Origin: Chitinophagaceae bacterium
GTDB taxonomy: Bacteria > Bacteroidota > Bacteroidia > Chitinophagales > Chitinophagaceae
Length of the DNA stretch: 49,589 nt
Assembly (NCBI GenBank): GCA_021299175.1
Contig: JAJTFY010000001.1
Span: 1 to 49,589, forward strand
Reading direction: 5' to 3'
The translations under genes were made by a program, and so were the position numbers. This document shows positions 1 through 49,589 of the stretch, one piece after another; position 1 is the first letter of the stretch; every line of letters begins with the position of its first letter. A model generated the notes under the pieces. It did not search any database. It had not been told where the DNA came from and saw only the letters and a program-made list of their open reading frames with translations.

Positions 1-492
1 TCCATCGCGGTCTACTTCAACCCCAGGCATTTTTTTCAACAGGTCTTCGGTGGATGCATTGGGAATGGTCTTGAACTGGCTGGCATTGAATTCAGTGGTG
101 TCTCCATTGATGGCCATGGCAGCGGCCCTAATGATGATGCCATCCAGCACGGTAGAGAACTTTACCATTGGGATGATACCCATATTTTTTTCGGAAGACG
201 CTTCGCTCAACTCAAAAAGCTGGTCAACCTGCTGGTATCCTGAATAGGTAATGCGCAGGAGATAACTCCCAAAAGGAAGATTTCCAATCTGAAAATCGCC
301 ATTGGCATTGGACATTCCATACCTCAAGAGGGTCGAGTCCTTCCCTTTCAATACTGAAACAGTAGCCCCCTTTAGTGAAAGGGTGGAATCTTTCAACGTA
401 CCCTTGACCAGTCCCGTATTATTCGATTGGGCTAACAGCAATGAAGGAGCTGCGCAAATGACAATAAATACTAACCGAAAAAATAACCTCAT
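1..492 (-). CDS. Outer-membrane beta-barrel / TonB-receptor-like protein, N-terminal part only
   Basis: This CDS is not in the ORF track because its 3' end lies outside the window; I translated the minus strand from ATG at 492. The 164 visible residues begin with a signal peptide (MRLFFRLVFIVICAAPSLLLAQ). A carboxypeptidase-regulatory-like domain follows, with the typical G-x-L-x-D-S..L-x-G-A-x-V and NANGDFQI..LPFGSYLLRI pattern, and then the start of a plug-like region (ASTEDLLKKMPGVEVDRDG). This order is characteristic of Bacteroidota outer-membrane proteins with a C-terminal barrel. A weak -7 box (TATTTTTA) ends eight bases upstream of the ATG. The substrate cannot be told. SusC-type receptors are longer at the N-terminus and carry a clearer plug; the OMP_b-brl type is more likely. 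Confidence 0.8.
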   Translation of the reverse strand, partial: MRLFFRLVFIVICAAPSLLLAQSNNTGLVKGTLKDSTLSLKGATVSVLKGKDSTLLRYGMSNANGDFQIGNLPFGSYLLRITYSGYQQVDQLFELSEASSEKNMGIIPMVKFSTVLDGIIIRAAAMAINGDTTEFNASQFKTIPNASTEDLLKKMPGVEVDRDG

Positions 493-499
493 CTAGGCG

Positions 500-507
500 T
501 AAAAATA
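500..507 (-). promoter_or_regulatory. Weak Bacteroidota -7 box for the barrel protein
   Basis: TATTTTTA on the minus strand matches TAnnTTTG at seven of eight positions. By the usual spacing, transcription would start about two bases before the ATG at 492. No convincing -33 TTTG is seen at the right distance. Confidence 0.3.
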
Positions 508-633
508 TTCACTTTCCGCTATAATTTCTTGATTTTATTTGAATAAAACTGCCGTTCATTCGATGATCAGAAACTCTAACAGCATTTCCTTGCATAATTT
601 CATAAATTAGTGGGAACAAATTGATGCCTGCAC

Positions 634-2531
634 ATGAAATATTTCCTGGCAATTGCCGCCTTCTCGCTTCTTCATTCATTTTCATTTTCCCAAGACTGGA
701 AACCCACTGGAGATAAAATCAAAACCCAATGGGCTGAAAAAATTGACCCAGCCAATCCTTTGCCTGAGTACCCACGCCCGCAAATGGTGCGTGATCAATG
801 GCAGAACCTGAACGGTGCCTGGGATTATGCGATTCTTCCAAAAGGAAGCAACGAACCTGCTGCCTTTGATGGCAAGATCCTTGTGCCCTTTGCGATTGAG
901 TCCAGCCTGTCCGGTGTACAAAAAATGGTAGGCGATAAAAACGAGCTCTGGTACCACCGAACCTTCACCGTTCCGACAGCATGGAAAAATAAATCGCTTG
1001 TGATGCATTTTGGGGCTGTTGACTGGAAGGCTGATATATGGATCAATGATGTCAAAGTAGGCGCACACCAGGGTGGCTATACCCCTTTCAGCCTGGACAT
1101 TACACCATTCATTGTGAAAGACAAAGCACAGAAGCTTGTCGTCAAGGTTTGGGACCCTACCGACCAGGGTTTTCAGCCGAGGGGCAAACAGGTAAGCCTT
1201 CCCAAAGGAATTTGGTATACATCTGTAACAGGCATCTGGCAAACTGTTTGGATTGAACCCGTTGAGGCATCGCATGTATCCGCATTAAAAACAGTGCCCA
1301 ATATTGATGGTGGAAATATTGCTGTAATGGCTTCTACAACCGGCACATCTGCCAATGATCTTATCGAAGTAAAAGTGATGGACAATGGCAAACTCATCGG
1401 CACAGGAAAGGCTGTGGTTGGACAGGAAGTAACCGTTGCTGTTCCCAATGCAAAATTGTGGAGCCCGGAGTCACCTTTCCTGTACGACATGGAAGTTTCC
1501 ATCCTGCACAATGGTGTTTCAACAGACAAGTTGAAAAGCTATGTTGGGATGCGCAAGATTTCAACACAAAAAGATGCCAATGGCATTTTCCGCATGCAGT
1601 TGAACAACAAAGACTATTTCCAGTTTGGCCCGCTCGACCAGGGCTGGTGGCCTGACGGACTGTATACTGCACCAACCGACGAAGCGCTTGTGTATGACAT
1701 CAAGAAAACAAAAGACTTTGGTTTCAACATGATCCGCAAGCATGTGAAAGTGGAACCTGCAAGATGGTACTACCATTGCGACCGGGAAGGAATCCTGGTG
1801 TGGCAAGACATGCCCAGCGGGGATGCCAATCCCAAATGGCAGACACGCAATTATTTCAATGGACAGGAGTTGCAACGCAGCAAAATGTCAGAGCAGAATT
1901 TTATGCAGGAATGGAAAGAGATCATGGACCTGACCTATTCCAATCCTTCGGTAGTCGTAACAGTTCCCTTCAATGAAGCATGGGGCCAGTTCAAAACACC
2001 AGAAATCATTGAATGGACCAAGAATTACAATCCGTCCAGGCTTGTGAACCCTGCCAGCGGTGGAAACCATTATGATGTTGGCCAGAAATCATTGAATGGA
2101 CCAAGAATTACAATCCGTCCAGGCTTGTGAACCCTGCCAGCGGTGGAAACCATTATGATGTTGGAGACATGATTGATATCCACAACTATCCTGAACCTGT
2201 GATGGGATTGTTTGATTCAAAACGCGTCAATGTATTGGGCGAATACGGTGGCATTGGGTTGGTCCAAGACAACCACGTATGGGAGACCAACCGCAACTGG
2301 GGATATGTGCAATACAAAACCAGTGAAGAAGCCACAAAGGCATATGTTGATCTTACAGAGAAGCTGAAAAAACTGATTCCGTTTGGCTATTCCGCGGCCG
2401 TCTATACCCAGACCACTGATGTCGAAAGTGAAATCAATGGCATCATGACATACGATAGGAAGGTTGTGAAACTCAACGAGGCGCAAATCAGAAAAGCCAA
2501 CCTAGAGGTTATTGCCACTTTGAAAAAATAA
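634..2531 (+). pseudogene. Secreted glycoside hydrolase family 2 protein, frameshifted by an 83-bp duplication
   Basis: Two ORFs (634-2130 and 2127-2531) are one family 2 glycoside hydrolase. Removing one copy of the 83-bp repeat at 1999-2164 restores a single 604-residue frame. The protein has a signal peptide (MKYFLAIAAFSLLHSFSFSQ), a jelly-roll sugar-binding domain (about 40-215), an Ig-like domain (about 220-320) and a TIM barrel. The predicted acid/base Glu is in FNEAWGQF (E448), in the first ORF. The predicted nucleophile Glu is in VLGEYGG (residue 509 of the repaired protein), in the second ORF. As written, neither fragment can be active. The family includes beta-galactosidases, glucuronidases and mannosidases; substrate is unknown. 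A strong terminator follows. The break may be real or an assembly error. Confidence 0.85.
1999..2164 (+). repeat. Perfect 83-bp tandem duplication inside the GH2 gene
   Basis: Copy one is 1999-2081 and copy two is 2082-2164. Both begin CCAGAAATCATTGAATGG and end CATTATGATGTTGG, and they are identical over all 83 bases. The flanking bases on either side do not extend the match. Because 83 is not a multiple of three, the second copy shifts the frame and creates the TGA that ends the first ORF at 2130. Confidence 0.97.
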
Positions 2532-2568
2532 AAGCAATCCTGATCTGATTTTAGCATCAGGAAATGAA

Positions 2569-2610
2569 TCCTTCTGGGGAATTACATATTCCCCAGAAGG
2601 ATTTTTTATT
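2569..2610 (+). terminator. Rho-independent terminator after GH2
   Basis: A perfect 13-bp stem (TCCTTCTGGGGAA / TTCCCCAGAAGGA) with a 7-base loop is followed by a run of T. It lies 37 bases after the GH2 stop. It may also slow transcripts from the converging oxidoreductase gene, though the T-run on that strand is weak. Confidence 0.88.
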
Positions 2611-5600
2611 TGCGTAGAATTTGTCCCGCCTTGATCATTTCATTTTCCAACACATCATAAGGAACCTGCTGTACTGTGGTTTTCTTGTCAATGGCCAATG
2701 ATGCTGCTATGGCAGCAGACTGGCCAAGGATCATGAATACCGGTTCCATCCTGATGGATCCATAAGCAATATGTGTGCTGGAAACACAAACAGATACCAA
2801 CAAATTGGAGCACTGCTTCTCCTTGGGTGTGATGGCACCAAAGTCAATGGAATAAGGCCTGTCAGGCTTCACACCAATATCTCCCTCATTCTGAATATAT
2901 CCCTCAGCCGTCACATAGCGTTGTGTATTGTGTGAATCAAGGGAATAAGATCCCATGCCGATAGGACGCTTGATGTCAGTCTTGCCCAGTGCATCTTTTT
3001 CTGACATGACAAAATCACCCAACATCCTCCTGGCCTCTCTGACATAGAGCTGATAAGGCCATCCACCATTGTCAACAAATTCATCCTTTGCCAATCCATA
3101 GCTATTGAACTGTTGTTGAATATCTTTGGGAACGGAGGGATCGTTGGCCATGAAATAGAGATAACCCTTCTGGTAGCGTTCATGCTCAGTTATGATTTCT
3201 TTTCTGCGCACATAAGAAGCATCGGGATAATCGTAATTGGCACCAATAAAATCGCTGCTGAAAGGCCCATGGTTGTTGGTGTCCGTCTTCTTGTTGGGAA
3301 CTGCATCAAACTTTGGAAACACATCGCGCCAACCTGCTGCAAAAAGCCGTGAAAGAATTTCATAGCGCTTTGGATCATAGCCCTCCGGCTTGGGAAATGG
3401 AATGCTGTTGGCTGGTGCTGTACTCATGCACAAGCGGTAACAGTAGGCTTGGATTTTATTGTCGCCATCACCCTTTTCCCCCGGAGGCGCAGCGCTGACT
3501 TCAGGTAGCAAGCCGCTTGAAGGAAGGCCTGGAATTTTGTAAGGATCAATCTTCTGTTTGAAATGGTGCGCGTGGTGAAACACCTCCGTTTGCACACCAT
3601 TAAAACCATTGAATTGTTCGCCATATTGAACAGCCGCTTCCCTTCCTACAGCATATTCCACTCCTGCAGCAGCCATCAAATCCCCTTCGTATGTGGCATC
3701 AATGAATGCTTTCCCTGCAAAAACCAACCCATCCAGCGTTTTAAAGGAAAGGATTTTATTGCCTTTCATGTTTACTCCCCCAGGAGAACGGTCAAGCCAT
3801 CGGTCTCGGTAAACCATGATCATGTTTTCGTTGATCATCTGTTCAAAGGCGGCTTCAGCCACATGGGGCTCAAACAACCACATGGTTTTGTAGGCCGTAT
3901 CATTGGCAACAGTTCCTTGCCCACGGTTGCCAAACGCATTGCGCTGCTGCCATTTCCATGCACTGTCTGTTTGATAATGGTTGTACAAGCGGTGGTAGAA
4001 ATTCCTGGCCAATCCGCCAATGACGGTCTTGTCGCCAGTATCGGTATAGCCCAGGCCATTGGATGACAATCCTCCCAAATGCAGATCAGGAGAAACAACC
4101 GCCACCGATTTCCCCATTTGTATAGCCTGCACGGCAGCAATGACGGCAGAAGATGTTCCACCATACACAACAATGTCTGCTGTGATTTTTCTTTCCAAAG
4201 ACAATACCTGTCCATCTTTCAACAACTGCGCTTTCAGGCTTTCGTAGGAAAGATCCTGCACATCGATGTTTTTTTCCAAAGCCATGACTGCTGCTGTGGC
4301 GGCGGATTGTCCGAGTACCATGTAGACCGGTTCCATTCGAATGGAACTATAGGCCACATGTGATGCAGACAAACATACAGGCACCAGCAAATTTGAACAT
4401 TCTTTTCTTTGGGGGATGATGGAGCGGAAACTGATACCATAATAGGTTGACTTCTGCTTTCCATATCCACCCTCAATCCTGACCTTGCCCTGCGCATCCA
4501 ACACGCGTGCAACATAATGACAGTCCAAAGGATAGGTAGCCAGGGCAACCGGATCACTCACAGGCCTTTCACCATTGCAGTTTTGTTCTGTCATGACATA
4601 GTCGCTGATCAACCTTCTGGCTTCCCTCACATATACCTGATATGGGAAATGATCGGTATCGAGATACTCATCCTTTGGCCATCCCCAGGTTTTCATTTCC
4701 ATGCGCATGGCCAAGGGCAGTCGTTCATCGTTGCCAAGAAACCAAATCAGCCCCATGGAATAGTCTTTGTGCTTTGCGGCAATCTCAATCCTGGTTGCAT
4801 GATCCGCATTGGGCCATGCATATGAATTTCCTACAAAATTTCCCTGGTTGGTATCCGTTTTTTTGTTGGGCATGGGAGTGAAAGAAATGATACTGCTCAG
4901 AGAAATGTCAGGATTGAGCGCAATCATTCTTACCAGAAACTCATACCAAAGCGGGTTATAGTTTTTGGGCTTCTCCACATCAATGCGGTTGGCAGCATCG
5001 TTGGTCAGTGTCAACCGATAGCAATAGGTTTGTGTGCGGTCATCACCGGTACCCTCATCACCATTGGGCTTCGGATCAATAAAAGGCAATAATCCGCTTT
5101 CAGGCTTTCCTGGAATGACATAAGGATCGATGGATGTTTTGCCATTGCCTACCACATGCCCCATTCGAATACCATTCATGGTTTCGCCATAGGTAGCATT
5201 GCTTTCACGGCCAACCTTAAAAGAGAGCCCCGCCATGCGCATGAGATCACCCTCATAACTCGCATCAATGAACATTTTTGCAGCAATCTTCATCCCGCTT
5301 TCCATGCTGATGATTTTCAAACGCCCGTCCTCTTTTATTGGCGCAGACTTGAGGTTGATGCGCTGGTTGTAGATCACATTAACACCATGATCATGCAACA
5401 TCTGTTTGAAGATTTTTTCACCAATGCCAGACTCATAGACCCATTGAATTTTAAGCGAATCATTTTTGCCGGTATATGTTCTTTTTTTAGAGCGTTCAAA
5501 AAACTCAGCACGCCCCTCCGCACGCCAGGCCGATGAATCAAGGTAATGGGTATAAATCCTTTGGTAAAAATCTTTTGTAAAACCTCCTGCAATCCTGAAA

Positions 5601-5845
5601 TTGTTCAGGTCGGTTGCAGTGAGCCCCGAAGTGGCCATTCCGCCAACATGATTGTTGGTACTGATCAACACTACCGATTTGCCCATCTTGGCCACCTGCA
5701 ATGCAGCTGTGATGCCTGCAGGCGTTTCTCCATACACGCAGATATCAAAAACCCTTTCTTTTGCTGTGGCTGATGAAAAAATGAAAATGGCTAACAGAGG
5801 AATATTTAACAATCGTTTTAGTGCATTTTGGAAGCAGGACATCAT
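2606..5845 (-). CDS. Secreted FAD-dependent oxidoreductase with two full-length tandem modules
   Basis: The 1079-residue protein has an N-terminal signal peptide (hydrophobic core LLNIPLLAIFIFSSATA) and two homologous halves. Each half begins with a Rossmann FAD-binding segment: VYGETPAGITAALQVAKMGK near residue 35 and VYGGTSSAVIAAVQAIQMGK near 565. Both repeat the same landmarks in order: HVGGM/HLGGL, DASYEGDLM/DATYEGDLM, PNKKTDTN, YVREARR, and CSNLLV..CVS..H.AY.SIRMEP with GQSAA. This is the FAD_oxidored family (PF12831), normally present as a single module of about 500-600 residues. The substrate is unknown; relatives often sit near polysaccharide-degradation genes, and a GH2 gene lies convergently next to it. 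ATG at 5845 is followed at once by a second ATG. Confidence 0.85.
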   Translation of the reverse strand: MMSCFQNALKRLLNIPLLAIFIFSSATAKERVFDICVYGETPAGITAALQVAKMGKSVVLISTNNHVGGMATSGLTATDLNNFRIAGGFTKDFYQRIYTHYLDSSAWRAEGRAEFFERSKKRTYTGKNDSLKIQWVYESGIGEKIFKQMLHDHGVNVIYNQRINLKSAPIKEDGRLKIISMESGMKIAAKMFIDASYEGDLMRMAGLSFKVGRESNATYGETMNGIRMGHVVGNGKTSIDPYVIPGKPESGLLPFIDPKPNGDEGTGDDRTQTYCYRLTLTNDAANRIDVEKPKNYNPLWYEFLVRMIALNPDISLSSIISFTPMPNKKTDTNQGNFVGNSYAWPNADHATRIEIAAKHKDYSMGLIWFLGNDERLPLAMRMEMKTWGWPKDEYLDTDHFPYQVYVREARRLISDYVMTEQNCNGERPVSDPVALATYPLDCHYVARVLDAQGKVRIEGGYGKQKSTYYGISFRSIIPQRKECSNLLVPVCLSASHVAYSSIRMEPVYMVLGQSAATAAVMALEKNIDVQDLSYESLKAQLLKDGQVLSLERKITADIVVYGGTSSAVIAAVQAIQMGKSVAVVSPDLHLGGLSSNGLGYTDTGDKTVIGGLARNFYHRLYNHYQTDSAWKWQQRNAFGNRGQGTVANDTAYKTMWLFEPHVAEAAFEQMINENMIMVYRDRWLDRSPGGVNMKGNKILSFKTLDGLVFAGKAFIDATYEGDLMAAAGVEYAVGREAAVQYGEQFNGFNGVQTEVFHHAHHFKQKIDPYKIPGLPSSGLLPEVSAAPPGEKGDGDNKIQAYCYRLCMSTAPANSIPFPKPEGYDPKRYEILSRLFAAGWRDVFPKFDAVPNKKTDTNNHGPFSSDFIGANYDYPDASYVRRKEIITEHERYQKGYLYFMANDPSVPKDIQQQFNSYGLAKDEFVDNGGWPYQLYVREARRMLGDFVMSEKDALGKTDIKRPIGMGSYSLDSHNTQRYVTAEGYIQNEGDIGVKPDRPYSIDFGAITPKEKQCSNLLVSVCVSSTHIAYGSIRMEPVFMILGQSAAIAASLAIDKKTTVQQVPYDVLENEMIKAGQILRK

Positions 5846-5942
5846 TGAGAAATTTTAATGCGCACAATTTATTGCAATCTACATTCTGATGGATTGATTT
5901 TCAGGGTATATTTTATTGTAAAAATGAATCAAGAAATGCGCA

Positions 5943-5950
5943 GTACCTTT
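5943..5950 (+). promoter_or_regulatory. Bacteroidota -7 box for nitroreductase
   Basis: TACCTTTG matches TAnnTTTG exactly. The expected transcription start is near 5956, about 13 bases before the GTG start codon. I see no TTTG at the ideal -33 position. Confidence 0.55.
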
Positions 5951-5968
5951 GCTGTCTAAATCATTCCC

Positions 5969-6694
5969 GTGTACCAAGAAGCATTTGAAGCCATTGTCAA
6001 CAGCAGAAGATCCAACCGCAGTTATGACCCAGCAGTGGACGTTCCCGATGAAGTCATCAGGAAAAGCCTGGAGCTGGCCATTTTATCCCCCAACAGCAGC
6101 AACATGCAGTTGTGGGAGTTCTATTGGATCAAATCGGAGGAATTGAGGGAAAAGTTCACACCCCTTTGTTTGGGACAATCAGCCGCAAAGACAGCTAAAC
6201 ACCTGATGGTATTTGTTACAAGACAAGACCATTGGAAAGCCCATGCCAAATGGAATTACAACAATTTCAAGGCCACGATTGTAGACAATGCGCCTACCAA
6301 AAGACAACAACGCGGATTGGATTATTATGGGAAGCTGATGCCGGTGGTATACGCACAAGACTGGTTTGGCTTCATGACACTGATCAGGAAAGTTGTTTGT
6401 TTCATCAAAGGATTCAACAATCCTTTTGCGCGCATCTCGGGCAGCCGTGATCAAAAAGTGATTGTGCACAAGTCCTGTGCACTCGCGGCGCAAACCTTTA
6501 TGCTGGCCATCTCTGCGCACGGATTTGATACCTGCCCAATGGAAGGCTTTGATTCAAAACGGGTAAAAAAATTGATGGGTCTTCCTGCCGGCGCTGAGGT
6601 CAACATGATTGTATCCATAGGAAAAGGCACTGAAAAAGGCATCCACGGAGAGCGAAAAAGACTGCCTTTTGAAGAGGTTGTTTTTGTACGATAA
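5969..6694 (+). CDS. Nitroreductase family protein
   Basis: This is a 241-residue FMN-dependent nitroreductase-family oxidoreductase that would use NAD(P)H to reduce nitro compounds, quinones or related substrates in the cytoplasm. FMN-contact motifs typical of the family are visible: RRSNRSYDP near the N-terminus, LSPNSSNMQLWEFY near residue 40, and CPMEGFDSKRVKKLMGLP near 190. The start is GTG, because the reading frame upstream is closed by TAA at 5957 and the only possible earlier starts are ATC and ATT. It is transcribed alone and converges on the SCO operon. The physiological substrate cannot be read from the sequence. Confidence 0.85.
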   Translation: MYQEAFEAIVNSRRSNRSYDPAVDVPDEVIRKSLELAILSPNSSNMQLWEFYWIKSEELREKFTPLCLGQSAAKTAKHLMVFVTRQDHWKAHAKWNYNNFKATIVDNAPTKRQQRGLDYYGKLMPVVYAQDWFGFMTLIRKVVCFIKGFNNPFARISGSRDQKVIVHKSCALAAQTFMLAISAHGFDTCPMEGFDSKRVKKLMGLPAGAEVNMIVSIGKGTEKGIHGERKRLPFEEVVFVR

Positions 6695-6716
6695 GCTGTT
6701 TATCAGTCCGAATTGA

Positions 6717-7673
6717 TCAGTCTTCATCTTCCGCTTTCAATAGCTTGATATCCTTTGCAAGCTGCTCCATGTCCAGGTCGAGCGTACCATTGTAGATGCC
6801 CCTGATTCTTCCGGTTTTATCTACCAGCAATACATGTTCGGTATGCAAAAAATCTGTGCTGTCCTTGGTAAAACCCAATGCCTCTTCTGCAAAATAAGAC
6901 CTGCGGGCAAGCTTATAGATATCCGCCTTGGGGCCAGTAAGCAAATGCCAATTGGGAGCAATGATCTTGTTGGTGTTGGCGTATTCTCTCAACCTTGAAA
7001 CGCTGTCGCGCCAGGGAGTGACAGAAAATGATAGAAATACTACCGCGGAATCCTTTTCATATGCATGGTTGAGTTTGGCAATCTTGGTCATCATGCCAGG
7101 ACAGATGCTCCCACACCCAGTAAAAAAGAAATTGGCCACCTGAATTTTCCCCTGCACATCTTTTTCAGAATATGCATGCCCATCCTGGTTTTTTAGATCA
7201 AAGCTACCGATGGTATGGGTGATGGTATTTTCAATCTTTGAAGACCCCGTCAAGAAAATAGGTGTAAAATCGGGAGTATTTTGTGGCCCTGATTCATATC
7301 CCCTTTCGTAATTCATTTCCCGAACCAGCTTCCCTTCCGGATTCCACTCCCGGCAAGTGCCCTGGTATTCTCCATTGGCAAAAAAATAATGCGATTGGAT
7401 TTTCCCATTGCTCCAATACCGTTTCAAAGCCCCGGTTTTCACGCCCTGCACATAGTAGCGCTGCTCCATCAAAACACCATTCTCATGATACCTTTTGAAT
7501 GATCCATGTTCCAATCCGTTGTAGAAAGAAGATACCGAAAGGGTATCCTTCGTGCCCGGATAAAATTCAACTTGCTTAATGCCCTTGGGCTGCATCTTGC
7601 ATCCCATCAAAACAATCAGGCAAAAGGCAAACCAACTAATTTGAAACCGTACCGGCTGTTCCAAAGAAACCAT
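6717..7673 (-). CDS. MORN-repeat / SCO1-SenC fusion lipoprotein
   Basis: The track ORF starts at 7778, but the lipoprotein signal (start MVSLEQ, lipobox LIVLMGC) places the start at ATG 7673, giving 318 residues and a 38-base overlap with the YHYH gene. After the lipidated Cys come several YwqK/MORN-type repeats (YHENGVLMEQRYY, YWSNGKIQSHYF, WNPEGKLVREMNYERG). A thioredoxin-fold SCO1/SenC domain with the copper-binding CxxxC (TGCGSICPGM) and the distal His (DFLHTEHVLLVD) follows. SCO proteins deliver copper to cytochrome oxidase CuA or act as thiol-disulfide reductants. It is the last gene of the sigma-factor operon. The MORN extension is unusual for this family, and its role is unknown. Confidence 0.85.
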   Translation of the reverse strand: MVSLEQPVRFQISWFAFCLIVLMGCKMQPKGIKQVEFYPGTKDTLSVSSFYNGLEHGSFKRYHENGVLMEQRYYVQGVKTGALKRYWSNGKIQSHYFFANGEYQGTCREWNPEGKLVREMNYERGYESGPQNTPDFTPIFLTGSSKIENTITHTIGSFDLKNQDGHAYSEKDVQGKIQVANFFFTGCGSICPGMMTKIAKLNHAYEKDSAVVFLSFSVTPWRDSVSRLREYANTNKIIAPNWHLLTGPKADIYKLARRSYFAEEALGFTKDSTDFLHTEHVLLVDKTGRIRGIYNGTLDLDMEQLAKDIKLLKAEDED

Positions 7674-8406
7674 TTCCATTGATATAAGGATCTGCATCAG
7701 TGATATGATAATGATAAATACCAGCAGGATAATCAGCCGTGGCGTGTTTGTGTCCGTGGTAGGCATCCAGACTGGCATTGGTCACCTTCGCGCCATTCTC
7801 TTCTGGACCATATACAGGAAAGCCATCCAACAGAAAACCCAACAAGGCTGACTTGTTCAACTTTGTTTGCGTCAGGTAAAGTGGTTCAACATGATAATGG
7901 TACATGCCGCCGGGAGCAGGATGTCCCCAGCTTTGGTCAAAACTCGCCATTTCCCCGGTCAAAGGTTGATTAGGACCAGCGTACTGGTTGAAGAATGGCA
8001 CTCCATTAACTGTTACACCGATGGGGCCCAAAGGGGTTGGCTTTTTGCTGCTTGCTTCGGCAGGATTGATCGGAATCTTGAAGGTATATGACAGGGTATT
8101 GATGGAATTGGGATTCTTGACAAATGTTTTTCCGCCAAAAGTGACCCCGCTGAAATTTTCATACAGTGGATTGGTTGTTGGATAATAGGCACTCTTGTGG
8201 TCTGGTGTACCACTGCTTTTGATCGTAATAAAAGTTCCATCAGAAGTGATGCTGGTGGCGCCGTAAATCTTTTTATAAACGTCAGGGACCGTTGACGGGG
8301 TTGAAGGAGTTGAGGGGGTTGAAGGACTTGAAGTTGCAGCTTTCTTGCAAGCCAAGCCAAGAATGATCAAGGCTGATAAGGTGAAAAAACTGTTTTTCGT
8401 ATTCAT
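7636..8406 (-). CDS. YHYH-domain lipoprotein
   Basis: The 256-residue protein has a lipoprotein signal (LSALIILGLAC) and then a low-complexity linker of (S)TPS triplets encoded by a 9-bp DNA repeat. A YHYH domain (PF14240 type) follows, with two copies of the signature (GGMYHYHVEPL and AGIYHYHITDADPY). The many paired His residues suggest metal binding, but the function of the family is not established. It should be anchored to a membrane and face the periplasm or the surface. It is fourth in the sigma-factor operon, 22 bases after the CnrX-like gene and overlapping the SCO gene. Confidence 0.85.
   Translation of the reverse strand: MNTKNSFFTLSALIILGLACKKAATSSPSTPSTPSTPSTVPDVYKKIYGATSITSDGTFITIKSSGTPDHKSAYYPTTNPLYENFSGVTFGGKTFVKNPNSINTLSYTFKIPINPAEASSKKPTPLGPIGVTVNGVPFFNQYAGPNQPLTGEMASFDQSWGHPAPGGMYHYHVEPLYLTQTKLNKSALLGFLLDGFPVYGPEENGAKVTNASLDAYHGHKHATADYPAGIYHYHITDADPYINGNGFFGTAGTVSN
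8291..8335 (-). repeat. 9-bp repeat array inside the YHYH gene
   Basis: Five consecutive 9-mers are GTTGACGGG, GTTGAAGGA, GTTGAGGGG, GTTGAAGGA and CTTGAAGTT (plus-strand reading). On the coding strand each nine-mer encodes a Ser/Thr-Pro-Ser-type triplet, so copy-number change would keep frame. The unit is the same as in the intergenic arrays at 17496 and 22654. Confidence 0.8.
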
Positions 8407-8428
8407 GTTTAAGATTTAATGCAGGTGA

Positions 8429-8959
8429 TTAATATTTGTCTGGAGGAGGAGGACGATGGCCTTCTTCGTTCGGAGGTGGTGGTGGCATGCCTGTTCTAGG
8501 CGGTCTGGCTTCAGCCATCATGACGGCAAGCTGATCCAGCAATCCATCAAATTTTATCTTTTGTTTGTCATTGCAAAGGGCCCTTACTTGTTGAAAATGC
8601 TCAAGATTGAGCAACTCCAGTTGCTGTATTTTGCTGGTGATGGCCTCAACAGTCTTTTTTTTCTGGGTATCAGCAATCATAGGCTGTTTGAGCAGCTGAA
8701 ATAGATTTTCTTTGGCAATCCTGATATCCTTTTTCAACGACCTTGCTGATGTCTGATGCTCCTCGATTAAATCCTGAAAAGCAAGCAACTGACTTGAATC
8801 CAGTTCAAGCTCGTGGACCAAAAACTCTCGTGGAGATCCTTTTGCATCTTTCATCTTTGGAGGCTTGTTGATCCAGAAGAACAATATGGTTACAGCATTG
8901 GCCACCAGCAGGGTAGCTACCAACCATGTGAGGAGTTTATTTTTATTGGCATTGTTCAT
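8429..8959 (-). CDS. CnrX/CpxP-like periplasmic heavy-metal-sensor-type protein
   Basis: The 176-residue protein has one N-terminal membrane segment (LLTWLVATLLVANAVTILFFW), so the remainder faces the periplasm. The body is long and helical, with LELDSSQLLAFQDLIEEHQ, a Lys/Gln-rich hairpin and FQQVRALCNDKQKIKFDGLL. This matches the helical hairpin of the Spy/CpxP/ZraP/CnrX superfamily (Metal_resist). The C-terminus is a Pro-rich tail with few His (GMPPPPPNEEGHRPPPPDKY). It lies 12 bases after the one-helix membrane protein and two genes after the ECF sigma factor, the position expected of a signal-sensing partner. A chaperone role like Spy is the main alternative. Confidence 0.75.
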   Translation of the reverse strand: MNNANKNKLLTWLVATLLVANAVTILFFWINKPPKMKDAKGSPREFLVHELELDSSQLLAFQDLIEEHQTSARSLKKDIRIAKENLFQLLKQPMIADTQKKKTVEAITSKIQQLELLNLEHFQQVRALCNDKQKIKFDGLLDQLAVMMAEARPPRTGMPPPPPNEEGHRPPPPDKY

Positions 8960-8971
8960 GATGACAACGGT

Positions 8972-9274
8972 TTAATAAATTGAATTGATGGATTGATTGT
9001 AATCAGCTGCAAAACGCTGTATTGAATAGCCTTCTGTTTGGCTTTTTTCTGTTGATGAAAATTGAAACAAAAGAAAACCGTTCAATATCAACAAAAGTGA
9101 TAATGCGGCAATGGCCATTGCAGGCCTGACTACAAAGCCCCATTCCTCACCGGCATTCCGGGCTTCCATTCTTGCCTTTAACCTGGTATAAAAAAACTCG
9201 TCCGTTCCAACCTCCTGGATATTATCCAACAACTGAAGATGGTCTTCGAGTATGCCGGTTGATCTGTTTTTCAT
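8972..9274 (-). CDS. Single-pass membrane protein, probable anti-sigma factor
   Basis: The 100-residue protein starts at ATG 9274, ten bases after the sigma-factor stop; the track's 9307 start is TTG and overlaps the sigma gene. It has an acidic N-terminal segment of about 55 residues (ILEDHLQLLDNIQEVGTDEFFYTRLKARM), one transmembrane helix (AMAIAALSLLLILNGFLLF) and a short outer tail. That size and topology resemble CnrY-type minimal anti-sigma factors, and the gene directly follows an ECF sigma gene. No recognisable zinc-binding anti-sigma motif (HxxxCxxC) is present. The anti-sigma role is inferred from context. Confidence 0.6.
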   Translation of the reverse strand: MKNRSTGILEDHLQLLDNIQEVGTDEFFYTRLKARMEARNAGEEWGFVVRPAMAIAALSLLLILNGFLLFQFSSTEKSQTEGYSIQRFAADYNQSINSIY

Positions 9275-9284
9275 TACAATTGTT

Positions 9285-9848
9285 TTATGGTGTGTAATAT
9301 TGCTCAAGATTCTTTTTTAGGTTTTCTTTTGCCCTGCTCAGCAAGGATTCAATCGCCTTGACCCCCAACCCCATGATGACTGTTGCTTCCTCATATTTCA
9401 TGCCTTGAATCCGAATCAACGTGAACGCCAGTTGTTGTTTTTCCGGCAGTTTACCAATCGCTCTGTACAAGGCAGTCGCTTTTTCCTTGTTTTCTGCAGC
9501 AATGCCCGGATTCATTTCCACCACATCCATACTTCTTTTTTCTTCGGGCATCCACCAAGGAATGATAGCGTGTAGCCTTTGCCTGGTCTTCCTTTTCCTC
9601 AATTTTTCCAAGGCCTTTCGGATGGCGATTCTCTGCACCCAAGTGGAAAGTTTTGATTCTCCCTTGAATGACCCAATCGACCCATGTACCTGAATAAAGG
9701 TTTCCTGCAGCACGTCTTCAGCATCATCACTGTCCTGCACAATGTTCAATACGGTATGATGTAAGCGGTGGCTGAGGTTGTTCACCAACCACCTAAAAGC
9801 AGGTTCATCCCCCTGCCTCAAACCGCTTATGAGTTCCGCTTCATTCAA
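9285..9848 (-). CDS. ECF-type RNA polymerase sigma factor
   Basis: The 187-residue protein has the sigma-70 region 2 signature (DSDDAEDVLQETFIQVHGSIGSFKGESKLSTW) and region 4 (LPEKQQLAFTLIRIQGMKYEEATVIMGLGVKAIESLLSRAKENLKK). It lacks regions 1 and 3, as ECF sigmas do. It would direct core polymerase to an envelope-stress regulon, probably including its own operon. The frame is closed by a stop at 9858 and no ATG is available before the conserved region, so TTG at 9848 is the best start. The co-transcribed membrane and periplasmic genes suggest that its activity is controlled at the inner membrane. Confidence 0.9.
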   Translation of the reverse strand: MNEAELISGLRQGDEPAFRWLVNNLSHRLHHTVLNIVQDSDDAEDVLQETFIQVHGSIGSFKGESKLSTWVQRIAIRKALEKLRKRKTRQRLHAIIPWWMPEEKRSMDVVEMNPGIAAENKEKATALYRAIGKLPEKQQLAFTLIRIQGMKYEEATVIMGLGVKAIESLLSRAKENLKKNLEQYYTP

Positions 9849-9986
9849 ATTACTCCATTATAGATGCACCTAAGTTCCGATTCCTTCGGATACAATGCAT
9901 GATCTTACATTAGTTAAGGTCCTTGAACATAAAAACAAGATTCTACAATATTACAGGATTCCTCAACCTTGTTAATCTCCTTTGAT

Positions 9987-9994
9987 TATCTTTG
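9987..9994 (+). promoter_or_regulatory. Bacteroidota -7 box abutting the TPR gene
   Basis: TATCTTTG is an exact TAnnTTTG match, only six bases before ATG 10001. The predicted transcription start falls at about 10000, implying a leaderless or one-base-leader mRNA. The track's TTG start at 9992 lies inside this box. Confidence 0.6.
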
Positions 9995-10000
9995 TTCCCT

Positions 10001-10651
10001 ATGAAATTTTATAACATTTTCATCAAATACCGCCTCAACATAGGGATCCTGGCGCTGGCACTGGCCATTTTCTTCAATATTTGGGCGGGTTTCTTGCCCT
10101 CATTGGCACTCTACATTATCGCAGTGCTTTGCATTTTCACCCATTTTTTCATCGGCCCATTGAGACTGATCCAGGAATACCTGGAAGGGGGTGATTTTGA
10201 AGGAGCTGAAAAGATTCTCAATGGAATCAAATATCCAAACTTGCTCTACAAGCCCATCCGTGCAGTATATTTTACCTTGAAAGGGAATATCGCCATGTCC
10301 AAGCAAGACTTTGACTCGGCGGAAAAGCACATGAAAAAAAGCCTCGACCTAGGTCTTCCCATGAAGGAGGCCGAAGGAGCCAATAAACTACAGTTGGGTA
10401 TGATGGCCATGCAAAGGGGCAACATGAAAGAGGGTGAAAGCCTGATTCGCTCTGCCATTCGCTTGGGCATCCCGGACAAGGAAAGTTCAGCACTGGCATA
10501 CCTTCAGATGTGTCAAATCATGATGCAAAAGCGTGAATTCCGTGCTGCCAAAGATTTCTTCAAAAAAGCAAAGGCCCAGAAACCTACTACAGATCAGGTC
10601 ATTGACCAGATCAAACAGATTGAGAAGTATATATCCAGGATGCCTGGGTAA
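10001..10651 (+). CDS. Membrane-anchored TPR-repeat protein
   Basis: The 216-residue protein has two N-terminal membrane helices (IGILALALAIFFNIWAGFL and LALYIIAVLCIFTHFFIG). A cytoplasmic domain of tetratricopeptide-like helical pairs follows (YFTLKGNIAMSKQDFDSAEKHMKKSL, GMMAMQRGNMKEGESLIRSAIRLG, QMCQIMMQKREFRAAKDFFKKAK). TPR domains bind partner proteins; no enzyme motif is visible. ATG 10001 is preferred over the upstream TTG, which lies within the promoter element. The gene converges on the SRPBCC gene with one base between stops. Function unknown. Confidence 0.8.
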   Translation: MKFYNIFIKYRLNIGILALALAIFFNIWAGFLPSLALYIIAVLCIFTHFFIGPLRLIQEYLEGGDFEGAEKILNGIKYPNLLYKPIRAVYFTLKGNIAMSKQDFDSAEKHMKKSLDLGLPMKEAEGANKLQLGMMAMQRGNMKEGESLIRSAIRLGIPDKESSALAYLQMCQIMMQKREFRAAKDFFKKAKAQKPTTDQVIDQIKQIEKYISRMPG

Positions 10652-10652
10652 C

Positions 10653-11117
10653 CTATTTCTTTGGAAACAATTCCTCGACCTTCTTCTTACGGAACTCGAA
10701 TATTCCTTCCAGCTGCTTTTTAATGAAGAGGGCCACCGCTATGTCTCCTAAAAATCCAAGGGGTGCCTTGTAGTGGATCAGGTCAGTCATCAGGATTCCT
10801 CCTTCCACTTCTTCAAAATGGTGCTGGTGGTGCCACATGGCATAGGGCCCGAACCGCTGTTCATCCACAAAATATTTCTTGGGCATGACATGCGTGATTT
10901 CTGTCATCCAAAACATGGGGATGCCCAAAACGGGTCTTACATTGTATGTCATCACCTGCCCGGGATACATCTCATCTCCATACAACTCGTTCGTGAATTT
11001 AAGGTTCAGGTATTCCGGCGTCATCACCGCTAAATTCTTGGGGTGCGAAAAGAAATCCCATGCAGCGTCGAGAGAAATGGGGATGAATTGGGTTTTTTTG
11101 AGAGAATATACTGACAT
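10653..11117 (-). CDS. SRPBCC (START-like) family protein
   Basis: The 154-residue protein begins MSVYSLKKTQFIPISLDAAWDFFSHPKNLAVMTP, the standard opening of the SRPBCC/polyketide-cyclase-like ligand-binding fold, and ends in a helix (FIKKQLEGIFEFRKKKVEELF). These soluble proteins bind hydrophobic ligands in a deep cavity; the ligand here is unknown. ATG 11117 is chosen over 11195 because similarity begins at MSVYS and the longer form would run through the 9-bp repeat element at 11125-11162. It is a single gene, divergent from the helicase. Confidence 0.8.
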   Translation of the reverse strand: MSVYSLKKTQFIPISLDAAWDFFSHPKNLAVMTPEYLNLKFTNELYGDEMYPGQVMTYNVRPVLGIPMFWMTEITHVMPKKYFVDEQRFGPYAMWHHQHHFEEVEGGILMTDLIHYKAPLGFLGDIAVALFIKKQLEGIFEFRKKKVEELFPKK

Positions 11118-11124
11118 TTTTAAA

Positions 11125-11162
11125 GAGGTTGAGTTTACAAGCCCAAGGCTGGGAGGTTGAAG
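11125..11162. repeat. Short copy of the GGTTGAAG repeat family with hairpin core
   Basis: Two GAGGTTGA(A)G units flank an AGCC-CAA-GGCT hairpin core, just upstream of the SRPBCC start codon. The layout (unit, small GC hairpin, unit) mirrors the larger element at 22730-22775, where the core is GGCC-GAA-GGCC. Confidence 0.55.
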
Positions 11163-11248
11163 AAAATTCAATATTGATTTCAAACTGATTAACAAACAGA
11201 TTGCACTTGTTGTTGTAACTTGTCGAATTAAAATTCCCCTTCAACCCC

Positions 11249-14200
11249 ATGCTCCTCACCACCTACCAAAACGAATACACCAAACTCAACCCTGCGCAAA
11301 AAGAGGCGGTTGATACAATTGAAGGACCAGTAATGGTGATAGCAGGTCCTGGTACTGGTAAAACCCAGATCCTGGCCATCCGCATCGGGAAAATCCTGAT
11401 GGAAACTGATACCCTGCCGCACAATATTCTCTGCATGACCTATACGGATGCAGGTGCGGTGGCCATGCGGAAGCGTCTGCTGAAGATCATCGGCCCAGAT
11501 GCATACAAGGTCAATATCCATACCTACCATTCTTTCTGTAACCAAGTCATCCAAGACAACCTGTCTTATTTTGAGAAAAACTCCCTCGAGGCCATCTCAG
11601 ACTTGGAGTCCATTGCCCTGATGCGGGAATTGATCGATCAGTTCCCCAAAAACCATCCACTGAAGCGCTACCGCAGCGATGTATATTTTGAAACCAAGAA
11701 CCTCCGTCAGCTCTTCAGCACCATGAAAAGGGAGGGATGGGATGCACAACTGATCCTGGATGCCATCAATGCTTACCTCAACGATCTTCCCAACAGGGAG
11801 GAATACATCTACAAACGTAAAACGGGGCAGTTCAATGCCGGCGATCTTAAACAAGAAAGCATCAATGCTGAAATAGAAAAGATGTCGAAGCTGGAAGCCG
11901 GCGTCAAGGAATTTAACAAGTTCCAAAAAATGATGCAGGACCGCAAACGCTACGATTTCGACGACATGATCAATTGGGTGATTGACGTTTTCAAAAACAA
12001 TTCCCAAATCCTGGCACAATACCAGGAACAGTTCCAATATGTATTGGTGGATGAGTACCAGGATACCAGCGGTACCCAGAACACTTTGGTTGAAATGCTG
12101 ATCAGTTATTGGGATGAGCCAAACATTTTTGTTGTGGGAGATGATGACCAGTCGATCTTTCGCTTTCAAGGAGCCAACGTAGAGAACATGCTGGTCTTCA
12201 TGAAAAAGTTCCCCAACATCAAGACCATCATGCTGACCGAAAACTACCGGTCCATCCAACCGATCCTTGATGTTTCGAAGACCCTGATCGACAAAAACCA
12301 GGAACGATTGATCCATCATATCAATGGATTGAGCAAAACACTGCTGTCTGGAAGGGATGAACTGAAAAACATGACGCATTTACCCCATGTCAACGCTTGG
12401 AGGAATGCCAGAGAGGAAATGATTGGCATCACCAAAGCCATTGAAACCCTTGTCCAGAGTGGAACATCGCCACAGAGAATCGCTGTCATCTACAAGGAAA
12501 ACAAATATGGTGAGGAACTGGCTGAATTCCTGAAATGCAGGAACATCCTGTTTTACAGCAAGCGAAACATCAATTTATTGGACCTTCCCCTGATCAAAAA
12601 AATCATTCGACTGCTCGAATACCTTGATGCAGAAATGGACACGGCCTTCAGCGGAGACCAGATGCTGTTTGAAATCCTTCACTACGATTGGTTCTCAGTG
12701 CGTCCATTGGAGATTGCCAAAATGAGCATTGAAAACACGCAGCGGCTTTATAAAAAAGATGTCTCCGGTTTCAGGAACATCATCAACATCAAGACCAACT
12801 CCATCGCAGGGAGCCTTTTTGAAAAAAATATTTCTGATGAACTCGCGCAAACCGGCAAATTCATCGAAAACATGCTGGGTAATATCAGCAACATCACACT
12901 GCAACAGTTGCTGGAAAGGATCATCCGCGATTCAGGCATGCTTGGCGTCATCATGAAATCCAATGACAACCACTGGCAAATGCAGGTGCTCACTGCGTTT
13001 TTTGATTTCCTGAAAAATGAAACAAAAAAAGATCCATCATTGGACCTGAACAAATTTGTGAAGGTCATTCAGATGATGCGGAAAGAAGAGATAGCGCTAC
13101 CAATTGTTCAGGTTGGCGGCAATGAAAAAGGCGTCAACCTACTTACCGCCCATGGTGCCAAAGGGCTTGAGTTCGAGCATGTTTTTTTTGCGGGATGCAA
13201 TGCCAGTTTCTGGGAAAAGAAAAGAGCCAACAACAAGGGCTACAAACTCCCGGATACGCTTTTTGTGTCAAATTCTACAGCAACATCTGAAGAAGAACTG
13301 CGTCGCTTGTTTTATGTAGCACTGACAAGGGCCGAGCAATTCCTGACCATCTCCTATGCAAAACAAAAGGATGATGGAAAAGACCTTGAAGCCAGCATGT
13401 TTTTGGAAGAAATCAAAGCAGGTCATGCCCTGCCTGAAGACAACCCCATCCCTTCAGAAAATACCATCACGGAATTCAATCTGGTGCGATTGCTTTCAGC
13501 ACATTCGCCCATCATTGAAAAAATGGATACTGATATCATCGACAAGGCATTGGATAAATTTTCAATGAATGTGACGGCGCTGAACAATTACCTCAACTGT
13601 CCGCTTCAATTCTACTATAACAACCTGATCCGCATCCCATCACCCAAAAACGAAACCCTTGAATTTGGCTCTGGTGTTCACTTTGCGCTGGAATCCTTCT
13701 TCAATAAAATGAAACAAGACCCCGGCAACAATTTCCCCTCCAAACAGGTATTGATTGAGGATTTTGTGCTCTATCTCTACCGACACAGGGAGAGTTTCAC
13801 CAAAGAGGAATTTGAAAGAAGGATGGAATACGGACGCGATATCCTTGACAAATACTACGAGAAAAAAATCAATGGTTTCAACAAGATAGTCTCTGTTGAA
13901 AGGAATATCAGGAATGTGATGGTCGATGGAGTTCCGCTCAAGGGAAAGATCGATAAGATGGAATTTGACGGGCACAAGGTCAATGTGGTGGACTATAAAA
14001 CAGGAAACCCTGATAATGCGAAAGCAAAACTCAAGAATCCGCAAAGCGATCCGCCCCATGGTGGAGACTATTGGCGCCAGGCGGTATTCTACAAAATTTT
14101 GATCGATAACAATGAGCAGGGGAAATACCAAGTCATGAGCACCGAATTTGATTTTGTGGAGCCCAATGCCAAAAAAGAAATCAGCTCCATCATTGTTCCC

Positions 14201-14380
14201 ATCTCAAAAGAAGATACGGATGCGGTAAGGGAACAGATTCAATTTGTTTGGGATAAAATACAGGCGCGGGACTTCTACACCGGCTGCGGAAAAGAAGAAT
14301 GCCATTGGTGCAATTTTGTCAAAACAAACAAACTGCAGGTGGGATTCATTGAGGAAGAACAGGAGGTGCTTTTTGATTAA
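11249..14380 (+). CDS. UvrD/AddA-type helicase fused to a PD-(D/E)XK Fe-S nuclease
   Basis: The 1043-residue protein starts with an SF1A helicase. Visible motifs are Walker A AGPGTGKT (32-39), Walker B VLVDEYQDT (near 268), GDDDQSIFRFQGA, LTENYRS, LTAHGAKGLEFEHVFFAG and RRLFYVALTRAE. The C-terminal 270 residues form a RecB-family nuclease with GSGVHFALESFF, KGKIDKMEF and VNVVDYKTG (D915, K917). Four cysteines frame the nuclease (C784 in NCPLQF, then C1013, C1018 and C1021 in CGKEECHWC). This is the Fe-S arrangement of AddB and Dna2-like nucleases. It is likely an end-processing ATP-dependent DNA helicase-nuclease acting in double-strand break repair, with no AddB-like partner beside it. Confidence 0.9.
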   Translation: MLLTTYQNEYTKLNPAQKEAVDTIEGPVMVIAGPGTGKTQILAIRIGKILMETDTLPHNILCMTYTDAGAVAMRKRLLKIIGPDAYKVNIHTYHSFCNQVIQDNLSYFEKNSLEAISDLESIALMRELIDQFPKNHPLKRYRSDVYFETKNLRQLFSTMKREGWDAQLILDAINAYLNDLPNREEYIYKRKTGQFNAGDLKQESINAEIEKMSKLEAGVKEFNKFQKMMQDRKRYDFDDMINWVIDVFKNNSQILAQYQEQFQYVLVDEYQDTSGTQNTLVEMLISYWDEPNIFVVGDDDQSIFRFQGANVENMLVFMKKFPNIKTIMLTENYRSIQPILDVSKTLIDKNQERLIHHINGLSKTLLSGRDELKNMTHLPHVNAWRNAREEMIGITKAIETLVQSGTSPQRIAVIYKENKYGEELAEFLKCRNILFYSKRNINLLDLPLIKKIIRLLEYLDAEMDTAFSGDQMLFEILHYDWFSVRPLEIAKMSIENTQRLYKKDVSGFRNIINIKTNSIAGSLFEKNISDELAQTGKFIENMLGNISNITLQQLLERIIRDSGMLGVIMKSNDNHWQMQVLTAFFDFLKNETKKDPSLDLNKFVKVIQMMRKEEIALPIVQVGGNEKGVNLLTAHGAKGLEFEHVFFAGCNASFWEKKRANNKGYKLPDTLFVSNSTATSEEELRRLFYVALTRAEQFLTISYAKQKDDGKDLEASMFLEEIKAGHALPEDNPIPSENTITEFNLVRLLSAHSPIIEKMDTDIIDKALDKFSMNVTALNNYLNCPLQFYYNNLIRIPSPKNETLEFGSGVHFALESFFNKMKQDPGNNFPSKQVLIEDFVLYLYRHRESFTKEEFERRMEYGRDILDKYYEKKINGFNKIVSVERNIRNVMVDGVPLKGKIDKMEFDGHKVNVVDYKTGNPDNAKAKLKNPQSDPPHGGDYWRQAVFYKILIDNNEQGKYQVMSTEFDFVEPNAKKEISSIIVPISKEDTDAVREQIQFVWDKIQARDFYTGCGKEECHWCNFVKTNKLQVGFIEEEQEVLFD

Positions 14381-14385
14381 CTTTG
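14378..14385 (+). promoter_or_regulatory. Bacteroidota -7 box for the Ig-like lipoprotein
   Basis: TAACTTTG is an exact match. It overlaps the stop codon of the helicase gene and ends nine bases before ATG 14395, so the predicted leader is about four bases. No -33 TTTG is seen. Confidence 0.5.
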
Positions 14386-14394
14386 CAGCACATC

Positions 14395-15786
14395 ATGAAA
14401 TTCATTCACTGCATCATTCTTGCTGCGTTTCTCAGTTCTTGTGGGCAACAGGTTGCACCAACTGGTGGGCCCAGGGATTCCATTCCTCCAAAATTGGTGG
14501 CTGCACTGCCTGAATATGGTGCCAAAAATTTCAAGGGCAACAAGATCACCCTGGTATTCGATGAATACATCACCCTTGACAATCCCTATGAAAAACTGAC
14601 CTATTCGCCGACTCCGAAAATCAATCCCAATGCCGAAGGGAAACTGAAAACAATCACGGTAAAACTAAAAGATACCCTGGAGGAAAATACCACTTACAGC
14701 ATTGATTTCGGTGAAGCCATCAAAGACATCAATGAAAACAACATTCTCAAGGACTTCACCTATACTTTCTCAACGGGCGCCTACATTGATTCTGCGTATC
14801 TCACAGGCAAAGTGATCATTGCAGAAACCGGAAAGGTGGACAGCACCATGATTGCAGTGCTTCACCAGCAAATGGACGATTCAGCGGTGGCCAAACAAAA
14901 GCCGCGGTATTATACTAGGCTCAAGGGCGACGGCAGTTTCCTTTTCAGGAACATTCGTCCGGGCCTGTACAATGTTTTTGCCATCAAGGATGCAGACGGT
15001 GGCAAAAAATATGATCAATCCAGCGAATTGATTGCATTCCTGAACAGCCCCATCAGCATTGGTATTGATACATCTACCCTGCTGTATGCATTCGAAGAGG
15101 AACAGGAAATCAAGCCTGCGCCAAAATCAACCACAAAACCTGCTGCAAACAATAAAAAAGGAGAGGACAAAAGGTTGAAGTTCAGCAATAACCTGGAGGG
15201 CGAGAGGCTGGACCTGCTTTCAAACCTCATACTGACCACAGAACATCCCCTGAAAAAACTGGATTCATCCAAAATTCGTTTCACAGACAAGGAGTTCAAA
15301 TCCATCACCGGTTTCACACTGGACAAAGACAGCACTGGAAAACAACTCATCATCAAACACCCCTGGACAGAAAATACTGCGTATAACCTGATCCTTGAAA
15401 AGGATTTCGCCCTGGATACCATGGACAATAAATTCATGAAAACCGACACCATCGGCTTTACCTCAAAAAAAGAATCGGATTACGGCAGCATCGACATCAA
15501 AATCGCCAATATCGACAGCAATCTGCACCCAATTCTGTTGCTGTTGAAAGAAAACAAGATTGTGCTTCAGCAACAGGCCAAGCAGGAAAAATACAAGATC
15601 AAATTGTTCAATCCAGGAGAGTACCAGATCAGCATCCTTTTTGATATCAATAACAATGGCAAATGGGATACCGGCAATTACTGGAAAAAACGGCAGCCCG
15701 AAAAAGTGGTGGCCAGAAAACAAACCCTGCAAATCAGGGCCAACTGGGACAATGAATTGAGAATTGATCTCAAAGACATTCAGTAA
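14395..15786 (+). CDS. Ig-like-domain lipoprotein (Big_5 type)
   Basis: The 463-residue lipoprotein has a signal MKFIHCIILAAFLSSC, with the lipidated Cys at residue 16. A Big_5-like bacterial Ig domain follows (PTGGPRDSIPPKLV..FKGNKITLVFDEYITL..NTTYSIDFGEAIKDINENN..TYTFSTG). Later segments resemble a carboxypeptidase-regulatory-like fold (GDGSFLFRNIRPGLYNVFAIKDADGGKKYD). A Lys-rich linker lies near residue 250 and further beta-rich sequence ends with FDINNNGKWDTGNYWKKRQPEKV. Such proteins are common, uncharacterised Bacteroidota cell-surface or periplasmic lipoproteins. ATG 14395 replaces the track's TTG at 14383, which sits inside the promoter box. recR follows after eight bases. Confidence 0.8.
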   Translation: MKFIHCIILAAFLSSCGQQVAPTGGPRDSIPPKLVAALPEYGAKNFKGNKITLVFDEYITLDNPYEKLTYSPTPKINPNAEGKLKTITVKLKDTLEENTTYSIDFGEAIKDINENNILKDFTYTFSTGAYIDSAYLTGKVIIAETGKVDSTMIAVLHQQMDDSAVAKQKPRYYTRLKGDGSFLFRNIRPGLYNVFAIKDADGGKKYDQSSELIAFLNSPISIGIDTSTLLYAFEEEQEIKPAPKSTTKPAANNKKGEDKRLKFSNNLEGERLDLLSNLILTTEHPLKKLDSSKIRFTDKEFKSITGFTLDKDSTGKQLIIKHPWTENTAYNLILEKDFALDTMDNKFMKTDTIGFTSKKESDYGSIDIKIANIDSNLHPILLLLKENKIVLQQQAKQEKYKIKLFNPGEYQISILFDINNNGKWDTGNYWKKRQPEKVVARKQTLQIRANWDNELRIDLKDIQ

Positions 15787-15794
15787 TTTTACAG

Positions 15795-16409
15795 ATGCAT
15801 TTATCCTCCAACCTTCTCGAAGCAGCTGTCAAAGAGTTTTCCCGCCTTCCGGGCATCGGAAAAAAAACGGCACTGAGACTGGTGCTTCACTTGCTAAAAC
15901 AGGAGGAGGCCGAGGTGGCGCAATTCAGCGAAACCATTGACAGGATGAGAAAAGAAATCAAGTTCTGCAAGACTTGTTTCAACATTTCAGACCTTGACCA
16001 GTGCACCATTTGCAGCAATGCCGGCAGAAAAAAAGAAGTGATTTGTGTGGTAGAAAACATCAGGGATGTGATTGCCATTGAGTCGACAGAGCAGTACAAC
16101 GGCGTTTACCATGTTCTGGGCGGTGTGATTTCACCATTGGATGGCATAGGCCCTGATCAACTCACCATTGCTGCATTGGCAGCAAGGATTCCCCTGGAAA
16201 ACACAAAAGAGATCGTCTTTGCATTGAGCCCAACCATTCAGGGTGATACCACCATTTATTATATCCGTAAAAAGCTCAACAATGCTGAGCTCCGCTTTAC
16301 CACCATTGCCCGTGGGATTGCTTTTGGTGGTGAGCTCGAATTCGCTGATGAAATGACCTTGGCCAAGAGCATCAGGAACAGGCTCCCTGTAGACAGTTAT
16401 ATACAGTAA
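15795..16409 (+). CDS. recR: Recombination mediator RecR
   Basis: At 204 residues this is the usual RecR length. It has the N-terminal helix-hairpin-helix (EFSRLPGIGKKTALRLVLHLL), a C4 zinc finger (FCKTCFNISDLDQCTIC), a TOPRIM domain (VICVVENIRDVIAIE..YNGVYHVLGGVISPLDGIGPDQL) and a Walker-B-like C-terminal segment. RecR acts with RecO, and often RecF, to load RecA on gapped DNA. It follows the lipoprotein gene closely and may share its transcript. Together with the helicase-nuclease two genes upstream it forms a small repair neighbourhood. Confidence 0.96.
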   Translation: MHLSSNLLEAAVKEFSRLPGIGKKTALRLVLHLLKQEEAEVAQFSETIDRMRKEIKFCKTCFNISDLDQCTICSNAGRKKEVICVVENIRDVIAIESTEQYNGVYHVLGGVISPLDGIGPDQLTIAALAARIPLENTKEIVFALSPTIQGDTTIYYIRKKLNNAELRFTTIARGIAFGGELEFADEMTLAKSIRNRLPVDSYIQ

Positions 16410-16427
16410 AACCCTGTCCACCTTGCC

Positions 16428-16458
16428 TTTGAACCCATGCTCCTTTTAACTACCTTTG
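16428..16458 (+). promoter_or_regulatory. Consensus Bacteroidota promoter for metH
   Basis: TTTG (16428-16431), 19 bases, then TACCTTTG (16451-16458) is an exact match to TTTG-N19-TAnnTTTG. The expected start is near 16464, leaving an 11-base leader before ATG 16475. There is thus no room for a cobalamin or SAM riboswitch. Confidence 0.85.
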
Positions 16459-16474
16459 CGTCTCTATACAAAGC

Positions 16475-17494
16475 ATGAAAGATATTTCCACACTACTCAA
16501 AGAAAGGATCCTCGTGATTGATGGCGCCATGGGAACCATGATCCAAAGGCACAAGCTCACTGAAGCTGATTACAGGGGAACCCGGTTTGCCGACTGGCCA
16601 TCAGACCTCAAAGGCAACAATGACCTGCTCAGCATCACCCAACCCGACATCATCAAAAACATCCACCTTCAATACCTGGAGGCGGGCGCAGACATCATTG
16701 AAACCAATACTTTCAATGCTCAGGCTGTTTCAATGGCGGATTACAACATGAGCGATCTGTCTTATGAAATCAACCTGGCCGCTGCTCGTTGTGCACGGAA
16801 TGCCGTTGTTGAATACCATGCCAATCATCCCGAAAGCAAGGACAAAGGCGGACCATTTGTGGCTGGTGCCATCGGCCCCATGAACAAAACCCTTTCCCTT
16901 TCTCCGGATGTAAACAACCCGGGCTTCAGGAGCATCAGTTTCGATGAAGTGGCAGAAGCCTATTACGAACAGGTAAAAGCCCTGGTAGAAGGCGGTGTTG
17001 ACCTCTTGCTGATCGAGACCATTTTTGATACACTGAACGCAAAGGCTGCCATCTATGCCACCAAAAAGTTTTTCCGTGACAACCAGATGGAAGAACTGCC
17101 ATTGATGATCAGCGGCACCATCACGGATGCTTCCGGAAGAACGCTCAGTGGTCAAACCCTGGAGGCTTTTTACACCAGCATCGCACATGCCAACCCATTG
17201 AGTGTGGGCCTGAACTGTGCACTGGGAGCCAACCAGATGCGTTCACACATCGAAGAACTTTCGCAAATCGCTGTTTGTTATACCTCGGCGTATCCCAATG
17301 CAGGTTTGCCCAATGCGATGGGAGAATATGATGAAGAACCTGCTGAAACCGCGCACTTCATCGAAGAATGGGCAGAAAAAGGATTTGTAAACATCGTGGG
17401 TGGATGCTGTGGAACTACGCCAGATCATATCAAGCATATTGCTGATCAGGTGAGGAGGATACAACCTCGGGGGTTGCCTGTGGTGGAAGCATGA
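16475..17494 (+). CDS. metH: Methionine synthase, homocysteine-binding module (split MetH, part 1)
   Basis: The 339-residue protein is the zinc-dependent homocysteine S-methyltransferase barrel of cobalamin-dependent methionine synthase. It shows [11 protein letters not shown] at the start and the three zinc-binding cysteines C248 (GLNCALGA) and C311/C312 ([11 protein letters not shown]). In single-chain MetH this module is fused to the rest; here it ends cleanly at a stop. The second gene begins 56 bases later, after a short array of the 9-bp repeat. The two proteins should assemble to pass the methyl group from methylcobalamin to homocysteine. Split MetH is known in several Bacteroidota. 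Confidence 0.93.
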
Positions 17495-17495
17495 G

Positions 17496-17531
17496 GTTTA
17501 AGGGGTTGAAGAGGTTGAGGGGGTTGAAGGG
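17496..17531 (+). repeat. 9-bp repeat array between the two metH genes
   Basis: Four units are GTTTAAGGG, GTTGAAGAG, GTTGAGGGG and GTTGAAGGG, starting two bases after the metH part 1 stop codon and ending 19 bases before the part 2 start. It is the same unit family as at 22654 and 8291. Confidence 0.8.
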
Positions 17532-17550
17532 TTAAATCAAATAAATTAAA

Positions 17551-20235
17551 ATGGCAGAAAAAGTACATATCAAGCCTTACATGAGATTGTCCGGATTGGA
17601 GCCTTTGGTCATCCGACCGGAGACCAATTTCGTGAATGTAGGCGAACGCACCAATGTTACGGGATCAAAGAAGTTTGCCCGACTCATCAAGGAAGAAAAA
17701 TACGAAGAGGCCCTGGGAGTGGCCAGGCAGCAGGTTGAAAGCGGGGCACAAATCCTTGACGTGAACATGGACGATGCCTTGCTGGATGGCGAAAAGGAAA
17801 TGGTTATCTTTTTGAACCTGTTGCAAAGCGAACCAGATATTGCCAGGATCCCCGTCATGATTGACTCCTCAAAGTTTTCAATCATCGAGGCAGGACTGAA
17901 ATGCATACAAGGGAAATGCGTGGTTAACTCTATTTCCCTTAAAGAAGGCGAAGAAAAATTCATCCAGCAGGCCATCATCTGCAGAAGTTTTGGCGCAGCA
18001 GTGATCGTAATGGCCTTTGATGAGGATGGACAGGCAGATACCCTGGAAAAAAGAATTAGGATTGGTGAAAGGGCATACGAAATCCTCACAAAAAAAGTTG
18101 GATTTCCCGCATCGGACATCATCTTCGACCTTAATGTTTTTGCAGTAGCCACAGGATTGGAAGAGCACAACAATTATGGTGTTGATTTCATTGAAGCCAC
18201 CAGGGCATTGAAACAAAAATATCCACTGGTCAAAATTTCTGGCGGCGTCAGCAACCTTTCTTTCTCTTTCCGCGGCAACGACCATGTGCGCGAGGCCATG
18301 CACTCTGTGTTCCTCTACCACGCCATCAAAGCGGGAATGGACATGGGTATTGTCAATGCAGGTCAGCTGGTGATTTATGATGAGATTGATCCTGTGCTGA
18401 GAAACCTCTGCGAAGATGTTATCCTCAACAGGAACAATGATGATAACCAGGCAACTGAAAAACTGATCCAGTTTGCTGAGACCGTAAAGGCCAAAGGCAA
18501 GGTTCAGGAAAGGGATGAAGCCTGGCGCAACAATTCTGTTCAAGAGCGTTTGAAACATGCCCTGATAAATGGCATTACTGAATACATTGATGCAGATACT
18601 GAAGAGGCCAGACAGGCATATCCCCGGCCCCTTGATGTCATTGAAGGACCGCTGATGGATGGAATGAACATCGTGGGAGACCTGTTTGGTGTTGGTAAAA
18701 TGTTCCTGCCACAGGTGGTGAAAAGCGCCCGTGTCATGAAAAAAAGTGTGGCTGTACTCACCCCATACATTGAGGCAGCAAAGCAAGAAGCATCTGCAGC
18801 AGGAAAGATCTTGTTGGCAACGGTAAAAGGCGATGTGCATGATATTGGAAAAAATATTGTGGGTGTTGTGCTTGGTTGCAATGGATACGATATTGTAGAC
18901 CTTGGTGTGATGGTTGGAGCTGATAAAATCCTTGATGAGGCCGTCAAACACAATGCAGACATCATTGGACTGAGTGGATTGATTACTCCTTCCCTGGATG
19001 AAATGGTGCATGTGGCCTCAGAGATGAAACGCCGTGGAATGAAACAACCCCTGCTGATCGGTGGAGCCACTACATCCCGCATGCATACTGCGCTCAAGAT
19101 CGCACAACAGTATGACGGTGGTGTGGTGCATGTGCTGGATGCATCGCGAAGTGTATCAGTTGCAGGTTCGTTGCTGAACCAAAACAAAACAGATTTTCTT
19201 GGCGCCATCGATGTGGAATATGATAAGCTGCGCACTGAGTTTGCCAACAAAAAGAATAGCAAGGAAATGCTTTCATATGAGGAAGCGGTGAAGCGGAAAT
19301 TCAGCATCAATTGGGCTGAAACCCCTTTCACAAAGCCAAGCTTCACAGGCAAAAAAGAAATCACTGACATCAGCATTGAAACCCTGATTCCTTATATTGA
19401 CTGGACGCCATTCTTCATTGCATGGGAGATGCATGGCAAATTCCCTGCCATCCTCAAAGATGAAATAGTAGGAAAGGAAGCATCAAAATTATATGACGAT
19501 GCCAACAACATGTTGCAACAGATGATGGCGGAGAAATGGCTTGAACCGAGGGCTGTGATTGGCTTCTGGCCAGCCAACAGCAATGACCGCGACAGCGTCA
19601 CCTTACTCAATACAGAAACCAATGAAGAACTGGAATTACAATTCCTTCGCCAGCAAATGAAAAAGGCCGCAGACCAGCCCAATCTTTCATTGGCCGACTT
19701 CATAGCGCCTTCATCTGTTGATCAACAAGATCATCTTGGCGCATTTGCAGTAACCATACAAGGCATTGAGCGACACATACAACGCTTCGAAGCACAACTT
19801 GACGACTACAGCAAGATCATGCTGCAGGCGCTGGCTGACAGGCTTGCAGAAGCACTGGCAGAATATATCCACATGAAAGTGAGAACGGAATATTGGGGCT
19901 ATGCCAAAGATGAACTGCTGTCCAACGATGACATGATCAAGGAAGTGTACACAGGCATCAGGCCAGCACCTGGTTATCCTGCCTGCCCGGATCATACCGA
20001 GAAGAACAAGCTCTTTCATTTGCTTGATGCCACCAACCAGATTGGCATCACCCTCACAGAGTCGTTGGCCATGTTCCCTGCCTCTTCTGTTTGCGGCTGG
20101 TATTTTGCCCACCCTGAAGCCAAATATTTCGGCGTAGGAAAAATCACCAAAGACCAATTACAGGACTATGCAACAAGAAAGGGTATGGATAATACAGAAG
20201 CAGAAAAATGGTTGAGGCCAAGCCTTGATGCCTAA
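17551..20235 (+). CDS. metH: Methionine synthase, folate/cobalamin/reactivation modules (split MetH, part 2)
   Basis: The 894-residue protein carries the remaining MetH modules in order. The pterin-binding barrel comes first ([17 protein letters not shown] near 25; QILDVNMDD). The cobalamin cap follows (near 330-400), then the B12-binding Rossmann domain with [10 protein letters not shown], where H430 is the lower axial cobalt ligand. The AdoMet-dependent reactivation domain is last ([25 protein letters not shown] near 800). It catalyses methyl transfer from 5-methyltetrahydrofolate to cob(I)alamin and then to homocysteine bound by the preceding gene product. It would be co-transcribed with part 1. 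No metF is nearby. Confidence 0.96.
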
Positions 20236-20255
20236 GACAACAATAAAAACAATCC

Positions 20256-21029
20256 ATGCGAATTATCTCCTACAATGTCAATGGGATCAGGGCTGCCATC
20301 AAAAAAGGTTTGATTGATTGGCTGAAAACCGATCCTGCAGACATCATTTGCTTGCAAGAAACAAAGGCAACCAAGTATGATGTTGACATGAAGGAAATCA
20401 ATGATCTGGGCTATTACGATTATTGGTTCAGTGCCAGCAGCAAAAAAGGATACAGCGGTGTAGCTGTATTTACAAAAATAAAGCCGGACAAGGTGGTCAC
20501 TGGAAATGGCCATGCGCAGAGCGATGACGAAGGCCGTGTGATTCAACTGCATTTTGGAAAACTGCTACTGATCAATGCTTATTTTCCATCAGGTACTTCT
20601 GGCGACGAAAGACAATCCTTCAAGATGGAATGGTTGAATGAGATGCTGCCCTACCTGAACAAAACAAAGAAGAAATTTGAAGGCATCATCCTTTGCGGTG
20701 ATTACAATATCGCACACAATCCCATCGACATCCATGATCCCAAAGGGAATAAAAATACCACTGGATTCCTTCCTGAAGAAAGGGCATGGATGGATGATTT
20801 TTTTGCATCAGGATGGGTGGACAGCTTCAGAAAAATTCATCCTGAGCCACACAGGTATTCCTGGTGGAGCCAGCGATTTCCAAGTGTAAGGCTCAACAAC
20901 AAAGGCTGGCGCATTGATTACATCAACGTTACAGAGAGTCTCGCTGCACACATTGTTGATGCAGAGATTTTTCCGGATATAAAACACAGTGATCATTGCC
21001 CTGTTTATCTTGAACTCTCAAATTTTTAA
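20256..21029 (+). CDS. xth: Exodeoxyribonuclease III / AP endonuclease
   Basis: The 257-residue protein is of the exonuclease III (EEP) family. Visible motifs are RIISYNVNGIRAA, the metal-binding Glu in ICLQETKA, CGDYNIAHNPIDIHDP, and the C-terminal WRIDYINVTESL..IKHSDHCPVYLEL with the catalytic Asp-His pair. It would cleave abasic sites and degrade DNA 3' ends in base-excision repair. It lies 20 bases after metH part 2 and ends one base before the DUF4286 gene. Confidence 0.94.
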   Translation: MRIISYNVNGIRAAIKKGLIDWLKTDPADIICLQETKATKYDVDMKEINDLGYYDYWFSASSKKGYSGVAVFTKIKPDKVVTGNGHAQSDDEGRVIQLHFGKLLLINAYFPSGTSGDERQSFKMEWLNEMLPYLNKTKKKFEGIILCGDYNIAHNPIDIHDPKGNKNTTGFLPEERAWMDDFFASGWVDSFRKIHPEPHRYSWWSQRFPSVRLNNKGWRIDYINVTESLAAHIVDAEIFPDIKHSDHCPVYLELSNF

Positions 21030-21030
21030 G

Positions 21031-21336
21031 ATGCTGGTATACAACATTACCTATGCCGTCTCTCATGAAATACATGAACAATGGATGACATGGATGAAAG
21101 GAACACATATTCCAGAAATCATGTCTACAGGGCTTTTCAGCAGTTTCAAGGTGCTGCGATTGTTGGAGGTAGATGAGGAAGAGGGGCTGACATTTGCCGT
21201 GCAATTTCATGCTGAAACAGAGGAGAATTACCGCAAATACATTGCCGAACATGCACCTGCATTGCGTTTGAATGCAACCCGCCAATGGGGCGAACAAGTC
21301 ATAGGATTTCGCACTTTAATGGCAATTGTGCAATAA
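21031..21336 (+). CDS. DUF4286 family protein
   Basis: The 101-residue protein begins MLVYNITYAVSHEIHEQWMTWMKGTHIPEIMSTGLFSSFKVLRLL. This resembles the Bacteroidota DUF4286 family, small single-domain proteins with a ferredoxin-like (dimeric alpha-beta barrel-like) look and no known function. ATG 21031 follows the xth stop by one base; the track's earlier start at 20989 would overlap xth and has no support. It is probably translated together with xth. Confidence 0.75.
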   Translation: MLVYNITYAVSHEIHEQWMTWMKGTHIPEIMSTGLFSSFKVLRLLEVDEEEGLTFAVQFHAETEENYRKYIAEHAPALRLNATRQWGEQVIGFRTLMAIVQ

Positions 21337-21417
21337 GTGTGGAAAAATAGATTATCTTCACCAGCTAAAATGCAGGTCAGTATTGGCTTTTAGCGGAAAT
21401 AAGTGAAGAAAAAAAAT

Positions 21418-21447
21418 TTTGTTAGAATCAAAAAGCCTATAAATTTG
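21418..21447 (+). promoter_or_regulatory. Bacteroidota promoter for HU
   Basis: TTTG (21418-21421), 18 bases, then TAAATTTG (21440-21447). The expected start is near 21453, giving a leader of about 27 bases before ATG 21480. Confidence 0.75.
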
Positions 21448-21479
21448 TCAGTATACAAATCAATTAAAAATTTACGTCT

Positions 21480-21749
21480 ATGAACAAAGCTGAATTGATC
21501 GCCAAGCTCGCTGATGATGCTGGTATCACCAAGACTCAGGCTAACGCTACACTTGATTCATTTGTTAGCGCAGTAACCAAAACCCTCAAAGGTGGTGGTA
21601 AAGTTACACTGGTAGGTTTCGGTACTTTCTCTGTAACCAAAAGGGCTGCTCGCAATGGTCGTAACCCACAGACTGGTGCTGTGATCAAGATCAAGGCAAA
21701 GAAGGTTGCCAAGTTCAAAGCTGGTAAAGAGCTTTCTGCAAAGATCTAA
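21480..21749 (+). CDS. hup: DNA-binding protein HU
   Basis: The 89-residue protein is a standard HU-family nucleoid protein: MNKAELIAKLADDAGITKTQANATLDSF, the beta-arm with GTFSVTKRAARNGRNPQTGAVIKI and the C-terminal helix KKVAKFKAGKELSAKI. It forms dimers that bend and compact DNA. The codon pattern is biased in the manner of highly expressed genes. It is monocistronic: a good promoter lies upstream and a strong terminator follows 17 bases after its stop. Confidence 0.96.
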   Translation: MNKAELIAKLADDAGITKTQANATLDSFVSAVTKTLKGGGKVTLVGFGTFSVTKRAARNGRNPQTGAVIKIKAKKVAKFKAGKELSAKI

Positions 21750-21766
21750 CCGCTTTTAAAAAAACT

Positions 21767-21803
21767 AAAAAAGCAAGACGCTTGCGTGTCTTGCTTTTTT
21801 TTT
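21767..21803 (+). terminator. Rho-independent terminator after HU
   Basis: The stem AAAAAAGCAAGAC / GTCTTGCTTTTTT has an 8-base loop and a run of T. It separates HU from the ribosomal protein THX gene 28 bases further on. Confidence 0.92.
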
Positions 21804-21830
21804 CACTTTAAAATTTTAAAAACAAATACA

Positions 21831-21938
21831 ATGGGAAGAGGCGACAAAAAAACAAAGAAAGGAAAGATATTCAAAGGTTCTTTCGGTAAGTCAAGACCAG
21901 CCAAAGCAGGCAAGAAAGCTGCTCCTCGCAAGGCTTAA
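21831..21938 (+). CDS. 30S ribosomal protein THX
   Basis: This 35-residue ORF is too short for the track. Its sequence, starting MGRGDKKTKKGKIFKGSFGK and ending in a Lys/Ala/Arg tail, matches the bTHX (Thx) family of the small ribosomal subunit, where the peptide sits in the head of the 30S among rRNA helices. Fifteen of 35 residues are Lys or Arg. It follows HU and its terminator, with only 27 bases in between and no TAnnTTTG box. It may therefore rely on terminator read-through or on an unrecognised promoter. Confidence 0.9.
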   Translation: MGRGDKKTKKGKIFKGSFGKSRPAKAGKKAAPRKA

Positions 21939-21948
21939 TTTGTTATCC

Positions 21949-22000
21949 GTTATCAGTTGTGGGTTGTGGGTTGATTATGCACAGTTCATCAACTGATAAC
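21949..22000. repeat. 11-bp inverted repeat between THX and pdxH
   Basis: GTTATCAGTTG (21949-21959) and CAACTGATAAC (21990-22000) are perfect complements around a 30-base loop containing GGGTTGTGGGTTG. There is no T-run after either arm, so a classical terminator is unlikely. It sits between the stops of two converging genes. Confidence 0.7.
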
Positions 22001-22014
22001 TGACAAATGATATT

Positions 22015-22650
22015 TTAGGGAGCCAATCTTTCAACCTTCCAGGCTCCGTTCTTATTGCTGTATTTTATCCTATCGTGCAGCCGATTGCTGCGGCCCTGCC
22101 AAAATTCAATTGTTTCTGCTACAACCCTGTATCCGCCCCAGTGCGATGGACGGGGAACTTCGCCCGAGGCATACTCCTCAAGCAATGATGCTGCCTTTTT
22201 ATCCAGGATTTCCCGGCTTTCAATGATCTTGCTTTGCGGTGAGGCCCATGCACCCAGCTTGCTTCCCAATGGTCTGCTATAGTAGTATTCATCACTCTCT
22301 TCAGCTGACACCCGCTCACATCTTCCTTCTATGCGCACCTGCCTTTCCAACTCTTTCCAGAAAAAAACCAGTGATGCATATGGATTGGCATCCAGCTGTT
22401 GCCCCTTATCACTTTCATAATTGGTATAAAAAACAAAGCCGTTTTCATCAAACCCTTTCAGCAGAACGATCCTGGCGGATGGCCTTCCTGTTGCAGTGAT
22501 GGTAGACAGGGTCATGGCATTGACTTCATCAATGGCTGAATCCAATGCTTCGTCCCACCATTGGCTGAACTGCATTAAAGGATTATCATGTACATCTGAC
22601 TCAGAAAGTGAACGAAGCTGATAGTCTTTGCGGATGGAAGCGATGGACAT
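22015..22650 (-). CDS. pdxH: Pyridoxamine 5'-phosphate oxidase
   Basis: The 211-residue protein is a full-length PNPOx: MTLSTITATGRPSARIVLLKGFDENGFVFYTNYESDKGQQLDANPYASLVFFW, then RQVRIEGRCERV, the PRPSHWGGYRV segment and the C-terminal RLHDRIKYS signature. It oxidises pyridoxine or pyridoxamine 5'-phosphate to pyridoxal 5'-phosphate with FMN. The start codon lies next to the large 9-bp repeat array that separates it from pyrH on the same strand, so the two genes may not share a transcript. Confidence 0.96.
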   Translation of the reverse strand: MSIASIRKDYQLRSLSESDVHDNPLMQFSQWWDEALDSAIDEVNAMTLSTITATGRPSARIVLLKGFDENGFVFYTNYESDKGQQLDANPYASLVFFWKELERQVRIEGRCERVSAEESDEYYYSRPLGSKLGAWASPQSKIIESREILDKKAASLLEEYASGEVPRPSHWGGYRVVAETIEFWQGRSNRLHDRIKYSNKNGAWKVERLAP

Positions 22651-22653
22651 ATA

Positions 22654-22775
22654 GTTGAAGGGGTTGAGGAGGTTGAAGGGGTTGAAGAGGTTGAAGGGGT
22701 TGAAGAGGTTGAAGAGGTTTAAGGATAATCTTCAACCTCTTCAACAGGCCGAAGGCCGACTTCAACCTCTTCAAC
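22654..22775. repeat. Large 9-bp repeat array with long inverted repeats and GC hairpin
   Basis: Eight consecutive units of the GTTGAAGRG family (22654-22725) are followed by two inverted copies, CTTCAACCTCTTCAAC, at 22730-22745 and 22760-22775. Between these lies GGCC-GAA-GGCC (22747-22757). The inverted copies are exact complements of units 6-7 (22699-22714), giving a 16-bp perfect stem. It fills almost the whole pdxH-pyrH gap. Confidence 0.92.
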
Positions 22776-22795
22776 TGGAATATGCTCCTTTAACG

Positions 22796-23506
22796 TTACT
22801 TGACCAACGTTCCAATCTGCTCACCAGTCACCAATTTTTTCAAGTTGCCTTCCTGATTGATGTCAAAAACGATGATGGGAAGATTGTTTTCCATACAAAG
22901 GGTGAAGGCAGTCATGTCCATGATCTTCAGGTTCTTCTCAATACACTCCTTGTAAGAAATGGTATCATACTTTGTTGCAGTTGGATCCTTTTCCGGATCT
23001 GAGGTATAGATACCATTGACGCGGGTTCCCTTGATGATGACATCTGCACCAATCTCAACAGCCCGCAATGAACCGGCAGTATCTGTGGTAAAATAGGGGT
23101 TGCCAGTACCACCACCGAAAATCACGATCCTGTTTTTCTCAAGGTGCCTGATGGCCCTTCTGCGGATATAGGGCTCTGCCACCTGTTCCATTTTGATGGC
23201 TGTCAACAAACGGGTATACATCCCTTGTTTCTCCAGCATGGCCTGGATGGCCATTCCATTGATGACGGTAGCCAACATACCCATATAGTCTCCGTGGGCG
23301 CGTTCGATGCCGGTTTCTGATTCATTCATGCCCCGGTAGATGTTGCCGCCACCAATAACGATGGCCACTTCAACACCAAGGTCCACAACACTTTTGATTT
23401 CCTTGGCATAGCGGTTGATCATGGTAGGATCAATACCAAATCCGTTGTCTCCAACAAGGGACTCTCCGGATAATTTCAGCAGTATTCTTTTGTATATGGG
23501 TTGCAT
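22796..23506 (-). CDS. pyrH: Uridylate kinase
   Basis: The 236-residue protein is bacterial UMP kinase of the amino-acid-kinase fold: [49 protein letters not shown] and [19 protein letters not shown]. It phosphorylates UMP to UDP with ATP. The track's start at 23521 is TTG inside the promoter box; ATG 23506 gives the normal N-terminus. It follows tsf, the usual bacterial order, but a strong terminator and its own promoter separate it from the translation operon. Confidence 0.96.
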
Positions 23507-23510
23507 GGTG

Positions 23511-23518
23511 CAAAGATA
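23511..23518 (-). promoter_or_regulatory. Bacteroidota -7 box for pyrH
   Basis: TATCTTTG on the minus strand is an exact match lying four bases before the ATG, so the mRNA should start at or next to the start codon. The region where a -33 box would lie is occupied by the tsf terminator hairpin. Confidence 0.65.
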
Positions 23519-23549
23519 CAAAAAGGGCCTTCATGAAGAAGGCCCTTTT
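23519..23549 (-). terminator. Rho-independent terminator of the rplM-tsf operon
   Basis: The stem AAAAGGGCCTTC / GAAGGCCCTTTT has a five-base loop and a run of T on the minus strand. It comes about 23 bases after the tsf stop, and its T-run leads directly into the pyrH -7 box. Confidence 0.93.
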
Positions 23550-23571
23550 CTATATTCGATTGTCGATTGGA

Positions 23572-24411
23572 TTATCCGAGTGCTACACGCTTGAAGGAAA
23601 CAACCTTCAGGTCAGCGCCTTTAGACTTAAGATAATCTCCGACAGACATGCCGCCATCCTTTACAAAAGCCTGGGCAAGCAAAGTGCTTTCCTTATAGAA
23701 GGCATTCAGCTTTCCTTCAGCGATCTTGGAGATCATTTCGTCGGGCTTTCCTGCCATTTTAGGATCATTCTTGATCAACTCAAGGATAACACCTTTTTCT
23801 CTTTCAATTACTTCAGCAGAAACCGAAGATGAATCGATAGCAACTGGATTCATGGCAGCAATCTGCATGGCAATGTCCTTGCCTACTTCAGCTTGTGCCT
23901 CGTTCAAACCAACCAATACACCCATCCTGTTTGCACCGTGGATGTATGATGATACGAACGCAGCATCAATGCGCTCAAACTTGGAAACACCAATCTTCTC
24001 ACCAATGCTGGCAAGCTTGTCGTTCACAAGATCAGCGATCTTGGCACCATTGATTTCCTGTGCATTCAACTCTTCAGCTGAACTCACGTTGTTGGCAATG
24101 GCTGCATCCATGATGCTTTGGGCGAATGCAATAAAGTCATCGTTTTTGCTAACGAAATCAGTTTCGCAGCTCAGGCACAAAGTGATGCCGGTCTTGTTGT
24201 CTGCGGTTGTTTTGGCAAGCACAACACCTTCTTTCGCATCGCGGTCTCCCCTGAGTGCTGCAACTTTCTGGCCTTTTTTCCTCAACCAGTCGATCGCAGC
24301 TTCAATGTCTCCATTGTTTTCAGTAAGTGCCTTGCGACAATCCATCATGCCTGCACCCGTCATTTGACGCAGCTTGTTGATTTCAGCTGCCGTTATTGTT
24401 ACTTCTGACAT
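23572..24411 (-). CDS. tsf: Elongation factor Ts
   Basis: The 279-residue EF-Ts has the N-terminal UBA-like domain (ITAAEINKLRQMTGAGMMDCRKALTENNGDIEAAIDWLRKKG) and the core with LCLSCETDFVSKNDDF (TDFV contact with EF-Tu). Two coiled dimerisation segments follow. It exchanges GDP for GTP on EF-Tu. The start is marked by a rare Shine-Dalgarno-like GGAGGA five bases before the ATG. It is the last gene of the rplM-rpsI-rpsB-tsf operon. Confidence 0.97.
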   Translation of the reverse strand: MSEVTITAAEINKLRQMTGAGMMDCRKALTENNGDIEAAIDWLRKKGQKVAALRGDRDAKEGVVLAKTTADNKTGITLCLSCETDFVSKNDDFIAFAQSIMDAAIANNVSSAEELNAQEINGAKIADLVNDKLASIGEKIGVSKFERIDAAFVSSYIHGANRMGVLVGLNEAQAEVGKDIAMQIAAMNPVAIDSSSVSAEVIEREKGVILELIKNDPKMAGKPDEMISKIAEGKLNAFYKESTLLAQAFVKDGGMSVGDYLKSKGADLKVVSFKRVALG

Positions 24412-24417
24412 ATTTAT

Positions 24418-24422
24418 CCTCC
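24418..24422 (-). promoter_or_regulatory. Shine-Dalgarno sequence of tsf
   Basis: GGAGG (extended to GGAGGA) lies just upstream of the tsf ATG, with the core six bases away. I saw no comparably strong Shine-Dalgarno sequence before the other genes I inspected, in keeping with rare SD use in Bacteroidota. It supports the start at 24411. Confidence 0.6.
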
Positions 24423-24478
24423 GGTCTTGAAACCATTACTGGTCGAAGACACGATATTTAAGTGAATGTATGGTTTGA

Positions 24479-25345
24479 TTACTTTTTCTGGGCTGGCTTC
24501 CTTCCGCCACCACCTGCTGCAGGAACCCTGCGCTTGGGTGCACCAGGTTTGCTCCTTCTGCCACCATCTGCATCTCCTTCCTCATCTACTGAGAACTTCA
24601 ATGCATTTTCGCCTGAATCATCACCCTCTTCGCTGTCATCAGACTTCTCAGCCTGACGCTCAGCCAATCCTTCAGCAATCGCTGCAGTGATATAGTTGGT
24701 GATAATGGCGATGGATTTGGTTGCATCGTCATTGGAAGGTACAGGGAAGTCAACCTTGTTTGGATCACAATTGGTATCAACCATACCGAATGTAGTGATG
24801 CCCAAACGCTTGGCTTCTGCCATGGCAATATGCTCATGACCGATGTCAATGATGAACAAAGCTGCTGGTACACGACCCAATTGAGCGATACCACCCAATA
24901 CTTTTTCCATCTTATCCTTGTCGCGAGACAATTGAAGACGCTCTTTCTTGGTGATGTTGTCGAAGCTGCCATCAGCAAGCATTTTTTCAATGCTCTGCAT
25001 TTTCTTTACCGACTTGCGAACGGTGTTGAAGTTGGTCAACATGCCACCCAACCAGCGCTCAGTAACAAAAGGCATGTTCACCTTCTGTGCACACTCGGTA
25101 ACGATTTCCTTGGCTTGCTTCTTGGTTCCAACAAACATGATCTTCTTACCGCTTTTGGCGATGTTCTTGAGGGCAAGGGCAGTTTCCTGCAAGCACTCAA
25201 CAGTCTTGTTCAGATCAATGATATGGATGCCTTTTTTCTCTGCATAGATGTAAGGCAACATCTTAGGATTCCACTTCTTACGGAGGTGACCGAAGTGAAC
25301 ACCTGCTTCAAGGAGTTGCTGCTGCAGTGTAGTATTATTTTCCAT
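24479..25345 (-). CDS. rpsB: 30S ribosomal protein S2, with long charged C-terminal tail
   Basis: The 288-residue protein contains the complete S2 core: LLEAGVHFGHLRKKWNPKMLPYIYAEKKGIHIIDL, PFVTERWLGGMLTNF and FGMVDTNCDPNKVDFPVPSNDDATKSI. Past residue about 232 it has a low-complexity tail, first acidic (DDSEEGDDSGE) and then basic/Gly-Pro-rich (GRRSKPGAPKRRVPAAGGGGRKPAQKK). E. coli S2 is 241 residues. The tail function is unknown. It lies between rpsI and tsf in the conserved operon. Confidence 0.97.
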   Translation of the reverse strand: MENNTTLQQQLLEAGVHFGHLRKKWNPKMLPYIYAEKKGIHIIDLNKTVECLQETALALKNIAKSGKKIMFVGTKKQAKEIVTECAQKVNMPFVTERWLGGMLTNFNTVRKSVKKMQSIEKMLADGSFDNITKKERLQLSRDKDKMEKVLGGIAQLGRVPAALFIIDIGHEHIAMAEAKRLGITTFGMVDTNCDPNKVDFPVPSNDDATKSIAIITNYITAAIAEGLAERQAEKSDDSEEGDDSGENALKFSVDEEGDADGGRRSKPGAPKRRVPAAGGGGRKPAQKK

Positions 25346-25384
25346 TGTATAAAGTATGTTTTTGATTCTAGATTGGTGATCCTG

Positions 25385-25774
25385 TTAACGCTTGCTGAAC
25401 TGGTAGCTTCTACGTGCTTTCTTCTTACCGAATTTCTTCCTTTCAACACCCCTTGGATCCCTTCTCAACAAACCTGCAGCTTTCAATGCCGGCCTGAATT
25501 CAGGATTCAAAGCGATGAGCGCACGGGAGATACCCAATTTAGAAGCTTCAGCCTGGCCTTTTTTACCACCGCCTGCAGCATTGATCTTGATATCGTATTT
25601 TCCAGCTCCTTCAACAACAGTGATGGGAAGTTCCACCTGGTTCTGAAGATAGATCTGAGGAAAATATGCCTTGTAATCAAGGTCGTTTACGATGATGTTA
25701 CCATCCCCCTTGCTGAGGAATACCCTGGTAACAGCTTCCTTTCTACGACCAAGTCCGTTTTTTTGTTTTTCCAT
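25385..25774 (-). CDS. rpsI: 30S ribosomal protein S9
   Basis: The 129-residue S9 has the N-terminal GLGRRKEAVTRVFL, the core NAAGGGKKGQAEASKLGISRALIALNPEFRPALKAAGLLRRDPRGVERKKFGKKKARRSYQFSKR, and the conserved C-terminal SKR that reaches the P-site tRNA. The gene is 28 bases after rplM, as in most bacteria. Confidence 0.97.
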   Translation of the reverse strand: MEKQKNGLGRRKEAVTRVFLSKGDGNIIVNDLDYKAYFPQIYLQNQVELPITVVEGAGKYDIKINAAGGGKKGQAEASKLGISRALIALNPEFRPALKAAGLLRRDPRGVERKKFGKKKARRSYQFSKR

Positions 25775-25802
25775 TATTCTTTATTTGAAATCGTTTTGAA
25801 AA

Positions 25803-26246
25803 TTAGAATTTGAAAGGAGTTGGTTGTTGTGCAGTATGAGGATGCTCTCCACCTGCGTAAACGAACAACTTCTTGTACATTTGGCGACCAAGTCTGTTCT
25901 TGGGAAGCATCCCTTTCACAGCCCTTTCAACGATTTGCTCAGGACGACGCTTGATCAGGTCCTTGGCAATCTCAATCTTCTGTCCGCCAGGATAGCCAGT
26001 AACGTGCTGGTATTCCTTGTCTTGGAACTTGTTACCTGTGAAAACGACTTTCTCTGCATTGATTACGATGACGAAGTCTCCGCAATCAACGTGGGGCGAA
26101 TAATACGCTTTGTTCTTTCCGCGCAATACTGAAGCAATCTTGCTACAGATTCGTCCCACAGTTTGATTGGTCCCGTCAACAACGTGCCATTTACGTTGCA
26201 CGGAAGCTGCATTTGCATGCTTTGTGGTGAAATGTAATTTACTCAT
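25803..26246 (-). CDS. rplM: 50S ribosomal protein L13
   Basis: The 147-residue L13 includes KWHVVDGTNQTVGRICSKIASVLRGKNKAYYSPHVDCGDFVIVINAEKVVFTG and VKGMLPKNRLGRQMYKKLFVYAGGEHPH. It is the first gene of the rplM-rpsI-rpsB-tsf operon. Its leader of about 78 bases has a stable small hairpin and could hold an autoregulatory element, since L13 binds its own mRNA in some bacteria. Confidence 0.97.
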   Translation of the reverse strand: MSKLHFTTKHANAASVQRKWHVVDGTNQTVGRICSKIASVLRGKNKAYYSPHVDCGDFVIVINAEKVVFTGNKFQDKEYQHVTGYPGGQKIEIAKDLIKRRPEQIVERAVKGMLPKNRLGRQMYKKLFVYAGGEHPHTAQQPTPFKF

Positions 26247-26324
26247 GTGTACAATTTTTCGGATTTACATCCGGGTTTAAAAATTTGTCCCCGCCATCCC
26301 GGGAAACACCCCTCTTTTGAAAGG
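26247..26324 (-). promoter_or_regulatory. rplM leader, candidate ribosomal-protein leader RNA
   Basis: The predicted 5' UTR is much longer than others in the window. It contains a GC-rich first half (GGGGUGUUUCCCGGGAUGGCGGGG) and a perfect CGGAU-GUAA-AUCCG hairpin (26260-26273) with a GNRA loop near the start codon. Autoregulation by L13 is an inference from the operon, not something the sequence proves. Confidence 0.4.
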
Positions 26325-26329
26325 GAGCG

Positions 26330-26337
26330 CAAAGTTA
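26330..26337 (-). promoter_or_regulatory. Bacteroidota -7 box for the rplM operon
   Basis: TAACTTTG on the minus strand is an exact match; the predicted start is near 26324. No TTTG is seen at the ideal distance; the nearest candidate is 24 bases upstream. Confidence 0.6.
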
Positions 26338-26484
26338 GCAGAAAGACCGTTGAAAAACGAACAAAAAAGGATGTTTTTTCAGGCATGGCCCTGCAACACA
26401 TTGATTTTCAATAAAAAATTAGCTTGTGTTTTTTATTTAGATGGCAGAATGCTGATAAATTCTGGCTTGAAGACTGGTCTATAC

Positions 26485-27207
26485 CTAGAATTGAAGACCT
26501 ACAAATGATTTGTGTTTGATCTGCTCATAAGCATTTCGGTCGAAAGAGTACAATTTGCCTGGGCGGTGCCGCACCAATTTTTCCATCTCTTTTTCATCTT
26601 TCAGCAGGCCTGTGGTAAACAATTTCTTCCTGAAATTCCTCCTGTCAAATGCTATGCCCAGGATTTGCTCAAACAATTGCTGGAGGTCGCGAAGCGAGAA
26701 CTTGTCTTCCAATAGATTAAAAATGATGGGCTCTTCCTGGATTTTCCTTTGCAGGGCGGCTACACAGGTATCCAGGATCATCTGATGATCAAAGGCCATG
26801 GTCTTAATGTCTGACACAGGATGCCAGTGAAGGGCATTGTCCAGTGTTTTCAGTTGATGGTGTTTTACATTGACCAATGCGAGGTATGCGGTGGTGACCA
26901 CCCTGCCGGCAGGATGGCGATTGACGGCGCCAAATGTTTTTACCTGCTCCAAAAACATACCCGTCAGTCCGGTTCTTTCCCTCAACACCCTGTAAGAGGC
27001 TTCGTCAAGGTCTTCGTCAGGACGAACATGGTCTCCCAACAGGGACCATTGTCCTTTGTAGGCAGGAAGGTCACTTTCAATGAGCAAGACCTTCAAAACG
27101 CCCTGATCATATCCAAATATGACACAATCAACCGATAACGCAAACTGGAATGCGGACATCTGTTGGATGGATGTTGAATTGATACTGGGCTTTTTTGCCT
27201 CTTTCAT
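26485..27207 (-). CDS. NrtR-like Nudix transcriptional regulator
   Basis: The 240-residue protein has an N-terminal Nudix fold (FALSVDCVIFGYDQGVLKVLLIESDL..YKGQWSLLGDHVRPDEDLDEASYRVLRERTGL). The Nudix box is degenerate: the catalytic REXXEE part reads RVLRERTG, so hydrolysis is doubtful. A winged-helix domain of the NrtR type follows (FSLRDLQQLFEQILGIAFDRRNFRKKLFTTGLLK). Such proteins bind ADP-ribose or sugars and repress NAD or sugar genes; Bacteroides AraR belongs here. No NAD or sugar operon adjoins it, so the target is unknown. ATG 27207 fits the promoter; the track start at 27261 lies in the -33 region. Confidence 0.85.
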   Translation of the reverse strand: MKEAKKPSINSTSIQQMSAFQFALSVDCVIFGYDQGVLKVLLIESDLPAYKGQWSLLGDHVRPDEDLDEASYRVLRERTGLTGMFLEQVKTFGAVNRHPAGRVVTTAYLALVNVKHHQLKTLDNALHWHPVSDIKTMAFDHQMILDTCVAALQRKIQEEPIIFNLLEDKFSLRDLQQLFEQILGIAFDRRNFRKKLFTTGLLKDEKEMEKLVRHRPGKLYSFDRNAYEQIKHKSFVGLQF

Positions 27208-27233
27208 GCTGGTTGTTGTGCGGGGTTGGATGA

Positions 27234-27262
27234 CAAAAATAATTTCTATCAGGAAGAACAAA
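27234..27262 (-). promoter_or_regulatory. Bacteroidota promoter for the Nudix regulator
   Basis: On the minus strand, TTTG (27262-27259), 17 bases, then TATTTTTG (27241-27234). The predicted start is near 27228, about 21 bases before ATG 27207. Confidence 0.6.
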
Positions 27263-27289
27263 AAAACATATTTCAGCAGAGATTCATTT

Positions 27290-27297
27290 TAACTTAG
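27290..27297 (+). promoter_or_regulatory. Weak -7 box for ligA
   Basis: TAACTTAG matches TAnnTTTG at seven of eight positions and would place the transcript start about three bases before ATG 27306. Confidence 0.3.
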
Positions 27298-27305
27298 CCC
27301 ATCCA

Positions 27306-29393
27306 ATGACAAGCAACAACGAACATACCCGTTTTTACCAAGACAAAAGCAAGGAGCTTGAAGCACGTGCAACCGATCTAGGCTACTTGACAGAAAACAT
27401 CAGCCTGCTCAGGGATGTCATCCGGTTTCATGAGAACCGTTATTATGTGATGAATGATCCGTTGATCTCTGACACCGAGTTTGACATACTCTACAAGGCA
27501 CTTGAAAGGACCGAGGCCGCGAATCCACTGCTGATTACCGCAGACTCTCCCACCCAGCGTGTTGGACCTGGCATCACCAAACAATTCAAGACTGTTCAGC
27601 ACCTGGTACCCATGCTATCGTTGGAAAATTCTTATGATGCTGCAGATTTGATGGAGTGGGACCGCAAGGCAAGGGAACTCTCAGGGTTGGAGCAGCTTGA
27701 TTACTGTGTTGAACCAAAATTTGACGGCGCCAGCATTTCGCTGGTATATGAGAACGACCTGTTCGCCCGTGGTGCAACAAGGGGTGATGGCGTTGAAGGG
27801 GAAGACATCACGCTGAACCTCAAACAGATCAAGTCGATTCCACTCTCTGCAGCTTTTTCCAAATATGGGATTCAGCAAGCAGAGATCCGTGGTGAGGTAT
27901 TGATGAACAAGAACAGTTTTCAACAATTCAATGAGCAACTGCTGGAACAAAATCTCCCTCCCTTGGCCAATCCGCGCAACGCTGCATCCGGATCGCTGCG
28001 GCTGAAAGATGCCAGGCTGGTGGGCAAAAGAAACCTGGAAGCCTTTATCTACCATATTGCCTATCTGAATTTTACGCCCAAACACGTAGAAATTCCATCC
28101 CATGCCAAAAGCCTAGAAATGCTGTGGGACCTTGGTTTCAGGAGCCCTGTTCATGAGAAAAAAGTATTTAAGGGTATTCAAGGCGTGATTGATTTCTGCA
28201 AAGAATTTGAGGAGAAAAGGGATGGATTGCCCTACGAAATAGACGGGCTCGTCATCAAGGTGAATGAGCTGGCCTTGCAAGAAAAACTGGGCATGACCAC
28301 CCATCACCCCAGATGGGCCATTGCCTTTAAATTCAAGGCAAGGCAGTCTACCAGCAAGCTTTTCCAGGTGGAATATCAGGTGGGAAGAACCGGCAGTGTA
28401 ACGCCCGTTGCCAAAATACAGCCCGTACCGATTGGTGGTGTTACCGTTGCCTCCATCTCCTTGCACAACCAGGATTTCATCAGGGAAAAAGACATCCGCA
28501 TTGGTGATACTTTGTTGGTAGAACGCGCTGGCGATGTCATCCCCTATATTGTAAAATCATTCCCCGAACTCAGGGATGGCAGCGAAACAGAGATTGCATT
28601 TCCCGCTGCCTGCCCGGTCTGTCAAACTGCACTTGTCAAAACAGAAGAGGAGGCGGTTTGGAGATGCCCCAACGAGCGCTGCGATGCACAGGTGGTGGAA
28701 AGGATGATCCATTTCACCAGCAAAGATGCCATGGACATCCGTGGGTTGGGCGATGCCATCATCAGAAAATTCCATGAGATGGGTTGGCTGAAAGACATTC
28801 CCTCCATTTATCAGCTGCCATTGGAAGAGCTGAAAAAGATGGAGGGCTTTGGTGCAAAATCTGTCGCCAACATCAGCGAAGCCATAGAAAAATCTAAAAC
28901 GCAACCTTTATACAGGCTGATCAATGCATTGGGCATTCGCTTCGTTGGTGAAACAACTGCCAAAACCCTTGCCCAATCCATATCGCATTTGCTTGATCTG
29001 GTCAGTATGGACAAAGAGGCATTGCAGAAAATTGAAGATGTAGGCGTGAAAGTGGCAGAGAGCATCCACCAGTATTTCAGCAATCCTGACAATATTGAGA
29101 TGTTGAAAAGACTGGAAGCTGAAGGGCTGCAGCTAAACAGCATCAAACAACAACCTGTTGATGGCAACCTCAAAGGAAAGAGCTTCCTCTTCACCGGCAC
29201 ATTGTATAAAATGAAGCGTTCGGAAGCGGAAGCCCTTGTGGAAGCCAACGGAGGAAAAATACTTTCCGGCGTAAGCTCAAAACTCGATTACCTGATCGTT
29301 GGGGAAGATGCAGGATCCAAGCTGGAAAAAGCAAAGAAGATCGCCTCCATCCAGATCCTGGATGAAGACGGCTTCATTAAATTAATTCACTAG
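27306..29393 (+). CDS. ligA: NAD-dependent DNA ligase LigA
   Basis: The full-length 695-residue ligase has domain Ia, then the adenylation domain with the active-site Lys in CVEPKFDGAS (K138). The OB fold, a four-Cys zinc finger (CPVCQTALV..WRCPNERCDAQ), tandem helix-hairpin-helix repeats (MEGFGAKSVANI, IEDVGVKVAESI) and a C-terminal BRCT domain (LKGKSFLFTGTLYKMKRSEAEALVEANGGK) follow. It seals nicks in replication and repair using NAD+. It overlaps the converging asd gene by 17 bases at their 3' ends. Confidence 0.97.
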   Translation: MTSNNEHTRFYQDKSKELEARATDLGYLTENISLLRDVIRFHENRYYVMNDPLISDTEFDILYKALERTEAANPLLITADSPTQRVGPGITKQFKTVQHLVPMLSLENSYDAADLMEWDRKARELSGLEQLDYCVEPKFDGASISLVYENDLFARGATRGDGVEGEDITLNLKQIKSIPLSAAFSKYGIQQAEIRGEVLMNKNSFQQFNEQLLEQNLPPLANPRNAASGSLRLKDARLVGKRNLEAFIYHIAYLNFTPKHVEIPSHAKSLEMLWDLGFRSPVHEKKVFKGIQGVIDFCKEFEEKRDGLPYEIDGLVIKVNELALQEKLGMTTHHPRWAIAFKFKARQSTSKLFQVEYQVGRTGSVTPVAKIQPVPIGGVTVASISLHNQDFIREKDIRIGDTLLVERAGDVIPYIVKSFPELRDGSETEIAFPAACPVCQTALVKTEEEAVWRCPNERCDAQVVERMIHFTSKDAMDIRGLGDAIIRKFHEMGWLKDIPSIYQLPLEELKKMEGFGAKSVANISEAIEKSKTQPLYRLINALGIRFVGETTAKTLAQSISHLLDLVSMDKEALQKIEDVGVKVAESIHQYFSNPDNIEMLKRLEAEGLQLNSIKQQPVDGNLKGKSFLFTGTLYKMKRSEAEALVEANGGKILSGVSSKLDYLIVGEDAGSKLEKAKKIASIQILDEDGFIKLIH

Positions 29394-30366
29394 CCAATAA
29401 ATATTCTGCAATCTGCACAGCGTTGGTTGCAGCTCCTTTGCGGAGGTTATCACTCACGATCCACATGTTGAGTGTCTTGGGCTGGGTTTCATCGCGGCGA
29501 ATCCTTCCAACAAAAACCTCATCTTTTTCATGTGCATCCATGGGCATGGGATATTGCTGGGTTGCAGGATCATCCACCACAATGATGCCAGGCGAGTCAG
29601 CCAAAATGCGCTTCACTTCGTCCAGTTCAAACTCTTCTTCAAACTCAATATTTACGCTCTCGCTGTGACCACCCATGACCGGAATCCTCACAGTTGTTGA
29701 GGTTACACGGATGCTGTCGTCGCGCATGATTTTTTTCGTTTCCAGAACCATCTTCATTTCTTCCTTGGTGTATCCATTGTCAAGGAATACATCTATCTGC
29801 GGAATCACATTGAGGTCAATCGGATATTTATATGCCATCTCCCCTTCAATGCCATTTCTTTCATTCATCAATTGTGTAACGGCTTTCACACCAGTGCCGG
29901 TAACACTTTGGTAAGTGCTTACCACAATTCTTTTGCTCTTGTAGCGCTTGTGCAATGGTGCAAGGGCAACCACCATTTGAATGGTTGAACAGTTGGGATT
30001 GGCGATGATCTTGTCTTCGGCAGTCAAGTCATCGGCATTGATTTCAGGAACCACCAATTTCTTGGTAGGATCCATTCTCCACGCAGAAGAGTTATCAATT
30101 ACAGTAATGCCCGCTGCAGCAAAAGCCGGAGCCCACTCAGTGGAGGTTCCGCCACCTGCAGAGAACAATGCTACAGCAGGTTTAAGGTCGATGGCATCCT
30201 GCATGCCCACCACTTTATACTGTTTCCCTTTGAACGTCACTTCTTTGCCCACAGATCTTTCTGAGGCCACGGGAATGAGTTCGGTAACAGGGAAGTTTCT
30301 CTCTTCAAGAACCTGTAACATTTTGGTGCCCACCAAGCCGGTTGCACCTACTACTGCAACTTTCAT
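29377..30366 (-). CDS. asd: Aspartate-semialdehyde dehydrogenase
   Basis: The 329-residue enzyme has an N-terminal NADP fold (MKVAVVGATGLVGTKMLQVL), the catalytic Cys in NPNCSTIQM, VSTYQSVTGTG, and the C-terminal RIPVMGGHSESVNIEFEEEF with the active-site His. It reduces aspartyl phosphate to aspartate semialdehyde, the branch point to lysine/diaminopimelate, threonine and methionine. ATG 30366 is the true start; the track's GTG at 30444 would read through a terminator hairpin. It is preceded by a Lys-rich leader ORF and an attenuator. No other biosynthesis gene is in the operon. Confidence 0.97.
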   Translation of the reverse strand: MKVAVVGATGLVGTKMLQVLEERNFPVTELIPVASERSVGKEVTFKGKQYKVVGMQDAIDLKPAVALFSAGGGTSTEWAPAFAAAGITVIDNSSAWRMDPTKKLVVPEINADDLTAEDKIIANPNCSTIQMVVALAPLHKRYKSKRIVVSTYQSVTGTGVKAVTQLMNERNGIEGEMAYKYPIDLNVIPQIDVFLDNGYTKEEMKMVLETKKIMRDDSIRVTSTTVRIPVMGGHSESVNIEFEEEFELDEVKRILADSPGIIVVDDPATQQYPMPMDAHEKDEVFVGRIRRDETQPKTLNMWIVSDNLRKGAATNAVQIAEYLLASELI

Positions 30367-30397
30367 ATTGTCTAATTTTCCCCTTGCGGGGTTGGTT

Positions 30398-30427
30398 AAA
30401 AAAAAGCCTCCCAAATCTGGAAGGCTG
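30398..30427 (-). terminator. asd: Attenuator terminator in the asd leader
   Basis: The minus-strand stem AGCCTTCC / GGGAGGCT (eight pairs, one G-U) has a six-base loop and is followed at once by a run of T. It lies between the leader ORF and the asd start codon, so it must be bypassed for asd to be expressed. Its left arm can pair instead with GGAAGGTT at the end of the leader ORF. Confidence 0.85.
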
Positions 30428-30453
30428 TTACTTATTTGATACACAAAGCAGAA

Positions 30454-30510
30454 CTAACCTTCCCGCAGGGACTGTTTCTTGCTCTTTTTTGTGTGTTTAT
30501 TTTGTTTCAT
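30454..30510 (-). CDS. Lys-rich leader peptide of asd
   Basis: This 18-codon ORF is too short for the track: MKQNKHTKKSKKQSLREG, with six Lys and one Thr. It begins about five bases after the predicted transcription start and ends 27 bases before the terminator stem. Its last codons (GAA GGT plus the first base of TAG) form the antiterminator arm GGAAGGUU. Codons 6-8 (ACACAAA) can pair with UUUGUGU after the stop. The arrangement fits ribosome-mediated attenuation sensing charged lysyl-tRNA. Lys and Thr are end products of the asd pathway. Chance is possible in A-rich DNA, but the combined layout is strong. Confidence 0.7.
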   Translation of the reverse strand: MKQNKHTKKSKKQSLREG

Positions 30511-30520
30511 GATGCGGATG

Positions 30521-30552
30521 TAAAGCTAATCATGAAAGATTTTTCTGCCAAA
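30521..30552 (-). promoter_or_regulatory. Promoter of the asd leader transcript
   Basis: On the minus strand, TTTG (30552-30549), 20 bases, then TAGCTTTA (30528-30521; seven of eight to TAnnTTTG). The predicted start is near 30515, five bases before the leader-peptide ATG. Confidence 0.5.
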
Positions 30553-30571
30553 TAAATGTTGTTTTCCTCTT

Positions 30572-30600
30572 TTTGGACACTGGTGTTCAAAATATTTTTG
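30572..30600 (+). promoter_or_regulatory. Bacteroidota promoter for the lamin-tail protein
   Basis: TTTG (30572-30575), 17 bases, then TATTTTTG (30593-30600). The box ends four bases before ATG 30605, so the mRNA should be leaderless or nearly so. Confidence 0.55.
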
Positions 30601-30604
30601 TTGT

Positions 30605-32308
30605 ATGAAATGGAGGCTGATGATTTTTTTGGGGTTGATGTTTGTTAACGCATGCCATGCACAAATAGAGCGTTATGCGGTTGTGATCAATGAAATCATG
30701 GCAGATCCATCGCCAGTCATTGGCCTTCCCAATGCAGAATACATCGAGCTCAGGAACAATTCATCCACAACCATCAACCTCTACAAATGGCGGATTGACA
30801 ACGGAAGCACTACAGCAATCGTTTCCGTCAATTACCTGCTTGCTCCAGACAGCATGGTGATCCTCTGTTCAAAATCACAGGCAGTTTTTTTCAATGCCCC
30901 ATTTAAAACCCTGGGGCTGTCTTCCTTTCCTGCATTGACAAATGAAGGCGACCTGCTGACACTTACTGCCCCAGATGGCAAAACCATTCATGCAGTGTCT
31001 TACGATATCAACAGCTATGGAAATGTCGTTCAATCCACTGGTGGATGGTCGCTTGAAATGATCGATCCGCGGATGCCTTGCAATGGGCTCAACTGGCGGG
31101 CCAGCATCAACAACAAAGGCGGAACCCCTGGTTCTGAAAACAGTCTTTACAAGAAGGTTGCGATTGACAACGCGCTGCAAGCCCTTCAATGCACTGCCAT
31201 CAACAATAAGTTGTTGCTACTGACATTGAACCATGGAGCAGATAGTGGATCCCTTTCCGCGGCCAACCATTATCAGCTGGAGGGAAGAAGCAATGCGGTC
31301 ATCGGTGCAAAGGCCATTCCACCCTTGTTCAACAGCATTGAAATTTCGCTGCAACAAGCCCTGGAACCCAACCGGATCTATCACTTGAAAGCCGCTCCCA
31401 TAAAACGCTGCATTAGCAACACTCTTGACAGCCTTGAGATTTGGACTGGCCTGGCGAAAGCTCCCGAACCGGGAGATGTTGTCATCAATGAGATCTTGTT
31501 TGATCCACCGACGGGTGGGGCCGATTTCATCGAACTCCATAATCCCTCCAACGCATTGATCAATGTCAGGGAACTGATGATTGGCGCAAGGAATGCAGCA
31601 GGCAGTATCGGTACTGCAGTGATGGTATCAGACAAAGACCATCATTTGTTTCCTGGAGAATATCTTCTTTTGTCTGTAGATACTGGTTTTGTAAAGCGAC
31701 AATGGCCCAAAAGCATCAAGCAAAAACTTTTAGCGGTCAAGGCTTTGCCCAGTTTACCCGACGACAAGGGCAATTGCATGGTGATGAATAAACAGGGCAA
31801 GGTGATGGATGAACTCAATTACACGGATGATATGCACTACCCGCTGTTGACCAATAAAGCAGGCGTTTCATTGGAGAGGGTTGATCCCCAATCGCCCTCA
31901 TCTGCCACTGGCAACTGGCATTCTGCATCATCCGATGCCAATTATGGTACTCCTGGTTGGATCAATTCTCAGTTCAGGAAATTGGACAGTACAGACAACA
32001 GCAACATCATCCTTTCACCTGCACTCATCAGTCCTGACAATGATGGCCAGGATGATCTGCTCAATATTCAATACAAGTTCAACGAAACCGGAACCCTTTT
32101 GTCTGCCTACGTTTTCCATCAAAATGGTCAACTCCTTTCGAAGATCATTGACAACAGGCTTTGTGGAACAGCAGGCAGTTTCAGCTGGAATGGATTTGAT
32201 GCAAAAAACAATAGACTCCCAGAAGGAGTCTATGTTGTATTGATTGAAACATTCAATTTGAACGGTAAAACGCAGCGACTCAAAAAAGCCATTGGCATCC
32301 GCTTCTGA
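30605..32308 (+). CDS. Secreted protein with two lamin-tail domains and gliding-type C-terminus
   Basis: The 567-residue protein has a signal peptide (MIFLGLMFVNACHAQ region). The first lamin-tail (LTD) domain reads VVINEIMADPSPVIGLPNAEYIELRN; the second is near residue 295 (DVVINEILFDPPTGGADFIELHNP). The C-terminal domain resembles FlgD/CHU_C ends of gliding- and type-IX-secretion-associated surface proteins (ILSPALISPDNDGQDDLLNI..GVYVVLIETFNLNGKTQRLKKAIGIRF). It is probably an exported adhesin or surface structural protein. It stands alone, divergent from asd and convergent with the PfkB kinase. Confidence 0.8.
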   Translation: MKWRLMIFLGLMFVNACHAQIERYAVVINEIMADPSPVIGLPNAEYIELRNNSSTTINLYKWRIDNGSTTAIVSVNYLLAPDSMVILCSKSQAVFFNAPFKTLGLSSFPALTNEGDLLTLTAPDGKTIHAVSYDINSYGNVVQSTGGWSLEMIDPRMPCNGLNWRASINNKGGTPGSENSLYKKVAIDNALQALQCTAINNKLLLLTLNHGADSGSLSAANHYQLEGRSNAVIGAKAIPPLFNSIEISLQQALEPNRIYHLKAAPIKRCISNTLDSLEIWTGLAKAPEPGDVVINEILFDPPTGGADFIELHNPSNALINVRELMIGARNAAGSIGTAVMVSDKDHHLFPGEYLLLSVDTGFVKRQWPKSIKQKLLAVKALPSLPDDKGNCMVMNKQGKVMDELNYTDDMHYPLLTNKAGVSLERVDPQSPSSATGNWHSASSDANYGTPGWINSQFRKLDSTDNSNIILSPALISPDNDGQDDLLNIQYKFNETGTLLSAYVFHQNGQLLSKIIDNRLCGTAGSFSWNGFDAKNNRLPEGVYVVLIETFNLNGKTQRLKKAIGIRF

Positions 32309-32317
32309 ATCAATGCA

Positions 32318-33241
32318 TCAGATGATATTGATGTCAAAATTCACCAGGTCAACAAACTGTTTGATCCTTGCATTGATGTCTTCTTTTGAAATCTCTCTCA
32401 TCCTTGTGGTGCCAAATTTCTCAACACAGAATGATGCCATGGCTGAGCCAATGATGATGGCTGTTTTCATGTTTTCAAAAGAGATGTCTTTTGTTTTGGC
32501 AATATGTCCAACAAAACCGCCGGCAAACGTATCGCCTGCTCCGGTTGGATCAAACACTTCTTCCAAGGGAAGGGCAGGAGCGAAGAATACCTGGTCTTCA
32601 TGGAACAACAAAGCACCATGCTCACCTTTTTTTACCACCAAATATTTGGGACCCATGGCAAGGATTTCCTTGGCTGCTTTCACCAATGAATACTGGGCAC
32701 TCAATTGCCTTGCCTCGCTGTCATTGACCATCAAAACATCCACATCTTTCAGGAGCAATTCAAGGTCATCCATGGCCGTTTCCATCCAGAAATTCATGGT
32801 ATCCATGATCACGAGCTTGGGCTTGTTCTTCATTTGCTTCAGGACACTGTGTTGCACAGCAGGAACACCATTGCCCAACATGACAAATTCACAATCCTGG
32901 TAACTGTCTGGGACCACTGGGGTGAAATTGGCCAGCACATTCAACTGGGTATCCAGCGTATCACGCTCGTTCATGTCCATATGGTAACGACCTGACCAAA
33001 AGAATGATTTTTCATCCTTCTTGATCTGCACCCCTTCGAGGTGAACACCAATGCTGGCCAGGTGATCCAGTTCCTCCTGCGGAAAATCGCCACCCACAAC
33101 AGAAATCTGCTTGATGGGCGTCACGAAATTGGCAGCACTCAGGGCAATATAGGTTGCCGCTCCACCGATGATGCGGTCACTTTTTCCAAAAGGCGTTTCA
33201 ATGGCATCAAAGGCCATGGTTCCTACAACAAGCAATGACAT
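32318..33241 (-). CDS. PfkB-family sugar/nucleoside kinase
   Basis: The 307-residue ribokinase-like protein has the N-terminal glycine signature (IIGGAATYIALSAANF), the mid-section LVIMDTMNFWM and the C-terminal PfkB motif DPTGAGDTFAGGFVGHIA with the catalytic Asp. It would phosphorylate a sugar, nucleoside or similar alcohol with ATP. The substrate cannot be assigned from sequence alone. It is a single gene with its own promoter. Confidence 0.9.
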   Translation of the reverse strand: MSLLVVGTMAFDAIETPFGKSDRIIGGAATYIALSAANFVTPIKQISVVGGDFPQEELDHLASIGVHLEGVQIKKDEKSFFWSGRYHMDMNERDTLDTQLNVLANFTPVVPDSYQDCEFVMLGNGVPAVQHSVLKQMKNKPKLVIMDTMNFWMETAMDDLELLLKDVDVLMVNDSEARQLSAQYSLVKAAKEILAMGPKYLVVKKGEHGALLFHEDQVFFAPALPLEEVFDPTGAGDTFAGGFVGHIAKTKDISFENMKTAIIIGSAMASFCVEKFGTTRMREISKEDINARIKQFVDLVNFDINII

Positions 33242-33261
33242 AAGCGTTTGGTTTTGTGCGG

Positions 33262-33269
33262 CAAAGATA
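33262..33269 (-). promoter_or_regulatory. Bacteroidota -7 box for the PfkB kinase
   Basis: TATCTTTG on the minus strand is an exact match, with predicted start near 33256 and a 15-base leader. The -33 position has no TTTG. Confidence 0.6.
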
Positions 33270-33291
33270 AGCAGGAATCATGAACTCCACC

Positions 33292-33357
33292 TCCCCGCCG
33301 AGCCGATTCACTTCGCTCATCGGTCTCGGCACCCCTCCTGGCCAGGAGGGGAGTTTT
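33292..33357. repeat. GC-rich palindromic intergenic element
   Basis: This contains CCGAGCCGAT/ATCGG-CTCGG as an imperfect inverted repeat, then the perfect 20-bp palindrome CCCCTCCTGGCCAGGAGGGG (33332-33351) and a short T-run. It lies between two divergent genes, where no transcript should end, so it looks like a REP-type element rather than a terminator. Confidence 0.65.
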
Positions 33358-33429
33358 TTGAGCGCAACACGTTAGACAATTCCGATTGTGATCAAAATTC
33401 TTCAGTAAATTGAACCAAAATCAGGAAAC

Positions 33430-35835
33430 ATGAAAAAGCTTTTCTTTCTGTCATTGCTCTTAATCAGTTTGTTTTCAATGGCGCAGGAGTCTGCATCTTA
33501 CAAGCTTCCGCCAAAAGAAATTGCTGACCTGTTGCTGGCAAAACCAACCCCTGCGGTATCCATCGACCATTTGGGCGAATGGATGCTGATCATGGAAAGG
33601 GAATCCTATCCTACTGTTGAAGAGCTGGGTCAACCGGAACTGCGTGTGGCTGGCCTTCGCCTGAATCCCAATAATTATTCTCCCAGCAGACAGAGTTTCA
33701 TCAACAACCTCAAACTCAAACATATTGCAGACGGAAAGGAGTACGCCATTACCGGCATTCCTGCAGGGGCGTTGATCAGCAATACGGAATGGAGCCCTTC
33801 TGAAAAGAAGATTTCCTTCACCAATACCACTGCAACAAAGGTCGATCTGTACGTGATTGACATTGCAAAAAAGACAGCAGTCAAAATCAACAAAACAGCA
33901 CTTGTTACTACCATCGGACCCGTGTCCCAATGGGTAGACGACAATACCATCATCTATACTGCAGCCACCAAGCCTGCTGCGATGCTGCCCAAAAGACCGA
34001 TCACACCAGTGGGGCCATCCATCCAGGAAAACATCGGAAAAGCCGCACCCAGCAGGACTTACCAGGACCTGATCAAATCCGTATACGATGAAACTGCTTT
34101 TGCCTTCATGACCACTGCACAGTTGATCAAGAACACCAATGGCACAGAAACCAAGCTTTCCAGCCCTGCCATTTATGCCTCATTTGTTGTAAGCCCAGAC
34201 AATAAATATATCCTTACAGAAACAATTCAAAAACCCTACTCCTATCTTGTAACCGCCTATTCGTTTGCTTCCACCATGGCCATCATGGACATGGGAGGCA
34301 AGATGGTGAAATCACTTGCCAAGATTCCCTCTGGTGAAACGACCCCCAGCGGTTATGACAATGTACTGCCGTCTCCCAGAGGCTTTGCATGGCGTGCGGA
34401 CGAACCTTCAACCATTACCTGGTGCGAGCCCCAAGACAGCGGATTGATCAAAAAAAACATGGAATTCCATGATGCAGTCTACGCCCTGAAAGCCCCATTC
34501 ACTGCCAGTCCTGCCGTTCTGGTGAAAACAAAAATGCGATTCAGGAACATTGTCTGGGGCAATGAACATTTTGCATGGGTGAATGAAGGACTGACAGGAA
34601 AACAGTTACAGAAGGCGAGCAAGCTGGATCCTGCAACCGGTGCCATGGAAACCCTTTTTGAAAGAAATACCACAGATGCCTACAACAATCCGGGTATGCC
34701 TGTGATGAAAAGAACTGCATTTGGAACATCGGTCATCAACCTGCTTGAAAACAACAAGATCCTGATGAACAACCCTGTCGGATCATCACCAGATGGAGAC
34801 CTCCCTTTCCTGTCTACATTTGACCTGTCTTCCAAAACAAGCCAAATCGTCTGGAGAGCAAAAAAAGGATCTTATGAAACAATAACGGCCGTGCTCGATG
34901 CCAATACGCTCAAATTGATTACCAGAAAGGAAAGCCAGACCGAGGTGCCCAATTATTATATCAAAAACCTGAAGGGCAGCGGCCCCGATCAGCAGATCAC
35001 AGGCTTTTCCAACCCTTATCCTTCGATGGTGGGTGTTACAAAAGAAAAACTCAAATACAAGCGTGCTGATGGCGTTGACTTGACTGGCGACCTTTATTTA
35101 CCCAGGGGATATGACCGTACAAAAGACGGACCCTTACCAGTACTGATCTGGGCCTATCCAAGAGAGTACAACAATGCAGCAGATGCCGCACAGGTAAGAG
35201 GAAGCGCTGACAGGTTTACCACCATCAGCTGGGGATCACCCATCTTCTATGTGATGCGAGGATATGCAGTGCTCGACAATGCAGAAATGCCCATTGTTGC
35301 TGCATCAAAAGAAAGCAAACCCAATGATACATTCATTGAGCAGTTGAAACTGAATGCTGAAGCAGCCATTGGCGCTTTGACTTCTTTGGGTGTTGGCGAT
35401 CCCAAAAGGGTTGCCGTGGGAGGACACAGCTATGGTGCCTTCATGACTGCGCACCTGTTGTCTCATACCAATCTCTTCAAGGCGGGACTGGCCAGAAGCG
35501 GGGCCTACAACAGGACCCTTACCCCATTTGGCTTCCAGGCAGAAGAGAGAACCTACTGGGAATCACCCGATCTCTATTATAAAATGAGTCCCTTCAGCTA
35601 TGCCAACAAAATCAAGACTCCAATTCTGTTGGTCCATGGTGAAGCAGATGACAATCCAGGCACCTTCCCCATCAACAGCGAACGCCTGTACAATGCCATC
35701 AAAGGACATGGCGGAACCGTTCGCCTGGTCTACCTGCCTTATGAAGCGCATGGATACAGGGGGAAGGAGAACCTGCTGCACCTGTTGTGGGAACAAAGTC
35801 AGTGGCTGGATCGCTTCGTCAAAAACGCGAAATAA
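33430..35835 (+). CDS. Secreted S9 prolyl-oligopeptidase-family peptidase (glutamyl-endopeptidase-like)
   Basis: The 801-residue protein has a signal peptide (MKKLFFLSLLLISLFSMAQ), a beta-propeller-like N-terminal region and an alpha/beta-hydrolase peptidase domain. The triad is visible: S667 in GGHSYGAF, an Asp at about 740 in HGEADDN, and H774 in YEAHGYRG. The segment PITPVGPSIQENIGKAAPSRTYQDL resembles the S9D glutamyl endopeptidase group. It would degrade peptides in the periplasm or outside the cell. It ends three bases before the converging flavin reductase gene. Confidence 0.9.
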   Translation: MKKLFFLSLLLISLFSMAQESASYKLPPKEIADLLLAKPTPAVSIDHLGEWMLIMERESYPTVEELGQPELRVAGLRLNPNNYSPSRQSFINNLKLKHIADGKEYAITGIPAGALISNTEWSPSEKKISFTNTTATKVDLYVIDIAKKTAVKINKTALVTTIGPVSQWVDDNTIIYTAATKPAAMLPKRPITPVGPSIQENIGKAAPSRTYQDLIKSVYDETAFAFMTTAQLIKNTNGTETKLSSPAIYASFVVSPDNKYILTETIQKPYSYLVTAYSFASTMAIMDMGGKMVKSLAKIPSGETTPSGYDNVLPSPRGFAWRADEPSTITWCEPQDSGLIKKNMEFHDAVYALKAPFTASPAVLVKTKMRFRNIVWGNEHFAWVNEGLTGKQLQKASKLDPATGAMETLFERNTTDAYNNPGMPVMKRTAFGTSVINLLENNKILMNNPVGSSPDGDLPFLSTFDLSSKTSQIVWRAKKGSYETITAVLDANTLKLITRKESQTEVPNYYIKNLKGSGPDQQITGFSNPYPSMVGVTKEKLKYKRADGVDLTGDLYLPRGYDRTKDGPLPVLIWAYPREYNNAADAAQVRGSADRFTTISWGSPIFYVMRGYAVLDNAEMPIVAASKESKPNDTFIEQLKLNAEAAIGALTSLGVGDPKRVAVGGHSYGAFMTAHLLSHTNLFKAGLARSGAYNRTLTPFGFQAEERTYWESPDLYYKMSPFSYANKIKTPILLVHGEADDNPGTFPINSERLYNAIKGHGGTVRLVYLPYEAHGYRGKENLLHLLWEQSQWLDRFVKNAK

Positions 35836-35838
35836 AGG

Positions 35839-36477
35839 TTAGAAATCAATCTGCCCGGCTACCCTGTCTGGTTTCGCGTATTGAAACCTTGCCAGCGGCT
35901 GCGTGGTATAGTAAGCATCCATCCCGAGGCTGACCATGGAGGAGGCATCCTGCAGGTTGATGAATCCATCTTTGCTGATGATTGCTGGCTCAATGAATGC
36001 ATGCGTGAGTTTGCCCACCACCAGGAAAGTATTGTTCATCCTGAGGGGAATGATTTCTGAAAGCTCCATGGCATATTGCACCTGGCTTTCCAAAACAAAA
36101 GGAACAATAGAATCAACCTTGTATTCTTCTGTCAAACCCACTTCACTGAACTCATTCACCCCTTCAGGATATTTTGCACTGGCCTGGTGGGCATTTGAAA
36201 TGAAGTCAGGATGAATATGGTTGATGGTATACAATCCATTGCCACGAATATTGGACAGGGTATGCGGCGCTGCATCGATAGGGCGATTGATGAAGCCAAT
36301 ATAGGCAGGATCAGCCCCGATATGAACGATGTTGCAAAAAACACCAAGGTTGGGAATACCTTCCTTGTTGATGGTAGCAACAAGACTGACGGGCTTGAAA
36401 CCACTTAAGGAATTCACAAAATTGGCCCGATAGAACCTATCCCAGCCCTGAATTTCATCGATACTGTAATGTTTCAC
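35839..36477 (-). CDS. Flavin reductase family protein
   Basis: The 212-residue protein has the split-barrel flavin reductase-like fold: VNSLSGFKPVSLVATINKEGIPNLGVFCNIVHIGADPAYIGFINRP..HTLSNIRGNGLYTINHI. These FMN-binding proteins are in many cases of unknown substrate. Similarity begins at KHYSIDEIQGWDRFYRANFVNSLSG, so GTG 36477 is preferred over the track's ATG 36555, whose extra 26 residues are Cys-rich and overlap the start of the divergent gene. Confidence 0.8.
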   Translation of the reverse strand: MKHYSIDEIQGWDRFYRANFVNSLSGFKPVSLVATINKEGIPNLGVFCNIVHIGADPAYIGFINRPIDAAPHTLSNIRGNGLYTINHIHPDFISNAHQASAKYPEGVNEFSEVGLTEEYKVDSIVPFVLESQVQYAMELSEIIPLRMNNTFLVVGKLTHAFIEPAIISKDGFINLQDASSMVSLGMDAYYTTQPLARFQYAKPDRVAGQIDF

Positions 36478-36553
36478 ATTTTGTTTAACATAAAACGCAG
36501 AAAAAGGTTGGAAATTTGTACAACAATATCCACACCCAAAACGCGTTATAGCC

Positions 36554-37300
36554 ATGAAAATCCAAAAATCCTATCCAATGAAAATTTCAGCTGCAGGCTT
36601 TTTCCTGTTTGCAAGTCTTACCCTGCTGGTTTCCTTTACCAGCAACAAACCGGTTCTGGCCAAAAGGTTCAACGCTGAAAGAACAGTTGTTACTTCAAAC
36701 ACGCTTTTTATCCATTCAATGTATACACAGATCCATCAGGCAGGGGCTACCCTGTCTGAGGAGATCTTTTCTTTGGCCTTCTTGGGCTTTGAGAAACTCA
36801 ATGCGCAAGGCCGTCTGAGCGCAGACAGCATCCTCACCATCATCGACTTTTCAAAATCTTCCAGGGAAAAAAGGATGTTTGTTGTTGACCTGAAAAAACA
36901 GGCGCTGCTTTTCAAGAGCATTGTTGCCCATGGCAGAAATACCGGCGAAGAATTTGCAAGGTCTTTCTCCAACGACATGAATTCCCACAAAAGCAGCCTG
37001 GGTTTCTACATCACCGGAGGCACTTACCAAGGGTCAAATGGTTTTTCAATGATGCTCAATGGTGTTGAAAAAGGATTCAATGACAAGGCAAAAGACAGGG
37101 CCATCGTCATGCATGGTGCTGACTATGCCAGCGAGCAGGCGATCCTTCACAAAGGATATTTGGGAAGAAGTTATGGATGCCCGGCTTTGCCAAGGGCTAT
37201 CAACCAAAAAATAATCGAAACAATCAAGGAGGGGAACTGTATGTTCATCTACTACCCCGACCAGAAATATTTGAGCAATTCAAGAATGCTCAATGGTTAA
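36554..37300 (+). CDS. Murein L,D-transpeptidase catalytic-domain family protein
   Basis: The 248-residue protein has a signal-like N-terminus (ISAAGFFLFASLTLLVSF). It then has a YkuD_2-type catalytic domain, with the active-site region running from AIVMHGADYAS to LGRSYGCPALPR; C in SYGCPA is the nucleophile and H in MHGA its partner. It probably remodels peptidoglycan cross-links in the periplasm. It is a single gene with a strong terminator. A second in-frame ATG follows eight codons into the ORF (MKISAAGF) and could be the true start. Confidence 0.85.
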   Translation: MKIQKSYPMKISAAGFFLFASLTLLVSFTSNKPVLAKRFNAERTVVTSNTLFIHSMYTQIHQAGATLSEEIFSLAFLGFEKLNAQGRLSADSILTIIDFSKSSREKRMFVVDLKKQALLFKSIVAHGRNTGEEFARSFSNDMNSHKSSLGFYITGGTYQGSNGFSMMLNGVEKGFNDKAKDRAIVMHGADYASEQAILHKGYLGRSYGCPALPRAINQKIIETIKEGNCMFIYYPDQKYLSNSRMLNG

Positions 37301-37325
37301 AATGGGATCTTAGAATGGTTAATCC

Positions 37326-37358
37326 GACCCGGCCTTTCCAGGCTGGGTCTCTTTTTTT
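37326..37358 (+). terminator. Rho-independent terminator after the L,D-transpeptidase gene
   Basis: The stem GACCCGGCCT / AGGCTGGGTC (ten pairs, one G-U) with TTCC loop is followed by TCTTTTTTT. It lies 25 bases after the stop and runs into the 3' end of the converging PAP2-like gene. Confidence 0.92.
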
Positions 37359-38004
37359 AAAACCATAATGCGACCAACTGACAGATCAATCCCAGCAGGA
37401 ATCCCGTGATGAGATCAAACCATTGATGATCTGACACTATTTTTCTCGCAGAAAGGACCAGCCCGGATATAAGCGCCGAAACCATGAGCGGCAAACCGGA
37501 ATACAAGGTGCCATCAAAAACGGTCAACACCATCAGCCCCATCATTCCTCCTACACCAATTCCATGCATGCTGATCTTGTAATAATTGTTCAACAACAAG
37601 GCTGCAGAAGAGGCAAAAAACATACCCCTGCACATGTTCACAATGATGCGTGGCGTTTCAGGCTGGTGTTTGAACACATAATAAGTCCAGAAGAAAAAAG
37701 TGATGCTCGCGATATAAGGTACGATACGTTCTTTCTGTGTTGTCAGAAAAACAGACTTGCTGAATCCAAGCCCCTTGAGCAAGGCCACCACCAACAAAGG
37801 GAAAAATACATTATTGTTGATGACCGCCAGCAGCTTGAGCATTTTGGCCTTTTCTGAAAAGCCTACAAAATAGGACGGATGGATGAAGATCAGGTAAGCA
37901 GCCATCATGACCCCTACAAAAAGCGGATGAAAAACGATGGAGATGATTTTGGCTGAAACCTCAATCCACCTAGGAAACACGACCTTGTCCGATTCGTTTT
38001 GCAT
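37357..38004 (-). CDS. PAP2-like integral membrane protein
   Basis: The 215-residue protein has about six membrane helices. The order and the segment ISMHGIGVGGMMGLMVL followed by SDHQWFDLITGFLLGLICQLVALWF resemble the last two motifs of PAP2 lipid phosphatases (SxxH and H-containing third motif). A clear KxxxxxxRP first motif is not visible; the closest segment is TTQKERIVPY. It may be a diverged lipid phosphatase or an inactive relative. It lies nine bases downstream of rpoN on the same strand and probably shares its transcript. Confidence 0.6.
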   Translation of the reverse strand: MQNESDKVVFPRWIEVSAKIISIVFHPLFVGVMMAAYLIFIHPSYFVGFSEKAKMLKLLAVINNNVFFPLLVVALLKGLGFSKSVFLTTQKERIVPYIASITFFFWTYYVFKHQPETPRIIVNMCRGMFFASSAALLLNNYYKISMHGIGVGGMMGLMVLTVFDGTLYSGLPLMVSALISGLVLSARKIVSDHQWFDLITGFLLGLICQLVALWF

Positions 38005-38013
38005 ATGGGTTGT

Positions 38014-39498
38014 TTAAAGTTCTTTTCGCAAGCGTGCGACAGGAATATTCAAGAGTTCCCTGTATTTGGCAACGGTTCTCCGTGCAATATTATAGCCTTT
38101 TGCCTGCAACATCTCCGTAAGGCTGTCATCCCCCAATGGATTTCTCTTGTCTTCCATCATGATCAATTCATGCAGGATGTTTTTCACTTCTTTGGTAGAG
38201 ACCTCCTCACCACTTTCGGTACTGAGCGATTCGCTGAAAAAATATTTCAGCCTGAAACTTCCGAATTCAGTTTGCACGAATTTGCTGTTGGCTACCCTGC
38301 TGATGGTTGAAATATCCAGCTTGGTTTTTTCTGCAATGTCTTTGAGGATCATGGGGCGTAGGGAATTTTCATCTCCACTCAGGAAAAAACTCCGCTGATG
38401 CTCAATGATGGCCTGCATCGTCAGCAAAAGTGTCTGTTGCCTTTGCTTGATGGCATCAATGAACCACTTGGCTGCATCAATTTTCTGCCGGATAAACACT
38501 ACCGCTTCTTTCTGGCGCTTGTCTTTCTTGCTCCCTTTCTCGTAGTCTTTGAGCATGTCCCGGTATTCATCGCTGACCCTCAGGTCAGGAGCGTTCCGCT
38601 GGTTGAGGGTCAGCTCGGGTTCTCCATTGTTGTTGTAGACAAAAAAATCAGGAATGATGTATTGCTCTGCTTTGTTGATGGAACCTGCCTGAGCGCCTGG
38701 CCGGGGATTCAACTTCCTGATTTCCTGCATGGCTTCCTTGAGCAGGTCTTCATCCAGCTCAAGCGATCGGATGATTTTATCAAAATGCCGTTTGGTGAAT
38801 TCATCAAAATGAAAATCAAGGATGCGAAGTGCGGTTTTAAGCCCCAGCGATTGTCGGGCCTTAATTTTTCTGCGCAACTGAATGATCAGGCATTCCCTCA
38901 CATCACGGGCCGCAATGCCAGAGGGATCAAACTGTTGAATCAGGCCTAAAACATGTTCTACCTGATCTGCTGTGACAATGATGTTTTGCTTGAAGGCAAG
39001 ATCATCCACAACAGCATTCGTGTCCCTGCGCAGGTATCCGTCATCATCAATACTGCCAATCAATTGCTCGGCAATTTTTTCTTCTAATGCATCAAGATTC
39101 AGCAGTCCCAGCTGTTCCGCAAGCATTTCGTGTAAACCGGAAGAAACGGGATGAGGGATGGATCCACTGCCCTCCAACTCGGGCACATGATCATCCTTGA
39201 GCTTGTATTCCGCAATGTCATCATCATCCCCATAGTCTTCATACTGGATGGGATCATCCATTTCATCCATGGGTTCATCTTCTCCATCGGGCAAATCAAG
39301 GTCCAGCTCATCTGAAGCCTCATTCTCAGACTCTGCTGCCTTTTCTTCCCCAATTTCCAACGCGGGATTTTCTTCAATTTCTTCCTTGAGCCGCTCTTCC
39401 AACAAGGCTGTAGGCACCTGCAACAGCTTCATCAGCTGGATTTGCTGTGGAGATAATTTTTGTTGCAGTTTTTGTTGGAGTCCCTGGTACAATGCCAT
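38014..39498 (-). CDS. rpoN: RNA polymerase sigma-54 factor
   Basis: The 494-residue protein has the Gln-rich activator-interacting region I (GLQQKLQQKLSPQQIQLMKLLQVP) and a very acidic region II (about 50-130). The core-binding domain and the HTH/RpoN box (ARRTVAKYREL near the C-terminus) follow. It directs activator-dependent transcription at -24/-12 promoters. ATG 39498 is used because the family begins at ALYQGLQQKL; the track start is 17 codons upstream. No sigma-54 activator gene is present in the window. Confidence 0.96.
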   Translation of the reverse strand: MALYQGLQQKLQQKLSPQQIQLMKLLQVPTALLEERLKEEIEENPALEIGEEKAAESENEASDELDLDLPDGEDEPMDEMDDPIQYEDYGDDDDIAEYKLKDDHVPELEGSGSIPHPVSSGLHEMLAEQLGLLNLDALEEKIAEQLIGSIDDDGYLRRDTNAVVDDLAFKQNIIVTADQVEHVLGLIQQFDPSGIAARDVRECLIIQLRRKIKARQSLGLKTALRILDFHFDEFTKRHFDKIIRSLELDEDLLKEAMQEIRKLNPRPGAQAGSINKAEQYIIPDFFVYNNNGEPELTLNQRNAPDLRVSDEYRDMLKDYEKGSKKDKRQKEAVVFIRQKIDAAKWFIDAIKQRQQTLLLTMQAIIEHQRSFFLSGDENSLRPMILKDIAEKTKLDISTISRVANSKFVQTEFGSFRLKYFFSESLSTESGEEVSTKEVKNILHELIMMEDKRNPLGDDSLTEMLQAKGYNIARRTVAKYRELLNIPVARLRKEL

Positions 39499-39532
39499 TG
39501 CTAAAACTTCCCTGGTTGAATGGGAATTGAGC

Positions 39533-39544
39533 TGTAAATTTACA
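39533..39544. promoter_or_regulatory. Palindromic divergent -7 box, rpoN and small secreted protein
   Basis: TGTAAATTTACA is a perfect 12-bp palindrome that places TAAATTTA (seven of eight to TAnnTTTG) on both strands. It would fire rpoN leftward, with a leader of about 31 bases, and the small gene rightward, with a leader of about 11 bases. Confidence 0.3.
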
Positions 39545-39558
39545 AACAAATCGCACCA

Positions 39559-39828
39559 TTGAGAACACTGGTCATCTTGATATTTATTTTAACAGGGCAA
39601 ACCTGTTTTGCACAGGACAGCAGCCTGTCAAAAAAGCCGTTTTATTTTTTGTCCGGACAGTTGACCATGCCTATCAAAAAAAACAATGCCCCTGTCAAAC
39701 CCAACCATGCCAATCAACAACAAGGATTTGTTTGCAAACAGGAATGGAAACTGGAAAAGAAAACGGGTGTTCCAATGCGTTTCAGGCTGGGGTCACTAGA
39801 CTATGTAAATAAGCTAGAGGGGAAATGA
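39559..39828 (+). CDS. Small secreted protein of unknown function
   Basis: The 89-residue ORF starts at TTG and has a clean signal peptide ([16 protein letters not shown]), leaving a mature protein of about 70 residues rich in Lys, Asn and Gln with one Cys. I do not recognise a family. No ATG is available before the signal peptide, so TTG is the likely start. It is divergent from rpoN, and its last 15 bases overlap the converging MarR gene. Confidence 0.55.
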
Positions 39829-40275
39829 CCCTCTCATTTTATCCAGCAGACCATTCAATAATTTCATTTCCTGCTGATCAAGATTGGCCATGATGGCAAT
39901 CATCTCTTTTTCATTCCGATCAATTTTTGCCAATACTTTTTTTCCTTCCGCCGTGATGCTGATGTCCACAAGCCTTTTGTCTGAGGGACAGGTTTTTTTG
40001 CTCACCAATCCTTTCAGCAAAAGCCTGTCTACTATTCGGCTGGTATCACTCATCTTGTCCAACATGCGCTCGCGGATGGTCAATGTGGACAGTGGTTGTG
40101 GATGGCTGCCGCGCAGAATCCTGAGGATATTGAATTGCTGCAGGGTGATGTCTTCTGCTGAGAGAAAATCTTTGATTTTCTCAGTAAGCCAGTTGTTGGT
40201 GAAAAGCAGGTTGATGATGAGCTTCTGGTTTTCGCTGGTGAAGTGCTGTTGGTTGATGTCTTTTTCTAGTCCCAT
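39814..40275 (-). CDS. MarR-family transcriptional regulator
   Basis: The 153-residue protein has a winged helix of the MarR type: [72 protein letters not shown], with flanking dimerisation helices. MarR proteins are dimeric repressors released by small phenolic or oxidising ligands, often acting on neighbouring transporter genes. It starts 14 bases after the AI-2E transporter stop on the same strand, suggesting one operon and a possible target. Confidence 0.9.
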
Positions 40276-40289
40276 GTTTTCAAATTAGG

Positions 40290-41312
40290 TCAAATTGGAT
40301 TTTTGGTTTGATCAACAAACTCATGGGCATAGATTTTAACCAAGATGATGGCATAGCTGAAAATGAGCGGCCCGAAAATAAACCCCATGAATCCAAAGAG
40401 CTGAAGCCCAACAATGACGCCAAAAACGGTGATCAAGGGGTGTACATTTCCAATTTTTTTCATCAAGGTCACCCGGGCCAGGTAATCCACATTTCCAGTG
40501 ATGACCAGGCTGTAAACCAGCAGGCCTGTGGCCTGGCCACCCAATCCTTTGGCATAAAGGTATACAACCAATGGAACCCAGATCATCATGGTGCCAACAA
40601 TCGGGAAAAAAGCAAAGACCCCTGTGAGAAAACCCCATATCAAGGGATCTTCCATGCCAAACATGAGGTAGCCCGCCCAGGCAAAAATCCCCTGGATCAA
40701 AGAAATCAAGGGGATGCCAATGGCATTTGCCTTGACCATGTGCTTGGTTTCATGGGCCAGTGCAATCACACTTTCCAAATGAAGGGGGATGAATTTTCTG
40801 ATTGAATCCTCCATGGCCCTGCCTCCTGTAAACATGAAATACATGACAAACAACATGACCAGCATGTTGCTGAGAATCATGGCAGAACTGTTCAGGAAGG
40901 TCGGTATATAATTGGCCAGGTTGGATTGAAAGGCAGCAAGATTTTTGGGAGACAAGATTTCTTCGCCGGTGATGGACTTGATCTTGTCTGAGAGTGCCTG
41001 AACGCCTACCAGCAACTCATCGGTATGGAGGAAGAGGGAACTTATTTTAGGTGTGACCAACAAGACGGCATAATAAAGGGGTGCAGCAATCAGGATAAGA
41101 AAAACAACGATGATCAGTAGCGCTGTAAGGCCGGGCTTCCATCCCCTTTGCTCAGTCAGCCTGAAGTAACGCTCCCTGCCCAGGATATAGAAAGTAAGGG
41201 CCCCCATCAATCCGGGAAGAAATACATACAGCTCTCGAATAATCAAGAAAGCCAGAAAGGCAATCACCAAAAGCAATACAACCTGTCTGATCCTGTTGTT
41301 GAACTGGGTCAT
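40290..41312 (-). CDS. AI-2E family transporter
   Basis: The 340-residue polytopic membrane protein has the family pattern: an N-terminal hydrophobic pair (VVLLLVIAFLAFLIIRELYVFLPGLMGALTFYIL), a long central loop and a C-terminal bundle with GIPLISLIQGIFAWAGYLMFG and FPIVGTMMIWVPLVVYL. Members export varied small molecules or act as Na+/H+ antiporters; the AI-2 role is proven only for a few. ATG 41312 is 17 bases downstream of the radical SAM stop codon, so the two may be co-transcribed. Confidence 0.88.
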   Translation of the reverse strand: MTQFNNRIRQVVLLLVIAFLAFLIIRELYVFLPGLMGALTFYILGRERYFRLTEQRGWKPGLTALLIIVVFLILIAAPLYYAVLLVTPKISSLFLHTDELLVGVQALSDKIKSITGEEILSPKNLAAFQSNLANYIPTFLNSSAMILSNMLVMLFVMYFMFTGGRAMEDSIRKFIPLHLESVIALAHETKHMVKANAIGIPLISLIQGIFAWAGYLMFGMEDPLIWGFLTGVFAFFPIVGTMMIWVPLVVYLYAKGLGGQATGLLVYSLVITGNVDYLARVTLMKKIGNVHPLITVFGVIVGLQLFGFMGFIFGPLIFSYAIILVKIYAHEFVDQTKNPI

Positions 41313-41329
41313 GAATTTTATTTGTGGGT

Positions 41330-42358
41330 TCAGCTCCAGACTTTCAGTCCCTCGCTGCAATTGGAACAAATATCAATGTTTTTTCTGCTTTGCATCAATT
41401 TTGCCCTGAACTCATTGTAGTTTTTACTTTCCCATATTTCTTTCATTCCATTTTCACCCATGTCGCCAATGATGTGCCGGGCATCTTTATCAAAGCAACA
41501 AGGCACCACTTTCCCATCCCAGGTGATCACGTTGCTGTGCCACATCTTCCAACAATGGTTGGGCATTTTGTTTTTCGGAACGGTCTGGCCATTTGCATCC
41601 TTTCTGTAACGGCTGAACTGATCTGTTGATGGAATCAGCTGGTTGGGATCATTTTGATAATCATAAATCTGTGCAGTCTTGAACCAAACATCATCCAGAC
41701 CCATTTCCCTGGTCAATTGCCTTACTTCTTCTACCTGGTGTTCGTTTGGCCTGACCACCAAAAACTGAAAAACCACCATGGGTGTTTTGCTGTTCAGTGC
41801 TTTCCTCCATCTGATGATATTTCTGGCTCCCTCGAGCACCTTTTCCATCTGGCCGTTTATTCGATATTGCTCATAGGTCTCCTGGGTTGTTCCGTCCAAG
41901 GAAATGATCAACCTGTCCAGGCCACTTTCAATGGTCTTCCTGGCATTTTCGTCATTGAGAAAATGTGCATTGGTGGAAGTTGCTGTGTAAATATTTTTGG
42001 AAGAAGCGTAGCGCACCATGTCCAGGAAACCCTTGTGGAGAAAAGGTTCTCCCTGAAAATAAAAACTCAGGTAAAAAAGTTCCTTGTGCATGGCATCGAT
42101 GGTCTGCCTGAAGAAATCCATCTTGATGGTACCGGTTGGCCTAGTAAATGATTTGAGACCGCTGGGGCACTCCGGGCAACCAAGGTTGCAGGCAGTGGTA
42201 GGCTCAACGGAGATGGAAAGCGGCAAACCCATCATGATAGGACGGCCGATGGCTTTGCTCAACTGGTAGGAACCCAAGACTTTTAAGGCGTTCCAGCACT
42301 TTCTAAAGGTGCATTTGGACAAAAAGTTAAAAATATCGTTTTTGTTATGCCTGGGCAT
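41330..42358 (-). CDS. Radical SAM / SPASM domain enzyme
   Basis: The 342-residue protein has the radical SAM cysteine motif CNLGCPEC (CxxxCxxC) after VEPTTA. A SAM-binding barrel (YFQGEPFLHKGFLDMVRYA; LIISLDGTTQETYEQYR) follows, and a C-terminal SPASM-like region has extra cysteines (HCWKMWHSNVITWDGKVVPCCFDKDARHIIGDM and ICSNCSEGL). SPASM enzymes modify peptides or other substrates using additional Fe-S clusters. No short precursor-peptide gene is adjacent, so the substrate is unknown. Confidence 0.9.
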   Translation of the reverse strand: MPRHNKNDIFNFLSKCTFRKCWNALKVLGSYQLSKAIGRPIMMGLPLSISVEPTTACNLGCPECPSGLKSFTRPTGTIKMDFFRQTIDAMHKELFYLSFYFQGEPFLHKGFLDMVRYASSKNIYTATSTNAHFLNDENARKTIESGLDRLIISLDGTTQETYEQYRINGQMEKVLEGARNIIRWRKALNSKTPMVVFQFLVVRPNEHQVEEVRQLTREMGLDDVWFKTAQIYDYQNDPNQLIPSTDQFSRYRKDANGQTVPKNKMPNHCWKMWHSNVITWDGKVVPCCFDKDARHIIGDMGENGMKEIWESKNYNEFRAKLMQSRKNIDICSNCSEGLKVWS

Positions 42359-42392
42359 GACTGTAAAAATAAATGAAAGTCTTGTTCGTTAT

Positions 42393-42400
42393 GTAGATTT
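42393..42400 (+). promoter_or_regulatory. Bacteroidota -7 box for the M1 peptidase
   Basis: TAGATTTG is an exact TAnnTTTG match with predicted start near 42406 and a 47-base leader before ATG 42453. It lies inside the track's longer ORF, supporting the later start. Confidence 0.5.
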
Positions 42401-42452
42401 GCAATACAGTTCAATAATAAATAGGGCCTGGCCTTATTTCAACATCCGTATC

Positions 42453-44414
42453 ATGCCATCCAAACTCATTTTGAAAATATTTTTCCTCTTTGGCTCCATT
42501 ACTGGCTTCAGCCAGGTAAAAAATATATTCATGGAAAATCAGGAAATAGCGGCGATGGAAGCAAAGGCAGCTGGACTGAGACAAGAGACATTGATGGCTA
42601 CAGGAAGTTTTTCAAAAGCCTCCACCAATTTTGACATCAACTACCTGGACTGCCAATGGAATGTAGACCCTGGGGTACGGTATATCCAGGGCAGTGTCAA
42701 AACAGGATTCACGATCACAGAACGTACCAACATCATCACATTTGATCTGGCAGATGAACTAAAGGTGGACAGCATTCGGTTCAGGGCCGGCAAAATCGGC
42801 CACTACAGACCATTTGATAATACTGTCATTGTCAACCTCGGTGTTTTTCTGGACAAAGGAAACAAGGATGCGGTTGAAATTTTTTACCGTGGTATACCCC
42901 CAGTTACATCACCCTTCAGCTCTTTTACCACCAGTGCACATGCAGGTGTTCCGGTACTGTGGACACTCAGTGAGCCCTATGGCGGCAGGGATTGGTGGCC
43001 CTGCAAGAACGGACTGAATGATAAGGCGGATTCAATAGATATTGCCATCACAACACCCGATAAATATACTTCTTCTACGAATGGCATGCTACAATCGGAT
43101 GTGGTTGTGGGCGGATTCAGGACAACCCGATGGAAACACAGGTATCCCATTGCCACTTATCTTGTTGCATTTGCTGCCACCAACTATCAGGTCATTAAAG
43201 ATCAGGTAACATTGGGCAATACAATCATGCCCATCATGGAACATGCATACCCAGAAAAAGCAAGCGAGTTTCTAAATGCTGCAGCCATTACCAAGAGAAC
43301 ACTGCAGTTGTTGCACAATAGTTTTACCCCCTATCCTTTTATCAAAGAAAGGTATGGACATACCCAGTTTGGTTTTAGTGGAGGCATGGAGCACCAGACC
43401 AATTCATTCATGCAGAACATGTCCGAAACGCTGATTGTGCATGAAGCTGCTCACCAATGGTTTGGCGATAAAATCACTTGCGGATCATGGAAAGACATTT
43501 GGCTCAATGAAGGCTACGCCATCTTTTGCACCAACCTCAACATTGAAAAAAATTATCCTGAAGCAACCCTGCTCAATACCTACAGGAGCCAGATCAACTT
43601 CATCACTTCAAGGCCCAACGGATCGGTGTATGTTGATGATACGACCAGCGTATCCAGGATTTTTGATTCAAGGCTTACCTACAACAAAGGAGGATGGGTC
43701 TTGCAAATGCTGCGCTGGAAACTGGGTGATGCTGCTTTTTTTAGTGCAACCAAAAATTACCTGAATGATCCTGCATTGGCCTATGGGTATGCCAAAACCA
43801 CTGACCTTAAAAAACATTTTGAGAAGGCTGGGGCAACAGATCTCACGGAATTCTTCAATGATTGGGTCTATGGCCAGGGTTTCCCCAGCTACAAACTCCA
43901 GTGGGCATCTGGTGGAGGAGCATGGATTCAAACCAACTTGAGCCAAACCACATCCGATACCTCGGTAAAATTCTTTGAAATGCCTGTTCCTATCAGGTTC
44001 AAATCGGCTTTCAATGATACTACTGTTGTGCTGAACCATACCAAGAATGGGCAGGTTGATTTTTTCAAGATTGGCTTTGTCCCGGACTCTGTATTCATCG
44101 ATCCCAAATTCAAACTTGTTTCTGCCAACAATACTGTTACCAAAGGTGAAATTTTCCCTGGCTCAGGGAATGTTGTGGTGTTCCCCAATCCTGTACAGGA
44201 TGAGTTCAGTGTTTTGCTGAAAAACATGACAGAGGGCGTACTGCACTTGTCGCTGTACAATACCACAGGACAATTGGTTTGGAGACAAAGGTTTGGCAAT
44301 TTCAGCGGCACAGACCTTTTTATCATACCCTCTTCCAACCTTGCTCCAGGCAACTACTGGCTGAAGGTCAACAAGGATGAAGACCCTGAAATCATCAGAA
44401 GAGTTATCAAATAA
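42453..44414 (+). CDS. Secreted M1-family metallopeptidase with type IX sorting domain
   Basis: The 653-residue protein starts at ATG 42453, where the signal peptide MPSKLILKIFFLFGSITGFSQ begins. An N-terminal beta domain comes first. The gluzincin catalytic domain has FSGGMEHQTN (the GxMEN-like motif) and HEAAHQWFGD-x-E: H330, E331, H334 and E353 are the zinc site and catalytic residues. The last 80 residues (VVVFPNPVQDEFSVLLKN..LAPGNYWLKVNKDEDPEIIRRVIK) are a type A sorting domain for the type IX secretion system, so the enzyme should be exported and surface-bound or released. It would act on peptides outside the cell. Confidence 0.92.
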   Translation: MPSKLILKIFFLFGSITGFSQVKNIFMENQEIAAMEAKAAGLRQETLMATGSFSKASTNFDINYLDCQWNVDPGVRYIQGSVKTGFTITERTNIITFDLADELKVDSIRFRAGKIGHYRPFDNTVIVNLGVFLDKGNKDAVEIFYRGIPPVTSPFSSFTTSAHAGVPVLWTLSEPYGGRDWWPCKNGLNDKADSIDIAITTPDKYTSSTNGMLQSDVVVGGFRTTRWKHRYPIATYLVAFAATNYQVIKDQVTLGNTIMPIMEHAYPEKASEFLNAAAITKRTLQLLHNSFTPYPFIKERYGHTQFGFSGGMEHQTNSFMQNMSETLIVHEAAHQWFGDKITCGSWKDIWLNEGYAIFCTNLNIEKNYPEATLLNTYRSQINFITSRPNGSVYVDDTTSVSRIFDSRLTYNKGGWVLQMLRWKLGDAAFFSATKNYLNDPALAYGYAKTTDLKKHFEKAGATDLTEFFNDWVYGQGFPSYKLQWASGGGAWIQTNLSQTTSDTSVKFFEMPVPIRFKSAFNDTTVVLNHTKNGQVDFFKIGFVPDSVFIDPKFKLVSANNTVTKGEIFPGSGNVVVFPNPVQDEFSVLLKNMTEGVLHLSLYNTTGQLVWRQRFGNFSGTDLFIIPSSNLAPGNYWLKVNKDEDPEIIRRVIK

Positions 44415-44416
44415 GG

Positions 44417-44635
44417 CTAAAGGTGTTCCTTCCACCAACGTTTGAACAAACGGAAGAGAATGAAAATACTTACAACCAACCAGCAATAAAACAGAATGGT
44501 TCCTGCTTTGTGATTGCCATCAAAAAAAGCCAATTCAAATTTCAATCCTGCAACGGCATTGATCATCAGCCAAACAAGGGCAGAGGTCAAAGACCAAACA
44601 ATACGTTGCATGAAAGCACTTACTACAGGATCCAT
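44417..44635 (-). CDS. Small two-helix membrane protein
   Basis: The 72-residue protein has two hydrophobic helices (IVWSLTSALVWLMINAVAGL and AGTILFYCWLVVSIFILF) and a basic C-terminus (RLFKRWWKEHL). No family is recognised. It converges on the M1 peptidase gene with two bases between stops, and is separated from the upstream prohibitin-like gene by a terminator hairpin. Confidence 0.55.
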   Translation of the reverse strand: MDPVVSAFMQRIVWSLTSALVWLMINAVAGLKFELAFFDGNHKAGTILFYCWLVVSIFILFRLFKRWWKEHL

Positions 44636-44641
44636 GGTCTT

Positions 44642-44693
44642 AAAACAACAATTGCGGGAATTGGTTCAGGATGATCCTTCCAATTCCCGCAAT
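44642..44693 (-). terminator. Terminator hairpin after the prohibitin-like gene
   Basis: A perfect 14-bp stem (ATTGCGGGAATTGG / CCAATTCCCGCAAT) with a 15-base loop is followed on the minus strand by TGTTGTTTTA. It lies 15 bases after the stop at 44708. The T-run is imperfect. Confidence 0.75.
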
Positions 44694-44707
44694 ACATTTT
44701 TAATCAT

Positions 44708-45613
44708 CTATTTTGCATCAAGGATCAAAGGAGCCCCACCCTTGGAAGGCATCACAATGACCTTTGCATTGGGAGACTTGGCAAGCTCTTTCATCGCCTG
44801 AATCTGCTCATATTGTAGCTGTCTGTCGCTCAGGCTCTCATTGATGATGCGCTGATAATCAGAAATACCCTGTGCCTCAACCCTTTTGCGTTCCGCTTCC
44901 TGCTTTTCCTTTTGAAGTACAAACTGCATTTTCTGGGCCTCCTGTTCAGCATTGATCTTTTGCTCAATGGTTGATTTTACAGATGCGGGGAGGGTAATGT
45001 TTCTGACCAATAAGTTCTCAAGGATCAGTCCACGTTGCTTGAAATCAATCTCAATGGTCTTGAAAATCCTTGATTGGAATTCATCTCTTTTGGTTGAATA
45101 AAGTGCGACTGCATCATAATACACTGAATTGTCCCTGATCCTCGTACGGGTGATGGGACGAACGATTTTATCTTCAAAATTGACACCAATTTCACTCAAC
45201 AATTTGGGAGCTTCCGTTGGGTTGACACGGTAGAGTACAGAAAGGTCGATGGTAACTTCCAATCCATCCGCCGTCAATACCTTGATGGCATCATCACCGG
45301 CCTTAGAACCTTCATCATGAATGCCACTCATGGTATAGTTCTGCGTGCGTGTGTCAATGTTGGTGACATCCATCATAGGATTGATGACACTCAAACCACT
45401 TCCCATGGTTTCCTTTTGCACCTTTCCAAAAAGCGTTTTAACACCAACAAATCCTGCATCCACCTGACGTACACTGGCACTGAGCGCACCAAGCAAGGCC
45501 ACAACAATACCCAATCCTTTGATCCGGCTTGCGAATGGGGTGATTTTGGTTTCAGAACGCTTGGCAGATGTGCCAATAATGAACAGTAGAATACCAAGAA
45601 TGATAAGAAACAT
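44708..45613 (-). CDS. SPFH/prohibitin-family membrane protein
   Basis: The 301-residue protein has an N-terminal membrane anchor (FLIILGILLFIIGTS, and a second hydrophobic stretch LGIVVALLGALSA). The SPFH domain runs through TADGLEVTIDLSVLYRVNPTEAPKLLSEIG..FEDKIVRPITRTRIRDNSVYYDAVALYSTKRDEF. A coiled-coil (EQKINAEQEAQKMQFVLQKEKQEAERKRVEAQG) follows. Such proteins form membrane scaffolds and regulate membrane proteases. The track's start is TTG; ATG 45613 gives a normal anchor. No FtsH or NfeD partner is adjacent. Confidence 0.88.
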   Translation of the reverse strand: MFLIILGILLFIIGTSAKRSETKITPFASRIKGLGIVVALLGALSASVRQVDAGFVGVKTLFGKVQKETMGSGLSVINPMMDVTNIDTRTQNYTMSGIHDEGSKAGDDAIKVLTADGLEVTIDLSVLYRVNPTEAPKLLSEIGVNFEDKIVRPITRTRIRDNSVYYDAVALYSTKRDEFQSRIFKTIEIDFKQRGLILENLLVRNITLPASVKSTIEQKINAEQEAQKMQFVLQKEKQEAERKRVEAQGISDYQRIINESLSDRQLQYEQIQAMKELAKSPNAKVIVMPSKGGAPLILDAK

Positions 45614-45658
45614 AAAAATGATTTTCAAGTAGACGTGAAAAAGAAAGAAAGGTTGCTT

Positions 45659-46075
45659 TTAGCTGCTATGGTCTGCAATGATGACCCAACCCTTTTTTTG
45701 CTTTTCAAAGGTAAGGGTATAATATCCACCCACATCACCGGCTGTCCGCTTGAGCGACCATTTGCCCACTACCAGGTAGTGTTTTCGGCCCAACTTCTTG
45801 AGGTGAAGGATATCAAAACTGAGTTTCCCCATTTTATCTGCTCCGGCATAACTTTTCTTGTAATTGTTCAGCGTAGCAGCATATCCATACGTGATGCCTG
45901 ATTTCCCAATGAACATGAGTGAATCAGTATGCAGATAACCGACCATGAACTGATCAAAATCGCCCTGGTTCCATGCGGCGGTTTGATTGCTGAGAATGGA
46001 TAAAATAGCTTTCTCATTTTTTGATTGAGAGAAAGCAAACATTGGAATAAAAAAAAGGACCAGGAAAAACTTCAT
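45659..46075 (-). CDS. Secreted DUF4440 / NTF2-like protein
   Basis: The 138-residue protein has a signal peptide (MKFFLVLFFIPMFAFSQ) and an NTF2-like cone fold: EKAILSILSNQTAAWNQGDFDQFMVGYLHTDSLMFIGKSGITYGYAATLNNYKKSY..WSLKRTAGDVGGYYTLTFEKQKKGWVIIADHSS. The family binds small molecules; function here is unknown. It lies 12 bases after the gluconate-dehydrogenase-subunit-3-like gene and is probably co-transcribed with it. Confidence 0.8.
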   Translation of the reverse strand: MKFFLVLFFIPMFAFSQSKNEKAILSILSNQTAAWNQGDFDQFMVGYLHTDSLMFIGKSGITYGYAATLNNYKKSYAGADKMGKLSFDILHLKKLGRKHYLVVGKWSLKRTAGDVGGYYTLTFEKQKKGWVIIADHSS

Positions 46076-46087
46076 CTGTGAACTGTA

Positions 46088-46654
46088 TTATGCCCAAGCC
46101 TTGTCACCTTTCTTGTAAGGGACACAGCCTTCATACTTACCGGGAATGGCAACATACCGCAGTGCCTGCGTGGCGCCAATTTCGGAACTGAAATACCCAA
46201 GGAGGGTAAGCTGTTTCATCATGCCAAAATAATGATTGGGATCATCTTCTTTTTTGCTGTCGTTGTATGCTTTCAGCTCCTTGTTGACCTGGCCAAGCAA
46301 GGATGTTCGTTGTGCGGGGGTTATGCTCATGAAGCCTTTACCAAACATTTGGTTTGCAACATTGTCAATTTCAGTGATGCCGCCTGCAAAAATTTTCTGG
46401 TCTTTTTCCTTGTAACAATCCGTAACCATGGTGTTCATGAAAGCCCCTACCAATGCCGCTTTTGCTCCAGGGGTATTGGTTGTGGGAATGATGGTTTCTA
46501 CAACTTCATCCAGAAAGGCAATCTGGTCTTGAGACAATGAGAAAGCTGCTGCTTTTTCTGATGGGTTTTTGCAACCCTGCAAAAATGCAGCTCCTCCAAT
46601 GACTGTCCCACCCAAGATGAGGGCTACCCTTTCTAGTGCATCACGTCTGTTCAT
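46088..46654 (-). CDS. Gluconate 2-dehydrogenase subunit 3 family protein
   Basis: The 188-residue protein begins MNRRDALERVALILGGTVIGG, a short twin-arginine-like signal, followed by GCKNPSEKAA, where the Cys might be lipidated. The Gluconate_2-dh3 domain has SLSQDQIAFLDEVVETIIPTTNTPGAKAALVGAFMNTMVTDCY and ends YEGCVPYKKGDKAWA. In known systems this small subunit escorts a GMC-type flavin dehydrogenase to the periplasm. No GMC gene is beside it here: the next genes are a DUF4440 protein and a prohibitin. It is thus an orphan or has a partner elsewhere. Confidence 0.82.
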   Translation of the reverse strand: MNRRDALERVALILGGTVIGGAAFLQGCKNPSEKAAAFSLSQDQIAFLDEVVETIIPTTNTPGAKAALVGAFMNTMVTDCYKEKDQKIFAGGITEIDNVANQMFGKGFMSITPAQRTSLLGQVNKELKAYNDSKKEDDPNHYFGMMKQLTLLGYFSSEIGATQALRYVAIPGKYEGCVPYKKGDKAWA

Positions 46655-46703
46655 AAACTGTGTTTAGTAACTAAAAATACAAAAGAATAGCCAAAAAAAA
46701 CAA

Positions 46704-48242
46704 ATGCTTAACTTGCACCCAATGGCATTAATAGACCTAAGACTGCCTAAATCGATTGCCAATGCCCTAAGGCTTCCTACCAATTCGCCCGGAAGACAAC
46801 AAAACCGGGTGCTGAAATCCCTTTTGAAAAAAGCCAGGCAAACACAATTCGGCGAACATTATGGTTTTGGTGAAATCCTCAAGAGCAAAACGCCCCAGGA
46901 TGATTTTCGAAAGCTGGTTCCTGCTTTTGATTACAGCACACTCTACAATGAATGGTGGAACCAAACCTTGAAGGGAGTTCCAGATGTATGTTGGCCTGGA
47001 AAAATAAAATATTTTGCACTGAGTTCAGGTACTTCAGAGGCAGCCAGCAAATACATTCCCATCACAAAAGAGCTGATGAAGGGCAACCGGATCTCCATGA
47101 TCAAGCAGCTCCTGTCTTTGAGAAATTACGATAACATCTCATGGAAATCTGTAGGAAAGGGATACCTGATGCTGGGTGGTAGCACAGACCTGCAGAAAGG
47201 ACCTGGCTATTTTGCAGGAGACCTCAGTGGCATCACCGCAAAAAAAGCACCTTTCTGGTTTTCTCCCTTTTACAGGCCAGGAAAAAAAATTGCCAAAACC
47301 AGAGACTGGAACAGCAAACTGCAGGCTATTGTGGAAGAAGCCCCCAATTGGGATATAGGATTTGTTGTTGGGGTACCTGCTTGGATCCAAATGTGCATGG
47401 AAATGATCATTGAGCGGTACAAATTGAAAGACATCCATGAAATTTGGCCAAACCTTACCTTGTTTTGTCATGGCGGCGTGGCTTTCGAGCCCTATAAAAA
47501 AGGGTTTGAACGCTTGCTGGGGAAACCCATCTCGTATATAGAAACCTATCTGGCTTCAGAAGGATTCATCGCATACCAAGATCGGCAAGATCCTGATGGG
47601 ATGAAACTGGTATTGAATGAACATATCTTTTTTGAATTCATCCCTTTTGATGATGAACATTTTGACACAGAGGGCAATATCACTGATGCTTCCAAAACCA
47701 TCCTCATCGAAGATGTTCAGGAACATATCGACTATGCCATCCTGATCAGCACTGCTGCAGGTGCATGGAGATACCTTATTGGAGATACGATCAAGTTTGT
47801 GAATAAAGAAAGATCTGAAATCATCATCACCGGAAGAACAAAACATTTTCTCAGCCTGGTGGGTGAGCACCTTAGTGTAGACAACATGAACCGGGCCGTT
47901 CAGGTGGCCAGTGAAAAATTAAATGCCTCCATCACAGAATTTACCGTTATCGGGATACCCATGGATGGCTTCTTTGGACACCATTGGTATATTGGAACAG
48001 ATGATACCCTTGATTTGACTGATCTGAGAAACATCATTGATGAAACCTTGAAAGAGTTGAATGACGATTATGCAGTAGAAAGAAAAAGTGCCCTCAAGGA
48101 TGTTGTGGTGGAAATCTTGCCCGAAAATGTTTTCATTGCGTTCATGGAAAGCAAAGGAAAGATGGGTGGTCAGCACAAATTTCCAAGGGTCTTGAAGGGG
48201 AAAGCATTGGAGGAATGGCTTGAATTCCTTGCCAAAAGATAA
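46704..48242 (+). CDS. GH3-family acyl-acid-amido-synthetase-like protein
   Basis: The 512-residue protein is a bacterial member of the GH3 superfamily: YFALSSGTSEAASKYIPITKELMKGN carries the ATP/AMP motif (SSGTS), with FVVGVPAWIQMCMEMI, YLASEGFIAYQ and a C-terminal ITGRTKHFLSLVGEHLSVDNMNRAV like the adenylation-domain hinge. Plant GH3 enzymes adenylate acids such as jasmonate or auxin and join them to amino acids; bacterial substrates are mostly unknown. ATG 46722 (MALIDLRLP) is an equally likely start. A LysE-type exporter follows after 65 bases on the same strand. Confidence 0.85.
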   Translation: MLNLHPMALIDLRLPKSIANALRLPTNSPGRQQNRVLKSLLKKARQTQFGEHYGFGEILKSKTPQDDFRKLVPAFDYSTLYNEWWNQTLKGVPDVCWPGKIKYFALSSGTSEAASKYIPITKELMKGNRISMIKQLLSLRNYDNISWKSVGKGYLMLGGSTDLQKGPGYFAGDLSGITAKKAPFWFSPFYRPGKKIAKTRDWNSKLQAIVEEAPNWDIGFVVGVPAWIQMCMEMIIERYKLKDIHEIWPNLTLFCHGGVAFEPYKKGFERLLGKPISYIETYLASEGFIAYQDRQDPDGMKLVLNEHIFFEFIPFDDEHFDTEGNITDASKTILIEDVQEHIDYAILISTAAGAWRYLIGDTIKFVNKERSEIIITGRTKHFLSLVGEHLSVDNMNRAVQVASEKLNASITEFTVIGIPMDGFFGHHWYIGTDDTLDLTDLRNIIDETLKELNDDYAVERKSALKDVVVEILPENVFIAFMESKGKMGGQHKFPRVLKGKALEEWLEFLAKR

Positions 48243-48307
48243 ACCCTCAAAGCAATGTTCAGTAATTTCAACCTTTTGAATCCATAAAATCACCTTGTAT
48301 TCCGACC

Positions 48308-48940
48308 ATGCTTGAAGCTATCATCAAAGGAATTGGACTGGGGCTTATTCTGGCCGTTTCAGTGGGGCCAGTGATTTTTACCATCCTGAAACAAAGCATC
48401 AACAACGGACACAAAGGCGGATTCAGCTTTGTGGCAGGAGTATGGTTGAGTGATCTCCTGCTGGTGGTGATCAGCAACATGTTTTCTTCTCTTGTGATGG
48501 AGGCCCTGGCTTTCAAAAATACCATTGGATATGTTGGTGCTGTATTTGTGGTATCGCTGGGCATTTACTATGTTTTTTTCAAGAAAGTATATTTTGGGGA
48601 GGACAAAAATCTGATCCAGGTTGATTTTGGGAAAAAAGCCATTACCAAAGCACTCATGGGCGGCTTTTTTATCAATACCCTCAATCCCAGCGTGATGCTT
48701 TTTTGGCTGATCAATGCAACTGCATTTGCAGTTACGCACTCGCCGATTGAAAGAATCATTCTTTTTGGGGTTTGTTTGCTGGTGAATATTGTTGCAGATG
48801 TGCTAAAGGTGATGCTTGCCGCGAAGGTTAGGCACAGTCTTACTCCCCACAACATCAATATCATCAACAAGATATCAGGAACCATCCTCATCATTTTTGG
48901 ACTGGGCATCGTTTATGGAATCCGGTTTTTAAACAAATGA
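48308..48940 (+). CDS. LysE-family translocator
   Basis: The 210-residue protein has six hydrophobic segments. It begins with the family hallmark LILAVSVGPVIFTILKQSINNGHKGGFSFVAGVWLSDLLLVV, continues with GGFFINTLNPSVMLFWLINATAF, and ends IFGLGIVYGIRFL. LysE/RhtB proteins export amino acids or their derivatives. It lies between the GH3-like gene and a secreted protein with one base before the next start. The substrate is unknown. Confidence 0.88.
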   Translation: MLEAIIKGIGLGLILAVSVGPVIFTILKQSINNGHKGGFSFVAGVWLSDLLLVVISNMFSSLVMEALAFKNTIGYVGAVFVVSLGIYYVFFKKVYFGEDKNLIQVDFGKKAITKALMGGFFINTLNPSVMLFWLINATAFAVTHSPIERIILFGVCLLVNIVADVLKVMLAAKVRHSLTPHNINIINKISGTILIIFGLGIVYGIRFLNK

Positions 48941-48941
48941 C

Positions 48942-49505
48942 ATGACAACAATCAAACGAGGCTTATTCCTTTTTTTCTGCATCGCATTTATTCAGTCTAG
49001 TGGCTTATTTGCACAGGGATCAGACATGGTGGTATTGAAAAAGGGTCCAGAAAGAACACTCAAAACCTACCTGTCAGGAACGCAAATACATTTTGCAACC
49101 ATTGCAGGTACAGAAGTAAAGGGGCAGATTCGCATGATTAAAAAAGATAGTTTGTTCATCAACATTTATGATGAGCGTGCTGCGTATACTATGTGGGGCA
49201 CTTCTTTTTGGGACACGGTTTCAGTGGGTCTTTCTAGGTACCATATCAAAGAAATTCGGGAGATTTTTAAACCCCGCGAAAAATTCAGTTTCATCAAGAA
49301 TGGATTGATTTTCATGATGGGAGGATCTGCCTATGCTATCCTACACAGCGTGAATGCCCTTTACCTAAAACAACCCATCATTCCCTCCACGATGTTGATC
49401 TCTGGCGGGGTTGCACTGACAGGGTTGGTGCTGAACAAGGTCCACAAGAGAACCGTCAGACTGGGCAACAAATATTATCTTCAATACATTCCTGTCACCA
49501 AATAA
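48942..49505 (+). CDS. Conserved secreted protein of unknown function
   Basis: The 187-residue protein has a signal peptide (GLFLFFCIAFIQSSGLFAQ). A beta-rich segment includes a small-barrel-like stretch (GTQIHFATIAGTEVKGQIRMIKKDSLFINIYDERAAYTMWGTSFWDTVSVGLSRYHIKEIREI). Near the C-terminus are two hydrophobic helices (GLIFMMGGSAYAILHSV and STMLISGGVALTGLVL). I do not recognise a named family. It starts one base after the LysE stop and is likely in the same transcript as the final partial gene. Confidence 0.65.
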   Translation: MTTIKRGLFLFFCIAFIQSSGLFAQGSDMVVLKKGPERTLKTYLSGTQIHFATIAGTEVKGQIRMIKKDSLFINIYDERAAYTMWGTSFWDTVSVGLSRYHIKEIREIFKPREKFSFIKNGLIFMMGGSAYAILHSVNALYLKQPIIPSTMLISGGVALTGLVLNKVHKRTVRLGNKYYLQYIPVTK

Positions 49506-49511
49506 TATACC

Positions 49512-49589
49512 GTGCTGCGCATCCTCAAAAAGATATTCATCTTCCTGCTCATCTCTCATCTTGCATATGTTGTTTTGATCAGTTTTGTT
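49512..49589 (+). CDS. Membrane protein start, truncated by the window end
   Basis: The 26 codons from GTG 49512 encode LRILKKIFIFLLISHLAYVVLISFV, a basic N-terminus followed by one hydrophobic helix. The spacing, six bases after the previous stop, suggests an operon. The helix with its final ISFV recalls the N-terminus of monofunctional peptidoglycan transglycosylases, but too little is visible to assign it. Confidence 0.45.
   Translation, partial: MLRILKKIFIFLLISHLAYVVLISFV

Follow-up and report, generated by a model that had tools for sequence, protein, structure and literature searches.

A probable, apparently undescribed CnrYXH-like envelope switch in Bacteroidota with a YHYH-MORN-SCO cargo and a likely copper link

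What might be sensed, and what controlled, by an operon in which an ECF sigma factor and a membrane-anchored sensor are followed by a YHYH and a SCO lipoprotein? The window, the whole stretch of 49,589 nucleotides analysed here, comes from a freshwater-type Bacteroidota genome (2.27-Mb assembly) and carries this operon as five minus-strand ORFs between positions 6717 and 9848. A preliminary description had reported five tightly spaced genes, and the ORF check reproduced their places exactly: 10, 12 and 22 nt separate the first four genes, and the last two overlap by 38 nt. No match to Rfam was found within the window. The genes, in the order of transcription, are as follows.

9285-9848, minus strand: SIG, ECF sigma factor of 187 aa with a TTG start (Sigma70_r2 and Sigma70_r4_2, Pfam)
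8972-9274, minus strand: HEL, putative anti-sigma of 100 aa (translation; conserved position between SIG and CNRX)
8429-8959, minus strand: CNRX, CnrX-fold membrane-anchored periplasmic sensor of 176 aa (AF2, Foldseek)
7636-8406, minus strand: YHYH lipoprotein of 256 aa (PF14240, 52-sequence alignment)
6717-7673, minus strand: MORN-SCO lipoprotein of 318 aa (SCO1-SenC, MORN_2)

Both Sigma70 domains of SIG lie above the Pfam cut-off (1.3e-13 each), in agreement with its earlier assignment as an ECF sigma factor, and among PDB sequences it is related to SigH/RpoE (1e-20) and CnrH (1e-10). HEL had been likened to CnrY in topology. The likeness holds for the topology, since the translation has a cytoplasmic part of about 48 aa, one transmembrane helix (about residues 49-70) and a periplasmic tail of about 28 aa, but not for the sequence: this short, fast-diverging protein has no detectable similarity to CnrY or any solved anti-sigma in the PDB, and no Pfam family matched it. 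Its position and topology make HEL a putative anti-sigma. A sigma factor, a short protein with one transmembrane helix and a membrane-anchored sensor are clustered in the window and in most of the 40 cassettes inspected; in Bacteroidota, 6% of ECF sigma factors are found beside a class I anti-sigma domain (PMC7406223).

The third protein, CNRX, had been described as a membrane-anchored protein of the CpxP/CnrX type. Despite a score against Metal_resist (PF13801) of 22.3 bits, below the curated cut-off of 29.2 bits, the CnrX fold is supported by the AF2 model (pLDDT 87), for which CnrX or NccX structures account for 15 of the 16 best Foldseek matches (TM to target 0.58-0.80), the remaining one, at rank 6, being a Salmonella protein. 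CpxP, ZraP and Spy are also among the fold matches. The C-terminal tail of CNRX is rich in His and Pro.

CnrX responds to Ni and Co, and its metal ligands, which we take to be H42, H46, E63, H119 and M123 (E63 and M123 are also named in PDB titles), correspond to R44, V48, I65, H121 and V125 of CNRX in the alignment to NccX. A CnrX-type metal site was accordingly rejected for CNRX, as four of the five ligands are replaced and only His119 has a counterpart, His121; His68 and Cys129 are conserved instead. The three candidate residues are encoded at the following positions.

8756..8758, minus strand: codon of His68, a candidate metal ligand in the first long periplasmic helix of CNRX (CNRX conservation)
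8597..8599, minus strand: codon of His121, the CNRX counterpart of CnrX His119 (aligns with the His of NccX HVFEM)
8573..8575, minus strand: codon of Cys129, in the turn between helices 3 and 4 of CNRX (near-invariant)

His121 is kept in nearly all CNRX sequences, while Cys129, present in 62 of 63, is the most conserved candidate residue, cassettes without copper cargo included. His68 occurs in all 35 cassettes that are linked to YHYH and carry cargo of the SCO or Mbn type, compared with 14 of 28 other cassettes, a specific association with copper cargo that is suggestive only, not being significant after correction for phylogeny (three independent pairs). The hairpin formed by helices 2 and 3, taken together with the alignment to CnrX, would place His68 near His121.

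The YHYH protein was correctly assigned from the start, with PF14240 matching at 4.7e-25 (89.1 bits, curated cut-off 25 bits). It has a lipobox with Cys20, and H162, YHYH 169-172, HGH 217-219 and YHYH 231-234 are invariant in a 52-sequence alignment; its AF2 model (pLDDT 54) is too low for use. A same-named domain with conserved His is known from jumbo phages, where it is tail-associated and a predicted hydrolase with a predicted Zn site (PMC7824862), whereas the window protein is, in silico, a sigma-controlled lipoprotein accompanied by SCO. Nothing relevant on YHYH together with copper or SCO was found in the literature searched, YHYH proteins of other bacteria and phages had no copper link, and plasmid-borne relatives had no copper context. 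The phage Zn site, like the CnrX fold and the Ni/Co response of CnrX itself, would suit a sensor that responds to a divalent metal other than copper (Zn, Ni or Co), in which case SCO and YHYH would be metal lipoproteins of a general kind. Given the replaced CnrX ligands, a cargo without an efflux pump and MbnP/MbnH as alternative cargo (see below), however, we consider such a sensor improbable.

The last ORF matches SCO1-SenC (1.4e-24) and, three times, MORN_2, all above the Pfam cut-off, and the expected CxxxC and His of a SCO1 protein are present as C187xxxC191 and H277, invariant in 76 of 76 aligned rows. These are also the ligands of SCO1/SenC copper chaperones such as B. subtilis YpmQ/Sco (1xzo), from which the operon SCO differs in adjoining MORN and YHYH rather than oxidase genes, and in being fused to MORN in this assembly. 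Since further SCO genes lie elsewhere in the window's genome, it need not serve the respiratory oxidase. The single MORN-SCO gene of the preliminary description is not how the system is normally built: relatives (L062-L066) and congeners (L143, L144, L146, L147) have MORN and SCO as two overlapping genes in different frames. The difference maps to one position.

7280..7281, minus strand: junction lacking about 180 nt found in congeners, with MORN and SCO fused in frame (L062-L066 alignment)

The stretch of about 180 nt is kept in congeners (G117, G120, G125, G131) and was absent elsewhere in the window's assembly. By this alignment the single ORF is the product of an apparent deletion specific to this assembly; the fusion as a meaningful domain architecture is ruled out, as the congeners retain separate genes. 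The relatives show a six-gene ancestral layout of ECF sigma factor, HEL, CNRX, YHYH, MORN lipoprotein and SCO lipoprotein.

Do these genes belong together? The YHYH-MORN-SCO module is near-universal among 80 related Bacteroidota loci, and SIG-HEL-CNRX lies upstream of or divergent from it in 22 of them, as scored within the stretch fetched around each locus; the 22 span Chitinophagales, Cytophagales, Sphingobacteriales and Flavobacteriales. Within the same family, CNRX lies within about 4 kb in 13 of 27 YHYH-bearing genomes (counted by hand; rough chance expectation 0.1). The gene-neighbourhood search suggested in the preliminary description thus finds an arrangement that recurs far above expectation across Bacteroidota. 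Many YHYH-MORN-SCO loci lack a cassette in their surroundings, and many cassettes stand next to other genes, as would be the case for two unrelated neighbouring units, the YHYH-MORN-SCO module being independently regulated. That reading is nonetheless very hard to credit, because the adjacency occurs in several parts of the sigma-factor tree and in different orientations, and in divergent loci a common promoter stands before both units. In the window this promoter is located as follows.

9861..9888, minus strand: operon promoter CGAAGGAATCGGAACTTAGGTGCATCTA, with -35 CGAAGG, a 15-nt spacer and -10 GCATCTA (conserved in congeners)

This sigma-type promoter precedes the TTG start of SIG by 12 nt, and a pattern search found the exact CGAAGG-N15-GCATCTA once in the 2.27-Mb window assembly (G000). 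The promoter is conserved upstream of the sigma gene in congeners and also stands before YHYH in divergent relatives. Its strict consensus (score of at least 10 of 13) precedes 31 of 80 SIG and 24 of 116 YHYH genes compared with 10 of 300 other genes; in the Fisher tests on these counts, related loci enter as independent observations, and a relaxed consensus was partly fitted to the same loci as tested. In the divergent loci L067, L070, L105 and L127, the sigma gene and YHYH each have matching sites directed at them; in Cytophagales the promoter is found before YHYH and not before sigma. Sites facing both genes favour autoregulation and cargo control, and argue for a sigma factor that would drive its own operon with the cargo under the same control. 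The regulatory link that had been presumed is in this way backed, in silico, by a shared promoter.

Copper is the best-supported candidate for the sensed metal, because elsewhere the same cassette appears to drive MbnP-MbnH-YHYH: next to a long YHYH it carries MbnP (2.4e-40) and an MbnH-type di-haem protein (4.8e-51) as alternative cargo. MbnP also adjoins CNRX in the phylum sample (G149, G180, G324), although the window's genome itself has no MbnP. Other copper operons combine MbnPH-like genes with Sco genes (PMC9426467); the FecIR-type regulator of methanobactin operons (PMC3621798) does not accompany this cassette. Together with the invariant SCO ligands, the MbnP/MbnH cargo strengthens the copper link proposed earlier, and the operon's surface proteins most likely handle copper, judging from relatives.

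The cassette occurs also without copper cargo, a small Spy-like protein being one example, and in many cassettes a Spy-like secreted protein comes next; its role may thus be in envelope stress more generally. CNRX would then be CpxP/Spy-like and would sense misfolding or the oxidation of Cys129, with SCO acting as a thiol-disulphide reductase and not as a copper chaperone. Such a switch would fit the conservation of Cys129, the fold matches to CpxP, ZraP and Spy, and the DsbD-type gene pair that adjoins some YHYH-MORN-SCO loci (L078, L080, L086, L090), but it is rather unlikely in view of the joint retention of His68 and His121 in 35 of 35 SCO- or Mbn-linked cassettes and of an MbnP-MbnH cargo that points to copper.

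The locus is probably an autoregulated envelope metal-sensing operon of the CnrYXH kind, with a different metal site and a copper-type cargo. The short cytoplasmic part of HEL would hold the sigma factor at the inner membrane, while its periplasmic tail would meet CNRX, a sensor of the CnrX/Spy fold with a single-helix anchor. When copper binds to, or is lost from, His68/His121 and possibly Cys129, CNRX and HEL may change and the sigma factor may be freed, which would transcribe from CGAAGG-N15-GCATCTA and induce the whole operon, YHYH, MORN and SCO included. SCO would bind or deliver Cu through its CxxxC and His, YHYH, a lipoprotein rich in His, may handle the metal or make use of it, and MORN may be an accessory lipoprotein. 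We infer both copper as the signal and the direction of the response, be it to excess or to scarcity. The missing efflux pump and the down-regulation by copper of MopE/CorA-type genes in methanotrophs (PMC3621798) leave room for a more tentative version, in which the CnrX-fold sensor is rewired to copper scarcity and acquisition and YHYH represents a new class of copper proteins in the periplasm. Copper at His68/His121(/Cys129) would then keep the sigma factor held back, and shortage would release it to induce YHYH and the delivery proteins (SCO, MbnP-MbnH).

Compared with CnrYXH of Cupriavidus metallidurans and NccYXH, the operon shares the clustering of an ECF sigma factor, a one-helix anti-sigma candidate and a membrane-anchored periplasmic sensor, with CnrX/NccX as the best fold matches of CNRX and SIG detectably related to CnrH. 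It differs in that the sigma gene comes first, and in a cargo of YHYH-MORN-SCO or MbnP-MbnH-YHYH in place of an RND efflux pump. The trio with non-efflux cargo noted at the outset is thus borne out, with HEL as putative anti-sigma; CnrYXH as its precedent stands for the cluster and the sensor fold but not for the CnrX metal site, and the operon is not a strict CnrYXH member. The literature searched, which covered few subscription journals, held no published account of the operon, apparently a conserved and so far undescribed CnrYXH-like metal-sensing switch with different cargo. Across much of Bacteroidota, the CnrX sensor fold would hereby be joined to a new set of ligands and a new cargo, in a cassette family that swaps its cargo between SCO and MbnPH types, and the uncharacterised YHYH family would gain a regulon and a promoter, as well as a metal that can be tested.

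All five minus-strand genes that the preliminary description had claimed were found at their places in the window, preceded by a promoter:

within 6717-9848, minus strand: ECF sigma factor (SIG)
within 6717-9848, minus strand: putative anti-sigma protein of 100 aa with one TM segment (HEL)
within 6717-9848, minus strand: membrane-anchored sensor of 176 aa (CNRX)
within 6717-9848, minus strand: YHYH lipoprotein
within 6717-9848, minus strand: MORN-SCO lipoprotein
9861-9888, minus strand: operon promoter, CGAAGGAATCGGAACTTAGGTGCATCTA, upstream of the sigma gene

The sigma, YHYH, MORN_2 and SCO proteins gave clear Pfam matches, while the Metal_resist match of CNRX fell below the Pfam cut-off. The adjoining nitroreductase and long FAD-dependent oxidoreductase genes have no evident link to the operon; a 1079-aa protein at 2606-5845 carries two FAD_oxidored stretches in tandem.

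The single MORN-SCO reading frame exists in the window, but we reject it as a trait of the system, since MORN and SCO are separate, overlapping genes in different frames both in close relatives (L062-L066, YHYH 92-94% identical) and in congeners (L143, L144, L146 and L147). The ancestral operon thus has six genes. Between MORN and SCO about 180 nt are missing from the window, and the two frames are joined at 7280-7281; this stretch is kept in all congeners checked and is absent from the rest of the window's assembly. It was either deleted recently in this lineage or lost through an assembly error. One relative carries a rearranged or misassembled copy (L065:5194-6278), in which a 102-aa sigma-like ORF runs directly into YHYH and both HEL and CNRX are missing.

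The neighbourhood recurs across much of Bacteroidota. Among 80 named YHYH loci, a MORN gene lies beside YHYH in 78, and a SCO gene in 77; CNRX is linked in 22, which belong to Chitinophagales, Cytophagales (Spirosoma, Dyadobacter, Larkinella), Sphingobacteriales (Pedobacter) and Flavobacteriales. In four of the 22 (L067, L070, L105 and L127) the cassette SIG-HEL-CNRX is divergent. YHYH was present in 27 and CNRX in 59 of 100 family genomes sampled, and by our own count the two lie within ~4 kb in 13 of the 27, where chance would give roughly 0.1. In a phylum sample of 198 genomes (YHYH in 23, CNRX in 82, MbnP in 50) they are at most 3 kb apart in 5 of the 10 genomes having both; a class-wide sample contained YHYH relatives, mostly distant, in 50 of 149 genomes. 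Other neighbours of YHYH-MORN-SCO include an upstream peroxiredoxin-like and a downstream fatty acid hydroxylase gene in 14-16 Sediminibacterium-like loci (L087-L112), and a DsbD-type gene pair that adjoins it or the cassette in L078, L080, L086 and L090.

The promoter motif CGAAGG-N15-GCATCTA also precedes the sigma gene in congeners, and where the layout in relatives is divergent, sigma and YHYH each have a matching site facing them. A strict consensus (score of at least 10 of 13) matched 31/80 SIG and 24/116 YHYH upstream regions versus 10/300 control genes. A relaxed form with a CGTMTA-like -10, adopted only after some of these sites had been seen, precedes YHYH in Cytophagales and in some cassette-less loci. 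A search of the 2.27-Mb assembly for the exact pattern gave a single occurrence, so in this genome the sigma factor probably serves its own operon only.

The cassette is a self-standing unit with differing neighbours, which may be YHYH-MORN-SCO, MbnP-MbnH with a long YHYH, or a small secreted protein resembling Spy; in other loci nothing obvious lies beside it. The second type is seen in L162-L165 and L167 (Pfam MbnP 2.4e-40, CCP_MauG 4.8e-51); in L162-L167 the genes that the cassette would drive encode MbnP, a di-haem protein of the MbnH type and a long YHYH. In L180, L192, L194, L197, L198 and others it lies between a conserved ~950-aa gene and the Spy-like gene, a cargo with no evident copper link. 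In L187 and L188 it adjoins a ~540-aa YHYH, with metallophosphoesterase and Lcl_C genes as neighbours, and CNRX keeps Cys129 without His68 and His121. The window's own genome has a second cassette (L182, G000:C152:1-14000) without YHYH/SCO cargo and without His68. The copper-type cargo label changes about six times on the sigma tree.

The AlphaFold2 model of CNRX (pLDDT 87) has a single TM helix and a hook of four helices. In a Foldseek search the leading matches were structures of CnrX and NccX, followed by CpxP, ZraP and Spy; no match fell below E 0.001, so the CnrX fold rests on the consistency of this list and on TM-scores. The metal ligands of CnrX, which we take to be H42, H46, E63, H119 and M123, correspond in an NccX alignment to R44, V48, I65, H121 and V125, with one of five kept. 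His68, His121 and Cys129 are conserved instead. Of the cassettes linked to YHYH whose cargo is of the SCO or Mbn type, 35/35 have His68, versus 14/28 of the others, an association lost after correction for phylogeny. The His/Pro-rich CNRX tails vary among congeners; that of the window (8429-8510) is expanded in L062, L063 and L066 to variable GEGHRPPPP-type repeats, which might bind metal or serve as a linker of variable length.

In the alignments, the CxxxC and His of SCO are kept in 76/76 rows, and the HxH motifs and further His of YHYH are invariant. The closest solved relatives of the window SCO are SCO proteins, and its genome has further SCO genes. For YHYH we found neither a solved relative nor a usable structure model; work on phages predicts that it is a hydrolase with a His/Asp metal site (PMC7824862). 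Outside these loci YHYH had no evident copper context, and on a Loktanella plasmid (L237) a pair of PEBP/YbhB-family genes has a YHYH gene on either side.

CnrY, an anti-sigma factor of class II, places two helices around its sigma (PMC7406223). HEL, short and fast-diverging, showed no similarity to CnrY in a PDB search; its two short predicted cytoplasmic helices would fit such wrapping only by analogy. The system would work like CnrYXH; however, it is not filed there, as four of the five CnrX metal ligands are replaced in CNRX and the cargo is not an efflux pump. Because neither cargo type is such a pump, a response to copper scarcity is as open as one to copper excess. The operon is real, conserved and coherent. 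Most likely, we infer, HEL would hold the sigma factor and CNRX, on binding or losing copper, would act on HEL through its periplasmic tail; the freed sigma would then induce its own operon and raise SCO, YHYH and MORN.

What the first reader, a model, noticed from the sequence alone, without database searches (positions are those of the whole stretch)
30398..30552. Complete lysine-type attenuator with leader peptide upstream of asd
Seen in sequence (minus strand): near-consensus promoter TTTG-N20-TAGCTTTA; an ORF of 18 codons, MKQNKHTKKSKKQSLREG, starting about 5 bases downstream; and three mutually exclusive pairings. Pairing A is ACACAAA (30494-30488, in the codons) with UUUGUGU (30447-30441). 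Pairing B is GGAAGGUU (30463-30456, end of the ORF) with AGCCUUCC (30427-30420). Pairing C is the same AGCCUUCC with GGGAGGCU followed by U7-8, a terminator. A ribosome stalled on the Lys codons would block A and free B, preventing C; a ribosome reaching the stop would cover the B arm and allow C. This is classic amino-acid attenuation logic placed on a gene of the Lys/Thr/Met pathway. Lysine-responsive control is usually by riboswitch, so a Lys leader peptide on asd in Bacteroidota would be new to my knowledge.
Basis: partly seen in the sequence, partly recalled or inferred. Interest (0 to 1): 0.9.

Follow-up and report, generated by a model that had tools for sequence, protein, structure and literature searches.

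The report
Lysine-sensing leader-peptide switch before asd
Just before asd, a gene for an early shared step towards lysine, this bacterium carries a short lysine-rich mini-gene and a switchable RNA terminator that should let asd be made only when lysine runs low; the same device recurs in dozens of related genera and also sits before dapA, so it looks like a previously undescribed lysine version of the classic attenuation switch.

Summary
In 68 asd leaders, gathered without regard to Lys content, the peptide keeps four Lys columns (55-61 of 68) with free AAA/AAG turnover. The stop codon always lies at the antiterminator strand. The codon:post-stop stem pairs better with its own partner than with swapped ones (60/68), and terminator and antiterminator covary. 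In ribosome-masking folds the antiterminator forms when the A site is on the Lys stretch and vanishes near the stop.

Codon identity follows the downstream pathway. The same Lys leader stands before dapA. Weaker model hits show the same layout with His codons before hisG, Trp before trpE, Asn before asnB and Thr/Ile before thrA. No lysine riboswitch passes the Rfam cut-off in 61 relatives.

The element is near-universal in the window's family and patchy in at least four other Bacteroidia families. It works like ribosome-mediated attenuation (trp/his/thr class) with Lys as the likely signal. No description of a Lys-type attenuator was found; the nearest is a suggested Thr/Lys leader in Sinorhizobium. 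All evidence is sequence-based; no transcript was measured.

The parts
30549..30552 (-). -33 promoter element TTTG
   Evidence: Bacteroidota-type TTTG-N20-TAnnTTTG; 62/68 homologous leaders score 9-10 of 10 against about 2% of shuffles
30521..30528 (-). -7 promoter element TAGCTTTA (TAGCTTTG in close relatives)
30454..30510 (-). leader peptide ORF MKQNKHTKKSKKQSLREG* (7 Lys codons)
   Evidence: four conserved Lys columns with AAA/AAG turnover
30488..30494 (-). strand 1 (lower stem of the 1:2 hairpin), in the His-Thr-Lys codons
30461..30471 (-). upper stem-loop of the 1:2 hairpin (UCCC-UGC-GGGA), overlapping the antiterminator strand
30456..30463 (-). strand 2: antiterminator left arm GGAAGGUU
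30441..30447 (-). strand 1' UUUGUGU, pairs with the codons
30419..30426 (-). strand 3: AGCCUUCC, shared by antiterminator and terminator
30398..30412 (-). strand 4 GGGAGGCU and U run: intrinsic terminator 3' arm
29377..30366 (-). asd, aspartate-semialdehyde dehydrogenase (329 aa), the regulated gene

Best explanation
A ribosome-mediated transcription attenuator that reads charged lysyl-tRNA and controls asd. RNA polymerase starts a few bases before the leader ORF. When lysine is plentiful, the ribosome runs through the Lys codons to the stop, covers GGAAGG (strand 2), and the AGCCUUCC:GGGAGGCU-U8 terminator ends transcription before asd. When lysyl-tRNA is short, the ribosome stalls on the KHTKKSKK stretch and breaks the codon:post-stop hairpin. 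Strand 2 then pairs with AGCCUUCC (antiterminator), and asd is transcribed. Shown by sequence and comparison: all elements, their conservation, mutual exclusivity in silico, and agreement of codons with pathway. Inferred: leader translation, stalling, termination and the response to lysine. Which state forms with no ribosome is unclear from the folds.
For: 68 asd leaders: Lys at columns 5, 8, 12 and 13 in 61, 61, 55 and 60; third-base turnover AAA/AAG 34/27 (column 8) and 15/40 (column 12); Lys 27.7% against 12% in the other frames and 15% expected from composition; stop at -6 to +15 nt of strand 2 in all. Own codon:post-stop stem better than swapped partners in 60/68. Terminator 98.5% paired with 6 of 8 pairs changed on both sides; antiterminator 90% paired, 4 of 8. 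Masking folds: antiterminator on with the A site in the Lys window, near 0 from ten codons on and 0.01 at the stop. Same leader before dapA and a Lys/Met leader before an aspartokinase. Codons follow the gene: hisG His 33%, trpE Trp, asnB Asn, thrA Thr/Ile. Lysine riboswitch 0/61 over cut-off, with working controls.
Against: No transcript, peptide or lysine-response data. Equilibrium folding still favours the terminator for most stall positions (mean 0.50-0.76), so the switch must be kinetic, as in other attenuators. With no ribosome, the truncated leader already forms much of the antiterminator (0.86 on a scale reaching 1.3). Thr is frequent at one column (51/68), so a joint Lys/Thr signal is not excluded. 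Six of 54 family members lack the element.
Confidence: 0.9

Rival explanations
1. Multivalent aspartate-family attenuator: stalling at Lys, Thr (and Ile/Met) codons all induce asd, as thrL reads Thr and Ile.
For: Thr at column 7 in 51/68 and often at column 11 (25/68); L014 and L035 are Thr/Ile-rich; asd feeds Lys, Thr, Met and Ile.
Against: Thr in the leaders (10.2%) is not above the other reading frames (6-12%) and sits in the CATACA stem strand. Thr is 1.2% in asd leaders of other families, while Lys stays at 30%. Some dapA leaders lack it (IKKYSSKKN).
Confidence: 0.2
2. The short ORF is a by-product of an A-rich RNA structure; regulation is by a protein or small-molecule riboswitch.
For: The region is A-rich (48% A in the ORFs) and structured.
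Against: Lys codons keep positions 1-2 with free third bases; the stop position is fixed relative to strand 2; codons change to His, Trp, Asn or Thr with the gene while the layout stays. No Rfam family matches.
Confidence: 0.04
3. The leader senses general slowing of translation by Lys-rich nascent chains or A-tracts rather than lysyl-tRNA charging.
For: Lys/AAA runs are known to slow ribosomes (general knowledge).
Against: Genes behind Lys leaders are lysine-pathway genes, and sister leaders use other amino acids matched to their own pathways.
Confidence: 0.05

Closest known systems
Ribosome-mediated amino-acid attenuators (trp, his, thr, ilv, leu, phe leaders, mainly of Proteobacteria; general knowledge, cf. 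Vitreschak et al. 2004 as cited in PMC10117765)
   Same: Short leader ORF rich in codons of the pathway product, 1:2, 2:3 and 3:4 pairings, intrinsic terminator, stop codon placed so that a finished ribosome blocks strand 2.
   Different: Lysine codons, on asd and dapA, in Bacteroidota, with a Bacteroidota-type promoter. From general knowledge, lysine control by RNA is otherwise by the L-box riboswitch or T-boxes.
Sinorhizobium meliloti SEP5 (PMC10117765)
   Same: Translated small ORF with Thr (6) and Lys (3) codons in the 5' UTR of a gene the authors call aspartate dehydrogenase; suggested leader peptide.
   Different: Mostly Thr, Sinorhizobium only, no alternative stems or covariation reported in the passage read; different phylum.
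Leader-peptide attenuation clues in Flavobacterium psychrophilum (PMC9723704)
   Same: Same phylum; strong clues for leader-peptide attenuation before amino-acid biosynthesis operons, and structured 5' elements before genes such as pheA and hisG.
   Different: No Lys leader and no asd or dapA named in the section read.
Lysine riboswitch RF00168
   Same: Lysine-dependent control before lysine-pathway genes in other phyla (general knowledge).
   Different: Absent here: 0 of 61 relatives over cut-off. The present element reads codons, not the free amino acid.
E. coli asd (Haziza, Stragier & Patte 1982; only its title seen, in a reference list)
   Same: Same gene, searched for attenuation early.
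   [quoted passage not shown] coli asd.

Membership tests
Ribosome-mediated (leader-peptide) transcription attenuator | Short ORF with a run of codons for the end product | tested here: met
   7 Lys of 18 in the window; at least 3 in all asd leaders compared
Ribosome-mediated (leader-peptide) transcription attenuator | Mutually exclusive antiterminator and terminator, conserved with covariation | tested here: met
Ribosome-mediated (leader-peptide) transcription attenuator | Codon region pairs so that a stalled ribosome frees strand 2 | tested here: met
Ribosome-mediated (leader-peptide) transcription attenuator | Stop codon placed so that a terminating ribosome masks strand 2 | tested here: met
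   -6 to +15 nt in 68/68
Ribosome-mediated (leader-peptide) transcription attenuator | Downstream gene in the pathway of the sensed amino acid | tested here: met
   asd, dapA and an aspartokinase
Ribosome-mediated (leader-peptide) transcription attenuator | Readthrough rises on starvation for that amino acid, and depends on the codons | not testable with these tools
   needs RNA or reporter data
Ribosome-mediated (leader-peptide) transcription attenuator | Leader ORF is translated | tested here: inconclusive
   codon-level conservation implies it; no ribosome profiling available
Lysine riboswitch RF00168 | Match to the covariance model | tested here: not met
   no match in the window; 0/61 relatives over cut-off, controls positive
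Any other Rfam RNA family | Score above the gathering cut-off | tested here: not met

The most novel reading that the evidence does not exclude
Bacteroidia share one attenuator scaffold that has been re-coded for different amino acids (Lys, His, Trp, Asn, Thr/Ile) by swapping codons while keeping the CATACA:TGTATG-type stem; the Lys form stands in for the missing lysine riboswitch and moves between asd, dapA and lysC. Common descent of the Lys and His leaders was not tested.
Probability: 0.35. Interest if true: 0.75.

Novelty: new variant of a known kind. Interest (0 to 1): 0.62.

Why it matters
It adds lysine, which to my knowledge is otherwise handled by riboswitches or T-boxes, to the amino acids read by leader-peptide attenuation, in a large phylum whose regulation is little known. 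It gives a conserved, testable lysine sensor for Bacteroidota. The matching His, Trp, Asn and Thr leaders provide a natural codon-swap series in which pairing and codon sensing can be separated.

Tried and rejected
First family and locus searches failed from a frame error of mine. RNAalifold on the MAFFT alignment finds only the terminator, because spacer lengths vary and the codon stem is misaligned; I therefore tested that stem with own-versus-swapped partners. Thr as a co-signal was considered and not favoured. Own-genome dapA was checked for a second Lys leader: none; there and in most relatives dapA closely follows an upstream reading frame (it looks like accA; not tested). Weak model hits L218, L227, L231, L246 and L247 lie by tails of other genes or plain terminators and were rejected. 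Literature searches gave no Lys attenuator; hits with 'Lys codons' in Caulobacter and Salmonella papers were unrelated.

Full report
CHECK OF THE OBSERVATION. The minus strand from 30552 to 30398 carries what was described: a TTTG-N20-TAGCTTTA promoter, an 18-codon ORF MKQNKHTKKSKKQSLREG* at 30510-30454, the codon:post-stop pairing 30494-30488: 30447-30441, the GGAAGGUU strand 30463-30456, and a terminator with arms 30426-30419 and 30412-30405 followed by a U run to 30398. The AGCCUUCC arm is one base off in the finding. The gene that follows (ATG 30366) is asd. The two pairings A and B do not share bases as listed; the fold of the whole leader shows a longer hairpin (UCCC:GGGA and AAC:GUU above the lower stem) that does use the B arm, and this makes the alternatives exclusive. 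The leader folds 3.4 standard deviations better than shuffles. The same RNA begun at 30472, as if the codons before it were covered, folds instead into the antiterminator.

CONSERVATION. asd homologues were collected by protein similarity only (80 named loci; 101 genomes of relatives), and their upstream regions read out. A terminator, an upstream strand complementary to its 5' arm, and an ORF ending near that strand were searched without using Lys content. This gave 68 leaders. In the window's own family 48 of 54 readable asd genes have one: 47 of the 68, plus L122, which was read by eye and is not in the statistics. Six lack it (G001, G015, G041, G047, G052, G055) and one upstream region is masked. 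Named carriers include Niastella, Sediminibacterium, Limnovirga, Flavihumibacter and Filimonas; most of these genera are listed under Chitinophagaceae in the NCBI taxonomy, and that the unnamed family f1 is Chitinophagaceae is inferred. The asd genes of Mucilaginibacter, Pedobacter, Flavobacterium, Dyadobacter and other Bacteroidota in the set lack it.

CODONS. Aligned peptides show Lys in columns 5, 8, 12 and 13 in 61, 61, 55 and 60 of 68. The third base turns over (AAA/AAG 34/27 in column 8, 15/40 in column 12) while the first two are kept, which points to selection on the codon rather than the base. Lys makes up 27.7% of residues against 12% in the other two frames and 15% expected from composition. 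His-Thr (columns 6-7) lie in the stem strand CATACA and vary more. The stop codon is always -6 to +15 nt from the start of the antiterminator strand.

PAIRING. The codon:post-stop stem has lower energy with its own partner than with partners from other species in 60/68, and than shuffles in 66/68; examples such as L087 (ACACCAAA:UUUGGUGU) and L106 change both sides. The terminator keeps 98.5% of pairs with two-sided changes in six of eight; the antiterminator keeps 90% with two-sided changes in four of eight, above all or nearly all shuffles. In L015 all three strands have changed together, to GGGGC/GCCCC/GGGGC.

SWITCH SIMULATION. For each leader a ribosome footprint (-15 to +14 of the P site) was made unpairable at every codon. 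Before the 3' terminator arm is made, the antiterminator forms fully when the A site lies 0 to 7 codons from the first conserved Lys, where the Lys codons are, falls at 8-9, and is 0.01 with the A site at the stop. At equilibrium the terminator still wins often (0.50-0.76 in the main Lys window), so the switch depends on timing. Without a ribosome the result is intermediate (0.86 on the same scale), so the uncoupled state is left open.

SPECIFICITY. A covariance model of the leaders hits 172 of 249 family genomes (this counts hits before any gene). Second hits with high scores stand before dapA, the first lysine-specific gene, with leaders such as MQLIKKHTKQVKKHSMYGEG* (identity by TIGR00674). 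Of the 30 best-matching dapA genes of the family, four have the leader; in most others, and in the window's own genome, dapA closely follows another reading frame. Weaker hits of the same model show the same layout before other genes with matching codons: hisG (MFKKAHTHHHHFLFNG*), trpE (MKTLTLNNNWWHSISFPG*; in the window's own genome MNRNYTNNGWHFISDKG*), an aspartokinase (MQIKKHNKMMKCITRR*), asnB (MKTQTHNNNRFFALASR*) and a thrA-like aspartokinase (MTINNTTIITIITTGKYFGGK*) (asnB and the thrA-like gene are named from their N-terminal sequence only). His is 33% of hisG leaders and Lys 7.6%; in asd leaders Lys is 28-30%. Outside the family, asd of at least four further Bacteroidia families has Lys leaders without the His-Thr pair, e.g. 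MMIKKIKCAKKLFR*. These were found with the Lys-trained model, so their Lys content is partly selected; the His, Trp, Asn and Thr hits show that the model does not require Lys.

ALTERNATIVES. No Rfam family matches the window, and the lysine riboswitch is absent over its cut-off in 61 relatives while it is found in four control genomes. A joint Lys/Thr signal is possible but less likely.

PRIOR WORK. Open-access full-text searches gave no lysine leader-peptide attenuator. The nearest is SEP5 of Sinorhizobium meliloti, a translated ORF with six Thr and three Lys codons suggested as a leader peptide (PMC10117765). Attenuation clues before amino-acid operons are noted for Flavobacterium psychrophilum (PMC9723704). 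[quoted passage not shown] coli asd (seen in a reference list). Most subscription papers are not in that library, so novelty is 'not found', not 'proven'.

VERDICT. A real, conserved ribosome-mediated attenuator by anatomy, whose most likely signal is lysyl-tRNA: a new variant of a known kind. The lysine response itself has not been measured.

Noticed in passing
window's own genome G000:C16:345-455 (L182), outside the window: Same attenuator layout before trpE with leader MNRNYTNNGWHFISDKG* and a CCCCG terminator: a Trp attenuator in the same genome.
   Followed up: partly
L219-L223, L228, L229, L241: His-run leader peptides (e.g. MFKKAHTHHHHFLFNG*) before hisG in relatives, with a CATACA stem strand like that of the Lys leaders; possible common origin.
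   Followed up: partly
L248 (G450): Leader MKTQTHNNNRFFALASR* with three Asn codons, stem and terminator before a gene that looks like asparagine synthase (asnB): possible Asn attenuator, unfamiliar to me.
   Followed up: no
L249 (G597): Thr/Ile-rich leader MTINNTTIITIITTGKYFGGK* before a thrA-like aspartokinase in a Bacteroidia genome.
   Followed up: no
L242-L245 (family f58): asd leaders combining Lys with Met (CMKRKMKKP, SKKCMKKP); might also read Met.
   Followed up: no
L027, L050; window 32318-33241: In other genomes the PfkB-type kinase found 2 kb away in this window appears to lie directly upstream of asd, with no leader there.
   Followed up: no
G001, G015, G041, G047, G052, G055 (L091, L098, L146, L119, L150, L134): Six family members have asd without the leader; whether lysine control was lost or moved elsewhere is open.
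   Followed up: no
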